64,000 bases of DNA from Allomyces arbusculus. Its lineage: Eukaryota; Blastocladiomycota; Blastocladiomycetes; Blastocladiales; Blastocladiaceae. Position numbers and translations under genes: made by a program. The notes beneath the pieces were generated by a model that worked only from the letters and a program-made list of their open reading frames with translations, made no database searches and was not told where the DNA came from. This document shows, piece by piece, positions 1 through 64,000 of this stretch (position 1 is its first letter; every line of letters starts with the position of its first letter). The DNA is taken from contig JADHYV010000029.1 in NCBI GenBank assembly GCA_027604705.1, positions 1 through 64,000 of the forward strand, given 5' to 3'.

Positions 1-262
1 AACCTAAAAAACCTAAAAACCTAAAAACCTAAACCTAACCTAAAAAACCTAAAACCTAACCTAAAACCTAAAAAACCTAAAAAACCTAAAAAACCTAAAA
101 AAAAACCTAAAAACCTAAAAACCTAAAAACCTAAAACCTAAAAACCTAAAACCTAAAAACCTAAAACCTAACCTAAAACCTAACAAAAAACCTAAAAACC
201 TAACCTAACCTAAAACCTAAAACCTAAAAACCTAAAAACCTAAAAACCTAAAAACCTAACCG
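1..262. repeat. Telomere, variable CCTA(n) repeat
   Basis: An uninterrupted array of about 38 units of CCT followed by a run of A, where the A run varies from 2 to 9 and is most often 5 or 4. Read outward on the other strand this is T(2-9)AGG, always with two G. One unit is imperfect (taacaaaaaa). The array starts at base 1 and stops at ccggg near 262, so this is the left chromosome end with the C-rich strand shown. The regular fungal and vertebrate TTAGGG unit is absent. The A-run variation is seen directly; whether part of it is homopolymer sequencing error cannot be told here. Confidence 0.95.
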
Positions 263-359
263 GGATCCCCGCGGGGCTAGCGAGCGGGTTGCGCGTGGAG
301 AACGCGTGCCCAACCAACGAAATCAGGGGCAGCAGACACAGGAACTGGCATTCGGTGCC

Positions 360-3300
360 TTACGACTTTTGCGCGACTTTGGGCGTGTAGATGTAGACGT
401 GGCACTCGCCCCATCGCGCATGCCACCGTTCGGCGTCCTGCGCGGCGCCAGGCGGGAGGGCGTCACCCTTGGCCGCGCATTCGCGGACGTGCATGTGCCA
501 GCATCCGAGCGGATGGCACGTTGGCTTGCCCTGCAGAAAGCACGTCTGCAGGTAGTGTTGCAAGAGCGTGTCGATTTGCGTGGCGGTCAAGGGAGTCGTG
601 GCCGCGGCGGCCGCAGCAGCAGCGGTGGCGGCGGCAGTCATGGATGCAACGCTCGCCATGAGCGCGGGTGCCACCGATCCGTGCGGATGCACTTGAGCGT
701 GCGCGTGGGCTTGACCGTGCGCGTCGGGACTTGCCATGAGCGCGGCGGCTGCCAAGCCAGCAGGCGGGTAAGTCAGTGGGTACATGGGCAGTGGGCTGCC
801 CGTCGTCGAGACTGGGTAAGACGTCGCGGCCGGTGCGACTGCATGCATGGCCATATCGTGCGGGAGCGCCGTGAGCATCATCGGGGTGTGATGGTGTTGG
901 AGAGCGTGACGATGATGGTGTGCCATTACCTCGGGCGGAACCGTGCCATCGTAAAACGGCACACCAGCAAACGCCGCCGACGTGGGCGTCGACGGAAGCG
1001 AGTGCGCGCCCGCGTGAATCGTGGGCGGGGCCATGGCAAACGTCGGGTAGAGCAGCGCCGTATCGGCGGTCGTGACGACGGCGCCCGGGGACACGGTCAC
1101 GGACCCGTGGCGGTCGTGCGGGGTAAACGAGACGACACCAAGACCTTGAATTGCGTTGAGCCCGGCCGCGTTGACGAGGTCCGACACATCGACCATGACC
1201 CCACCGGACACGTCGGCAAGCGGGGCACCACCAAACGGCCCGGCCATGGGCTGGTGCAGCGACAGGCTCTGCGGCGACACGGAGACGGACATGGGCAGCG
1301 GCGTCACGCTCATGCACGCGTGGTCGGCCTCGGTCGGCTGGTACTGCTGCTGTTGTTCTTGGTGGTGATGCTGCAGCTCTTGCTGTTCATCCTGTTGCTC
1401 TTGTTGCTGTTGCTGCGGCTGCACTTGGTGCTCCTGCGACGCCATGATCGACTCGAGCGACGCCTCGCGCGACGGCATCTAGCACCGCCGCGAGCTGTGC
1501 GTCCGTCATGGGCGTCGCTGCACACAGCGGTGCCGCCGTAACGGCCGCCGTGATCAACCCTTCCGTGCTCGGCACAGCCGTCGTCTTGACCACCACCGCC
1601 TGGCCCTCATCCTCTTGAATCGACGTGGCCGGCGCCGGAGCCGCCGCCGTGGCGGGAGGTGCAAGCGCGTACTCGGTCGCGCTCCCTCCAAATCCGTACG
1701 AGAACGACAACAACTCGTCGTTCCGCGTATCAAACCCAAGCAAGCTGGGCAACGACGTCGACATGTCGATTGGGAGAGCGAACATCGTCTCATAGTGCGC
1801 AGCAGGCGACGAGGAGTGAATCGACGACGTCGCACGAGTCGCGCCCGCGTGTCCCGCTGCGGCAGCGACAGCGGCAGCCGACGCGTGCGCGTCGCTTCCA
1901 CCGGAGAGAATCGGCGTGGCCGAGTGCGACGGCGGGGTGTGCATGCCCATAAACGCCGCGGACGCGGAGCTGGTGGCGGTTGTCGACCGCGAGTGGAAGA
2001 CCATGGGCGACGGCATCGGGGAGGGCCCAATCGATGCGCCGAGGAACGGCAACGTATTCAGGTACCCGCGGGTCGCAGAGGCGTGGGCCGTGCTTGCCGA
2101 CGTGGACATGGCGCCGTACGGGTCAACGTCGTGGTAGTGCCGCGCCGAGGACGTGCCGGCGTGATGGTGATGGGCCAAGACGTCGGGCAACGCTGACGCC
2201 AGCAACGCGCGCGTTGTGGTGGTGGTTGTAGACAATTTCGGCTCCCGCTTGGCATGCTGCGCGGGGGCGCCCGTCTGCTGCTGCTGTTGCTGCAGTTGAT
2301 GCTGCCCCTGCTGCTGTTGCGCAGACGCAGCCACGGCGATCGCGGCAACGCGCGCCTGAAACTCGGCCGCGGTCGGCGGCGGCACCATCGGCGGCTGTGC
2401 GAGCCCGCCAACGCGCGACTGCTGCCGCTTCCGCGGCCACGGGTTGGGCGAATAAACGGGATCCCATTCGCGTCGACGAGCCCAAGCGCTGACCCACCAG
2501 TCGTCGTCGTCGCGTACTCAGGGTGCAGGAACTCGTGATGGTCCACGACATTCCCGTTACGCGTGCCTTCCATGACGGCAATCGAGTTGGCGCGGTGCCG
2601 CCCCGGCATGAGGGGCGGCGGGACGCGCACCCCGCCGACGGCGGCCGTTGTCGCGTCAATCGGCGTCACTTCGCGCATATCGGTATCGTCGTCGCCGTGA
2701 TTGCCCAAAAACGCGTCAGCACCGCTCAACGGCCCGCGCCGCGCCGCAGCTGCTGTCGCGGCAGTGTGATGCATGGCCGTCTGCCGTGCGTGCATATCGA
2801 GCGCGAGCAGAGTCGCCGCAGCCATTTGCGCGTCCCTGGCCGGGTCGGCAAAAGTTGTTGCGTGCGCCAATGCGCGCGACGACGAGGAGGACGGGTCGTG
2901 CATGACCACGTCAGCACCGGGAGCCGAGGTGGTCGGCGTCGGCGGTGGGACGGCACGTGCCGACATCGACATGCGCCGGTGATCAAGGGTCGTGGCGTGC
3001 GCGTGCATGGACAGCGGACGCGCCGATCCCGCGGCAGCGGCTGCAGCAGCCCACTCGGAATCGTTGCGGTAGGCCGACGCGAGATTCTGGACCGACCGCG
3101 CGGCAGTAGCGAGTGCGCGGCGACCGCTGCCGCTGCCGACGGTCCAGCAGCCGCGGCTGGGTGCTCGACCGAGGCCGGGAACGAGGCCGAAATGGGCGAG
3201 TTGAGCTGAAAGTTGTTGAGCATTTCGTCGAGTCCGAGCGACGATACTTGCGATGACGAGAGCATGGCAAAACTGTCGTAGGACGGCATCGGCGAGTAGG

Positions 3301-3634
3301 CCAGCGGGACCGCCGTCGTCGTGCTTGGCGCTGCTGCCGAGGTCGCGGCGTTGACGTTGGCTGGATGCGCAAACCACGTCGCGTTCTGCAGCGGCAGCTC
3401 GGGTGTGTGGTTGCGCTTGCGCTTGCTTTGGTTGGCGGCCGCGGCAGCAGTAACCGTGGTTGCCGTGGCCGGACGTGTCGCGGTGGCACTGGTGGAGCTT
3501 GGCAGTGCGAACCGCGCCGCCGAAGCGGCAGCGGGGTGCGGGTCGCCCATGGTGGTGATCGTGCGTGTGGTACTTACCTGTGCGGGGGACTCTTGACCTC
3601 GAGGTTCAGACGCGGTCTGTGCAGCATGGCTCAA
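360..3634 (-). CDS. Telomere-proximal Q/H/A-rich protein, frame-broken
   Basis: A minus-strand coding stretch of low-complexity protein, not recognised. It is rich in Ala, Gln, His, Ser and Thr, with runs of Gln near 2280-2340 and 1340-1430, a basic patch (KRKRNH) near 3410 and another (PRKRQQSR) near 2430, suggesting a nuclear protein. The likely start is the ATG at 3550, or 3634 if an exon ends at the strong donor gtaagt near 3578. The coding signal moves between frames near 3120-3170, 2390-2470 and 1480-1500, and I find no good intron at these places, so this is either a decaying gene or a gene with assembly indels. The last 80 residues (to the stop at 360) hold a Cys/His cluster, C-H-P-L-G-C-W-H-M-H-V-R-E-C, that might bind metal. 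The stop lies about 100 bp from the telomere. Confidence 0.5.
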
Positions 3635-3639
3635 TCTGC

Positions 3640-4500
3640 CAGGTCCAATAATATTCTAGTGACTATATGGTCAGTATCCATCCACTCGAGTACCGGTGCC
3701 AGCACCCCAGACGCGCGCTCAGGTTAGCATACCAAACAGCGACTCGATGCTCGCAATGAGCAGGCACCGAGTTGCCGTGAATTCGGCGCCGAATTCGGTC
3801 CTCAAGCGGCGCGTCGAGGCGACAGATACGGCTCAGCCGTGGTCACGTCTGGATCACTGGCGTGACAGAGCGACGAGCACCCATTCCTGGTCGTCGCGCA
3901 GGCCGACAGCAACAGCAGCAGTGCAGCAGGGACAACACGAGACGAGCACGACTAGCAACGAAGGACGTGGCGAGTGAGCGCATGTCGCTGGAGCAAAGCC
4001 TTGGTCATGACGAATGTGTCATGTACCGTGAAGCAGGTTGAGCGGGCCGGCAACAGCGATGCGGTGGTCGGCACGGCGAGTGGTCGGTCGCACAGCTCAG
4101 AGTGTCACGAGCGGTGGCGAGGAAACTGGTGCGCCGCTTGCACGTTGCACGACTTGATCAGCGGCACAGCTGGGAGATTCGCGCTCGCGTCAAGAGAGAG
4201 CGCCAAGGAAGGGAGCCGGGCGTGCGTGAGCGAGCGAGCGGTGGACGATGACAAGCCGGCGAGCCGACGCGCCGTAGCACTCGAAAACCAATTATGAAAC
4301 AAACAACGTAACACAATCCACGACGAGACCGACGACGCCTGCGCGAGCCACGGATCCGGCGCTACCAGTGCCGCGACTGCCGCATCCAGTGCGTCCGACT
4401 CGGCCTTGAGCGGCCCACTCCACGACGCCGGCGTGTTTCCACGACCGCCCATCAGCGCGCGGAGTGCGGTGAGCTTTATCGAGTGGTGGTACTCTCGTAG
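3640..4500. other. Intergenic, no gene seen
   Basis: No frame here has the codon bias or protein patterns of the neighbouring genes. It separates the telomere-proximal gene from the AT-richer fossil patch. The region may contain the promoter of the upstream minus-strand gene just after 3640. Confidence 0.5.
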
Positions 4501-4589
4501 TTGTAGGAATTATTTGACTTGGGGCACTTTCAACACGCAGAACCCGTTTAACGGCCATTACTCGACCAGTTCGAACGCGCACAAGTAGT

Positions 4590-5500
4590 CTCCGAAAGGG
4601 CGCGAGTGATATCGTCTTGGAAAAGGACGGGTTCCCAAAGATTCTCGTTGAAGTCAAAATGTACAAGACGACGGTCAACAAAAACGAGGTTCTCAAAATG
4701 GAACGAGATGTGACCATGGCAAAAGCTCGAGGGCTCTTTGTTTCCCACACCTTGCAGATTCAAGGCAGGCCCAATTTTCACGTCGACATCATTCAGGACC
4801 AATACATTGTCATGTATCTTTCCAACAACCAGTTTGACATGGAACCCATCATGTCTGCCGTTTCAACCATTTACGAGCTCGACAGCATTGTGACCAAGTG
4901 CGCAAACGACCCAGAAACTGATACTGGATTGCAACTCGACGAAGAAGCGCTTGTGCAAATCTCGAGATTTCTCGAAATGACGCAGAAAAACATGAACGAA
5001 ATTAAAAAGTTTGAAAGATACGATTAGCCAAGTTTGAGCAGTTTCGTTTGGTCAAATTCGAGGCATTCTGGGGCTGTGTGGCTCAAGTGCATTGGTACAG
5101 ACTTTTGCATGCGACAAGTGCAAAAAGGTGTTCAAATTCGAAAAGACTCTCGCCAATCACGTTTTGAAATGCAGGGAAGTGAAGAGTTGTTGATGTGGTT
5201 TTGCTTGATTGGAAGTGGCCCAAGAACTACAACTCTTGTCAAGACAATTACTCGCCTATTTTTGCAATCTTCAGACGATTCGAACAACCCCCCCACGCCC
5301 CCCCCCCCCCCTATCTTCCATCATTCAGATACGTTCTGAGTGCGTTCATTTAAGTTAGGAGCTAATCAACATACAGAGAATGGAGACCACTCAGAAAATT
5401 CCGGTGTTTTGTTCGTTGAATGACGTTCCAAAGAATTTGCGCATCAATGGAACTCTCATTCGTGTTGGTGAACAAGCTTACAAACGTACGAAATGACAAT
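4590..5500 (+). pseudogene. Large-DNA-virus-like fossil (nuclease-like plus zinc finger)
   Basis: An old virus-like fragment, clearly AT-richer than all surrounding sequence. Its first part (about 4590-5027) encodes a stretch of roughly 140 residues resembling PD-(D/E)XK nuclease-like proteins of nucleocytoplasmic large DNA viruses, with an Asp then an E-V-K triad (SDIVLE then LVEVK). A following part, near 5100-5190, has a C-x2-C / H-x4-C zinc-finger-like pattern, as in some proteins of these viruses. A third short coding piece lies at 5380-5496. It is broken, with at least two or three breaks, lacks a proper start, and looks old because host-like GC-rich sequence resumes on both sides. The family assignment comes from memory of motif patterns; a bacterial or other viral source is possible. 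Confidence 0.5.
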
Positions 5501-5938
5501 TCATCAAAATTTGTCCTCATTTGAGACAGCAACACTCATGCAAACCATGTGGGGGGCAATCAATCTGAGAGCATGGAGTTTGACGCTCTGTCTGTTTGAG
5601 CTGCCGCTGTCGCTCGTCATCGGCCTTCACGTCAATGCGCAGGATTGCAATCTTGAAAAGAATTCATTCCAATTTTCTCCACCTTCTTCCTGGACAAACA
5701 GACCGGGCGCGATTGAATAAAATGCAAATCTATGTCGCGGTCGAGACACTGCGGCTGCTCGGCTGTGCCTGCACTCTCCGCCAGCCAGACAACGATGAAC
5801 AGCGGCGCGACGAGCAAAAACGCAAAATTTGACATCCGAGAGGGCGGCACCGAGATACAACCAAAGAGTAAATAATAAAAAAGACACAAAGGCACGTGCC
5901 CCGAGCTCGTCCGCGCTTTGCTGCGACTCAGCGCGGCA

Positions 5939-7582
5939 CAAGGACGTGGATCTTAGGGTACGACGGGCCATACGCGGGATAGGACGGACCACCCGCTGGC
6001 GGGTGGGACGGGCCAGGATACGCGAGATAGGGTGACGACGGCGGCGGGTAGGCGGCGGCCGGGGGCGGGTACGACGGCGGGTATGCAGAATAGTCGGGCG
6101 CGAACCCCGAAAACGACGCGGTCGGCGCGCCCGGTGGGGAATAGAGCGTTGCCGCGCTCATCGCACCAGGCGGCGCCGAAAACGCGTCCGCGTCGTTGGC
6201 GGGCGGGAGCACCGGCCGTGAGACCATGAGCGTCTATCCAAACGAAAAACATGTTCACGGTCAATCCGTTGAGAAGCGGGAGGCAAGCGACAGTCAGCGG
6301 GACAGGGACGAGAGAGCAGACAAACCCATTCAGCGTCGCGATGATACGGGAGCGGGATCGTGCAGAGATCGCACGGATCAATCCGGAGTGGGAACGGGAT
6401 AAACCAACCGGCAAAGCTCAGAGCCACGCATTTGGGGCTCGAATACAACAGCGACGGAATGCAGCACGCATCGTAGCGCGGCTGCGTCCGCACCATGGTC
6501 CAGGTCAAGCCGTGCTTGTCCGACTTGTTGAGCTCGACGAGCGCCTCGCGCACGCGCGGGATAAACCGCTATTCAAAAAGTGTGCGCACCAAGAAATATC
6601 AGTCAGAAATGCCACACACCAATTCGGTATTAAAAAAATGCAACATGATACACGCACGTCCTCAAAGTAGGCGCCCACGACGACAAGGGCGAGGGCAGCA
6701 AGAACGAGACCAACACCAAGCAGAGCCCATGTCTTGCGCAGAACCGCCCACGGCGTCTTGATGGGTTGCCACTGCTTTCCGTCGGGGCCGCCCGCGTCCT
6801 TGGTGAACCAAATCAGCACAGCACAGCTCGCATAGAGCGGGATCATGTAGATCCACGGCGAGAAGATGCGGTTCGCGGTGATGGCCTGGTTGAGCGTCGC
6901 AATACCGCGCTCAACGGCGGCTTCGACAACCTAGTCGGGAAGGTTGGATTGTATTTGTTAGCGCCGATCCGGTACTGGTGGTAATTAAGCCAGCCGCGAA
7001 AACAAACCGGATCATGGGGCACAGCGCCAGCAAAATCGACCTTGAGCTGGCGGCTTTCATTGTCCGCGTCGGCGAACTGAATCGACGTGATGCGCTCAAA
7101 TAGGCCGCCCTTGAACGGCTTGCACTGCGCCGTGGCCACGACGAGCTTGCCGCCCTGGTCAATGTCGCCGTCTACCCTGATCCCGAGGAGCGTGGTGGTT
7201 GACGAATCTACAAACAAGCGGTCAGGCACCGTGACGCGCGTCAAATCACCCGTCAACAACCACTTCGCATGTTACCTGGCGCTTGCTCAGGGTAATGCTC
7301 GCCGACCCCCATATTGCTGGACACATTGACCACAGCGCTCGGTTGCGCATTTGTGCATTTCCCTGTGGCCTTGGCCGTGAGCCATTCGTAGGCCTGCTCG
7401 AGCCCGTACTTGTCGCTCTCGGGACACAGCCGCGCCTCGTCGTCGCGGAGGCGGGTCTTGAGCGCGCGATTCAAGAAATACACATAAGGCCCAAACCCAG
7501 CAATAAACAGCCCAAACGCGCCAATGATGGCGTAAGGCAAGTACTGGAACCACGTTGGCGGCGGGGGGCCCGTCACAGCCAT
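5939..7582 (-). CDS. Multi-pass membrane protein with Pro/Tyr-rich tail
   Basis: Not recognised. The start at 7582 gives MAVTGPPPPTWFQ and then a membrane segment (YAIIGAFGLFIAGFGPYVYF). A Cys-containing loop domain follows. At least four exons are visible: the first from 7582 to about 7290, the second within 7259-7010, the third from about 6930 to 6661 with two more hydrophobic segments (PLYASCAVLIWF and LLGVGLVLAALALVVVGAYF), and the fourth from about 6568, beginning RFIPRVREALVELNK. The second intron (about 7009-6930) has a clear GCTAAC branch point and TAG acceptor. The tail, about 6220-5930, is a Pro/Tyr-rich repeat-like stretch (YPPSYPPPAAAYPPP). Splicing around 6230-6420 is not resolved. 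It may be a surface or endomembrane protein; no function is assigned. Confidence 0.55.
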
Positions 7583-7649
7583 GGCGGTGTTGATGAAAAA
7601 ACCGTGTTGGAGCAGGAGCTCTGAGAGCCGGGCGGGCGCGTGTGCGGGC

Positions 7650-10600
7650 GGGTCGGCGCGAACTTGGTTGTGAGCGCGCCGGGCTCTGCCCCGTGGGCAG
7701 AAACGTTGGCGTCGAAATGACCGACCAGTCCAGCGGGTCGCGCGGTGCGTGTTGCCGGTCGGTCGTCGAGAGTCCTTTGCAGGGCCGAGGGGAGGGGCCA
7801 GCTGGGCCGCGCTCGCGGCGGTTGCCGCAAGTCCGTCCGACTAGAATGCGCTGCGTGTGGCGGTTGCCCGACGTGATCGAGGCCGCCCGTTGGCGAACTG
7901 AAGATGATGATGTTGATGATCGCACCGGTCCGGTTGGTCTGCCATTGCACCTGGGTGGTGGCGCTCCTGCGTGTGCCTCAACGTTCATGCACCCAAAGCA
8001 CGTACCCTTCTGGAAGACACTGGATTGGAACACGCCATGTGATCTGAAACAACCCTCCATTCGCCATGGGCGGCAGGGAAGCTGCAGAACGCCCACTTTG
8101 GAAGCCTCGAAGGTTCCGTACCAAAGTCCGTGCCGTCCGTCTCATGCGCACGACAGGCTCGCCAAACGCCACCGTGGAGATCCACCACCGGACCACCGCA
8201 CGACCGCGGGCGCACTGAACGGCAGACCGTCTCGTCTGTCGGTCGTTGGATGATCACGGCGACATGCACAGTCGTCCTCGTTGCAAATATTCCCCCGGCC
8301 ACTTCCAGCAAAAGCGTGGCATTCTGATCCAGGATCAATTCGGACTGAATTCAAGGGCAGGGGGGCCGTTACCAGAATATGTGGGCTGGTGCCGCGCGCG
8401 ATGCGACGCGACGCGCCCCTCGTGATGGCACGAGCAGGGCGTGCACTGGACATTCTGCGACCTCAGGCGGTCGGGCTGCATTTGGTCGTCCTCGCAGACT
8501 TGGTCGTCGCCAGCATGTCGGCGAAAAGGTATAAATAGCCACGGCGCGATTGATCGGCCTCCCTCCTCCCACCTGCGCCCAACCACGCTGATACCGGACG
8601 CCAAAGCCCATCCTCGTCATGGCCGGGAGCACACAAACGGCGTCCACTTCTGTCTCTCACAATCACAGCAAGTCAGCATCGTTTGGTCGTCCATGACCGC
8701 GCGCACGCCAATACAAGTCGTCGAATAGGATTGCCCTGTCCCCGAGAATGCAAACCTCAGCGTGGCACAGGTCTCCTTGCATTGGACATGATCCCAGATA
8801 CCGCTCGTGTCAAGCGGTGTCTGATTTCCCCGGCGGTGCGCGACGTGCTAGACGCGTCATGTCGAAGCGCAAGGCATGCCGGCCCAGCCGGGCGCGACGG
8901 ACCAGCGCGACACGAGTTCGAGGCTCTCGATCTCGCTCGCGTGCATTCCCCTTTGTCCGTGACGGCTGAAGAGACGGCAGCATGCATGTCGATTTGGCAT
9001 CATTCCGTCGGCCAACGAAATAGTGGCGGTGCTTGGCCGCGCTCGACTTCTCGTCTGGCGAAGTGCTCGGCGCCACGAGCTGGCGTCGGTCGCGGGGATG
9101 TCGTTGGCGGCTGCTCTCAGGCGCGGGCTCGTCGCCATTCTGGCTCGTGATCCCCAAGCGACCACTCTGTCGCGGGTTGGCTGCCAGCTTGCTGATGGCC
9201 GCTGTGCCTTCGGTGGTCAGCGCAACCGCACTTCGGCCCATCGGTGTGCGCTCGAGGCCGTCGTCGACGTTCGTCGTCGTCGTCGTCCGCCGTGACGTCG
9301 GCATTGACTCTCAGCACGACCAACGCCATGGAGCAACTTGGCGCAACTGCCTCGACATGAATTGGCAAGCGCGCTGCGCTCCGGTACCAGCGACCGCTCC
9401 GATTTCGCGCCGCGACGACGTTACCGCTCGCTTGGGCCCGCACCACGACCGCCTTGTGTGGCGACCCGTTTGCGCGCTCCTCGCCCAACCTTCGACCACG
9501 GCACGCGCACCATGACCGGAAGAATGGAGTTGTGGCGTGTAACCAGAAATTCCCGCACGGCTGCCGTTGGATGTGTGCTATGCTGTACCGAGTCTTACCG
9601 TCCGGATGCCGAGCTGGTCATGTTGCAGCGACGCCTGGCCATTGCACGGACAGCTGCACCGTGCCGTGCCGCGTCCGGTCGTGTGCCCGCATTGTGCATT
9701 GCCATTTCGGCGATGTCGCCAGCTCTCTCCGCCCGCACGACGTGGTCGTTCATGTCGTGCTCGTACCGATTTCCGAGCCAGACCCGGCCCTGCTGATGCT
9801 CAACTCCATTACGCGTTCCGCATGCTCGCACGCGGGCGGTGCATTTTGTCTGGCCGACAGAAACGGCGACGACGGCACGGACGACGCCGTAGGATGGCAA
9901 CGAGACCATGGTCGTCGCTGTCGCGCTGCGTTGGGCTTGAGACTGCCGTCGTGGCCGCGCTCCGCTCGTGCTTCTGCGGCTTGCCGTCTGTCTGCTCGGT
10001 TTCGACCTGCTTACGAGACCGACCCGGATTCGCGCGGTGTGCTGTCGTCGCGTCGCGCATCGCGTGCGCAATGTTCCGTGGTCGCCGAGTCACGGACAAC
10101 GATGCGCTTTACACCGAAGGTACCACATCGGCAGCGGGAGGTGCGGTGCGACGCGGCGTGAATGCGTGCACAGCCAGTCGTTGAAGTGAATTTATTGCTG
10201 GCGGGTTCACGCGATTTTCTTGAGGGCGACCCCGGCGCACTGACGACAGCGTGCACCACGAGTGCACGTGCTGCTGCAGACGAATTCGGCTCGCCGACGA
10301 GACCCTTTGCTGCGCGCGGTCCCGTCTCGTCCGTCCGCCCTCCTCACATTGCTTTGCCCACAGCGATGGCGAGCCCTGGTGAGGGACCCGGACACCGCTC
10401 GCGCACCCGTCGGGCAAATCAACCGCTGCATCAGCCAAGTTGACTGGGCGCGACGTGGTCGATGACAACTGGTGGTGCATGAGCGGCTGCACCGCGTGTT
10501 GTTGCGGACGCGCGGGCGTGCGCACGTCGTACGGCACCATCTGCCACATTACAGACGTTTCATGGCCGGCGGCACGACGCCGTCGTCCACGCTCGAGTCG

Positions 10601-11500
10601 GGTGCGGAACTACTCTTGCTTGGCAGCACGATGGACAAGCACGCGCCCTCACCGACGGTGCATGTTGCCGGCACGAGGGCGGGCGCGACAACTATGGCTA
10701 TGCGGTCGCGGTGACGTCGCAGACACCCCAATCGGGCCGCACGTGCTGACGGCAACAAAGGTGCGGGCGCGACTGTTGCAGGCTGGATCGGATCAAAGAC
10801 TGCGGCGGTGGTCGTTGTCGAGGCCCCAACGAATGGGCAGTGCGCGGATCAGCTCTCGCGATGCAATGGAAGCATTGCCGATGGCAACGAGGACACGGTC
10901 GCCGCTCGTGGCTCTGGGTGCGCTCCTCGTCGGTTCGCGCGACTTAGTCATGACCGATGATTTCGACCGAGCTGTGGGATGTGCGTGCGTACCGTGGCCA
11001 TCGGCGCACTGTTTGGCAGTACTTGTACTCACAGTGACCGTCCCGTTTGTGGCGTGTGGGGACTTCGATAACTTGTGGCAGTTTACCGGTTGGCATGCGG
11101 ACGTGTCGGATCCATTTCTGTTCAAAATACAGACGCTTGCCCGCGAAATTGATTGGTCATGGAGGACAGACTACCCTTTCCAGAGCCGTGCCTGTGATTG
11201 CCGCGGGCTATCGCAAGTTCTCCCGCAGGCCTCCACCGGATCGCGCTTAACCTGGCTGTGCCTACGCTCAGGCAGACTGGCAGACCGGGGGCGCAACGAA
11301 ACTCGCCGGTGCCGGCACCGCATGGGACGCCGGCCCACCTGTACGGCCGGCCGATCGTACCACCGCGGCAGCGCCGTACTGCAGTGCGCCTTGCGCGATC
11401 AGGCCGGCTGAGGGTTGGTGGGTGCCGCTGTCGTCGAATGCGAGACGCGTTTGCGACGTCCCGCACGCTCGCATGTTTTCGTGCTTGCTCACTGTTATCA
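7650..11500. other. Gene desert of about 3.8 kb
   Basis: Open frames occur on both strands but none looks like real protein: compositions are Arg/Cys/Trp rich, no domain is recognisable, and no splice-consistent exon chain appears. No repeat, tRNA or transposon signature is visible. A TATA box with a start codon downstream lies at 8530 (listed separately). The desert may hold decayed sequence, non-coding RNA or long regulatory DNA. Confidence 0.5.
8530..8537 (+). promoter_or_regulatory. TATA box, orphan
   Basis: TATAAATA is followed by a pyrimidine-rich stretch (cctccctcctcccacc) at about 8560 and an ATG at about 8619 opening a 25-codon frame only. This is the layout of a core promoter, yet no long gene follows. 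It may drive a short or non-coding transcript, or be a relic. Confidence 0.4.
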
Positions 11501-11681
11501 CATATTATGTCCTCGTGAATATCTGTTTCCATCTGTCAATGGCTTTCTTTCGACGGGCGACGACGACGTCTTTCCCCAACGCACGCTGGCCCGCAATCTC
11601 CGCCGTCTCTCATTTGCTGCAATTCGCTCGCCGGCGCGCGCAAAGCACAGCAATTCGCGCCGATCCAACGAGGCGTGGCAT

Positions 11682-11740
11682 CCACCGACCCAACCGACCC
11701 AACCAACCGACCAACCCAACCAACCCAACCAACCCGCCAA
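11682..11740. repeat. CCAA-type simple repeat
   Basis: A short low-complexity run of ccaacc/ccaaccga units about 120 bp upstream of the RasGEF start codon, in the probable 5' leader or promoter. Confidence 0.8.
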
Positions 11741-11859
11741 CTGCCCAGCTTCCACGGCACCGACTTTCGCCACACTGACGCCCCGACACGCTCTCCCACC
11801 TACTACCAGTACCTGCACCAGCACCAGCACCTTTCCGCCCTGCTGCTGCCGCCACGATC

Positions 11860-14800
11860 ATGGCTGCGCCCGCCCTCGACGACGACCTGCGCGCCGCACT
11901 CGCTGCCCGCGCACCCGGCACCGCCGCCGCCTCCGACCCGCCCTGGCCCACGCCGCCGCCGGACCCGACTGCCCCGCGGCATGGGCCCACCGCCGCCGTC
12001 GCGGCCGCCGTGGCGTCCGCTGCCCCGTCTCGCGCGGGTACTGTCGCCGTGCCGTCCTCCTCGGGTCAGTACGCCGCGCAGAGCGCGCATGCCAACCCGG
12101 ACCGCGTGAACCCGAGTCTGCGCAGCCGGCTCCTGCGTGTCGGCACGACCAAGAAAAAGTCGCAGTCGCTCGGGTCGCTGTTACCGCCCGCGACCGCGTC
12201 CATGCCGTCGGCCGCCACGGCCTCGGCCATGTTGCTCGTCCCACCGTCGAGCGGCGGCGTCTCGGCATCAACGTCGTCGAGCTCGCTCGCCTCCAGTTCT
12301 GCGGGTTCCGACGACGACGAAGACAATTCCGACACGGGCAGCGACATTACCGTCAAGCCGGTCAAGAAAGGCCGCGACCGCAGCAGCGGATGGGACACGG
12401 CGTCGACTGCGCCATCGACGCGCACGCTCGGGTCGATTCGCAAGGGGTTTGCCAAAATGCGCGCCATGATCACGTCGACGAGCACGCCCACGCTGCTGAA
12501 TGATAAGGCCAAGGGCAGCAACGATGGCAATTCGAGCGACGACGACGAGAGCATCGACGGGTCGTCGGGCGGCGCGCATTTGGGCATTGTCACAAGCTCA
12601 ACGCCCGAACTCATGCAGCCGCAGAACTTGCACGCCGACAGCGAGGAAGTGCCGGGTACGTTTTTTTGGCGATTTGCGCAGATTGAGCATTTACGTGACG
12701 GGCTCCTGGCTCATCTGCTCCACTCCATTCGACGGCGCTAGATATGCAAATCGCTGAAGAGGCCACGGTCGAGGTCATGGACCACGTCACGATATCCGTA
12801 GCGCTTGGCGACAGCGACCCTCAAGATGTCGGCCTCATCGTGAGCGTGTCGGGCCACAACGTGTTTCCAACGACGCACGATATCCTGCAACGGCTCTACG
12901 ACGAACTCGACGAGGACCTGGTCCAGTCAACGCTTTACTACTTTGACCCGCGGCACCCGGGCCTGCGCGTGGAAGTGGGCGACGGCGATTCGATCGACAT
13001 GCTCTTGCACCAGCATGTATGTTGTGCATAGATGCTTCTCCGCCGCTCGACTTGGTGCTGACTGCCCGACAACCGACAGAAAACCTGGAAAATCATCCCA
13101 AACTCGGCCGATTTCTCCATGACGGCAACATTGCCCGGTACCAACGAGGCGTGCACGGTCGCGTATGACCGCGTGATCTTGGTGGGCCAAGTCGTCGACC
13201 AACTCAAGGAGTTTTACAAGATTGCGCCCAGTTTGCCGTACGGGCTCTACGTGACGTCCGAGATGGGCGCGTTCCTGCTCGAGTCGCACCGGCCATTGGC
13301 GCTCTACGATATCCGGCCCATGGTACGTCCGCCGTGTTCTTGGCACCTCCCGTTTGCTTCGCTCACGCGGGGAAACCATCCACTGACCTGCCTCGCCGCC
13401 ACGCCGCTCACACCAGGACGTCGTCGAACTGCGCAGCACCGCCGAATTCCTCTACGTGCGCGTGCACGTACCCGAACTCGACACGCGGTTCGTCGTCAAG
13501 GCGCCCGCGCATTTCACGGGCAAGGACCTGACTGCGCAGATCCAGTACACGATCCGCGCCAAGAACGCGACTTTGCAGCACCCGGACCGGCAGTACGCAA
13601 TCTGGATGCCGCGGCTCGCACAGTGGCTCATGGCGACCGACACGGTCGGCACGCTCGCGCAGTTCCTGTCGGTGACGGAAATCCACGACTGTGGCGTCGA
13701 GTACAAGCTGCTGGCCATGTACGCGGAAGTCGCGACGCGGCGGGGACCGCATATGGTGGGTGTGGCTGCGGGGGCGACGGTCGCGGACGTGCAGCGCGTG
13801 ATTGATTTGGACGATCCAAGTGCCAGTGGGGGCAATGAGGTGGGTGGCGCGGCAATGTTTGGGGTCGCCGGGGACGAGTTGCCGGCGACGGACACGATGT
13901 GGGACGCGGTACGGCAAATTGGGTGTCCGACGGAATTCGTCTCTCGCGCTCGGGCCAAGCCGCTGCAGGTCACGACGACCCGCGACTTGGGTGTGCAGAT
14001 TGTCGTCGAGATTGATTTGGCCGCAACGCTCGCGGACTTGGTGCCGATGCTTGCACGACGGCTCGGCGTCTGGCCCGCGCATGTGCGGCGTATTTACTTG
14101 AACGATGCGTCGACAGTGCCTATGGTGCTGGACCGGCCATTGGACGAGTTGCTGGTCGGTGCCGACGGGGACCGTTTGGTTGTCGAGTTGAACGAGGAAC
14201 AGTGGCGGTCCGACGGGAAGGCGTTGCTCGACGCGTGGGAGATGGACGTGCCGCCAGCGAACGCGGGCGTGTGGAGTGAAGGCCCGGACCGCGCCGGGAA
14301 TATCAAGGTGAATGACCAAGGCGTCGTCACGGCCGCAACGCTTAACAAGTTGATTGAGCGCATGACTGTCGACAAGATTACCGACTTTGACGAGTGTAAG
14401 TTCCTCCTGACCGATGACGGATGGGATGGGGACGATTCACTGACTTGTTCCCTCGCTTTTGTGCTAGACACCAACCTGACCGCAACCTTCCTGCTCACCT
14501 ACCACTCGTTCGCGTCGCCCAAGCAAGTGCTTGCGAAACTCATGGAGCGGTACCATGTGCCGCGGTTCGGGCACCAGAGCTTATCCGACTACGACCGGAT
14601 TCGGTCCAACGTGCAGTCGCGTGTGTGCAATGTGCTCAAGCTGTGGACCAAGCAGTACCCGACCTGTTTCTTTGAACCCGCGGGCCATGCCCTGATCGAG
14701 GACTTGCTCGAGTTTACGGCGCGCGTCATGGCCGTCGACAAGCAGGCCGGGCTCGGTAAACAGATTCGGCGCAGCTTGTTCAAACTGGTACGCTTGGTTT

Positions 14801-15920
14801 GGAAGGGCACGCGTGCGGCCGCGTCGTCGCGCATTCCTGCCGCTCTCGCTAGCTCGCTCGCACTCTCCCTCTCACCCACCTTCTCCTCCCTAGTCTTCGG
14901 CGCGCGACCGCAAATCGACCCACGCGCAACCGCCCGTTCTGGCGCCCCTCTCCCGCGTGCCACGACTTAAGACGGGCGTCACACTCTTTCACCACGACCC
15001 GGTCGAAGTCGCGCGACAGCTGTGCCTCGCCGACCACGCCGTGTATCGGCGCATGAAACCGACCGAGTTATTGGGCCAGGCGTGGATGCACGCCGACGCG
15101 CAAACACGGGCGCCAACGATTTTCCTGCTGACGAAACGGTTCAATGCGCTGGCGCGGTGGTTGACGCGGAGCGTGTTGGCCGTGCGGGATGTCGCCGGAC
15201 GTGGGGTCAGGGTGGAGTGGATTGTGGAGGTGGCGGGGGTATGTGGTGTGATTTGGGTGGATGGTACGCGGCGCAAACTGACCTCCGCGCCGTGTAGTAC
15301 CTGGCCGAGTACCGCGACTACCTGGCGCTCATGGCCATCTTGGCAGCGCTCGGCGGTGCGCCCGTGTCACGGCTCAAGTATACGCGCGCAGCCATGTCGT
15401 CGCGGGCGCGCAAGAAGCTGGGCGACTTGGAGGAGATGATGCACCCGAAGCATTCGCATAAGCGGTACCGCGAGCAGTTTCGCGCGGTGCGTGGGGACGG
15501 GGGCGGTGGGGCCGCGCGGATTCCGTACCTGTACGTGTCGCGGTGCGGGGACCGTCGCGCACATACTCACTCGCGCCAATTTGTAGGACCGTGCACCTGA
15601 CCGATCTCGTCGGGATCGAAGACGGCAACCCGGACTCGATTGGGACGTTGATCAACGTAGCCAAGCGGCGACTCGTGCACGGCGTGATCTCGGATCTGCT
15701 GGCCGCGCAGGACGACGAGTTCCCGTTTGCGTCGGTGCCGGACGTGCAGCGACTGCTAGCTCTGTGCCATGCGCCGGCCGCGCCGGGATTGCGCGAGGTG
15801 ACAGACGACGAACTGTTCCGCATCAGTTTGGAGCTGGAGCCGCGCGGGTGGGACGGGGTCACTACGCTGGCCGCGGGTGGGGGCGTGATGAGTCCGCCGA
15901 TGACGCCGACCGTGACGTGA
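11860..15920 (+). CDS. Ras guanine-nucleotide exchange factor (CDC25/SOS family)
   Basis: Activates Ras-type GTPases by releasing GDP. Eight exons agree in phase: 11860-12655, 12742-13016, 13080-13322, 13417-14395, 14468-14787, 14894-15238, 15298-15530, 15587-15920, giving 1174 residues. The N-terminal third is Ser/Ala/Asp-rich and probably disordered. A ubiquitin-like/Ras-association-like segment lies near residues 620-700. The REM (RasGEF_N) domain begins near 736 (TATFLLTYHSFASP). The catalytic CDC25 domain runs about 900-1150, with hallmark blocks DPVEVARQLCLADHAVYRRM, the helix around FNALARWL, LKYTRAAM, and across the last splice site IPYLTVHLTDLVGIEDGNPD, then LINVAKRRLVHGVI. The family assignment is firm; which Ras it serves is unknown. 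Confidence 0.92.
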
Positions 15921-16250
15921 AAGACTGGGACTGGGTGGAGAAGGGAGAGAGGGGATGGCGGCAGTTTTGGGGACTGATGACGGCGTGGGTGGGGGTCAAT
16001 GACAGGCGTCTTTTTTATGAACGATGGGGGTTGGTTTCAGTCAGTTGCGGTCGCGCGCGCGAAATGCATACGGTGGGCTCTCTGCACTGCAGCGAGTTTC
16101 TTTTTTCCGCTGACAGGCGAGACGCATGTTGATGCTGTTGATGCGCAATGTTTTCGCACACGCTTGCGCGACGCTCAATATCACGACAGACGTGCTGGTC
16201 CATGACCGTTAAATCCATTCTCTCGCTACCTAGTGGGTATTTTCAAGAAC

Positions 16251-16313
16251 TATAAAGCAGTTCGGCCTCCCCTTGGCCCTCTCTCTCTCTCTCCCTCCCT
16301 CCCTCCCTCCCTC
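16251..16313 (+). promoter_or_regulatory. Orphan TATA box with CT-rich tract
   Basis: TATAAAG at 16251-16257 is followed at 16278-16313 by a (CT)n/(CCCT)n tract. The arrangement resembles a core promoter on the plus strand, but it points at the 3' end of the minus-strand chitin deacetylase gene and no plus-strand gene follows. It may drive an antisense transcript or be chance plus a microsatellite. Confidence 0.35.
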
Positions 16314-16405
16314 ACCTCCCGATCCTCGTCCATCCAATCCTTCCGCGTCGCATCACCGCACGCGTGCCCGAGCGTGAGCCGCTGCCGTACGGCCCGGCTG
16401 ACAGA

Positions 16406-17805
16406 TTAGGCCCGGGTCGGCAGCGTCGTGTAGTACAGGTTCGTGTCGCCGAGACAGTTGGCGACGGTCGACTCGACCATGCCGACCGACGCGACAAAGT
16501 CGTGCGTGGTCTTGACCATGTTCATGGTCACGAGTTGCTACACCGATCGGACCACCTGTCAGCTCCTCTGCAACCCGGCGCGCTCCTGACGAACCAAGCC
16601 GGCCCGTGCAACGTACGATATCATGCTGCAATGAAATAATCGACGTGGAAGCAGCAACGGTCGCGCTCGTGAGCACTTTCGTGTACTCGGCGTACGAGAG
16701 TGTCTCGTTCAGGTAGAGCCAGTCGTTGGTGTCCAAGTTCCAGTACACCATTTTCAGACCGAGCGACTGGATGTACTGGGCGCCGGTCGCCGTGATCGAC
16801 CCGTAGGGGCACCGCATGTACTTGGGGGCCACGCCAATCGCGGCAAAGATGGCCGCCTCGGTTTTCGAAATTTCCGAGGCGATTTGCGCGTTGGTGAGCG
16901 TGGCGAGGTCGGGGTCTGCGAGTTGGGGGTGCGGGAAACGAGAGAGAAATGAGGCATGGGAGGGGAAGAGAGAAACCATGCGAAGAAGTACGCACGCGTG
17001 TAGGTGTGCGTCGCAATCTGGTGCCCCTCCTTGTACTCGCGCTGCAAGAGCGCGACATTGATCGCGGTCTCCAGCTGCGATCCGACAATGAAGAACGTGG
17101 TCTTGATCCCGCGCGCGAGTAGCTCGTCCTAGGAACACGGTCGCGGCCAGTCCAGATCAGTTGTCTCGCGCGCGAGCAGACTAGCGCCCCAATAATCGTC
17201 ATGAGCGTACCAGGATCGGCGCCGTGTACTGCTCATGCGGCCCGTCGTCGTAGGTGACAGAAATCGCGCCCTTGTAGGCACACGACGTGTGTTGGCCGTA
17301 CTCGTCGACTTGCGCGGTCATGGGCGTCAGGCAGGACATGCTCGTGCACTTGCCGCTCGACGAACCACCGCCGGCCGTAGTCGTCGCGGTCGTCGTACTC
17401 GACGACCCGCCGCTTGTCGTTGACCCGCCCGTGCTTGTCTTGCTCGTGGTCTGCGAGGTAGTACTCGCCGGCGCGGACGCGGTTGCGGGGCCGGCGAGCG
17501 GCACACACGCGCCCGATTGGCAGCCCTACACGATGAAAGCGATGGCGTCTGGTCACACCTCTTGATTTGCGCGCGGTTCACGAGCAAAATAGTGGGAGTA
17601 CCTTGCCGCAGTGCGCCCAATCGGACCCGCACTCGCCGCGCGCCGAGCAGCACTGCGTGTTGGCGCAGAGCGCGCCGCCGGCCTGCCGCCCGCAGAGCGC
17701 GGCGTTGGCGACAAGTGGCGCCGCGAGCGCGAGGAACAGGAGCGCGGCGAGGAGGAGCGTGCGCGCGGAAGGCGGCGCGGCGCGACGGAGGCGAGAGGTG
17801 GTCAT
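16406..17805 (-). CDS. Secreted chitin deacetylase with chitin-binding module
   Basis: Removes acetyl groups from chitin to give chitosan, outside the cell. Five exons in phase: 17805-17602, 17525-17211, 17128-16996, 16915-16617, 16537-16406, giving 360 residues. Residues 1-36 are a signal peptide (LLLAALLFLALAAPLVANA). A type-1 (hevein) chitin-binding domain follows: CGRQAGGALCANTQCCS, then GECGSDWAHCGK, completed by CQSGAC across the first intron. A Ser/Thr-rich linker comes next, then the NodB polysaccharide deacetylase domain with VTYDDGP (catalytic Asp and metal Asp), HTYTHPDL (the two metal-binding His, assembled across an intron) and RCPYGS. All key residues are present. It is divergent from the Rad51-like gene at 18.2 kb. 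Confidence 0.93.
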
Positions 17806-18228
17806 GGCGGGTTGGGGTCGGCGCGGAGTTCAGCAGACGGTTGCAGCTGGTGCTTGCAAGTGGCAGCGCGGTCGGTCGGGGATCGAGACACGGGCAGAAG
17901 CGAGAGCGGAGCGGCAGCACCGTCGTCTGGATCGCGGCAGTGCACGCGCGTCAGAGGAGCGGAGCGCGGCCGGGTCCGTGAGCGCGGCCGTTACGGCTGC
18001 GTCAGGCATCGCGTGCGGGCCGAGTGGGAACGGCAAGGTGGTGATAAATCGAAGTGCTGGGAGACGCGCGCGAGTCTTGTGCGTTTCTGTTGGCACGCTG
18101 AAATGAAAACACCAACGTCTCGCACCCGCCATGTGCCTTTCACTCCTTCGTGGGCGCCGTCTGCTCCTTGTCGACGGCACCGAACCCGTCCGCGTGCCGC
18201 CCACTCCACGCCAGCACCACTGCCCGCA

Positions 18229-19613
18229 ATGCGACGCGGCGACACGCCCCCCGCGGCCACCAGCGCACCGCGAGCAGCCACGATGTCCCGACAACCCGGC
18301 CGTCTTCAGTCCACCAGCGACAAGACAGACGCCCCGCCACGACGCCGAATCAAGCTCGGCCTCCCGCTCCACGCGCTCGGTTTACCAGCACGCGTGCGCA
18401 CCAAGTTGCTCGACGCGGCGCTGTTCCATAAGGCTGACATCAACGCGCTGACCTCGGCCGAGCTCGCGCAGGGTGCGCCGCCGCCCCGCGGCATTTGCTC
18501 TTCGAAGGACATGGTCGCTGACCAGCAGCACCACGACGTGCAGACCTGGCCGTCTCCGATGCGACCGTGCGACTCGTGCGCACGCAGGCTACGGTGCCCG
18601 ACGGTGTGTGCTGCGCGCATCTTTGTTTGAGGGTGCCATGAGCGCATTTTGACCCGGGACTCGTCAACAAAGATTCGATCTTCACGTCGTGCGCGACCCT
18701 GCTCGCGACCGCGCCGTTATCGCCCATGTCGACGGGCATCGCGACGTTCGACGAGCTCCTGAATGGCGGGTTTGCACGAAGCGCCATCTCGGAACTGTCA
18801 GGCGCATCGGGCGCGGGCAAGTCGGCGATTCTGTACGCAATATTTGCCTGTCGTCGACTGTTCTGCTCCAGTTTTCGAACCAGCTCTCACTCTCCTTTCT
18901 TCCACGTGCTCTACAGCACTGCCATGATCATCCATCTCCTCCGCACCCCCACCCCATCCGCGCCACGTATCGTCGCGCTCGACACCGACGGCGCCCTGAC
19001 CTCTACCTTACGCACGGCCTACCACCAGCACCCGTCCTTGCCATGGCCCAACCTCGACCTGCGCCGGATCCACGACCTGCCACACCTCGTCGACACTGTG
19101 TCAACTCTCTCCCAATCCCCACCCACCCTGCTCATCATCGACGCCGTGTCCACGCACCTGACCGCATTCACCGACCTCGTCGCGCGCGCACGCGCCGTGC
19201 ATGTGGCCGCGCAAGTCGTGCGCGGTTTGGCTGCCCGTAACGGGACTGCCGTGGTCCTGGCCGCACGGATGGCCGACGGGCCGGCGGTCGGGCCGTGGAC
19301 GGCGGTGGCCGGGACGCGGGTGGTCGTGAAGAAGGGGCTAGGGGGTAAGGTTGGGGCGGTGGTGGTCAAGGGGGACCGGATGGGGCGGAGGGCCGAGTGG
19401 CGCGTGGATGCGGAGGGGGTCGCAGTAGAGCAGGTGGAGGAGAGGAGAAGGAGGGAGGTAGTCTTGGCATTGGAAGAGGAAGAGGAGGAGCCGTGGGAGG
19501 ATGTGGAGCCCGATGAGGACGCGCGAGTTGCGGCGTATGACGGCGGCATGGTGGAGGAAACGGAGGAGGAGCGGTACGTGGAGGTGGAGCCGGACGCGCT
19601 GATGCTGGCGTGA
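18229..19613 (+). CDS. Rad51-family recombinase paralogue
   Basis: A RecA/Rad51-fold ATPase paralogue, probably acting in homologous recombination in the nucleus. Exons in phase: 18229-18472, 18544-18603, 18673-18832, 18917-19613, giving 386 residues (368 if the second ATG at 18283 is used). An N-terminal helical region (LGLPARVRTKLLDAALFHKA) resembles that of RAD51B/C/D and XRCC3. Residues about 128-160 carry STGIATFDELLNGGF and Walker A GASGAGKSA; Walker B is TLLIIDAVS near 226. The C-terminus is acidic (EEEEEEPWEDVEPDED). I cannot tell which paralogue it is; the TG..DELL pattern is seen in RAD51D and Rad57. A related but Walker-A-less gene lies 3 kb away on the opposite strand. Confidence 0.82.
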
Positions 19614-20017
19614 AGGGGTTGAGTACCGTCGGGACAGATGCTTGATTGTTTGAAATCTGTGGAGACGAGAGAATGGATGGGTGTGTGCGCTTGATGGAAC
19701 TGGTTAGTCGCGGGGTCGGCGAGAGCAGAGAGCCGAGCCGATAGCATCGCGGACTTCGCGTGCGACGCGTCGCTGCATTTATCACGCCGCCATCAACGGC
19801 CAAGGGCGTGCTGCAGCCCTGGTCGAACCTTCGATCGAATCCCGCCGCATCCACAGCCCACACCTTTGCGGATATAAGATCGTCGTGCGCCCCCGTCGAC
19901 CTGCACGGCCCATACCAACTCCGTGCAACATCTGCTCGCGCCCGACAACTTGCCGCACGCGACGGCCATCTGCTGCAAATACGACAGCGTTCTTGGACCA
20001 GTCACTCAACCAGCACG

Positions 20018-21976
20018 ATGCCCCCATCATCGCTCTCACGCGCGGCCGACACCAAGGCCGGCGCATCGCACGGTCCCGACACCAGCTCCACGTCGACATC
20101 CTCTTCCGGCACCGACGATGCTGCCGCCATTGCCGCCACCACCGCACGGGCACCAGCAACAAGGACCCCGTCGCGCCGGGTGCTCGGCTTCATCTACCTG
20201 CACCCGGCCTACTCGACCACGCACTTTTTCGCGTTCCTCGTCGCAACGTTCTTCACCGTCGCCTTCTTTGTCTACATGAGCTCCGCGACCGCCTTTGTCC
20301 TGTCCGAGATTCTCGGGCTCAAGGAAGGTCAAGGGAACGCCGCCGGGTCATTGGCGTTCTATGACGAGTTGCTGTCGATGGTGATGGTCGTGGTCTGGGG
20401 GGTCTTGTCAGACCGTGTCGGGAGGAGGGTCGTCTGTACAAGTACGCCATGGTCATGGGGTGGAGTGATAGAAAAGAGGGCGAGGACTGATCGCCGTGTG
20501 AAATGGACCGATAGTCGGGTTCCTACTCATGGGCGCCGGCATGCTCGTCTACCCGCTCGCGCGCAACCTCTACCCGCAGCTCCTGCTCGCGCGGCTCCTC
20601 TACGCGCTCGGCGGCGCCGCATGCAGTTGTATGGTACCCCGCATCCCTCCTCCGCACGTTACGATCCGCACTCCCGGTCCTAACCTAATTCGTCATAGCT
20701 TACCGCCGTCCTTGCTGACTGCGCCGGAAAACTGCGCGGCCGCATCTCCGGTCTTGTCGGGCTCGTTTCCGGGCTCGGCGCGCTGCTCGGCGTCTTTGTT
20801 TTCCTGCCTTTCCCTGCGTGGCTCGAAACTAAATTCTCGATCCCGCTCGGCCGTGGCGTGCAGGACGCGTTTTTCGCGACTGGTGTCTTGGCCGTCCTGT
20901 TCGCCGGCGTCTTCTGGGTGACCGCCTCACGCTCGTTTGCCACTTCCACCACCGCCTCGGCACCCGCGACACCACAACGGTCCTGGCTCGCACAAGCCAA
21001 ATTGGGCCTGACGGCCGCCAAGGATTGGCGCGTGGCGGCAGCGTACGCGGCCGGGTTTGCGGCGCGCGGAAATACGGTGATTGTCACGCTGTTTGTCCCG
21101 CTGTGGGTGAACCAGTACTATATTACCAACGGGCTCTGTGCCGTGACGGGGCTGGACCCGAGCGATGAGAATGCCGTGAAAACGTCGTGCCGTGCCGCGT
21201 TCACCCGGGCATCGGTTGTGTCGGGCGTCGTGCAGACGTTTGCGCTGGTACGCTTGATGCGCGAGTTGGTGGAGGAGCGGGAGACTGGCTGATCGGTGCG
21301 ACTGGATAGATTGGCGCACCGCTCTGGGGCCTGCTCATGGACCGGTTCGCGACGACCGACGTGGACGTCAGTGACGAGGAGGAAGTGCCCGCGCTGTCGG
21401 CGACCTCGCCGCTCTTGTCCCCGCCACTCGTACCAAGTCGGCGCCACCGGGGTGCACGAACGCAGTACTCGACGCTCCCGTTACTCGCAACCTGCGTCGT
21501 CGCGGCGCTCGGGTACCTCCTGTTGTTCCTGACCAGCGACCCACGGCAAGGATCGGTGTTCCCGATTGCGTTTTTGGTTGGGTTCGGTACGCGCACGCCG
21601 TCCCTTGTCCACCCACGGATTTCTTCCCGACATTGATCCTAACCCATGTCCTCGAACACCAGGCGAAATCGGCACCGTCATCACCTCCGTCGCTATGGTC
21701 GCTGCGGGGTACGTTGACCCGTCGGCCCGTGGCGCCGTTGCCGGAGCGTACTCGTTATCGGGCGCTGTCGGGATCTTGGCCGCGACAAAGTTGGGCGGGG
21801 TCCTGTTTGACGCGTGGACGGCGACAGCGCCGTTCTTGCTGATGGCGGGCGTGCATGTGGTTGTTGCGGGCGTCGCGGCGGTCGGGGTCGTTGTGGAGGC
21901 AAGGAGGGCGAGGAGGCAGGCGGAGTGCAGTAGTGAGGTGGTGACGCCCATGTCGTCGCCCGAGCCGGTGCAGTAG
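20018..21976 (+). CDS. MFS transporter
   Basis: A major facilitator superfamily membrane transporter, substrate unknown. Five exons are visible: 20018 to about 20441, from about 20517 to 20630, from about 20699 to about 21249, from about 21311 to about 21587, and from about 21664 to the stop at 21976. The N-terminus is a Ser/Thr-rich cytosolic tail. The first membrane segments (FFAFLVATFFTVAFFVYM; LLSMVMVVVWGVL) lead into MFS motif A, GVLSDRVGRRVV. Later segments include GLVGLVSGLGALLGVFVFLP, YSTLPLLATCVVAALGYLLL and FLLMAGVHVVVAGVAAVGVV. About twelve membrane segments fit the family. A longer cytosolic loop (DVDVSDEEEVPAL) lies between the halves. It sits between two Rad51-like genes with no obvious functional link. 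Confidence 0.85.
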
Positions 21977-22024
21977 GATACGGTCAAGGGGAATGGAATG
22001 GCAGGCATGTTTTTGCACCGCGCA

Positions 22025-22886
22025 TCATCCCGCCTTCCTGCAGCATCTCATCCAAAGGCAATCCATACGGCCACTGGTCATCGACGTGCGCATGCGCGTC
22101 CCCTCCCCTTCCCTCGTCATTTTCTCAACCTCCCCACCCTTCACCTGCACCGGCCACTCAGCGCGCTCCCCCACCCGCTCGCCGCCCTTGACCACCTCGG
22201 CCTCCACCACCCTCATCCCATCGCACGTGATCACGACACTTGTCTCTGCCACGGCCGTCCAACTCGAATGACCCACGCCCGCGGACGGCGCCGCGACCAA
22301 GACCACCGACCCGTGCACGCTGGCGAGTGTGTGTGCGGCTTTGGCCGCGCGTAACCGAGCCACCGTCGTGCCGGAATGGTCATTATCATCGTGGATGACC
22401 AGGACGGTGGGAGGGTGCATGGCTGTGATCGCGTTGGCCAGGTCGGAGACGTGCAGGTCGCGCAGGACAGGGCGGTGAGCGGGCGCGTTTGAGGTGGTGG
22501 TGCCGGCGTGGAGCAGCAATGCCGTGAGTGCGCCGGTCGTGTCGAGCACGACGACGGGCGTGCGATGCTGGAGCTGGAGCTGGATTGTTGATGCGCTAGG
22601 GAGGGAGGGACGAAGGCGTTGAGCCGCAGCGATGGCGAGGCGAGGCGATGATGACGGACAGGACCGATGCCACGGCTGCGCCCGAGAGGACCGTCACGGC
22701 GGACGGTGCGAAACCGCCGTCGAGAAGCGCGTCGAGCGGGGCGATGCCCGTGGCGAAGAGGCGCGGCGGGCCGGCGGGCGTGGTGGCGGTGGTGGTCGTG
22801 CAGGGAGTCGGGGTCGCGAGCATGTGGGGCCGCAGTGCGTTGCTGGCGTTGCTGGTGTGTGAGGAGAAGGCAAAAGAAGCTGGCAT
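22025..22886 (-). CDS. Divergent Rad51-like protein lacking Walker A
   Basis: Two exons, from the ATG at 22886 to about 22640 and from about 22575 to the stop at 22025. The protein aligns by eye with the neighbouring Rad51 paralogue: ATGIAPLDALLDGGFAPSAV matches STGIATFDELLNGGFARSAI, VVVLDTTGALTALL matches IVALDTDGALTSTL, and SWTAVAETSVVI matches PWTAVAGTRVVV, including the shared intron position after the Walker A region. But Walker A is gone (LSGAAVASVL in place of LSGASGAGKSAIL) and Walker B reads VLVIHDD. The N-terminal helical domain is not seen. It is either an ATP-independent scaffold, as some Rad51-like accessory proteins are, or a decaying duplicate. The open frame is intact, which mildly favours function. 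Confidence 0.65.
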
Positions 22887-23439
22887 GGAAGTTGGCGGCC
22901 GTCGACGTCTTGTCGTGGGGCGCTGAACGCGGAGCAACGTCGTGCGCGCAGGTGGGTGCGGTGATGGAGGGAATCGATTATGGATGGCGACGATGAGGAA
23001 GGTGATGCGGGATCGGAGACCGCAAGACGCGATTGATGCGGTAGGGCTGCGAGGATACATAGCGGCAGCACTTTGCGCGATACTTCGCGCACCATCATGA
23101 CCAACGCAGGATGATTTCTCGCTGACAGCAGCAACAGCAGCTCCCAAGAGTGTCTTCGACACTGACACCACGCTGCATGTGCACGCAGGCCAACGCGACG
23201 CACGACCGACCGACGCATGTGCCATGCCAGAGGCTCAGAGAATGTGATTCACGGCAGCCATCCGTTTTGACTGCGCGGACCAAAGCGAGCAAGTAACGTG
23301 CAACTGCAGATCTCTGTCTTCTTCGCAATACATACTCCGCGACGACCACCTCCTCCCTTTCCTCCTCCGTGACGCTAGCCGAGCTGCACTCGCCGATCCA
23401 CGCGCCGACGATCCTCCCTCCTTCTCCGTCCCCCGGCCC

Positions 23440-24504
23440 CTACGCGCTCGCACGGCCCTTCCCCTCCCCCATCGCCACCTCCAACATGTATTTGCGCATC
23501 GCCTCCTGGTTCCGCGCCCGGTAGGCGGCCTTGTCACTCTCCGGCAACTCCTTCCACAGCCGCGACGCTTCCGAGGCCACCTTGGTCATATCGCGCTGAA
23601 TGTCGTCCGGCATGGTCGGGCGCTGTTCCATCATGAACATTTGGAACGCGTTCAACGGGCGTTTCGGGCCCGATTTCTTGGCCGCGGCGCGCTCCTACGC
23701 ACGTCGAGCATGTCGTTAATGGAAGAGCGAGGAGCGAGAAGCGAGGAGACAGAGTGTCAAGTAATGTACCTTCTTGATGGACTTGGTCACGACCTCGGCC
23801 GCGGCCTTCCGCTCCCGCTCGGCGCGCTGCTCGGGCGTGAATTGCCGCTCGTACTCGGCGACCGCGAGCTCGTGGGCGATCTTGAGTTTGGCGTATTGGT
23901 CCTTGTACTCGCCGCGCTCTATCCATTCCTCAAGTTGAGCGTGCGCAGTCGGTCGGGGCCGCCGCTCGTTGTGAACAAAAACGCACCGGCATCGGACAGG
24001 GCCTCCCACATGGGCTTGAGCTGCTTGAACCAGTCGGTCGGCTTCACGTCGGCGGGCCGGTTGGCCGACATGGCCGCCGTGAAAAGCGCAAACGAGTTCT
24101 GGTGTGTGTGGAACGCGGGACATTTCCCGGTCAGTCATCCACCCCAGCAGCAGCAAGCTGCAAACCACCCTCCGTCGGACCAGAAAGAGAGAAAGCAAAA
24201 AGACGCACCGGCGGCCGCTTGGGCGGTTCCGGGATCGCATCACCGCCCGCGGCAGCGGCGTGCACAACCGGCGTCGTCTGGTCTGGATTCGCAGCGAAAT
24301 CGCGCCGTACAGGCGGTGTGTGAGTCAATCCCATCGCCAAACTGCTCGAATGCCCTTGTGTTCTCGAGCAAGAGATCAGCGCGTACAGAAGCGCGGCGTC
24401 GCGGCGAACATGCGCGCGGCCGCGGGGCGCACGGCAACCGTGGCGGACGCGATGCGCAGCGCGGCCATGGCGCGCACGAGGGTGGTGGTCGAGGTCCGGA
24501 GCAT
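23440..24504 (-). CDS. Two-HMG-box protein, TFAM/Abf2-like
   Basis: Likely packages mitochondrial DNA. The proposed start at 24504 gives an Arg/Ala-rich, acid-free leader (MLRTSTTTLVRAMAALRIAS...ARMFAATPRF), typical of mitochondrial import. The first HMG box starts PEPPKRPP, joined across an intron (about 24209-24098) to NSFALFTAAM, and continues with WFKQLKPMWEALSDA and WIERGEYKDQYAKLK. The second box, after another intron, reads GPKRPLNAFQMFMMEQRP, then WKELPESDKAAYRARNQEAM, ending at 23440. Two boxes behind a targeting leader is the TFAM/Abf2 layout. The exact splice sites after the leader exon and within box 1 (about 24005-23940) are unresolved. A nuclear two-box HMG protein is the alternative. 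Confidence 0.75.
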
Positions 24505-24851
24505 GGCTGAGTGGTCGTTGATGGACGACGGGTCGGATCAAGCAAGCGAGCGGTGCAATTGCAGCAAGTGGAAATCTTCTCGGCGGCAGCGATGAACAAC
24601 GTCGCGGTGGTCGTTGCTGGATGCGAGCGAGGAGAGAGTGTGTAAAATGGTCAAGAACACCGATATCCTGACGCTGTTCGTCTTTGCTATTTGGCGGTTG
24701 TTTGCCCCCATGGTCGAAGTCCACGGCTGCGTGCGAGCCGACATGGTTGAGGCGTGGGGTCGCCCTCGTGCTGTCAACGTGCAAGCAAGGGGGCCAACAG
24801 GGGGGACCAGAAGGCCACGATCAAACGTTGTCTAATTCACTCGGCATCCAG

Positions 24852-27800
24852 TTAACACTGATCTCCTTCACCCTCGCTCACGCGCGCGGGGGCGCCCACA
24901 ACGGCCCTGTTCCGCGCCGCGACGCGTGCTTCCCGCGCCTGCTCGTGCGCCGCCGTCCCCCACGTCCTAGCACCCACTTCGCGCGCGTACGTGCGCACGA
25001 TATGCGCGACCGCGTCGTCCACTTCCTCTTCGTCTGGTCTTGCCGCGCGAGGTCCACGCCCACAAACGCCCGCAACCGCATTGAGCGCGGCGCGGACGGG
25101 CCCCTCCGTCACGGCCACGGTGGGCACAAGCGATGCTGCGATCCACGCAGCCGCACGGGGTTGGCCCGCACACGTGGCGACCAAGTCGGCGGCCGAGCCC
25201 GCGACGCGAATTGGTGGCATGAGCAGCACGGGGGATGGTGATAACGTGGTGCACCAGAAGACGGCGTCGTCGACGGTCGGTGGAGGCAGGTTTGCCGTGA
25301 CAGCGCGAATGGCGCGTGCGGCAGTGGGCGCGGACTTGCCGCTGCGCGAGACGCAGATGAGGAGCTTGTGAAGGGCTAGCAGCGGCCACGCGTTCGGCGC
25401 GATCGGAGACGTGGAGAGGCCGCACGGGAGGGTGGCCAGGACGGGGAACGAGGTGGTCGAAGTGATAGTTGTGAGGAAGAGCGCTTGGACGAACACTTCG
25501 GTTGGGTCCGGGAACGGCGCAAGCGGGGCGAGCGACCAGGCGAGCACGAGCGCAGTGAGCGGTGAGACGAACGGGTCCAGCTGGTTCGCACGCGTGCGGA
25601 GCGACGGGAGAACCGTAGCCGGGGTGGGTGCACGGACGTGCACGGGAACGAGCAGGTCGACACTGGCGCTGGTGGTTACGGTCGTGTAGAACTGATGTGC
25701 GAGATGCGCGAGTTGCGCGGTGGTCATGGGCGCCGTCGAGACCGCCGTCACCCGGCGCCAGGTATCGACAACGGCATTGACGGCGGGCGCTGCGGTCGTC
25801 GTGTCGGCCACGACGCGGACCCCCTTGCAGTCCACGACCACGTCCACGCGCGGCACGACAAACACGGCGTCGACCCCGACCGGTCCATCCACATCCATTG
25901 CGTCGCTCCCAACCGGCGTCGGCGTGCGATCCGCCTGGCTCCCCGGGACCGTCTCCCCCACATCCTCCCCAACCTCCTCGTCGTCATCACGGACACGCAC
26001 CCACTGGTCAAACACGGCCGCCGGCACTTTCCCACACAACACCAAATCCGCCATCAAGCTCGCGACCTTCATCCTCTCCTCGCCCCCCTTCTCCACAGCC
26101 CGCCGCCACAGCGCCGGCAAGAGCGCCGTGACCACCCACTTCACACGCACCATCAAAAACTGGGCCAGTTTCGCCGGCACCCGTTTCGCCGCGTCCTTCC
26201 CACCACCCCCCGCGCCCAATTTACCCACTTCTGCCGCACTCGTCGCCCTTGCCGCCCGCGAATCCCGCGGCGGGACGTACGCACTCAGCACGACCCCGGC
26301 CAGCCGCACCGCGTCCTCTGGCGGGACCTTACCGACGCGGTCCGTGACCGCATTCAAGTACCCCCTCAGGGCCGGGCGCACGTGCGCGACGTTCGACGTG
26401 CGCGACGCGGTCGCAGCGGATCCGACGGTCAAGGCGCGCGCGTGCACGCGCAGGATTTGCGCGCGGTCCCATGGGACGAGCGATTCGAGGACACCGAGCG
26501 CGCGGCGCGCCGTGGGCGCGTGTGGGATTAATATGGACCAGGCGTCGCGGTGCACGAGGGCCGCGAGCCACGCGGCGTAGGCCGGTTCGGCGCGCGTACA
26601 GCGTGCGAGCATCAGCACGCCCGCGGCGAGGATCGGGTGCGTCGGGGCGGTGTCCGAGTCGGCCGACGCCGAAATGGCCGTGCGGAACGTGGCGCGCAGG
26701 GCGGTAGCGACGTGGGACTCGGGCGCCGAGCGGTAGAAGGCGGCGAGGGCCGTGAGCCCCGACGGGGCGCGCGCGGATGTGAGCCAGTACGCGGTGCGCG
26801 CGAGGAGGACCGGCCAGGGCGCACGTGCGGAGGTGAGGGCAGTGGCGAGGTCGCGTGCGGAGGTGATTGCGGTGGCGAGGTCGGTGCCGGTCGTGCTGGC
26901 GGCGGCAAGGATGGGTTGCGTATGCAGACGCAGCATCGTGATGATGCGGGATCGGTCGGACGCGGTGGGCGGGTGCGACGCGACGCAGTTGAACGCGCGG
27001 TCGAGTGCGAGGAGCATCAGGAGCGGGGTCAGCAGGACGGCCGAAGGGAGGCGCGGCCAGAGTGATGGTGCCAGAGCGAACGGGATACTGGCGCCGGCGG
27101 CGCGAGCGAGAACGCGGCGGGCCGAGGCGAGGTGCGTGGAGAAGGCGCGCGAGACGCGGCGCTTGGTCGCGGTGCCGTGCACAACGAGCTGCGCGAGTGC
27201 CGTGACAGCAGCGAGCTGTGGATCGTGGATATGAGTGAGGGGAGAACGTTCTCCTCCAGAACACGGCAACACCAGGACAGAAACGCACCCATGCGTCTTG
27301 GTCGATGGTGGCCCACCGCTGCCATACGGCGTCGGTTAGCGGCAGTCGGTCGCACGCGAGACTCGCCACGGCGCGGTCCACGTCGGGAGGGACCAGCGCC
27401 GCGCTCTCGTCATTGACCACGCTGTCGCTCCGACCAGGAGCACTGGTGGCACTGGGTTCCGTCGTGCACCACGCGCGCCAGTCGTCGTCGGTCGCCGGTA
27501 ACGACCGCATCGCATCCGACTGCGTGTCGCCGCCACCGTCGCCATCGTCGACCTGGCGCAAGAGATCATCGAGCTGCACCATGACGTGCACGGCATCGAG
27601 CAATCGCGCCGTGTGCACGGTCGTGGCCGTCCTTGCCCCACCCGCGCGTGCATTGCGCGCCGCGCACTGGACCAGGTCGCCGAGCAGCCATCCAACCAGG
27701 GCGCGGCGCGCGTGCAGCAGACTGGCCACGTCGCTGTCGCGGCCGGCAGCACATAACTCGCGGACGTGCTGCACGGCAGCCTTGCCCACGGCCTGCGACG

Positions 27801-27909
27801 AGTCGATCCTGCCGTTGCCGTCGCCATTGTCGCCGGCGTCGTCGACTCTGTTGCTGCCTGCACTTGTCTTTGCGCGGGCCCTCGTTCCTTCGTGCATTTC
27901 GACCATCAT
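24852..27909 (-). CDS. Large helical protein, possibly FANCA-like
   Basis: Two exons in phase, 27909-27289 and 27215-24852, with a 73-bp intron (donor gtgcgt, acceptor ccacag), giving 994 residues. It is Ala/Leu/Val-rich, apparently all helical and repeat-like, without catalytic motifs. One segment, FLMVRVKWVVTALLPALWRR then GKVPAAVFDQW, resembles by eye the part of Fanconi anaemia protein A where a conserved PALLTPRVLP-type motif is followed by DKIPPSLY. This is a weak match. If right, it would belong to the interstrand-crosslink repair core complex, fitting the nearby Rad51 relatives. Alternatives are any HEAT-like scaffold. Confidence 0.6.
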
Positions 27910-29759
27910 GTCCCAACACGGGCGGCGTCGTGTCGTGTGCCACCGTTTGCTGCAAGTTGGCCGGCGCGATGCGCGCCGTGGGTCGCGAGCTCGCTGTTCA
28001 TGAACATTTTGCCCATCACGGCCATCACGACCACCGCCCCGACCACCGCAACACGCCCGCGCCGTCGCAGACGCTGCTGCCGTTAGAACCGCGACGCGTT
28101 TGCCGTTGCGAGTGGCCGCCTGTCACGCCCCCATACCCACACAGCACTGCCTCTCGGTCTCACCGCGCGCGTGGTGTGTGCCTCTTGCCTGAACGGATCG
28201 CTCGCTGCGGCCGCGACCTCTCTCATCCCTCCTCACATCCTTGGTCCCTCTCATCCCCCTTTCAACGTTGATAAATCTCCATTTTCGCCGGTTGATACGG
28301 CGCGCGACGGCGAACACGCGGACAACCTTGCGCCAACCTTGTCGAAATGTTAATTTGGTTTCGTATCGTCGTGTTTGCCAAACTGGTCCTTTCCGCGCAA
28401 CTTTCGGGCGTCCAGTAGCTTACCGTTGGACCGATTCACGACGCACGATGACCCGTCGTGCAAGAGCACACTGTCTATCCATGTGGGCCATCTCATCCTG
28501 TGGCGGTTCCCTGTCTGGTGGGCGGGATGTGCGTGGCCCAGATTGGGCCCTTGGGCGGTGGGGACTGGCGGGGACCAAAGGCAGAAGCAAGAGAAGCAAG
28601 GACGAGGAAGCCCTGGAGCAGAGTTCGGGCGCTTCGTCGTGGTCGACGGTAAACCTTGCGCCCAGCCGCCGCCCTTCCACCGTCGGCGGCGCGTGCGGGG
28701 GCTGGCCGGCCCTCACCAACACTCACCACGAGTCGAGGGCCGCCGGCGAGTCGCGGCACGCGGTGCGCCGCTGCCCGCCTGGCGACGGTTTGGCACCGGA
28801 AAGGGATCACAGAGATGGCTGTGGACGCAGTCAGTTTGTCGTCGCCGTCAACTATCGGCCGCTCCCCCGTTCTCTCTCCTCTCCATCCTCTTCGCCATCA
28901 ACAACGACCACGACGACGACGCTGTGAGCGATCCCTTGATCCCCCCGCTCGGCGCCCAGCACCCGACGAACGACGCTCTTTTTGCACACGCGCGCGACCG
29001 TGATCGGCGCGAGTCTACCATTGCCCCCGATTTTGCTCTGCTCGTTGCAGCACGCGCGCCAGTCGCCCCTGCAAGCACCAAGTACATCTGCTGCAGTTAA
29101 GAGCAGCGACACTGCACATTGCGACAGTGACCGAATTCTTTGCTGCGATCACGGCGCCAATCGTGCGACCGTGCGGTGCCACGACCTCTGCACACCGACG
29201 CTGTCGAGCAGCGCCTTCACGGCCGAGTTAGCGGCCGTCCTGCCCAGCGCGACTTGCTCGTGCGCTGCGGTGAGCTAGCTCGATCCCGCGCGCGCGCTCT
29301 GTGCCGCCTTGCTCGGTACGTTTTGTATGGATTCGAGTTGGACGCGGTGGACGCGGTGGACGCGGTGGCCGTGGTCGGTGCGGTAGAAGATGGGCCGGGC
29401 TCTGTGATCGTTTGATTGCAGTGGCGATGCAACGTTGTGCCGGCTCGCGGCCAACTCTGTTGCGGTTCGGCGCGCAGCAGCGGCTCACCGCTTGCTGCAG
29501 GGAATACACGGCAGCACCGTGCGATGCCATTTCTCGACCACTGCGCCCACACACGCCGGCCCGCCCGCCCACCCCACCTGCCCGTCGCGTCGACAGACCG
29601 AGCCGCGCCGCCGAACAACGTGCCGCGCCCGCGGTGCCCGCCGTCGAGCCGGCCGGGGCGGGCCGGGCACACGCGTGTGGAAACCGGTTGGGCTCACGAC
29701 GCGCGTTCTCTCTCCTCGTTCTCCTTTTCTCCATCTAGCCCTCCTCCTCCTTCCCCACT
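27910..29759. other. Intergenic, divergent promoters
   Basis: About 1.85 kb between the start of the minus-strand helical protein and the start of chitin synthase on the plus strand. Open frames here show no protein-like pattern. A small tandem repeat of gacgcggtg (three to four copies) is at about 29341-29370. A pyrimidine-rich stretch (ctctcctcgttctcc...) at 29705-29757 precedes the chitin synthase ATG. Confidence 0.5.
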
Positions 29760-32700
29760 ATGCCGTCGCGTCCGCTGCCGCCGACTGCCGGCGACGGCTA
29801 CGCCGACGGGTACGGCGACGCCGCGCACAACGTCTGGTCCGACGCGCCGCCACCCCTGCGATCCTCGCCAACGGCACCACCACCATCACAAGCACGACCC
29901 GACGAGCGCGTGCCGCTCGCGACTTTCGATTCCGGCATCAACAACCACAGCAACAACATGTACGCGCCGCCGATCTCGAACCCGCCCGGCAACACCAACC
30001 CCTACGCGTCGCCGCCACCCACGGCCATGCACGCGTCGCCGCACGCCATGCACCATCCGTCGCCGCAGCGGTACCTTGTCCACCCGAAATCGAACGGCGC
30101 GGGGAACGGTGTCGTTGCGCCGCTCGATAAGCCGGGAACGCCGCTGCTCGGCAGCCCGCACGCGATCCCGCCGCACTTGTCGCCGCAGTCGCAGCAGCAG
30201 CAGAACCAGCGGCAGAGCCGCGGGTCGGGCGGGTCTGCGTGGAAGTCGTTGTCGCGCGTCATGGGTACCTATTCTCCTTAGCGCCTTATCTTACGCGCTC
30301 CGCTTCTTGGACGCCATGCTGACTTTGCCTCGTTCAATTTTTCCTGATCCTCCAGGTCTCGGCGGTGCGTCGTCGTCGTCGGCTTCGCCCACGAGCCCAG
30401 GCACGTCCCGACAAGCGGAGGCCGGCGCAACCGCCTCGGGCCGCACGACGTTTGGCCGCAAAAAGTCGCTCGTCCGGCGCGACCGCGCCCCACGGCGTAA
30501 CAGCCACCACCACCAAGTGCTCTTCGACACGTCGGCCGCCGCGGGCGGCGCGCGCGGCAATCCCGGCGGCGGCGAAGGCCCCATGTACATATCGCGCGGC
30601 CCAATGACGCTGCCGCGCGGCAATTTCGAAAAGCCGCAGACGCGGTGTCGCCAAGTGTGGGTCCTGTTTGCGCGCATCATCACGTTCTACATCCCGTCGG
30701 CCGCGCTCGAAATGGCCGGGATGCACGACGCCGAGATTCAGCTGGCGTGGCGCGAGAAGATGGCGCTTTGCTCGATTTCCGTCATGTTCATGGCGATTGT
30801 CGCGTTCCTCACGTTTGGGTTTAATGCCGTGCTCTGTGTCCCGCAGCCGACGCGCATGAATGCGGATTCGGTCGAGACCGGGTTTGTCGCGATGAACGGG
30901 ATCGCGCTCGACGTTTCGACCTTCTCGCACGCGTACGGTGGCCGCCCGGCACTGTCCTTTGACAAGTTTCTCGCGCGTGGGCAAGACTTGGCGTCGCGCG
31001 ACGTGTCGCTGCTCTTCCAGCCGGCGTACGGCGCGGTGCCCGAGTGCAAGGCCCTGTTCGGCCACCAGAACATTGCGCCCGAGGATTACCTGTTCCCATG
31101 CACCGTGCCCGGCTCCGACATGAAAGACCTGTTTGGCGGCGAGTACGACAAGTCGCACTGCCACGGCCCGCCCGCCGTGATTGCCGATACCGTGCACGTC
31201 TTCTCGGCCAACCACCTGCGCCGCGACTTGTACATCACCTGGGACGCGCTGCACGACCCGCGCAACAAGTACTTTGCGTTCAATGGCGACGTCGTCGACT
31301 TGAACCGACTGCTCCTGCTCAACAAGAAGATCGAGGACTGGAGTAACGTGAATGGGATCGACATGCGGGTGCTCATGCAGCGTGTCCTCAACAAGGACGC
31401 AAGTTACTACCTCGTCTCGAACGCGACATTGCGCGATGCGGCTACGTGTCTCGCCAAGGTCGCGCGCATCGGCGCCCTCGATGTCGCCACGGTCGGATGC
31501 ATTGCCTCGGACGTGATGCTGATCGTCTCGCTCGTCGTGATTTTGGGTCTGATCATGTCGCGGTTCATCATGGCCGCGCTCTTCCGGTGGTTCCTGGCGC
31601 CCAAGCTCGGCCGCAAGCTGTCGCCGGACGAGAAGAACGAGTACATTCGCATGCGGTTCGCGTCGATGCGGCGCGAAAAGCTGGCCGCGCACGCCTACGC
31701 GCAGTCGATCAAGTCGTCGTCGATGTCGGTGTTGACCGCACAGGGCACGCCGCTCGCGCAGTCCTTCTCGCTCGTCGATAACAACAGCGCCGGTGGCGTG
31801 CGCCGCGCGAGTTCCGAGTCGTCTTCGGCAACGACGTTGCCGGGGTACTCGGTCATGCCCAACATGCCGTCGATGATGCCGCCGGACTCGCCGTTCACGG
31901 CCGACCCGGACTCGGTGCTGGCTGAGATCCCGGACCCGGACTTCAACGCCGAGGAGGCGATGCACATGATTTTGCTCGTGACGTGCTATTCCGAGGGCGA
32001 GGCTGGAATTCGCACGACGCTCGATTCACTGGCCGCGACCGAGTATCTCGACTCGCACAAACTGTTATTTGTGATTGCCGACGGGATCATCACGGGTGCG
32101 GGCGAGTCCATGTCGACGCCCGACATTATCGTGAACATGATGGAAAAGGACCCGGCGTTCCCGGCCGACGCGAAGCCCTACTCGTACGTCGCTATCGCCG
32201 AGGGCGCCAAGCGGCACAACATGGCCAAGGTGCATGCGGGCTACTACGTCTACGAGGGTCGGCGCGTGCCGATGGTCTGTGTGGTCAAGTGCGGCACGCC
32301 CGACGAGCAAGGCGGCGCAAAACCTGGTAACCGCGGCAAGCGCGACTCGCAGGTCGTGCTCATGTCGTTCCTGCAAAAAGTCATGTTTGACGAGCGCATG
32401 ACGCCGCTCGAGTACGACCTGTACCAGAAGATTCACCGCATCACAAAAGTCACGCCCGACAATTACGAGACGGTGACGATGGTCGATGCCGACACCAAAG
32501 TCTCGCCCGATTGCATTCAGCGCATGGTCGCGTGCTTTGCGCGCGACCCGTCGGTCATGGGGCTCTGCGGCGAGACGCAGATCGATAACAAGTGGGGCTC
32601 CTGGGTCACAATGATCCAGGTGTTCGAGTACTACATTTCGCACCATCTCGCAAAGGTACGCTTGCAGTCTCAACTCGACGTGGACTCGATTTTGAACGAA

Positions 32701-33760
32701 ATAGCTGACGCTCTCTTCCGCGGTATAGGGCTTCGAATCCGTGTTCGGTGGCGTGACCTGTTTGCCCGGGTGCTTCTGCGCGTACCGGATCAAGACGCCC
32801 AAGCGCATGACGACTGACCCGAACATCCCCGCCGACCGGCGCGGCGGCCACTGGGTGCCCGTGCTGGCCAACCCGGACGTGGTCGAAGAGTACTCGGAGA
32901 ACGTGGTCGACACGCTGCATAAGAAGAACCTGCTCTTGCTCGGCGAGGACCGGTACCTGACGACGCTTATGATGCGTTCCTTCCCGAAACGCAAGATGGT
33001 CTTTGTGCCGCAAGCCACGTGCCAGACGTTTGTGCCCGACGAATTCAAGGTGCTGCTCTCGCAGCGCCGGCGGTGGATCAACTCGACGATTCACAATTTG
33101 ATGGAACTCGTGCTCGTGCGCGACCTGTGCGGGACCTTCTGCATCTCGATGCAGTTTGTAATCGCCATGGAACTCGTCGGCACCGTCGTCCTGCCCGCGG
33201 CCATCACGTTCACGCTCTACCTCGTCGTCATTTCCTTCTTCACGACGCCAGTGCCCGTCATTCCGCTGCTGCTGCTCGCTGCGATTCTCGGTCTGCCCGG
33301 GCTCCTGATCTTGATCACGACGCGCGAAGTCGAGTACATCTTCTGGATGCTCATCTACCTGATCGCGCTGCCCATTTGGAACTTTGTCCTGCCGGCCTAC
33401 GCGTTCTGGCACTTCGACGATTTTTCGTGGGGCGCGACGCGTGTCGTTGCGGGCGCTTCGGGCAAGGACGCGCACGGCGGCGCCGAGGGCGAGTTTGATT
33501 CGAGCCAGATCGTCATGAAGCGGTACCACGAGTGGGAGCAGATTCGCAAGCGCGCTATCGCGCAGGCCGCGCAGGCCGCGCAGCAGCAGGCGCAGCAACA
33601 AGCGCAAGCGCAGCAACAGCAGCGGTCGCAGTACTACGGCGTGCCCAACACGTTGTTGCGCGGTGGTGTGGCCACTGACTTTGACGGGGTCGCGATGCCG
33701 CCGGCAATGCCGTCCGCGTTACCGCCGCAACTTCCGCCAGTGCAATACGAGCTTCCGTAG
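29760..33760 (+). CDS. Chitin synthase (class IV/CHS3-like)
   Basis: Polymerises N-acetylglucosamine from UDP-GlcNAc into chitin at the plasma membrane. Three exons in phase, 29760-30264, 30356-32655 and 32729-33760, giving 1278 residues. A Pro/Ser/His-rich N-terminal tail is followed by two membrane segments (around 30640-30840) and a large extracytoplasmic loop, another membrane segment near 31500, then the glycosyltransferase domain. Visible catalytic motifs are VDADTKVSP (near residue 876), GEDRYLT (near 1007) and QRRRW (near 1046). C-terminal membrane segments ([37 protein letters not shown]) follow, then a Gln-rich tail. No myosin motor head is present, which fits class IV rather than V/VII. 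The start follows a pyrimidine-rich leader. Confidence 0.93.
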
Positions 33761-34300
33761 TCCGTTGCTTGTCGTTGCCGTCGTCGTTTGTGTCTCTTTG
33801 CGTGTCTCTCGTCTTTTGCGTGACTTTTTTTGCTCGACCGGTGTGCTTGTTGTTTTGGAAAACCCATTTTTGCTCTCGTGCGCTCCTACTCCACCCTGCG
33901 CGCTCTCTTCACTCATGCGCAAAAACATTTGCCCTGTTCGTTCGCGTTTGCTCCTTCGCACCCCCAATACCGTTTTGCTGGCGCGCTCTCAATTCGCGCT
34001 CTTCCTGTTCCTGTTCCTGTTCCCCGTTCCTGGTTTGCTGTAGCTTGTTCGGTTCTTGCTTTTTTGGTTCCAGCGTTCCAATGTTGATCCATCTGTATGC
34101 ACCCTAATTAACATTCCGCAGATTCTTGCCGACTCGCACTGGTCATCGCCTCGGTGCTTCCCAATTCCCTCGCGCGCCATTGACGCGGACGGCTCTCGCC
34201 AGGCGCAATACGTCGTCACCATCTTTTGCGCGCAATGCTGTCAGTTGCGTTGTCTTCGTTCTCCTGGCGCCAACCATCAAATCAACATCAAGACCAGGAA
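33761..34300. other. 3' flank of chitin synthase
   Basis: T/C-rich sequence with a (ttcctg)n-like run at about 33998-34030. It probably contains the 3' untranslated region. No gene is seen. Confidence 0.5.
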
Positions 34301-34309
34301 GAGCTCGGG

Positions 34310-34500
34310 GTGATTCGCGAATAGGTGGAGAAGAAATGCGTTGACGAGTTGGATTGTCGTCCGTGGTATTCGGGCAAGACACCCTTGCAGGTGGCAAGAA
34401 AGTCGTCCTGTTTGACCACCGTGCGGGTGCGACGGCATGTCGACCAACTGGAGTCCGCCGCCTCCCATTCGTCGTGCAAAATTGCGCCGACGAGACAAAA
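34310..34500 (-). pseudogene. NME7 fragment 1
   Basis: A remnant homologous to the NDK exon of the intact NME7 gene at 39.2-40.6 kb and closer still to fragment 2. The coding trace runs through sequence matching 'gtattcgggcaagac' and 'cttgcaggtggcaagaaagtcgtcc', equivalent to the EIYKGVLPEYH part of NME7. It ends abruptly at its left side near 34310, which marks the edge of the duplicated block. It cannot encode a working domain. Confidence 0.75.
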
Positions 34501-34752
34501 AGGCTGAGCGAGAGAAAAGGAGCACCGACAAATTGAACGCAACCGTGTTCAAAAATGCACAATAATGAACAACAACCAATATTACAACACCCGTTGATTC
34601 CCATCTTGCAATCATTCTCCGTTCCCTCCGCGACAAACATCAAATGTACACACTCATCCTCTCCCAATCCAACTCCAGCTCATGGCCACCAATGCCCACA
34701 CGGGTGGCCCTCGACAGCTCCGCCGTCAATTTAGACGCAGGACCCAGCCACA

Positions 34753-35922
34753 TTAGGCAAAACGCGCCTTATACACGTCCAGCCGCACAAACCACGTCCA
34801 GGGCCAGCCGTTATTCCCGCCCTTGCCCGCGTCATTCCCGGGCGCGAGCATATCGTCCCCAACCTCAATCCCACGCAGCCGACGAGCCTTCATCGCCGCG
34901 AGCAACTTCCCCTGAATCTCCTTGCGCACGATGACGTAGTCGTCGTAATTCCAGTTATAGTTGGTGCGGTGCTTGTTGCGGTGCAAGTAGGCCAAGAGCC
35001 CGGCAGCGAAAAACCAGGTACCGCCATGGTACTCAACATAGTAGAGCGAATCAAACGTCCTCAAAGAACCGAGGTACGTGCGCACGTCTTCGATGAAAGA
35101 CGTGATTTCGCGCGGGATGCGCGAGGGAAGGTGGGCGCCGTCGTCGTACCCCTTGTGCACTGACGCAGGGCCAATGTATTGCAAGAGGTCCTGGCACTCG
35201 GCCTTGGGCATCGTGTCGTGGGGCCTGTTTAGACCCGATGGCACCGTAGTCGACGCGCGACCGACCGTGCCGCTCGACGACGAGGACGACAACGAGGACG
35301 CGCGCGCTGCTGCGGCACGTTGCTGGAACACGTTGCCCGCCGTCGACGTTGGTGCGGCGTCCACCACCTTGGTCGCCACTGCGGACTTGCGGACCTTGAA
35401 GTACATCGATCCGTCCACCACTGCCGGCGTCGGTGCGGGTGCGGCGTCCACCACCTTGGTCGCCGCTGCGGGCTTGCGGACCTTGAAGTACATCGATAAG
35501 TCCACCACTGCCGGCGTCGGTGCGGGTGTGGCGTCCACCACCTCGGTCACTGCTGCAGCCTTGCGGTGCCCCAGGGCCTCCGATCCTATCGACGCGTCCA
35601 CCGGCACTTCCGTAGCCGTCAAGGCCTTGCCCTCGCCGTTTTTCGTGCGGAACTGCTCAGCCGTGAGTGTCGGGTCCTCCTCCTCCTCCTCCACTTTTTC
35701 CTGATCATCCTCGGCGTTCACAGCCTCGACTGTTTCCTCGCGCTGCTGGCCATGCGCCTGCTCAAAGTCGGCCAGCACTTTCTTGATAAACGCGCGCACC
35801 GACGCGTCGTTCTCGATGAGTTCCTTCAGTTCGGCCAGCGTGGACACGCGCAGGGCCACGTCGGTAATCGTGCGGTGGCAGGTGCCGTTAGGAACTTGGG
35901 ACTGGTCCTGGAGCGTGGTCAT
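34753..35922 (-). CDS. Lineage-specific duplicated protein, copy 1
   Basis: Not recognised. A single exon of 389 residues. The ATG at 35922 is chosen because it lines up with the start of copy 2 (MTTLQDQSQVPN versus MTKFQDQDRVPN); a longer frame to 36105 is open but its DNA matches non-coding leader of copy 2. The N-terminal block (VSTLAELKELIENDASVRAFI) is probably helical and is followed by an acidic stretch. The middle carries three tandem repeats of about 28 residues centred on SMYFKVRK. The conserved C-terminal domain of about 150 residues (DLLQYIGPASVHKGY; FDSLYYVEYHGGTWF; NYNWNYDDYV; GNNGWPWTWF) is rich in aromatic residues. No signal peptide or catalytic motif is evident. A TATA-like cataaaagg lies at 36121-36130 on the minus strand. 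Confidence 0.75.
   Translation of the reverse strand: MTTLQDQSQVPNGTCHRTITDVALRVSTLAELKELIENDASVRAFIKKVLADFEQAHGQQREETVEAVNAEDDQEKVEEEEEDPTLTAEQFRTKNGEGKALTATEVPVDASIGSEALGHRKAAAVTEVVDATPAPTPAVVDLSMYFKVRKPAAATKVVDAAPAPTPAVVDGSMYFKVRKSAVATKVVDAAPTSTAGNVFQQRAAAARASSLSSSSSSGTVGRASTTVPSGLNRPHDTMPKAECQDLLQYIGPASVHKGYDDGAHLPSRIPREITSFIEDVRTYLGSLRTFDSLYYVEYHGGTWFFAAGLLAYLHRNKHRTNYNWNYDDYVIVRKEIQGKLLAAMKARRLRGIEVGDDMLAPGNDAGKGGNNGWPWTWFVRLDVYKARFA
35340..35565 (-). repeat. In-frame tandem repeat in copy 1
   Basis: About 84-bp units, nearly three copies, of sequence including gtccaccactgccggcgtcg and ccttgaagtacatcgat. The repeat is multiple-of-three in length and encodes the SMYFKVRK units. Copy 2 of the gene lacks it, so it expanded after or was lost since the duplication. 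Confidence 0.8.
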
Positions 35923-36576
35923 GAGGACGTGATGGTCGGCGGGTTCGAATAAGGTAGACTGGGCGGAGAAGGTGCAGAACGCGAGTGAGGTGAATGCCCG
36001 AGCGTGGGACATGAGCAAGCAATGGTGAAGGAGCCAAACCTGCTGGCGAAACAGCTTGTCGATCACAAACGATGAATGCTTGTCGTCGTTGTTGGCGGGG
36101 ATCAACGGGGGCAGAGAGCGCCTTTTATGGGCGTCGCGGACGGCGTCGCGGACCGCGTCGCGAAGAGGAGAGCGATCGCAGCGTCAGCAGGTCGGGGAGG
36201 CGTGTGGGCGCTTTGGACGTGTGGCGTGCGAGCTCTCTGGCCAATTTTTGGACAGAATCGGTCCAAATTCCCGTCGTTGCACGGTCAGAGCAGCACGCCA
36301 CCTTCATGCGAATTTGCGGTGGCGCAAGAACGACCCAAATTTGTCGAGCGTTTGTCCATCCCCATGTCAGCAAACGACAGTGCCGGCCGTATTTTGACCG
36401 AGGAGTGTCTGAAAGTTCGTCAAAACCTGTTTGGCGAGCGGCCAGGTTATATGTTGTGATCACGGCGAGACAGATCGCGCATCCTGTCGGAAGCGCTGCC
36501 CATCAAATCGCATCAACACCCATCCATTCCCAAAAGTCCCCCCCCCCCCCCCCCGCGCGCTCGGACGTCACGGCGC

Positions 36577-37120
36577 CATGATCTGGAAGAAGATGTCGAC
36601 CGCCAACCGCGCATCGTCGGGTAAATCCGTACAGTGTACAGCATTGTGCATCTTGTCGCGGCCGTACTGCGTGCGCAGTACGCGTGGACGCAAGAAATTG
36701 GCGAGGTCCGGGTCGTCGGGACCGCACAGGTCGCGCAGGAGCGGGACGGTGCGCGCGGGCTGGGTGGAGTGCGTGACGTGCCTAGGAGTTGCAGGATAGG
36801 TAAGGTGAGCAAGGGGAGGGGTGGGGAGGGGAACGGAGGAAGGGGAGACAACATACACGGCGACAAGCGGGCCGGCGGTGAGTTCCTGGACCATCATCTG
36901 CAAGCGGAAGGAGGGGCCAGTGGTGAGTCGCGAGCGGGTGGAGAAGGCCTGCGTCGGCGAGATGGACCGGCGTACGTGGTATTCGGGGAAGGCACCCTTG
37001 CAGGTGGCAAGAAAGTCGTCCAGTTTGACCACCGTGCGGGTGCGACGGCATGTCGGCAGACTGGAGTTCGCCACCCCATTTGTCGTGCAAAATCGCGCCG
37101 ACGAGACTAAAAGGCTGAGC
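36577..37120 (-). pseudogene. NME7 fragment 2 (3' part of NDK domain)
   Basis: A broken partial duplicate of the intact NME7 gene. It retains near-identical coding blocks (VQELTAGPLVAVYV; RTVPLLRDLCGPDDPDLAN; HNAVHCTDLPDDARL) and the positions of the last two introns, but the beginning of the gene, the DM10 domain and the start of the kinase domain are missing, and the upstream part near 37000-37120 is out of frame. It lies between the two copies of the lineage-specific gene. Its last exon, 36577-36780, is still open. Confidence 0.8.
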
Positions 37121-37366
37121 GAGAGAAAAGGAGACAAGCTGCACCGACAACTTGAACCCAACTGTATTCAGAAATGTATAATGGACAATCAATATCACAA
37201 CACCTGTTGATTCCAATCTTGTAACCGTTTCTCCATTCTTGCCGCGACAAACATCAAATGTACACACTCATCCTCTCCCAATCCAACTCCAGCTCATGGC
37301 CACCAATGCCCACACGGGTGGCCCTCGACAGCTCCGCTGTCAATTTAGACGCAGGACCCAGCCACA

Positions 37367-38425
37367 TTAGGCAAACCGCGCCTTATACACGTCAAACCGC
37401 ACAAACCACATCCAGGGCCAGCCGTTATTCCCGCCCTTGCCCGCGTCATTCCCTGGCGCGAGCATGTCGTCCCCAACCCGAATCCCGTGCAGATTCCCGT
37501 CCGTCATCGCCTCGAGCAACTTCCCCTGAATCTCCTTGCACACGGAGACATAGTCGTCGTAATTCCAGTTATAGTTGGTGCGGTGCCAGTTGCGGTGCAA
37601 GTAGGCCAAGAGCCCAGCAGCGACAAACCAGGTACCGCCATGGTACTCGACATAGTAGAGCGAATCGAACGTCTCCCAAAAACTGACGCACATGCGCACG
37701 TCGTCGATGAAGGACGTGATTTCGCGCGGGATGTGCGAGGGAAGGTGGGCGCCGTCGCCGTACCCCTCATGCACCGACGCAGGGCCAATGTATTGCAAGA
37801 GGTCGTGGCGCTCGGCCTTGGGCACCGTTTCGTGGGGACTTAACACACCCGTCGGCACTGCGGTGCTGCTCCACCACGAGAACGACGGCGAGGACACGCG
37901 CGCGCCGGCCGCGGCAAGTGGCGCAGGGGGAATGACCGCGGGGCGCGCCGCCGCGGCACGTTGATGGGACACGTTGCGCGTCGAGGTCGGTGCGCACGGA
38001 GCCTTGGTCGCGTCGGCCGACGTGCTGCCGGCAGCTGCAGCAGAACGTGCATCGCCGTGGTGCGTCGTCGATGGCGATGGCGACGAGCTCGATCCCACCG
38101 ACGCATCCTCAGCCGCCGCCGCCGTCGCCACGGGTTTGCCCTTCCCGTTCTTGGTGCGGAACTGATCAACGGCCGGCGTCGCGTCCTTCTCCTCCACCTC
38201 CTTCTTGTCGTCTTCAGCGTTTGCGGCCTCAGTCTTTTCCCCGCGCTGCTGTCCGTGCGCCTGCGTAAAGTCGGCCAGCAATTGCGTGATAAACGCGCGA
38301 ACCGACGGGTCGCTCTCAATGAGCGCTTTCAGCTCGGCCAGAGTGGACACGTGCAGGGCCATGTCGGTAATCTTGCAGTGGGCGGTGCTGTTGGGAACGC
38401 GGTCCTGGTCCTGGAACTTGGTCAT
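37367..38425 (-). CDS. Lineage-specific duplicated protein, copy 2
   Basis: A single-exon paralogue of copy 1, 352 residues, start at 38425. The N-terminal block (VSTLAELKALIESDPSVRAFI) and the C-terminal aromatic domain (LLQYIGPASVHEGY; FDSLYYVEYHGGTWF; NYNWNYDDYV; GNNGWPWMWF) are closely similar. The middle differs: it lacks the SMYFKVRK repeats and is Ala/Ser/Pro-rich. A TATA-like cataaaagg lies at 38651-38660 on the minus strand, at the same distance from the start as in copy 1 to within tens of bases. Both copies have open frames and conserved ends, suggesting both are or recently were under selection. Confidence 0.75.
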   Translation of the reverse strand: MTKFQDQDRVPNSTAHCKITDMALHVSTLAELKALIESDPSVRAFITQLLADFTQAHGQQRGEKTEAANAEDDKKEVEEKDATPAVDQFRTKNGKGKPVATAAAAEDASVGSSSSPSPSTTHHGDARSAAAAGSTSADATKAPCAPTSTRNVSHQRAAAARPAVIPPAPLAAAGARVSSPSFSWWSSTAVPTGVLSPHETVPKAERHDLLQYIGPASVHEGYGDGAHLPSHIPREITSFIDDVRMCVSFWETFDSLYYVEYHGGTWFVAAGLLAYLHRNWHRTNYNWNYDDYVSVCKEIQGKLLEAMTDGNLHGIRVGDDMLAPGNDAGKGGNNGWPWMWFVRFDVYKARFA

Positions 38426-39248
38426 GATCGATGTGATGGTTGACGGGTTCGATCAAGTAGACTGCGAGGTGGTGGGGTGGAGAAGGTGCATAGCGCGAGT
38501 GAGATGAACGCCGGAGATGTGGGCGGTGGTTGATCAAGCGACACGCGAGGGTGATGGCGGCGGCGGACAGACCTGCTGGCAAGACAGCGTGTCGATTGAT
38601 GTTGATAGCTCGTCGTTGTCGTTGGCGCAGCGCGACGCGGGGAGAGCGCGCCTTTTATGGGGGCTGCGGATCGCGTCGCGAAGAGGTGCGCGACCGCAGT
38701 GTCAGCGCGGCCCAGAGACGGCGAGACGCGCGGCGCGCTCGGCGCGATCGAGCAGACCCGTTCTCTGGCCATTCTTCGGACAGAATCAGTTCAGTTGCGC
38801 GACAAGTCACGGTCAAAAGGACGTAAGGCCACGCGGTGGCGCAAAACGACCCAGATTTGTCGAGCGATTGTCCAACCACACCCGGCAGCGATCGCCACAG
38901 GAGCGGCGCCGACCCTATGTGTCATCGAGGTTTGTCTGAGCGAGGAGCCACAGGTTATGCGCGCGTTGTACGCCGCCCGCGCCACACATCAACCGTACGT
39001 CCAGGGCCATGGATCGTGATGCCCGTCCCGGTGCGCGCGCGTCTCAATGTGCGGGTTGAATTCGCGCGCTGCGATCAAGGTGCCCGCAGTGCAACTGGCC
39101 CAAGTCGAATGCACTCTCCCCCCTCGACATGCGATCACGTCGTGGAGCAACATCTCTGACATCCTCTCGCCCGCCCGCGGCCGTCTCAACAACGCCATCC
39201 ATTCCCAAAAGTCCTCCCCCCCCCCCCCCCAACCCGTTCCGCGCGCAT

Positions 39249-40579
39249 TCACGCAGCCATGATCTGGAAAAAGAAATCGACTTCCAACCGCGCGTCGTCT
39301 GGCAAATCCGTGCAGTGCACGGCATTGTGTACCTTGTCATGACCGTACTGCGCACGCAACGCGCGTGGGCGCAGGACGTTGGCGAGGTCCGGGTCGTCGG
39401 GGCCGCACAGGTCACGCAGGAGCGGGACGGTGCGCACGGGCTGGGTAGAGTGCGTGACGTGCCTGCAAAATGGGAATCCATGAACGTGGCGAAAAGGGAG
39501 AGCGGGGAGATAGGCAGGGGACGGGACGGGAGGGGGGGGAGGGGGGAGGGGGACGTACACGGCGACAAGCGGGCCAGCGGTGAGTTCCTGAACCATCATC
39601 TGGAGCGGAGGGAGGGAGGGCTGCGGTGAGTTTGGACCGGGTAGACAGGGATGGTGTGAAGTCCGGGGAGACGAACGTACGTGATATTCCGGCAAGACGC
39701 CCTTGTAAATCTCGAGGAAGTCCTCGGCGTCGGGCTTGGCCAGCGTGAACGACTGCATGTCGACGATCTGGAACCCGCCGGCGACCAGATCGCGGAGGAT
39801 TGCGCCGACGTGGCCTACATCGCACATCCGTCAGCTATCCACTTGAAAGAAGGCTCCAAGGCCGGCGAGAACGAACCTTGCGCGACTGCATGCGGCTTCA
39901 CCACCAACAAACTCGCATCCTTAAGGTCCCTTGCCGGCCTTGGCGCGCGCATCAGCGCATCAAACGCGCGTTCGTCCGTGACGCGCACGCCACCGCACGG
40001 CGCGACCGCCGCGTCGGCAACTGCCGCGAGCGTGGGCGAGTGTGGTGGCGCCGACGCCGGGCGACCAGGTGGTGCACCCGTGGCCGTTGCTGCTGCGACC
40101 TTGACAACCACCGCTGTCCCGCGCGGTGGAGAGGATACCAATCGTGCGGCCATGACCGCTTCTGCAGTCACGGCGCGAATCGCCTGCACGGTCGCGGGCC
40201 CGCCGGACCCGGTGCTGATCCTTGATAACACATGTCCCACGGTCTGCACGTCCGGCACGTACACCATCACCGTCTCGACGGCTTTATGCAGCTGCGCGCG
40301 CGTGAAATTGTCGGCATAGTCGGTTAAGTGCAACTGCCTCGCAAACACAGAGACGGCGGTGCCCGGCACGAGGTCGGCGAGCTTGAGCGGCGGGTACTTG
40401 GCGCGCTTGAGAAACGTGCGCTGCAGGGCGACGTCGTACATTTCGACCGAATTGTCGTGCGGGTAGAAGAAGAGCAGGTAGCGGCGGATCAGGTCGGCGT
40501 GTGGGTCGTGGTACTCGCAGTGTAAGGCCAGCCGAGAGGTCAGGCCCGCTGGGTCCTGCTGCGCGCGTGATTCGAGCAT
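39249..40579 (-). CDS. NME7-like DM10/nucleoside diphosphate kinase
   Basis: Probably an axonemal/basal-body protein. Four exons in phase: 40579-39877, 39814-39681, 39599-39559, 39462-39249, giving 363 residues. The DM10 domain spans about residues 13-97 (CEYHDPHADLIRRYLLFFYP; VEMYDVALQRTFLKRAKYPP). The NDK domain begins near 226 (LLVVKPHAVAQGHVGAIL) and holds the active-site His motif HNAVHCTD near 343. Animal NME7 has two NDK domains; this one stops after the first. The start at 40579 is the ATG just before the DM10 domain. DM10 plus NDK is a marker of flagellated cells. It is head-to-head with the channel gene at 41007. Confidence 0.9.
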
Positions 40580-41006
40580 GGTGAGCGGGTTTGGTGCGGG
40601 TTGGAGTTGCCGGCCGCGGGAACGGGAAGGGTGGGCCGCGGGGACACTGACAGGTGCTGGTGGCGCGCTACGCCAGCCGCGGCTCGGCGGGCAGCAGCGG
40701 GTACAGGTCGACGCAGCGGTCCAAGTGCGGGCCAGCTTGGCAAGTTGGCCGTCGTTGTCGATGACAATTCGGACGAGGTAAATGCGCGGTGTGCTGGCGA
40801 AGGACCGGATGACGATCATTTCCAAGCAGCAGCGTGACCGCGTCTTTTTAGGCGTCGGCTGCCTTGATCGCCGCCACGCCGCCGTCAGCGCCCGTCAACG
40901 AAGTGCCGCTCGCCCTTCTTGGCGATCAAGGTCGTCGTCGTGCACCGCCGCCATTGATCCACACTTGCTGCAGCGCCCTGCAACGAACGGCAACGACCCA
41001 CCGAAC
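40580..41006. promoter_or_regulatory. Shared divergent promoter, NME7 / CNG channel
   Basis: A 427-bp interval between two start codons facing away from each other. No clear TATA box is seen. Because one gene is flagellar and the other is of a sensory-channel type, shared zoospore-stage expression is plausible, but this is inference from layout. Confidence 0.4.
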
Positions 41007-43972
41007 ATGTCCGACTCGGCCGACCGCATCCCACCACACCCGCCGCCACCCGCACGCCCGCCCTCGGCCACCGCCATCATCTCGCCCGCACAACACCGCG
41101 CGACCCTGCAGCGATCCAATGCGCCGCGCCAATCCGAGCCTGTCCTCCTCCCCGGCGCCGCTGCCGCCATTGCCTCGGCCTCCCCCGCCGTTCCCGCCGT
41201 CTCTGCCGCCGCCACGGGCTCGGACACGTCCGTCGTCGGTCGTGTGCGCCAGTCGGAACCCGTCCTGACGCTCCCGCGCGGCGGGCACGGTACCGGCACC
41301 GGCACGAGAAAGCGCGCGCTACGCGGCGTCTCGGTCCCCGGTCCAGGCGGCGCAGCGCCGTCGTTACCAGCTTCGCAGCAATACCTGACGGCGAGCCGGT
41401 ACACCAATGCCGAGGACGACGTGCCTGGCGCGCGCCTGCGTCTCGTGCGCAATACCTCGTTTGCATCGTCGGCCGCTGCGTCGGGTGCTTCTCCAGGAAC
41501 TGCTGTCCCGGCGGTGCCAGTGCACACCGTGCGCAAGGCCGATGTCCTGGCGACCTGGATCTGGGCCGTCTGGGACGTGCTCATGGCCGCCGTCCACGTC
41601 TACCACCTGGTCCTCGTCCCGCTGACGTGGGCGTGGGCGTGCGAATTGTCGACGCCCTGGTTCCTGGTCGCGGCCTACACGGCCGACTGCTTGAATATCG
41701 TGAATGTCGCACTGACGTGCTCGCGGCCGTACGTCGACGAGTTTGGCGTTACCGTAACCGTCCCGGCCATGATCCGCGAGCACTACTTTGCCCGCAATTT
41801 CGGCTGGCACGAACTGGTCGGCGCCGTGCCGTTTGATTTGATTATCATCTACTTGGCCGATTTCACGGGGACCTGTGTCGTGCAGCCGGGCGCGACGCAC
41901 TTGTCGTTTCGCTCCGAGTACGCTTTCGTTGTTTTCTTTGCGCGCTGCGCACGCACCCGCCTGCCGACGCGGTGGCCAACGCTACTCACACCCTTTTCTT
42001 GCGCTCCGCAGAAACTCGCCGTGGCACCTAACTCTCTGGGCGTGGCTGCGTACGCTGCGGTTCCTGACGCTGGCCCGACCCGTGCGCACCTTTTACCGCG
42101 CCGAAATGCCGCTGGTCCCACGCGCCGTTTCGCGCCTCCTCAAGTCGGTCGCGGCTTACGTGTGGATGACGCATTTCGACAATTGCCTCTTCTGGGCGCT
42201 GTGCAAGTGGGAAGACTCCGACCAGTCGTGGATCAATGTCAATTTCAGCATGACCAACACCGGGCTCAACGCGTCGTGGGCCACGCAGTACATGTTGTCG
42301 AGTTACGAGACGCAGCGCGTCTTGTTCTTTGACTTTCGCGATACGGGGACGACGGTCGAGTACTTGTACGGGCTCGTGGAGCTCGGGTTTGGCGTACGTT
42401 CACGGTTCGTCGGGGCGGTGGATGGCGACGCTGCTGTTTTGCTCACGATGTGGTCAACTTGTAGCTCTTGATCAACGGCATCGTGTTTGGCGAAATCACG
42501 TCGATCATCCAGTCAATGGACACGACCGGCACGCTCGAGGAGAATGTGCAGGCGCACCGGTTCCGCATGGAGTGCCTGTGCCAGTTTATGCGGCAGCGCA
42601 GGTTCCCCGTGGAACTGCAAAAGCGCGGTACGTTCGCGAGCCCTGCTCTCTCCGTGCTCTCCTCTCCTTCCTCCACCCGACCTCGACGCCTCCTCTCTCC
42701 GCCCTCTCCACCCGACAGCGTCGCGCCGTGCCCTCTCCCACCTTCCCCGTCCCATTCCATATGACCCTTCTCAGCCTTATAGTCTGCCAGCACAACGAAT
42801 TCGAATGGATCCGGCACAAAGGTCTTGCCGAAGACGAGCTCTTCGGAAACATGCCCGCATCTCTCCACCAAGACGTGTGCAACCACCTGTTCCTGCCCTT
42901 ACTTGCGTCAATGCCGCTCTTCAAGGACTGCGACGCGGCGTTCACAGCCTCGCTTGCGCGGGCCATGCGCATGATCACCGTTAACGAAGATTTTTACGTG
43001 TTTCGGCACAACGACGACGGCCAAGAAATGTATTTTTGCCGGTCCGGGTGTGTGGAAGTGATATTACCCGACGGCAAAGTGATATGCCAGTTGAAGTCGG
43101 GCGCGTTCTTTGGCGAGATTGCGCGTACGTACCCGCCATCACGACTGGGGGGGGGGGGGGGGGGGGGGGGGGGCCGGGGGGGGGGGGGGGGGGGGGGGGG
43201 GGCCTGGCAGCGCGCGATTCGGCGACGTGGCGGCGTCGGCAGCGGTGGACGGGATGAGNNNNNNNNNNCCCCCTCCCCCCCCTGCCGGCGGCGTTCGATC
43301 GACCGTGACTGACACACCACCGTGTCGGAAATGCAGTGTTTGGTTCGTATACGCAGGCCAGCCCGCTCGTCAGGCGTCGACGAGTCTCGTCTCCACCACC
43401 ACCCCCCCTCACCCTCCTTCTGCGCACCACCCCCGACGGTAGAAGCGTGCCGCCGCACCGCCTCCGTGCGCACCAAATCCGTCACCGAACTCTGTATTCT
43501 GCACAAACACGACTTCGACCTCATCCTCTCGGCCTACCCGAAACTCGCCGACGCGTTCCGCCGCGGCATCGACGAAAAAAAACGCGCCGACGCGAAACGC
43601 CGCGACGACGAGCACCGCGCGCGCGAGGCCGCGGCTGCTGCTGCTGCGGCCGCCGCCGCGCAGGCGGCCGCTTCCGAAAAGGCGGCGGTCGCGCCCGTGC
43701 GGCGGTTGCGCGCGCGCGGCGTCTCGGCAATCGTGTTGACGGGACCCTCCGCACGGGGGTCGGATGGGGAACTGGGAGGGAAGGGGGTGGGGGTGATGGC
43801 GAGGGCGGCAAGGGTGTCGCTGTCGCTGTTGCATTTAGCGGGTGGAGGAGGTGGAGGCGGAGGTAGTGGGGGTGGGGGTGGGACGGGCGCAGGGGGTGGA
43901 GCGGGGAGGCCGAGGGAGAGTGTGGAGTCGTCGGGGTCGGTGGAGAAGGTGGGGAAGTCGGGGAGGCACTGA
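41007..43972 (+). CDS. Cyclic-nucleotide-gated channel family protein, unusual pore
   Basis: A six-segment voltage-gated-like cation channel with a cyclic-nucleotide-binding domain, plasma or ciliary membrane. Five exons in phase: 41007-41917, 42012-42393, 42465-42627, 42783-43124, 43443-43972, giving 775 residues. S1 is near 185-210, S4 carries Arg every third or so residue (WLRTLRFLTLARPVRTFYR), S5 near 345-370. S6 and C-linker read LLINGIVFGEITSIIQSMD, RRFPVELQKR, NEFEWIRHKG. The CNBD (about 518-625) includes FFGEIA and, across the intron, RRTASVRTKSVTELC. At the filter position, where TVGYGD-like sequence is expected, the protein reads RVLFFDFRDTG. The tail is Ala- and Gly-rich. The last intron contains poly-G and an assembly gap, but splice sites on both sides are clear. 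Confidence 0.88.
43149..43285. other. Poly-G tracts, gap of 10 N, poly-C tract
   Basis: Two long G runs separated by cc, about 45 bp of ordinary sequence, ten N at 43259-43268, then C-rich sequence. All of it lies in the last intron of the channel gene. The gap size may be arbitrary. G then C runs flanking a gap could be a hairpin-forming or G-quadruplex-forming locus that sequencing could not cross, or a read-end artefact. Confidence 0.9.
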
Positions 43973-44314
43973 CTAGCGAAACGGGAACGACTGTCGGTCT
44001 TGGATGGGCGACTGAAGTTTTCGGAAGGTGGACGACAAGGTACAACGGATATGCGTGTTTATTGTTTGGTGGGCAAAAGCGACCTGGCAAAGAAAGGATC
44101 GTGGAAGAGACTACAGATCACGAGGGAGAGGGGGCGACGGACGGGCCGGCGCGGACGATCGCAAAGCAAGGGAAAGAACCGCGAGCTCCAAAAAAGAACC
44201 GAAAAACCATAAGTATAGATACAACCGCGCCGACATCCACGCAGACCCCCCATCGCGCCGCCAACCGCCGCCGCCCAACTCGTCCCCGCACCCGCGCCCC
44301 CATCTAACCGACGT

Positions 44315-45625
44315 TTAGAACTGGAAATCGCCCGTGATCCGCGAAAAGACATAATCTTTGCCGTCCACCTGCACGATCCCGTCGCGCAACACACACTTCC
44401 ACTTATTCTTGGTGCGGTTCACGCGCTCGTACTGACACAGCATCATGTTCTCGACCTCGCCCTCGCCCAAAGGCTCGTCGTCGTCATCGTCATCGTCCAA
44501 GTCGGAATTGATCGCGTCCTCGTCATCCTCATCCCTGGTCGCTGCCGCTCCCGCCGCTGGCCGCGCATCGTCATCCTCATCGTCCTCGTCGTCGTCGAGG
44601 ACCGGATCCCACGCGCGCGCCGCGGCCGCGTTCGGGTTTGGCGCCCGCGCATGGGCACCGGCGCGTGGGCGGGACGCGGCGGGCACGTCCTCGTCCGACT
44701 CGTCGTCCGAGTCATCGAACCCGTCGTACTGCGGGATGAACGGCGGCGGAACACCACCCCCCGCACCACCCCTACTGGCGGGCGCCACGTTCGGGTTCAC
44801 CGGTGCCGCCACATGCGCGTGGTGATGCGTCCAGGCGGCAGCGCCGGGTGGAGCGACACGCCGCGTGCCCGCCGCGGCAAACGATCCGTACATGGGCATC
44901 GCGTGTTGCGGCGCGGGTGCCGGGAAACCCCCCGCGTAGGTCGTGGGTGGAGCGGCCATGGCGGCGGTGGTGGTCGTGGGGGCGGCGCCCGACGCGAGCG
45001 CCGCCTGTGCGGCCGCGGCTTGCGCTTGCGCGGCTTGTAACGTCGCGAGGTAGGTCGCGTTGGCCGCATAGAGCGGCGGGTCCGGCTGCGGCGCCGGAGT
45101 CGGGGCGGCGGCGGGGGCGGCCGTGGCAGTGGGGGCCGCGTTTGCGGTGGCGCGAGCAGCTGTCGGCGCGTGTGTCGTGGTGGTGGTGGAGTTGGACGCG
45201 TGCGCGGCGGCAGACGCGTCATAGGCCTCGCCATAGTATTCTTCGGCGAGCGGGTCGATTGTGGAAAAATCGGCGACTTGGGTCTCGTAGAGTTTCTTTT
45301 CCCACGTCTGTTTCCAAAGGTGGGAGTGCGTCAGTTTCGCGTCTGGCTCACTCGGACGCAAGAGAGCGCGTACAATGCGCAGGTCGTCGAGCACGGCCTC
45401 GTCGACGCCAAACTGCTCAAAGTCGTCGCGCGCCTCCTCCATGACCTTGGAGATGATGTCGCGGTAGAGCTGCGGCTGGTGTGGTTTGGGCCGGTTCGAG
45501 GTGTTAACGGGTGCATTTCTCACTTCTGCTGTATTTTGGCCACCAATCGCGCTCCACGGCAACTGCGGCCCTTGTGGATCATCGTGCAGGCAGTGATTTC
45601 AGCGTACCACAATCGAGTTCGACAT
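44315..45625 (-). CDS. TOA1: TFIIA large (alpha/beta) subunit
   Basis: A general RNA polymerase II factor that stabilises TBP on the TATA box. Three exons in phase: 45625-45608 (only MSNSIV), 45475-45374, 45307-44315, giving 370 residues. The tiny first exon is supported by the joined sequence MSNSIVPQLYRDIISKVMEE, matching the conserved start of the family. The N-terminal four-helix part covers residues 1-60. A long Ala/Pro/Thr-rich linker follows, then an acidic run (DLDDDDDDDEP) and the C-terminal beta-barrel part (NMMLCQYERVNRTKNKWKC; VFSRITGDFQF). This matches the family at both ends. TATAAATA lies only about 17 bases upstream of the start codon. Confidence 0.95.
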
Positions 45626-45641
45626 GTTGGCGGGCGGGACG

Positions 45642-45649
45642 TATTTATA
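45642..45649 (-). promoter_or_regulatory. TATA box of TFIIA large subunit gene
   Basis: TATAAATA on the minus strand, ending about 17 bases before the ATG at 45625. A TATA-directed start 25-30 bases downstream would fall at or just past the ATG, so either the leader is almost absent, or transcription starts further upstream by another element. Confidence 0.55.
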
Positions 45650-45966
45650 GCGGCCAGTGTCCGGGAGCGGCGGTGGTGGAGCGCGGCCAGGACGCGGCCC
45701 AGCGCGGCGCAAAGACCACGTGGACTCACGGAGTCGGCCGTCCGGCGGACGATGGCTCTGACAGGCGCACCTGGCGAGGGGCACTCCGCACGTGCCGGCC
45801 CGGGTCAGGCCGGACTTGGGGCGACGCAGCCTGAAAGCTCCTGCAGGCCGGGGGACGCCCCCAAATCGCACTGAAAAGGCACGCACGGCCCGCCCTCCTC
45901 GAGGAGCCTCCCGGCACGCGTCGTTCGAGATCGTCGCCCAGCTCCCAGCCGACGCCGCCCGTCGCC

Positions 45967-47406
45967 ATGGCCGCCGCTCGCCACTCCACCCCCGTCACGA
46001 CGACGGCCGCGGGCCCCGCGCCCGCCACATCGAGCGCGGCCGACAGCAGCGTCCCGGCCCCGGCCCCACCCCCACCCCCACCGCACGCGCTCGCGCATCC
46101 GCCACACGCCCCGCCGCATGACCAGCTCCAGCACCACCTGCACCACCTGCACGCCGCGCAGTTCCACCACCAGCACCAGCTGCACATCCAGCATCAATTG
46201 CAGGCCGTGGCCGCGGCCGCGGCGGCTGCAGCAGCGGCCGGATCGACCACGAGCGCGCCCGCGCCGCCCGCCATCTACGCTGGCGTGGATCTTGCAACAG
46301 CAGCGGCCGCGGCCGCTGCTGCCCACCACGCGCATGTCCATGCGGTGCCGAGTACAGGCGCGCCGCCGCCGCCGGTCCCCGCGGGCGTCATGATGGCGCC
46401 GCCGCCATTGGGATCGCGCGCGGCCCTTGTCGCAGCCACCGCCGCACCGACGGCGGCGGCGGGCAGCGCGTCGGGCACGCCGCGGTCGGCGACGCCCGCT
46501 CCCAATATGACGCCGGCCCCACTGTCGTCGTCATCGGCGCCGATGGCTCCTGCCATCACATCGGCGTCGTCGTCTGGCGGCAGCACCTCGGCCGACCCCG
46601 AGGCCCTCTTGCGGCGGCACAAGGCGAACCTGTTCTTTGACGGGTTGCGGCAGTACCTGCCGACGTTTCACACGATGACGCTCGACGAAGCCTGCCAGCA
46701 GGCGCGGCGCATTCTCGCCGACGATCCGGTCCCGAGCGCGGAACCGGGCGGTGCCGGCGTGAGTCCCGTGGCGACGAAAGCGTGGACGGTGCTCGAGGAT
46801 ATGGCATTGGCCAAACTGCTGGTGGAGCATCGCGTCCTGTCCAAGTCGGACGCGGCGTGGCCGCCGATCTTGGCGGGGATGAACCAGGTCCGGCCGGCGC
46901 GCGTGTTTACAATGGAGGCCTGTGTCAAGGTCATGAATGATCGGATCTTGAGGCATTTCTGTGCGGCGAGGGACGTCCTTGTGCACCAGCTGGGACTGTC
47001 CGAGGACCAGGTGCCGCTCACCGAGTACGGGCAGACGGTCAAGCGGTACCTCGAGTTGCGGGAGCTGACGCTGGGCGTTGGTACGCTCCCACGCGGTGCC
47101 GCTCTCGTTCCGAGTGAGACATGCCGGCTGACCCACGACGTGTCTTCTGATAGGTCGCCGCCGGTGGAGCCGCCGCCGCGGCCGGTCACCGTCGCCCGCG
47201 TCGGTCTCGGGCGCCGCAGCCGCGCTGCCGATGCGCACGACTCCACCGACGCCGCTCGCCGTGCCCTCGCCCGAGACCCTGCGCGGGATCCTGGCGGCGA
47301 CGACGACGACGACGACGACGACCGCCGCGCCGATCACGCCGATGCTCACAGCGCTGTCGCCGCAGACGATGGCACCCGTCGTCGCACCGGCCACCGCCGC
47401 GCTCAT

Positions 47407-47437
<31 letters not shown>

Positions 47438-48016
47438 GCGATGACCCGTGCCGCCAGCACCGGGCCAACTCTGCCCGCGCCGACGAGCAACGGCTCAACC
47501 TCCGACGACCCGTTCCAGCGCGCGCCCAAGCGGCGCCGCGTCGACGTCGACACCACCGACACCGACCCGGCAGCCCGCGACGCGTCGTCCCCCACGATCG
47601 ACCCAACGACGACCGCAACGGCCGTGCACGCGGCCGCCGTCGCGCAGGGCGTAACCCGTGCGGCGGAGGCATTGTTTGCTGGAATTGCTGCTGCCGCGGC
47701 GTCTGCTGCCGCGCATGACGCGCCACCGCCAGTCGCGACCCCGGCAGGACCGGGCGGACCTGTCGCGGGGGTCGCAGGGGCTGCGTCGGCGTCGGCATCG
47801 GCGCTGGGCGTGTTGCAGTTGCGCAGGGACGTGGATGAGCTGAGGCGCGAGGTGGGGGAGGTGCGCGCGTTGGTCGAGCAGGTGGTCGTGCTGCTGCGCG
47901 TGCGTGGGTCCGGGGGTGGGAGTGGCGGAGGGGCGGCGGCGGGTGCGGGAGGAGCGGGTGGAGCGCAGGGTGGGGCGGTGCCGGGTGGCCAAGGTGCGGG
48001 CGGGACGATGCGGTGA
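45967..48016 (+). CDS. Nuclear low-complexity protein with conserved helical core
   Basis: Not firmly recognised. Two exons in phase, 45967-47080 and 47154-48016, giving 658 residues. The N-terminus is Ala/Pro/His-rich (HHLHHLHAAQFHHQHQLH). A denser, non-repetitive core at about 220-371 (HKANLFFDGLRQYLPTFHTM; KAWTVLEDMALAKLLVEH; VFTMEACVKVMNDRILRHF) is helical and might be SANT/Myb-like given the W-T-x-x-E-D spacing, but I am not sure. The second half has an Arg/Ser stretch, a nuclear localisation signal (PKRRRVDVD) and a predicted coiled coil (VLQLRRDVDELRREVGEVRA) near the end. It is divergent from the TFIIA gene with about 340 bp between starts. A transcription regulator is the likeliest role. 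Confidence 0.7.
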
Positions 48017-48333
48017 TGTGCAGGAGGGGATGCGCTGGTTTGGATCTTTGATGCTTGAATCGCGAGCGGGCGAGGTTGTGTCAGCGACAGGGACCGATCC
48101 GGGGACGTGCGCCTCGCGAGGTGCGGCCTGCGTTCAGGGAGAGGCGAGTGACTCAGTTCCTGCAAGAGAGCCATCAGTCCCCTGCCGTCGACCGCGGCGT
48201 TTTTCATTACCACCACGACGGCGAGCGCGACGGCGCCGGCTCCGGCGACACTCGCCACCACGACCACGACAACGACAACGACCGCGACTTGCCGCAACGT
48301 GCCGCACGCGCCGCCGCTCCCCTCTCCGACGGC

Positions 48334-51300
48334 ATGCCGCCACCACCACCCCCCGCCGCCGGCGCGACGGCCGCCTCGGCCCTTGCTCCCTTCCCTGCCG
48401 ACGACCCGCTCGCCGAACTGCTTGGCATGCTCGCACCGCCGCACCTTTCCACCACCAGCTCGGCAGCGCCCACGGATGCCGCCCTGCGGTTGCCGCCGCG
48501 TCGCCGCAGGCCCGCCGGCGACCGACCCAGTAGCGACTTGGCGAGCGCACCGTCCGTGGCCGACGCGGATTTATGGTTTGCGTTTGAGACGACGCCGGCG
48601 CTTGACGAGAACGACGACCAGGAGGAAGAGGACGAGGCGGGGGCGACGGCCGTGGACGACGCGGTGCCCGCCACGTTGCCGTCATCACCGCTTTCGCCGC
48701 CACGCGCCCGGTCGCCGAAGCGACGTCCGGGCGCGACTCAGTCTCAGCCCGCGGCGACAGGCTCGTCGGCGCGTCCCATCGCCGCACCTGTTCCCGCTCC
48801 CGCTCCCGTTCCCGCTCGCCCTCCCTCGTCCTCCTCCACGAGCTCCGCGCAGGACGACACCGAATACGAAGTGCACACGCTGGCGTCGCGCCGCCCGCTC
48901 CTGCACCGCGGCAAGTACATGGGGTTCGAGTACGAAGTCGTCTGGTCCGACGGGTCGCGTACCTGGGAGCCCGAATCCAACTTATCCGGGTGTGCCGTTT
49001 TACTCGCGGAGTTCGAGGAGCGCGAGCGCGCGGTGCGGGAGCGGAAAGTGGCGACGATCATGTCGCGCCGGAAACTGCCCGGTCGCGGCCGCGGGCGGAA
49101 AGTCGAGTATAACGTGGTCTGGACGGACGGGACCAAGTCGTGGTACGTGGCGCGCCGCGGGTGTGGTGAGGTGGGGGAGGTTTTGGCTGATGGTCAAGGA
49201 TGATTTTTGGCAGGGAACGCGCCGACACGCTCCCGGCGACCGCGCACGACTTGATCGCCGCGTTCGAGGCCGCACAGGTCACGCCCGCGCACTACCGCGA
49301 CCGATCCATCGCGCCGATCGGCGACCGAACCGTCACGCCGTCGCGCCGGTCGACGCGCGTCACGCGCGCCTCGGCCCGCGCGCGCTCGCCAACGCCACCG
49401 CCAGCACCACCGGCCGACAGCGACGACGACGATGACGGCTGGGACGAGGACACGGCCGCATCCTACGACCTGTCTTCGGCCGACAACTCGGACGAGCATG
49501 ATGACGACAACGACGATGACGACAACGACGATGATGACAGCGACTACGGCGCGCCGCGCAGCCGCCGCGCGACGACGCGGTCCGCACGCAAGTATGCGGC
49601 CACGGCCAGTGCCGCACCGGCCGTGTCATCGACCGCGGTCGAACGCCGGTTACGTACGGCGCCGCATGCGACGACCTGTTTTGCGTGCGCGCGTGGGGAC
49701 GAATTGGAAAAGAAGCCGCGCCGCGCCGGTGGGCGGAAACGGCGCGACGAGTTTTCGGATTCGGATGACGAGGCTCCGCGCGGCATGTTGCGCAAGTGTG
49801 GCAAATGCACGGCGGCGTATCACTATGTAATCTTTTTTTTTTTGCGTGGTCTTTTTTTTTTTTGCGGTGGGACCGGCCGGGTTGATGGTGGGACTGACGA
49901 AAAGGGTGGTGATGGGATAGGTCTGTGTTCCAAGGAGGGCCGACAAGCGCGGTCGTGCGACGATGGCACCCGCCGACGAGGACTCCGAGTTTGTGTGCCC
50001 GCATTGCGAGCAGGACGCCGAGGCCGACACGCGCAAGGACGAGGAGGCCGAGGTACCAGCCGACGTCGCGCCAATGGCAGAAGCGTCCTCGAGCGCCGTT
50101 GACCCGGCACCCGATGCGATGGCGTCCGCCGCAGACCCGACATCCGACGACGCGACCGCCACCGCCACGCCCAAGCCCGCGACACAGTGCGACCTCCTGT
50201 TCCCCGCGACCACCGCGTCCAGCGACAGCCAGCTGAGCCCGCCCATCACCAACAACGTTTGCCCGTACTGCCCGTTGACCCCACCCGCCGCGCGCGCCGT
50301 CTCCGTCCCGACCGACCTCCGCTTCCGGTGCCGCACGTGTCACGTCGCCATGCACTGGTCCTGTGCCGGCGCGCACCTCAACGTCGGTCTGCGCGCGTTC
50401 CACTGGAACTCGGCCTCCCCCGCGCCCCCCGTGCCCGATCCGACTCCCGCGACCGCCGCGACGCTCACGACCCTCCTCGACCGCGGCGAGTGCGGCGCGT
50501 GCCGCGCGTGCTCGACGTACGGGATCGAGCGGCTCGTCACGCACCGCGACGCGCGCCCCTTCCGCGAAATTCTCGTCAAGTGGGCCGGCGCGTCTTTCCG
50601 GCACGCGAGATGGGTGCCGGAACCGACGGTGCGCGGGATCCAGGGTCGTAAACTTGACATGTTCCTGCGGCGTATGGCCGGTCGTGCCGCCGTGCCGTCG
50701 GCCAAGGACGTGGTCCCGCGCGCATGGACGCAGGTGCATAAAGTGCTCGCCATGGACGACGACGGGCACGTGTTGGTCAAGTGGCGCGGCTTGCCGCCTG
50801 CGCACGCGACCTGGGAGGAGGTCGAGGACATGGAATGCAACGAGGACGCGGATTACCTGTGCGCGGTCGTCGCGTACCAGATTGCCGCTGAGATTGATAC
50901 CGTTTCGATGCGGCGCGACCGCGCGGCCTCGGCTGGGGACGAGGATGCAAGGCCCGACTCGGCGCAGCGGGTCACGAGCTTGCCCAAGGGGATGGCCGGT
51001 GGGACCCTGAAACCGCACCAGGTCTCAGGCTTGCAGTGGTTGCTCGACCGGTGGGCCGCGCGCACGCCGTGTATCTTGGCCGACGAAATGGGACTCGGCA
51101 AGACGGTGCAGGTGCTTGCACTCTTACACGTCCTGCTAACAATCTACCAGCGCGCACCGTTCCTGATTGTCGCGCCCAATTCCACACTCGATCATTGGGA
51201 GCGTGAATGTGCACGGTGGGCGCCGGCGCTGACGGTCGTGACGGCTTGGGGGACGGCAGCAGATCGCAAGGCCGTGCTGGACCACGAGTTGCTCGCCGAG

Positions 51301-53982
51301 TCGATGAAGTGCGGTGGAACTGCTGCACGGGCCGGGCGTGGTGGCGGTACCGGTGCCACGAGGCGGTCCGCTGACAGCAAGACCGAGGTATCGCTCAAGT
51401 GCCATGTGGTCCTGGCCAGCTACGAGTCGGTACAGCAGATGCCCGAACTCTCGCGCGTGCGGTGGTCCGGCGTGATCGTCGATGAAGGGCACAAGCTGAA
51501 AAACGACGAGGCCAAGTTATTTGCCTACCTCGCGGCCATGCACGCCGACCACCGCGTCCTCCTGTCCGGCACGCCACTGCAAAACTCGGTGCGCGAACTC
51601 GTCAACCTGTTGCACTTTCTCGACCCAACCGAGTTCCCGGACCCGGCCGCACTCGCCGACGAATTCAACGTGCTCGACGAGGCCGATGCGACCGCACGCG
51701 CTGCCAAAGTGCGTGCCCTGCACGCGATCCTGAGGCCGCGACTGTTGCGCCGGACCAAGGACGATGTGGATATGCACCTCCCACCGCGTCGCGACCAGGT
51801 GGTCGCCGTGCGCATGTCGCCGCTGCAGCGCGAACTCGTGCGCGACATTTACTCGTCGAATTTCGAGTTGCTCAAGGCGCTCGGCGTGCAGGCGGCCGCC
51901 GCGGCCACGGGCACGGGGACGACAACGTCGGCCGCCGGATCGGTCGTGCGGTCGGCATCGCTGCAGAACATTGTCATGCAGTGCCGCAAGGTGCTCTCGC
52001 ACCCGTTCACGCTTCCCGCCGTCGAGCAAGGCTTGCCGGCAACGACCAACGCGCACGTGCGGCTTGTCGAATCCGCGGGCAAATTGGCGCTGCTCGACCG
52101 GATCTTGCCAAGGTTGCAGGCGGGCGGGCACAAATTGCTCATTTTCGCGCAATTCATGTCGACGCTCGACATTCTCGAAGACTACCTGATTGGATGCAAG
52201 CTGGCCAACCCGTTTTCGTATTACCGGCTCGACGGCGACACGCCGCGCCCGCAAAGGCAGGACCGGATTGATAGGTTTAACAACGACCCGGACGCGCTCG
52301 TGTTCTTGCTCTCGACGCGCGCAGGTGGGGTGGGGGTTACCTTGACTGCGGCTGATACAGTGATCGTGTATGACTTGGACTGGAACCCGCACTGGGACGC
52401 GCAAGCGATTGCACGCGCGCACCGGATCGGACAGACCAAGCCAGTCCTCGCACTCAGGTTTGTCACGGCGCAGTCGGTCGAGGAACGCATGGCCGCCGTC
52501 GCGCACCGGAAACTCGCGCTCGACCATGCGGTCGTGCAGGCGATGCGTGGCGGCGGCAAGGGTCAAGGGGATGACGAGAACCCAGACGAGGATCTGTTGA
52601 AGGATGTCGTGCAGTACGGCGCGCGTGCGGCGTTTGCGGCTGATGAGGAGGCTGAGGGGAAGGACGTCGCGGTCGGCGTGTATGCCGACGAGGAGATTGA
52701 CCGGATGCTGGATCGGACCGCGCTCGAGAATGACAAGGTCGACGAGGCCGACCGGCCCAAGTCGACGACGCCCGACGGGGTCACCGCACGGCCCGCGACC
52801 CCCGCTGACGTGGGGGGTGCCTGCGATGATGCCGAGTGGACCGCGGTCCTTGCCCGCGTGCGTGCCGTTGCGGACGCGGCCGCGCGCCGGGACGCCGCGG
52901 CGCTCGCGCAGGGCCGACGTCGGCGGCGGACGACCACGCAGGGTGCGGGCCCGGCATTTGACGATATGCCTGACGATGGAGATGGCGAGTACGTCCCGCC
53001 CGCAGCCGATGCCGCCGGGGAGGCAGAGGACATGGACGAGGACGTCGGTGACGGAATCACGGCCGACGTAATTGCCGACTTGGGCGGGATTGGGCTGGTC
53101 CCAGGGGCTGCCGCGGATCGCGGTGCTGACGCGGCCGCGCTAGCGGTCGGTGGTGCGGACGAGAACGCGCCGGTGGTCCCACCCCCGCCGCCGCCGCCGA
53201 CGACGAAGGGCGGGGACAAGGCACCGCGCAAGCGCAAGCGCAAGGACACCACCGAGCCCGCGACCGCCGATGGCGACGGCGCCAAGGCGAATGGCGAGGG
53301 CAAGAAGCGCCGGCGCAAGACTGCAACGGCCGATGGGACAGCTGGCAAGGCGGAGGGCGAGGGCAAGAAGAAACGCAAGAAACCATTGCAGCTCGCGCCC
53401 TCGTCGGCCGTGCACGAAGTCCTCCCACCAACGGCGCCTATGCTGCCGGCGCGCGCCGAAAGCGTCCCACCGCCGCGCACGGCAGTCCCGCTCGCGCCGT
53501 CCTTGCCCATGTTCACAGTGGCCGACCTGGCCGGGCCCTCCATGTTCGTCCCGACCACCGGCCGCGCCCGCGCGCACACGACCGGCTCGGCCATCCCGAT
53601 CTCCACGTTCTACCCGGCGAACCCGCACTTTGCCTCAAATTGGCTCGCGCCGGCGCTCGCGCCCACATCGGCCACCACCGCCGCGTCACGCTCGCCCGGC
53701 GCGATCCAACGGCGCCGCGCAGCCAGAGCGGCGCGCGGGTACCAGTGCTGGATCTGTTCCGGCAGCTTGTACGCGACAGCCGCACACCATTTGCCCACGC
53801 GGTGTGCGGCGCTGACGGACCGGGCGTGGTGCGAGATGCGGTGGCAGGACGCGCGCGCGCGGGGGTTGACGGGGTTTGCGACGGTACTGGCACGCGCGGT
53901 GCAGGCGGCCGAGGCGATGGCGGTGGGGCACATGGGTGGGGTGCAGGTGAAGCGCGAGGGAGGAGGAGGGGCCATGGAGTGA
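48334..53982 (+). CDS. CHD-type chromatin remodeller (Mi-2/Mit1-like)
   Basis: An ATP-dependent nucleosome remodeller. Three exons in phase, 48334-49142, 49214-49826, 49921-53982, giving 1827 residues; the frame is open upstream to 48055 without an ATG. In order: chromodomain-like unit 1 (about 175-228, KYMGFEYEVVWSDGSRTWEP), unit 2 (about 232-300, YNVVWTDGTKSW), acidic stretch, PHD finger (about 423-505, CFAC to CPHC, with H-Y-V-C formed across an intron), a second Cys cluster (588-640), chromodomains 3 (EILVKWAGASFRHARWVP) and 4 (VLVKWRGLPPAHATWEEVED), then the SNF2 motor: DEMGLGKT near 861, VDEGHKLKN near 994, LLSGTPLQN, and helicase C to about 1347 (STRAGGVGVTL; ARAHRIGQ). The tail is Lys-rich with a late Cys/His cluster (CWICSGSL). 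The PHD-chromo-SNF2 order fits CHD3/Mi-2 and fission yeast Mit1 of SHREC. Confidence 0.92.
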
Positions 53983-54016
53983 TGTTGTTCGGAGCGAGAG
54001 AGGGAGGTGGGACGGG

Positions 54017-54024
54017 TATTTATA
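54017..54024 (-). promoter_or_regulatory. Orphan TATA box, antisense to remodeller 3' end
   Basis: TATAAATA followed by cccgtccc on the minus strand, very similar to the TFIIA gene's TATAAATAcgtccc. No minus-strand gene begins just after it; transcription would run into the 3' end of the remodeller gene. It may be chance or an antisense promoter. Confidence 0.3.
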
Positions 54025-54351
54025 ATGGGCCGAGAGTGGAGGGGTGGGCAGCTCCAGGCCCGAGGCGCGCGCGGTGGATGGGGATCTGGATGGGTTCCGC
54101 GCGCGAAGCAGATTACGCGGCGCGACGCGGTGGAGAGGAGCGTGGGCGCGCGGCCGCGCGAGAGGTTGGCAGCGAGGATGAAAGCCGTTGTTTCCGTTGT
54201 TTCGGGAAAATGATTCTTTGGCCGCGGTCAGGTGTGGTTTGGTCAAGGCCCAGCCAGCACTACATCAAAGTACAAGTACAACGCCGAGCAGGAACCTCTG
54301 CTCGATCACCATCTCCGTCAAGCTCACGCCCCACCTCGACTGCGCAATAAC

Positions 54352-54767
54352 ATGGCGCAAAGCTCCGTCCGCGCCAAGATCATTGGCGTCGCGGCGGGCG
54401 TCACGCTGCCGTGCCTATGGCTCGGGTACACGCTCGGCAACCGCTGGTCGCAGGCGCCGCCGCCCGGCGCACCCTCCGCCATGATCGGCACACCGGCGGC
54501 TGCTGTCGCAGCCCCGGCAAGCAGCGCTGCACCAGGCGTCGCGGATCCCGTTGCGAGCATGAGTATCGACGAGTGCCGCGCTTTGTTTGACGAGTATGGA
54601 CGACTACGGTTCACAATGGTCCAGATCAGGCCGACTGATGGTGCAATTTTGGTAGAACCACGTCGCTGCACCAGCGTGCTGTCACGGAACGCGCTGCGAT
54701 CGCCGCCAAGATGCAGACGGTCGAGGCAAGGATTAGGGCAAACGGTCCAGGTTCGGGGTCGGCGTGA
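54352..54767 (+). CDS. Small membrane-anchored coiled-coil protein
   Basis: Not recognised. Two exons in phase, 54352-54608 and 54656-54767, giving 122 residues. The intron has a GTTCAC donor and TAG acceptor and is preferred because it replaces an Arg/Cys-rich read-through by a smooth helical continuation. After MAQSSVRAKI there is one hydrophobic segment (IIGVAAGVTLPCLWLGYTLG), an Ala/Pro linker, then a helical end (DECRALFDEYGRLR joined to TTSLHQRAVTERAAIAAKM and QTVEARIRANG). The layout (one membrane segment near the start, then coiled coil) is common among mitochondrial inner-membrane assembly factors; that role is a guess. Confidence 0.65.
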
Positions 54768-54938
54768 ATACAAGGCAACCAATTGATTGTCAGGTTGATG
54801 TGTACTGTCAGCTCTGGCCCGTCTCCTCCATGTAAGAAATCCCCATCGTCTATCAACCTTTCCCAAGTCTGTGATCTATCCCTTCCTCCTCCATCCCATC
54901 CAGTCCACCTGCCCTCCAGTCCCCCCACCCGTCTCTCC

Positions 54939-56643
54939 TCAACCAATCAACCCGGCCACCACCTCGTTCGCTCCTTCATGCCCCTCGACTTCCGGCGGCC
55001 GCGCCGTCGCCAACTCTCTCCAGTCCAACAACGGCATCCGTTTCGCGCCATCCGGCCCAATCTCGTGCGCGACTGCCATATCGCGCAAGTACGGCACGAC
55101 AAGCGGCACACAGGTGTCGCCATGCCGCGCCCAATGTGCGGCCAAGTGCCGCATGCGCGCGAAATTGCCGACGGGGGACGTCAAGTGCATGATGTGTGCG
55201 AGCACGGCGGCTTCGGTCGCGGGCAGGACGTATCGCGCGGACCGTGGCAGGGTCGCGAGCGCGGTCGCGATGGCTTGCACGGCGGCGAGGTTGTGCATGG
55301 CGAGGAGGTGCTATCAGGTCGGGATGCGATCAGTCCGCCACATGCAGAGAGAAAGGATGAGGGATCAATGTACCTCGCACACGCGCACAAACTTTTGCAC
55401 GAGCGCCGACCGCGTGCCTTCGGTGATTCCAGCGGTCGTGCACGCGTCGGTCACGGCCTTGGTCGTCTACACACCACCAAATCCACGGCGCGTCAGCTGG
55501 TGATCAACTTTCGCACTCACGGACCAGACACGACAGAGACCTTGTTGAACCGCGTCGCCATGGTGGTGAACACGTCGTGGTCGACATTCTCCCCCTTGGC
55601 AATCGCCGAAGTTAGCCGCACACGTACGCCGTGCCACGCGGCCCCATCGAGTTCCGTCATGACGGTCGCAATGTGTCTTGACGACACCTGGAACCACGGC
55701 ACGTGTGTGTCCTTGCGCGCGCCGAGCACGATATTCGCAAGCGTGCGGCGCACACGGCGCGCGAGCGTGAGTGCCGGGAGTCCCTCTAACCGCTCGTCGG
55801 TGAATGTCAATATCCACGAGTCACGGCCAAAATGCAGGAACTCGTACCGAAACTCACCGCGCGTTCCACGACCTCGCCCTTGTCCACCACCTCCTTATTT
55901 ATCTTCTCGCCCCCCGTCTCGCCCCCCGCCGCCGGGACGACGACCGTCTCCTCGGAATCGGCCTTGATCGATGACGGACTGCCCGACACTACGACCGGCC
56001 CCCCCACCGCCTCGTCCGCGCCCTCATTCTCCCCTCCAGTCGGCGCCGGATCACGTACCCCCTGAATCTCATTCTCTTCCGCGCTCTTGAGCTCCAGCGA
56101 CTCGACCAGATCCTCAACCGCATCGAGGCACTCGCGCACGCCCGACGACCCCGTGAGACTACTCCCGCCACCGGCCAACACGACCCAGGCCCGCGGCTTC
56201 GCCATTCTCTGGTCGGGGGCCACGTGCCGGTCATCGCGTCTCAGCGCGTATGCGAACCGCCGGTCCAGGACCGCCGGGTCGGGCGCATCGTGCACCGCAA
56301 CAAACGGCGACGTCGCCATCGCGCGAAGCAGTTGCGCGAGCCGCGCGTCGTCGACATCGTCGGCCGCCGCCGCCGGAGGTGCGAGCGTGGCGGTGGCGAG
56401 AGACGCGCGCCGTGTCCGTGCCGCGCTCGCCGCGGGCGCGTGGGGGGAGGAGGGTACGGCAAGCGACGCACGCCGCGTCGGGCTGGTCAGAAGGTACGGC
56501 GCGGGCGCGGGCATCGGGATGTACATGGTCGATGATGACGCGTCAGGCGGCTCAAAATGCTGCGCCAGCCGATGCACGTGGCCGGGCGCGACGGGGACAG
56601 GGCGCGCCGTCGGCGCCGCGGCGGTGGCGGCAGTGGTGGACAT
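54939..56643 (-). CDS. Second RasGEF-domain protein
   Basis: A CDC25-type domain on the minus strand. The start is the ATG at 56643 (MSTTAATAAAPTARPVP). The N-terminal half is Ala/Pro-rich with a stretch around LLRAMATSPFVAVHDA and an acidic tail. Around 55830 the open frame changes to one encoding FLHFGRDSWILTFTDERLEG; I could not place a clean intron. The GEF core is spread over three exons: RFNKVSV (to about 55530), TTKAVTDACTTAG through ALVQKFVRVCE (about 55471-55370), and HLLAMHNLAAVQAIATALAT (55310-54939) with FARMRHLAAHW and VPLVVPYLRDMAVAHEIGPD, the equivalent of the PFLGVYLTDL block. It is far shorter than usual and divergent at key positions, so exchange activity is uncertain. Confidence 0.65.
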
Positions 56644-56759
56644 GGTGGAGACGGTGCGCGCGGACGGCAGGAGTGCCGAGTGATCGGGCGCAAGTGCAGC
56701 CGTGCAAATTTCGTGTCGGGGCGAGAGAGAATCACGCGCTCGCGCGCTAGGGTCGAGCA

Positions 56760-57768
56760 AGACGCGCCGAGCGGATGACTTGAACGCTCACACGGAGCGC
56801 AAAGGAGCGCGAGCAGCTGCGAGGACGTGGATGAGGAAGGTTTATTCCGATCGGTAGGACGGGCAGTCGTGGTTCTTCCAACGAAGGTCGGGGGGTCGAC
56901 GCGGTGGTGGTGGGGTGGGGGCCAGCCAAGGGTCTGCAGTGGTGATCGGATCGGAGGCCGGGCTGCGCTGTTGTGCGCGCGGAATCTGCGCTTAAAATCG
57001 ATTGCGATGCAAATGCGGGGGGTCGTGAGGCCTTGGTGATGAGCAATACGGGGGTCTGTGCAGGAGACGCAGCGGAGGTTGCGATGTGTTAATGGTGGGA
57101 AATATCACAGCTTGTCTCGCACCAGTGACCGCTAGTCTCGCACCCACCGGATCGATCCTCGACGCGGCCAAACCGGACGGCGCCGTTCGTTCGTCAGCGC
57201 CATGGCGCACACCTCGAATCCGCTCGATGCCAAACACGCGCTTCTTGTCTTGCCATCATGACTGCCGGCTTCTTCTGAGCACTGGTGTGCATGACCCCCT
57301 CGTGTCCTCCCGCTCCATTGCCTCGAGGTAACCACTTGTCCGTTTTCAGGTTGTCAGACCGATCTCGAGCGAGCAGAATGGCATTGGGCCTTGAACGCGA
57401 CCGCGGCACGACACGGCCATTTCTCGTTTTGGCCGGGATGGTGGCGGGGTCACCTCGGGGTCCGACGACGCGTGCGACTCGCAGGCGGTGTGGATATTTT
57501 TGGACGTTCGTGAATGTTTGCCTGCCGGTAAGCCTGGAGCGCTGGAGGAGCTCGCACGCATTTCGTGCTTGAATCGGGCAGCCACGCAACGTCGCGGGCC
57601 GGTGATGGGGGAGAGACGATAACCAACGGACGTGCCATTTTGGTCGTCGTCGTAGTGGTGGTTGCTCGCGGACGGAGAGATGCTGACCAGCACGTACGGT
57701 TTCTCGCACGGAGGCCAACCCAATCTGACTAAAACAACAAGGCATGACGCACGCAATACATTCCAACT
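56760..57768. other. Intergenic, no gene seen
   Basis: About 1 kb between the second RasGEF start and the 3' end of the coiled-coil gene. No frame shows protein-like composition or splice-consistent exons. Confidence 0.45.
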
Positions 57769-59497
57769 TCACTCAACCTCGTCCTCGGGACTCTCCATTG
57801 ACAACAGCGCGCGGTCCATGTCGGCATTCGCCGCATCCAGGTCGGCCGCACGGACGCCGACTGGCACATCCTCGCTCATCCCGGCTGGGTCCAGACCGAA
57901 CCCGAGCGTCGACATGCGTTTGTTCGTGGCGAGCATCGGCGTCATGTTCAGCAGACCGAACCCGAGCGCGGGCGAGCGCGTTGCCGCGGCCGCGGCAGCA
58001 GCCGACGCGGCGGATGCTTGCACTTGAGAGGAGAGCGCGGCGAGCTGCGCGCGGATCTGCGTGGGGACAATCAAGTCAGCCAAAGTCATCACAGTGTGAA
58101 GAAAAAGGAGCGGACGTACATCAGCCAACTCGTCGCGCACCTTAGCCGCATCCCGCTCAGCTTCCACACGTCGCGCGCGCTCGGCCGCCGCATCGGCCGA
58201 CAACTACCATGGCCCCCAATCGTCAGTCCAATCCAATCCACCACGTCCCAATCCACACCAAAATCACGTACCTCACCCACTTTGCGCGCAAGCACCGTGA
58301 CCGTCACCGCCATCTGATCCACGACTTTCGCCGCCGTCGCGGGACTCGCCCACTCGCCCTCGTCCTCATCCTCGGGCAACTCACACTCGTCCACGAGCGG
58401 CTCACTGCCATGCACAGACGCGCGCGCATAGGCGAGCGCCAACGAAAGTCGCCGTGTCGCGTCACGCGGCCAAGCTACACCATCGCCCGCGTGTTAGTCC
58501 CCGTGGACTTCACCGTCAAACGTTGGCAAACCACGCCTTACTGTTTCCTGCAACCGGCCTCGCCTCGACAGCCGCGCGCACACGACGCGCACGACTGCGG
58601 CTCCGACTCGTCCCCCCCTTCCGCACCTGCCGCCGGCGCTCAAACGCGCGCACGTCCTCGTCCACGTCTGCACTCCCCTCTGAATCTTCGGCAGTCCAGC
58701 TCGTCGCGTCATCACCTCCGACAGGCGACGGAGCCGCACGTACTTTCGGTGCCCGGGGTGGCGGAGGCGGATGGTCGGGCCAGGTGGGCGCGTCGGCAGG
58801 GGTAATCCGGCGACGAGTGCGCGATGGGGCCGCAGAGGTGGACGAGCGGGGCGGGAGGTATTGGCCGGGTTGTGGTGCGAGGAGTCGTTTCCGGCGTTCC
58901 TAGTGGAGCGGAGAGGGTTGGGGGCGCGGTGAGGAAGGGCACGCGGGGGCGGATGCGGTTGCGGTGATCGATCGCGACAGCAGTAGCGACACGAACTTGT
59001 TCCTCGGGCGACAAACGCAGTTTGTCGAGGTCGCTGACAGAGCTCTATAACCGCATCACGCCAGCGTCAGCATCATTCGTGCGCTGGTTTCGGAGAGACT
59101 GTCGGAGACGCACGTTCCACTCGGCGCGCGGCGCGTCCGCCACTGGCGTAGTCGGCGCACGCGCCGTCGGCTTACTCGCTGCTATCGCAGTCTTCTTGCC
59201 CGGCACAACAGCGGGCGCCGTTGCGAGCCGCGTCGCCGATGTCTTGCGCGGCAAATTGGTCTCGGCAGCTGTACTCGGCGCCGTCGACGGCAGCACTGCG
59301 GCGGGCGTTCGTGTCGTTGCTGCCACGTGCGGCCGCGGGATGCCCGTCGCTGGCGAGGACGGAGCAATACCAGCACGCCAGGTAGTGGTCGCGGTAGGTG
59401 TCGGCAGGCCCGACGGCGCGGTGGTCGATCCGCGGCGTGACGCTGTCGGGGTGGTCACGGGCGACGCGGTGGTGCTGGTGCTGGTTGCAGCGTCCAT
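57769..59497 (-). CDS. Six-exon coiled-coil protein with basic N-terminus
   Basis: Not recognised. Exons in phase: 59497-59114, 59044-58943, 58899-58542, 58474-58272, 58203-58120, 58056-57769, giving 472 residues. The first exon is Thr/Pro/Ala-rich and basic (GKKTAIAASKPTARA). Exon 2 is helical (LDKLRLSPEEQVRVATAVAI). Exon 3 has a basic run (ERRKRLLAPQPGQYL) and a Pro-rich part. Exons 4-6 hold an acidic patch (ELPEDEDEGEW) and a coiled coil (AAERARRVEAERDAAKVRDE; RAQLAALSSQV). Two copies of a short motif, ALGFGLLN and TLGFGLDP, lie near the end. It may be a cytoskeletal, kinetochore or spindle-pole component, but nothing diagnostic is seen. Confidence 0.7.
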
Positions 59498-59964
59498 CGT
59501 ACAGTGCTGTGGTCGTGAGGATTGCAGCGGTGCTCGTCGTCGTGGTTGTGGTGGTGTGGTTGCAGGAGAGAGAAAGGATCGGCGGGCGACGGCGGCGCGG
59601 CCGCGAACATGCCTCTGCAAACTTCGTCAAACCCTGCAGCAGCAACGTTGCAACCCGTGCTGTGTTTCCTGCCAGTCGTTTCCCAGCGCACATCACCGAC
59701 CACATCACCAAATCCAATTTTGCTCGACAGCAGCACCGGGCGCGTGCGGACCGGCCGCCGCCCCCGGCGCGGGAATCATCATTTCCTAGTTCACGCTCTA
59801 CTGCACCGTGTCTATCGCGACTGTGCCGTGCCGTCCACTTGCGCGCGCCACACCTCCTCGTCGACGGCGCGCGCGCCGGCCAGCGCGAGTGCGTCGCCCA
59901 ACCCAGCCCAACCCAACCCCAAAATACCGAAACCAAAAAGATTCAAAAAAGCAGGACCGGCGCT

Positions 59965-61684
59965 TCACGACATCAAAAACCCGAGCGCCATCTTGTTCCT
60001 TGCCGCCGCCGCCTGTTGACCGGTCCCGGGACTCGTCGCGCGCGACGTGGCCAAGGACGCCAACGCGCTCGCCGCTACGGCCTCACCGTCCTCGTCATCC
60101 ACATCAATGTCCTCACCCGACACGTCGTCGTCGGCCTCGGCCATGACCACATTCTCGTCCATTTCCTCGTCGTCTTCCGGCGCTGGCAGAACGACCGTCT
60201 CGGCGCGCGTCGCCGACGGCGGCGGCGACGCCAGCACACCCGAATTCGCCCCACTCGTCCCGCGCATCGCCGCGACGCGCGACAGGTGCAACTGGCTCTC
60301 GCAATGCAGCAAAACCGTCCTCGGCGACCTGACACGGTCCAACTTGACCGACTTGGCGCACGCGCGGCAATAGACGGTCTCCGGATCGACGACCGTGAAC
60401 AGCGGGTTCTGCTCAACGTGCATGACGTACGCCGACTCGAGCACTTCGCGCTTCATCACCGCACTGGGGTCGCGCGTCGTGCCGTGCAGCAGCGCGTGCA
60501 ACTTGTCGGTATGCTTGAGTGACTGCTCGTGCCGCAAGATATAGCGTAAATTGGCGCGAGAGGACATTTTGAACGTGCGCGCACAGATCGTGCAGTAGGT
60601 GGCCAAATGGTTGTCCATGGCGTAGTAGACGGGGTTCTCGAGCACCGCTTCCTCGTACGACTGGTACGGCAAGTACCGCACCGACGCGTCGGGCGCGTCG
60701 GCGGCCGAGGTGAGCGAGCGGAGCGGAGCCGCGCCGCCGGCGGTCGCGGTCGTCGGGGTTGTCGGTGCGGTCGCTGAGTCGCTCGAGGACGCAGCGGCGG
60801 CGGCGGCGGGGGACGGCAGTTTGCGTTTCTCGTAGAACGCGATGATCTTCAACTAAAGTAGCGCGCACCAAATCGCGTCAGCTCCATCCATCCATTACCA
60901 TCCACTTCGAGAACTCACAACGTACAAAATGCGCCGGCGTGCCATACTCATCCATGACCCCCGCAGGCACCGGCGCCGGGACTCGTTTCGGTTTCCCGAT
61001 CCGGTGCGCGCGCCGGCGACTGCCTGTCCCACTTACCGCCGGGTCCGACATCGCCGGCGTCGCTCCTGCCGCAGCCGCCGCAGCCGCCGCATGCGTGGGC
61101 GCGACGGGCGTCGCTGGCGCGCTCGGCGACGCCGGGACCGACGACGACGCGACCGACGAGACGGGCGAGTACGGCAGCGTCGGGGAATACGGCAGGGTCG
61201 GCGAGTAGGGAGCCGACGTCGGGTGTGGCCAATACGGGCTCGCGGGCGGGGGAGCGGCGCAGCCGCAGCTGCACGCGCCGTGCGCGGTCGGACCGGGCGC
61301 GGGCGCTCCGTGGTGGTGGCCGTGGTGGATGGAAGTTGGCGGCGGGAGCGGGTGCACGGTGAGCGGCGGCGGCGCGTGCGTGCGCGGCGCAGTCGACGTG
61401 GAGAACGGCACGGGCGCGCGCGGCAGGTCGTGGTGGGAAGGGTGCCGTTGATGGTGGTGCTGGTGCGGAGCACAGTACGCGTCGTTCCCACGAACAGGCG
61501 CGGGCGCCGGCGCGTGTTGCCAAGACGATGTCGATGCACTGGAAGTTGGTGGGAACGGCGACGGCAACGGCGGCATCGCGGTCGTCGACGGCGGCGGGAC
61601 GCGCGCGCTGGCGCTGCCCGCGGGCGGCGTGATGGACGCTGGGTAGTAGCCGTACCCGGCCGCGGTGGTCGTCGTGGTGGTCAT
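59965..61684 (-). CDS. Nuclear protein with two C2H2-type zinc fingers
   Basis: Two exons in phase, 61684-60926 and 60852-59965, giving 548 residues. Exon 1 is Pro/Ser/His-rich with His runs and a repeated YSPTLPYSPTLPYSPV, then a basic signal (RRRAHRIGKPKR). Exon 2 has two similar fingers with unusually long spacing: Y-C-T-I-C ... LRHEQSLKH (about 340-368) and Y-C-R-A-C ... LLHCESQLH (about 412-445), each C-x2-C followed after about 18 residues by two His. An acidic tail (EDDEEMDENVVMAEADDDVS) follows. Wide-spaced fingers of this sort occur in nucleic-acid-binding proteins such as U1-like and BED-like fingers. Probably a transcription or RNA-binding factor. Confidence 0.75.
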
Positions 61685-61739
61685 GGTGTTGGTGTTGTTG
61701 TTGACGGTGTCGGGCAGAGCGGGTCGGTCCGGGAATGGG

Positions 61740-64000
61740 GATGAAATGCAGAGGCGGGCTGTGTGGCAACGCGATTGAACTCGGATGGTTGGCGGCGCGT
61801 TGGTTGGCGACCGAGCTGATCAGCTTGGCGCGCACGTCACGACGTCACGGACGACAGGTCGAGGGTTGGGTTCGCAGCGACAATGGGCGTCGAGACCGGC
61901 AACAACGGCTGCGGAGCGCGCAAGAGCGAGGAGGACAACGGGTCCGTGCACGACCAGACCGAAGGAGCGCCGGGGCCGGAGGGGGCACGGCCGATACTTA
62001 TCCCCGGCCGCCAAGCTGCTCGAGGAGGAACAACCACACACCACCGACCTGCGCGCGCGTCGGTCGTGTGCACGCCGCCACATGCGCGGCGACAACGGCC
62101 GACGCCAGCGACGCCGGCCGTGCGTCCCGACTTCATGGAACCTCGAGGCACGCTCACTTCGCCGTCTCGCGCGCGGGGTCGTACAGCGTCTCCACGCTCG
62201 CCGCGAGCAGAAACGTCATGGCGCCGTGTGAGCGCGCCGGCGCATAATGCGTCGAACCATGACTTTCGGGGGACCAGCTGGCAACAATCAAGTTTGACGT
62301 TGTCGTCCAACAGACACACACCCGCCGGAAAACGAAATGGCGCGCACAAATGCCAGGTGCCCGGGACAATCCTCTCGAAGCCCATGATGAGAAGGGGTGG
62401 ATGGGGTCGCGGGTCTCCCAGTTTTCCCGGACCCACCGGCACGGCGTGCGATCAAAACGACTGTGCGTGTGTGGTTCGCGTTTTGCTTTCAAACAGGCAC
62501 ACGCGCTTGCCCATGGAGCCTCCTTCTCCCTCCACCAAGACAAGCACGGCAAGAGAAAACAACCACCGACTTCGAAACGGATTGAAACAAAGCGCACGAG
62601 CCTGAAACTCGAGTCTTGGCGGCCGACATCACGGACAAACGCACCGGCTTGGGGCGTGGCCGCCACCGCCTTCTCCACCCAGTGTGGGGGCAGTGCCGGG
62701 AAGATGATTGCCGGTGATGGAAGCATAATTTACGAAACGCCGGCGATGGCGTTCGTCGTGCCGTCGTGCCGTCGCGCCCACGTTGCACCGGTTGGGGGAG
62801 TTTGAAAAAGATTGTGCGAGAGCACAACTGATGCATGGCCGATTTGCCATCGCATGCGCCTTGAAAACCAAGAGCCGAGGGGTCGCCGGGTCGCACAGCA
62901 CTCTATGGTGCTGGTTGTGCGATCAGCACTGGTTGTTGTGCTCCCGCCGCTTTGTTCACGACTCTGCACGTCGCGCCGTGTTTGCCCCAGTCCCCTTCGC
63001 GTTCGCTCTCATTTGGATCGTGTGTGCGACGAGGTGTGTGCGACGAGCACGACCGACGAGCAAGAATGAGACCCTCTCACGTCAAACCATCTTGCCGCGG
63101 TTGATTTCTCTCACCTTTGAACAATCGGACGGGCCCAGGGAGACAACCAGCACGACAACCAGCAGATCGGAAGCGCACCGATGTGGCGTCAAGAAATGCG
63201 CCGAACAACGCGCTGACAACTTCGAACTTGAACAAAATCCAAAAGGCACGCGCGGCAAAAGCAATGAGTGACGTTGAACGTGTTGGCCAAACGGCGCGCG
63301 CGCCGCCAAGGGGGTAGCAATGAATTTTTCGCCCAGTTCGCCACAAAAACAAGGGTCGCACAAGCGACGCGAAACGCCAAACGAATCCAGTCATGGGGCG
63401 AGCGTGCATGGAGATTGCGAGCGCCGCTCGCCAAGGCATATGCCACGCGCACGGACGGCGGCAGAGGGGATTCCGGAAGGAAAGTGGGAGGAGATGCAGT
63501 GTGCGCAAGACCAGGGGGGGGGGGAGGGGGCGTGAACAATCGCTGACGCGCTGCGGTGGTGGAATGCGTGCTCGCTTTTATCTCGCGGCGGCGATCGCGA
63601 GCTCGCCCAGCAGTTGGGGCTGCGAGGACGTCGACGCTGGAGCAACTCTTGGTCTGCCCGGGGATAACAGCTCGCTCCACCACGGTGATGCGAGGAGATC
63701 ATGCTTTTGCGGGGAGTGCTGTCGCGCCAGCGGCGGTGCAATGGCAGCGACGGCGATGTCGACGACGGGTTGTTGCGAAAGCGATTCGGTCGAGTCGGAA
63801 AATGCAGTTGAGTTGGCGAATTCGCGTCCGCGTCACTCACATGTGATCGCGACGCTGTTCTGTTCCCGCCGTCTTTGCTGAGCCGCAGGGAAGCTGCTCG
63901 CCGTCACCAGTTTCATGGTCGGGCCGAGCGCGACGGCCCCTTCTCAACATCCAACACGTTGGACAGCATTGAACCTGCCGCGATCAAGCTGCAAACGCAA
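61740..64000. other. Right-end region, no supported gene
   Basis: Open frames in all phases have mixed Arg/Cys/Trp-rich composition and no recognisable domain; no exon chain with consistent splice sites was found. It may hold the promoter of the zinc-finger gene (just right of 61684) and sequence belonging to a gene beyond the window. A G run lies near 63520. Confidence 0.4.

Follow-up and report, generated by a model that had tools for sequence, protein, structure and literature searches.

Telomeric arrays with a variable T-run before a largely constant AGG at the contig ends of a fungus-like genome

The window and its terminal array

The DNA described here is a stretch of 64,000 nucleotides, referred to as the window, which forms the left end of contig C29 (284,793 bases) in an assembly of 25.9 Mb and 197 contigs. 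It opens with a telomere array, followed by GC-rich unique sequence (Table 1). On the G-rich strand, the array reads T(2-9)AGG toward base 1 and comprises 34 complete units and one odd unit, its first CCTAA lying at 3-7 and its last at 255-259. Leaving out the first, centromere-side unit, a TTAGG behind GG, the T-runs of the other 33 units are six T2, one T3, eight T4, twelve T5, five T6 and one T9. The remaining 63.7 kb of the window holds just 5 CCTAA and 8 TTAGG, so the array is not a product of chance. The start of the window is a real chromosome end, in which the T-run varies from two to nine while two Gs are kept. This agrees with a previous reading of the sequence alone (the sequence-only reading), which had recognised a telomere with a variable T-run and two retained Gs and had named T5 as its commonest run. 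Its estimate of about 38 units was slightly high, although the array itself is real.

Further in, the window encodes a chitin synthase frame. Its Chitin_synth_2 match covers only profile positions 22-265 of 527, which indicates that the gene continues past an intron or a frameshift. This frame, with its CHS4-like domain, is the basis for calling the genome fungus-like; a search for bacterial SSU sequences gave no match. Other frames matched Pfam entries for SNF2 with a chromodomain, RasGEF_N and a cNMP-binding domain, with a weak match to Rad51/KaiC, while of the 20 frames scanned in the window, 15 gave no Pfam hit at the cut-offs applied. An almost pure G-run also interrupts an otherwise gene-dense stretch, and may be either real or an assembly artefact.

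Table 1. Positions of the features discussed, in the window and on two other contigs
Feature	Position	Strand	Description	Basis
Telomere array	1..259	-	T(2-9)AGG units	Sequence, tandem repeat finder, unit counts
Odd unit within array	172..195	-	Six-T run, then G, then TTAGG	Sequence
Array/subtelomeric unique sequence junction	255..262	.	Unique sequence from about 260; GC 0.67 over the next 2.7 kb	Sequence, composition
Chitin synthase frame	29416-32817		1133 aa, CHS4-like domain	Pfam
G-run	43147-43202		About 56 Gs, two interruptions at most; 96% G	Tandem repeat finder
Telomerase_RBD	C8:21372-21893		Above cut-off, in three stretches	Profile search
POT1-like domain	C26:42123-42488		Just under cut-off	Pfam

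Arrays at other contig ends

The same mixture of T-runs recurs elsewhere in the genome, where the sequence-only reading had proposed to look for it. Pattern searches located 21 arrays on 20 contigs, namely the window and 20 more (L039-L058), each 184-498 bases long. One of these lies at the right end of C29, so that both ends of this 284.8 kb contig are telomeric. All but one of the arrays (20/21) terminate no more than 10 bases from the contig end; the sequence taken for L058 stops 140 bases short. Their orientation is consistent, with CCTAA on the forward strand at contig starts and TTAGG at contig ends, so that the G-strand runs 5' to 3' toward the end.

Two of the search patterns require mixed runs, and a looser telomere pattern, which also matches constant arrays of TTAGG, TTTTTAGG or TTAGGG, was therefore counted as a check on selection. 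Of its 898 matches genome-wide, 878 fall inside the 21 arrays. Given the breadth of the pattern, few further arrays, whether constant or variable, can exist in the assembly. One of the 20 remaining matches is non-telomeric (C20:79252), and the 140 bases of C164 outside the counted sequence must hold some of the others. No array was found at the right end of C139 or the left end of C164, both of which were inspected; most contigs simply stop before a chromosome end.

Some subtelomeric sequence is also common to several ends. For example, AAGGCCCTT is found close to the telomere junction, either adjoining it or slightly inward of it and no more than about 360 bases from the contig end, at 4 of the 21 ends (L046, L047, L048 and L057), and occurs farther in at a fifth (L058); it is perhaps the edge of a common subtelomeric element. 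Longer blocks are common to L053, L054, L055 and L056, such as 1244 bases at 87.5% between L053 and L056. The only such block in the window is one of 184 bases, found in L055 at 76%.

Composition and order of the units

Composition was counted with the first unit of each of the 21 arrays left out. The 911 complete units comprise 200 T2, 131 T3, 205 T4, 226 T5, 98 T6, 43 T7, 6 T8 and 2 T9. Runs of T2 to T6 each occur at all 21 ends, T7 at 18, T8 at four and T9 at two; a constant repeat at other ends, which the sequence-only reading had named as one outcome that would overturn it, was thus not seen. Complete T1 units are absent (0/911), and GGTAGG was not found in the arrays. The distribution has two parts. 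T3 is less common than both T2 (p 2e-4) and T4 (p 6e-5), and a peak at 4.4 (s.d. 1.3) with an added T2 spike of 17% fits better than a single peak (AIC 3153.9 vs 3218.8).

The rest of the unit is far more uniform. Of 963 G-runs, 934 consist of two Gs, 27 of one and two of three. Among 950 units, the tail is AGG in 911, AG in 18, G in nine, A in seven, AGGG in two, GG in one and AA in one, with one longer insert. Aborted units, of which the odd unit in the window is an example, are rare (35/950 across the 21 arrays). These arrays resemble neither a fixed-unit telomere such as TTAGGG, in which a single unit would predominate, since the commonest unit here (T5) makes up only 226 of 911, nor the irregular yeast type with variable numbers of G or TG, given the near-constant pair of Gs.

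Along the arrays, adjacent runs are nearly independent of each other (chi-square 45.8 vs 26.1, s.d. 7.3, in 3000 shuffles; p 0.011). A T2 is followed by another T2 slightly less often than in shuffles (34 observed vs 42.8, s.d. 5.0; p 0.046), and a shortfall this small excludes strict alternation. A further dependence follows aborted units. In a comparison devised after the data were seen, a T2 run directly follows 20 of the 35 units with the tails A, AA, AG or G, compared with 180 of the 890 complete units (Fisher p 3e-6). The thirds of the arrays are alike in mixture, the outermost being as mixed as the innermost, and T2 makes up 24% of the centromere-side third (first units left out). The ends differ slightly in mixture (p 0.027), with mean T-runs from 3.46 to 4.78. 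The longest string of units common to any two arrays is seven, within the range of the maxima in 20 shuffles (6 to 9). This absence of long common strings leads us to reject copying between ends and, together with the near-random order of runs, indicates that the variation arises at synthesis. Every end appears to be written anew.

Telomerase components

A candidate for the enzyme is present on C8, where a profile search placed a Telomerase_RBD domain (Table 1). Nearby frames carry KVDIESAFDSI, GIPQGGVLSPML and RFVDDFLLLT, which we take to resemble reverse-transcriptase motifs A, B' and C, respectively. When the C8 pieces were scanned with hmmscan, two matched Telomerase_RBD and a third matched RVT_1 below the cut-off, while the piece bearing the B'-like stretch had no Pfam match. 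Matches to solved structures for two of the pieces were telomerase reverse transcriptases in 8/8 cases (best E 0.0018) and 3/3 cases (best E 0.13). Judged by these similarities, the genome encodes a predicted telomerase reverse transcriptase. A possible end-binding protein is represented by the POT1-like domain on C26, which scores 28.2 of the 29 bits required (second score 27.3) and has one solved-structure match, to POT1 (E 0.44).

The telomerase RNA was sought with four template patterns run across the genome, whose matches were never commoner than those of reversed controls. GGTTTTTAGGV had 3 matches (L059-L061) vs 29 for the reversed pattern, TTTTAGGTTS 13 (L069-L081) vs 90, GGTTTTN{0,2}AGGTV 39 vs 121, and TAAAAN{0,2}CCTAAK 6 vs 33. 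Five of the last six belong to telomere arrays or border them on the inner side; the sole internal one is at C16:59824-59834, in a low-GC stretch. L060 was set aside, as it sits just before an RRM-domain frame and is probably a messenger leader. The likeliest looking match, L069 (C1:1028124, GAACCTAAAACC, also in a low-GC stretch), was rejected too, with most of its would-be template in a small hairpin and a predicted fold no more stable than shuffles (z -0.85). The Rfam model Telomerase_Asco had no match in the genome, an uninformative result given that its control was likewise without a match. No candidate stands out from chance, and none is claimed as the telomerase RNA. The rarity of telomere-like strings outside the arrays relative to reversed controls (13 vs 90; 3 vs 29) is perhaps due to the stop codons contained in TTAGG and CCTAA.

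Origin of the T-run variation

Synthesis of the arrays by telomerase, as telomeres of the TxAyGz kind, is well supported by their position, their orientation and the reverse transcriptase gene. Most likely, the variation stems from loose copying of the RNA template by this enzyme. The explanation towards which we lean is that the template offers an A-run on which the DNA end can re-anneal in two or more registers, with slippage in addition. The template would contain an A-run adjoining CC. After each round, the DNA end would re-anneal at one of several positions on the A-run, and the enzyme may also slip there. Rounds in register would then yield roughly T4-T5, give or take one or two Ts, while TTAGG would result from entry at the template's 3' edge, to which aborted rounds would predispose. 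Faithful copying of the lone A and of the two Gs would be expected, because they do not form a long homopolymer. On this reading, handling of the template is what varies the T-run, and slippage on the A-run would explain both the breadth of the distribution and the near-independence of the runs. That a second register is entered at the template's 3' edge is suggested by two observations, the T2 spike and the frequent T2 runs that follow aborted rounds; neither amounts to proof of two registers. On a single A4 template, T5 would not be expected to be as common as T4, as it is here.

The sequence-only reading had proposed a telomerase that stutters on the A/U part of its RNA template. From this it had predicted an unusual template, for which the searches yielded no RNA above chance, and perhaps altered end-binding proteins, of which only the POT1-like domain just under the Pfam cut-off was observed. 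In the plainest form of the proposal, there would be one register, forward and backward slipping on an A-run of about five, and T2 as the shortest run that still pairs. This plausibly accounts for near-independent successive runs, a broad spread, a floor at T2 and a tail to T9, but by itself gives neither the T2 excess with its T3 dip nor the T2 bias after aborted units, and we regard it as unlikely to be sufficient. The two-part distribution would also follow if the same ends were served by more than one telomerase RNA gene, each with its own template (e.g. A2 and A4-A5). For Zygosaccharomyces sapae, three telomerase RNA homologues that differ in template are reported (PMC8211666). However, the pattern searches identified no RNA gene in this genome, near-random use of the templates would be required at every end, and nothing in such an arrangement would favour T2 after aborted units, which makes this option improbable.

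Two further explanations place the variation outside synthesis. One is a constant repeat, e.g. TTTTTAGG, blurred by the homopolymer errors that noisy long reads produce where coverage of contig ends is thin; such errors would be expected to leave a single peak of run lengths. The variation does sit in the longest homopolymer of the unit, and error may contribute to the spread over T4-T7. Nevertheless, 685 of the 911 units are not T5, and the T3 dip, together with the near-constant A and the two-G runs in 934/963 cases, speaks against a single fixed repeat; the error model fitted was a symmetrical peak alone. Open frames of 1133 and 1353 aa in the window likewise suggest an absence of rampant indels, although the 1133-aa chitin synthase frame is itself ended by an intron or a frameshift. 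Sequencing error on a constant repeat is thus a very improbable source of the whole pattern. Harder still to credit is a history in which one repeat was synthesised accurately and older copies were later altered by mutation or recombination. It would fit the slight differences in mixture between ends (p 0.027), but the outermost and innermost thirds are equally mixed, substitutions are rare and no long unit strings are common to arrays.

Returning to re-annealing in more than one register, a more specific version can be put forward, although we hold it to be doubtful as a whole. The template would have two entry points, one a long internal A-run and the other a short A-run on the 3' edge. The length of each repeat would then be a nearly random draw from a two-part distribution, and proteins binding the end would read AGG while tolerating repeats of 5 to 12 bases.

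Comparison with known telomeres

A variable T-run before AGG is already known from Chloropicon, and milder forms are known from a small number of algae and yeasts. Chloropicon primus and C. roscoffensis carry (TT)TTTAGG, that is TTTAGG to TTTTTAGG, in all genomes sequenced in that study (PMC12301720). In terms of the repeat pattern alone, the T-run varies and AGG is kept both there and here; however, these green algae are reported to have T3-T5 only, whereas the present genome is fungus-like and has T2-T9 with an excess of T2. In Schizosaccharomyces osmophilus, 9- and 11-base units (about 59% and 36%) are mixed in single HiFi reads, and two annealing registers on one RNA template were proposed for the two repeat types (PMC10085805). 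A mixture of repeat lengths and the two-register explanation, also proposed here, are shared, but the repeat sequence differs, and the RNA is known there and was not found here.

Other telomeres are more distant in pattern. In Chlamydomonas reinhardtii (TTTTAGGG), 636 of 709 repeats are canonical, with T3 and T5 variants beside T4 (PMC6549138), in contrast to a commonest unit of 226/911 here, and the algal unit ends in GGG, the present one in GG. Klebsormidium (TTTTAGG) and Cestrum elegans (TTTTTTAGGG) have T-rich units of similar make-up, but these are given as fixed (PMC9498494), whereas the units here vary. Saccharomyces telomeres, T(G)2-3(TG)1-6 (PMC10100673), are likewise irregular telomerase products, in which the numbers of TG and G vary instead of almost only T. 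For the chytrid B. dendrobatidis, TTAGGG has been reported (PMC11797018). Word-matching searches of open-licence literature returned no T2-T9AGG telomere among the matches listed, a weak indication of absence.

Significance

These arrays show the extent of T-run variation that is compatible with a fixed AGG in a telomere. The length distribution measured over 911 units constrains models of template re-annealing and slippage, and it predicts features of the telomerase RNA template. In addition, such chromosome ends may be overlooked or wrongly named by telomere finders set up for a single constant unit.
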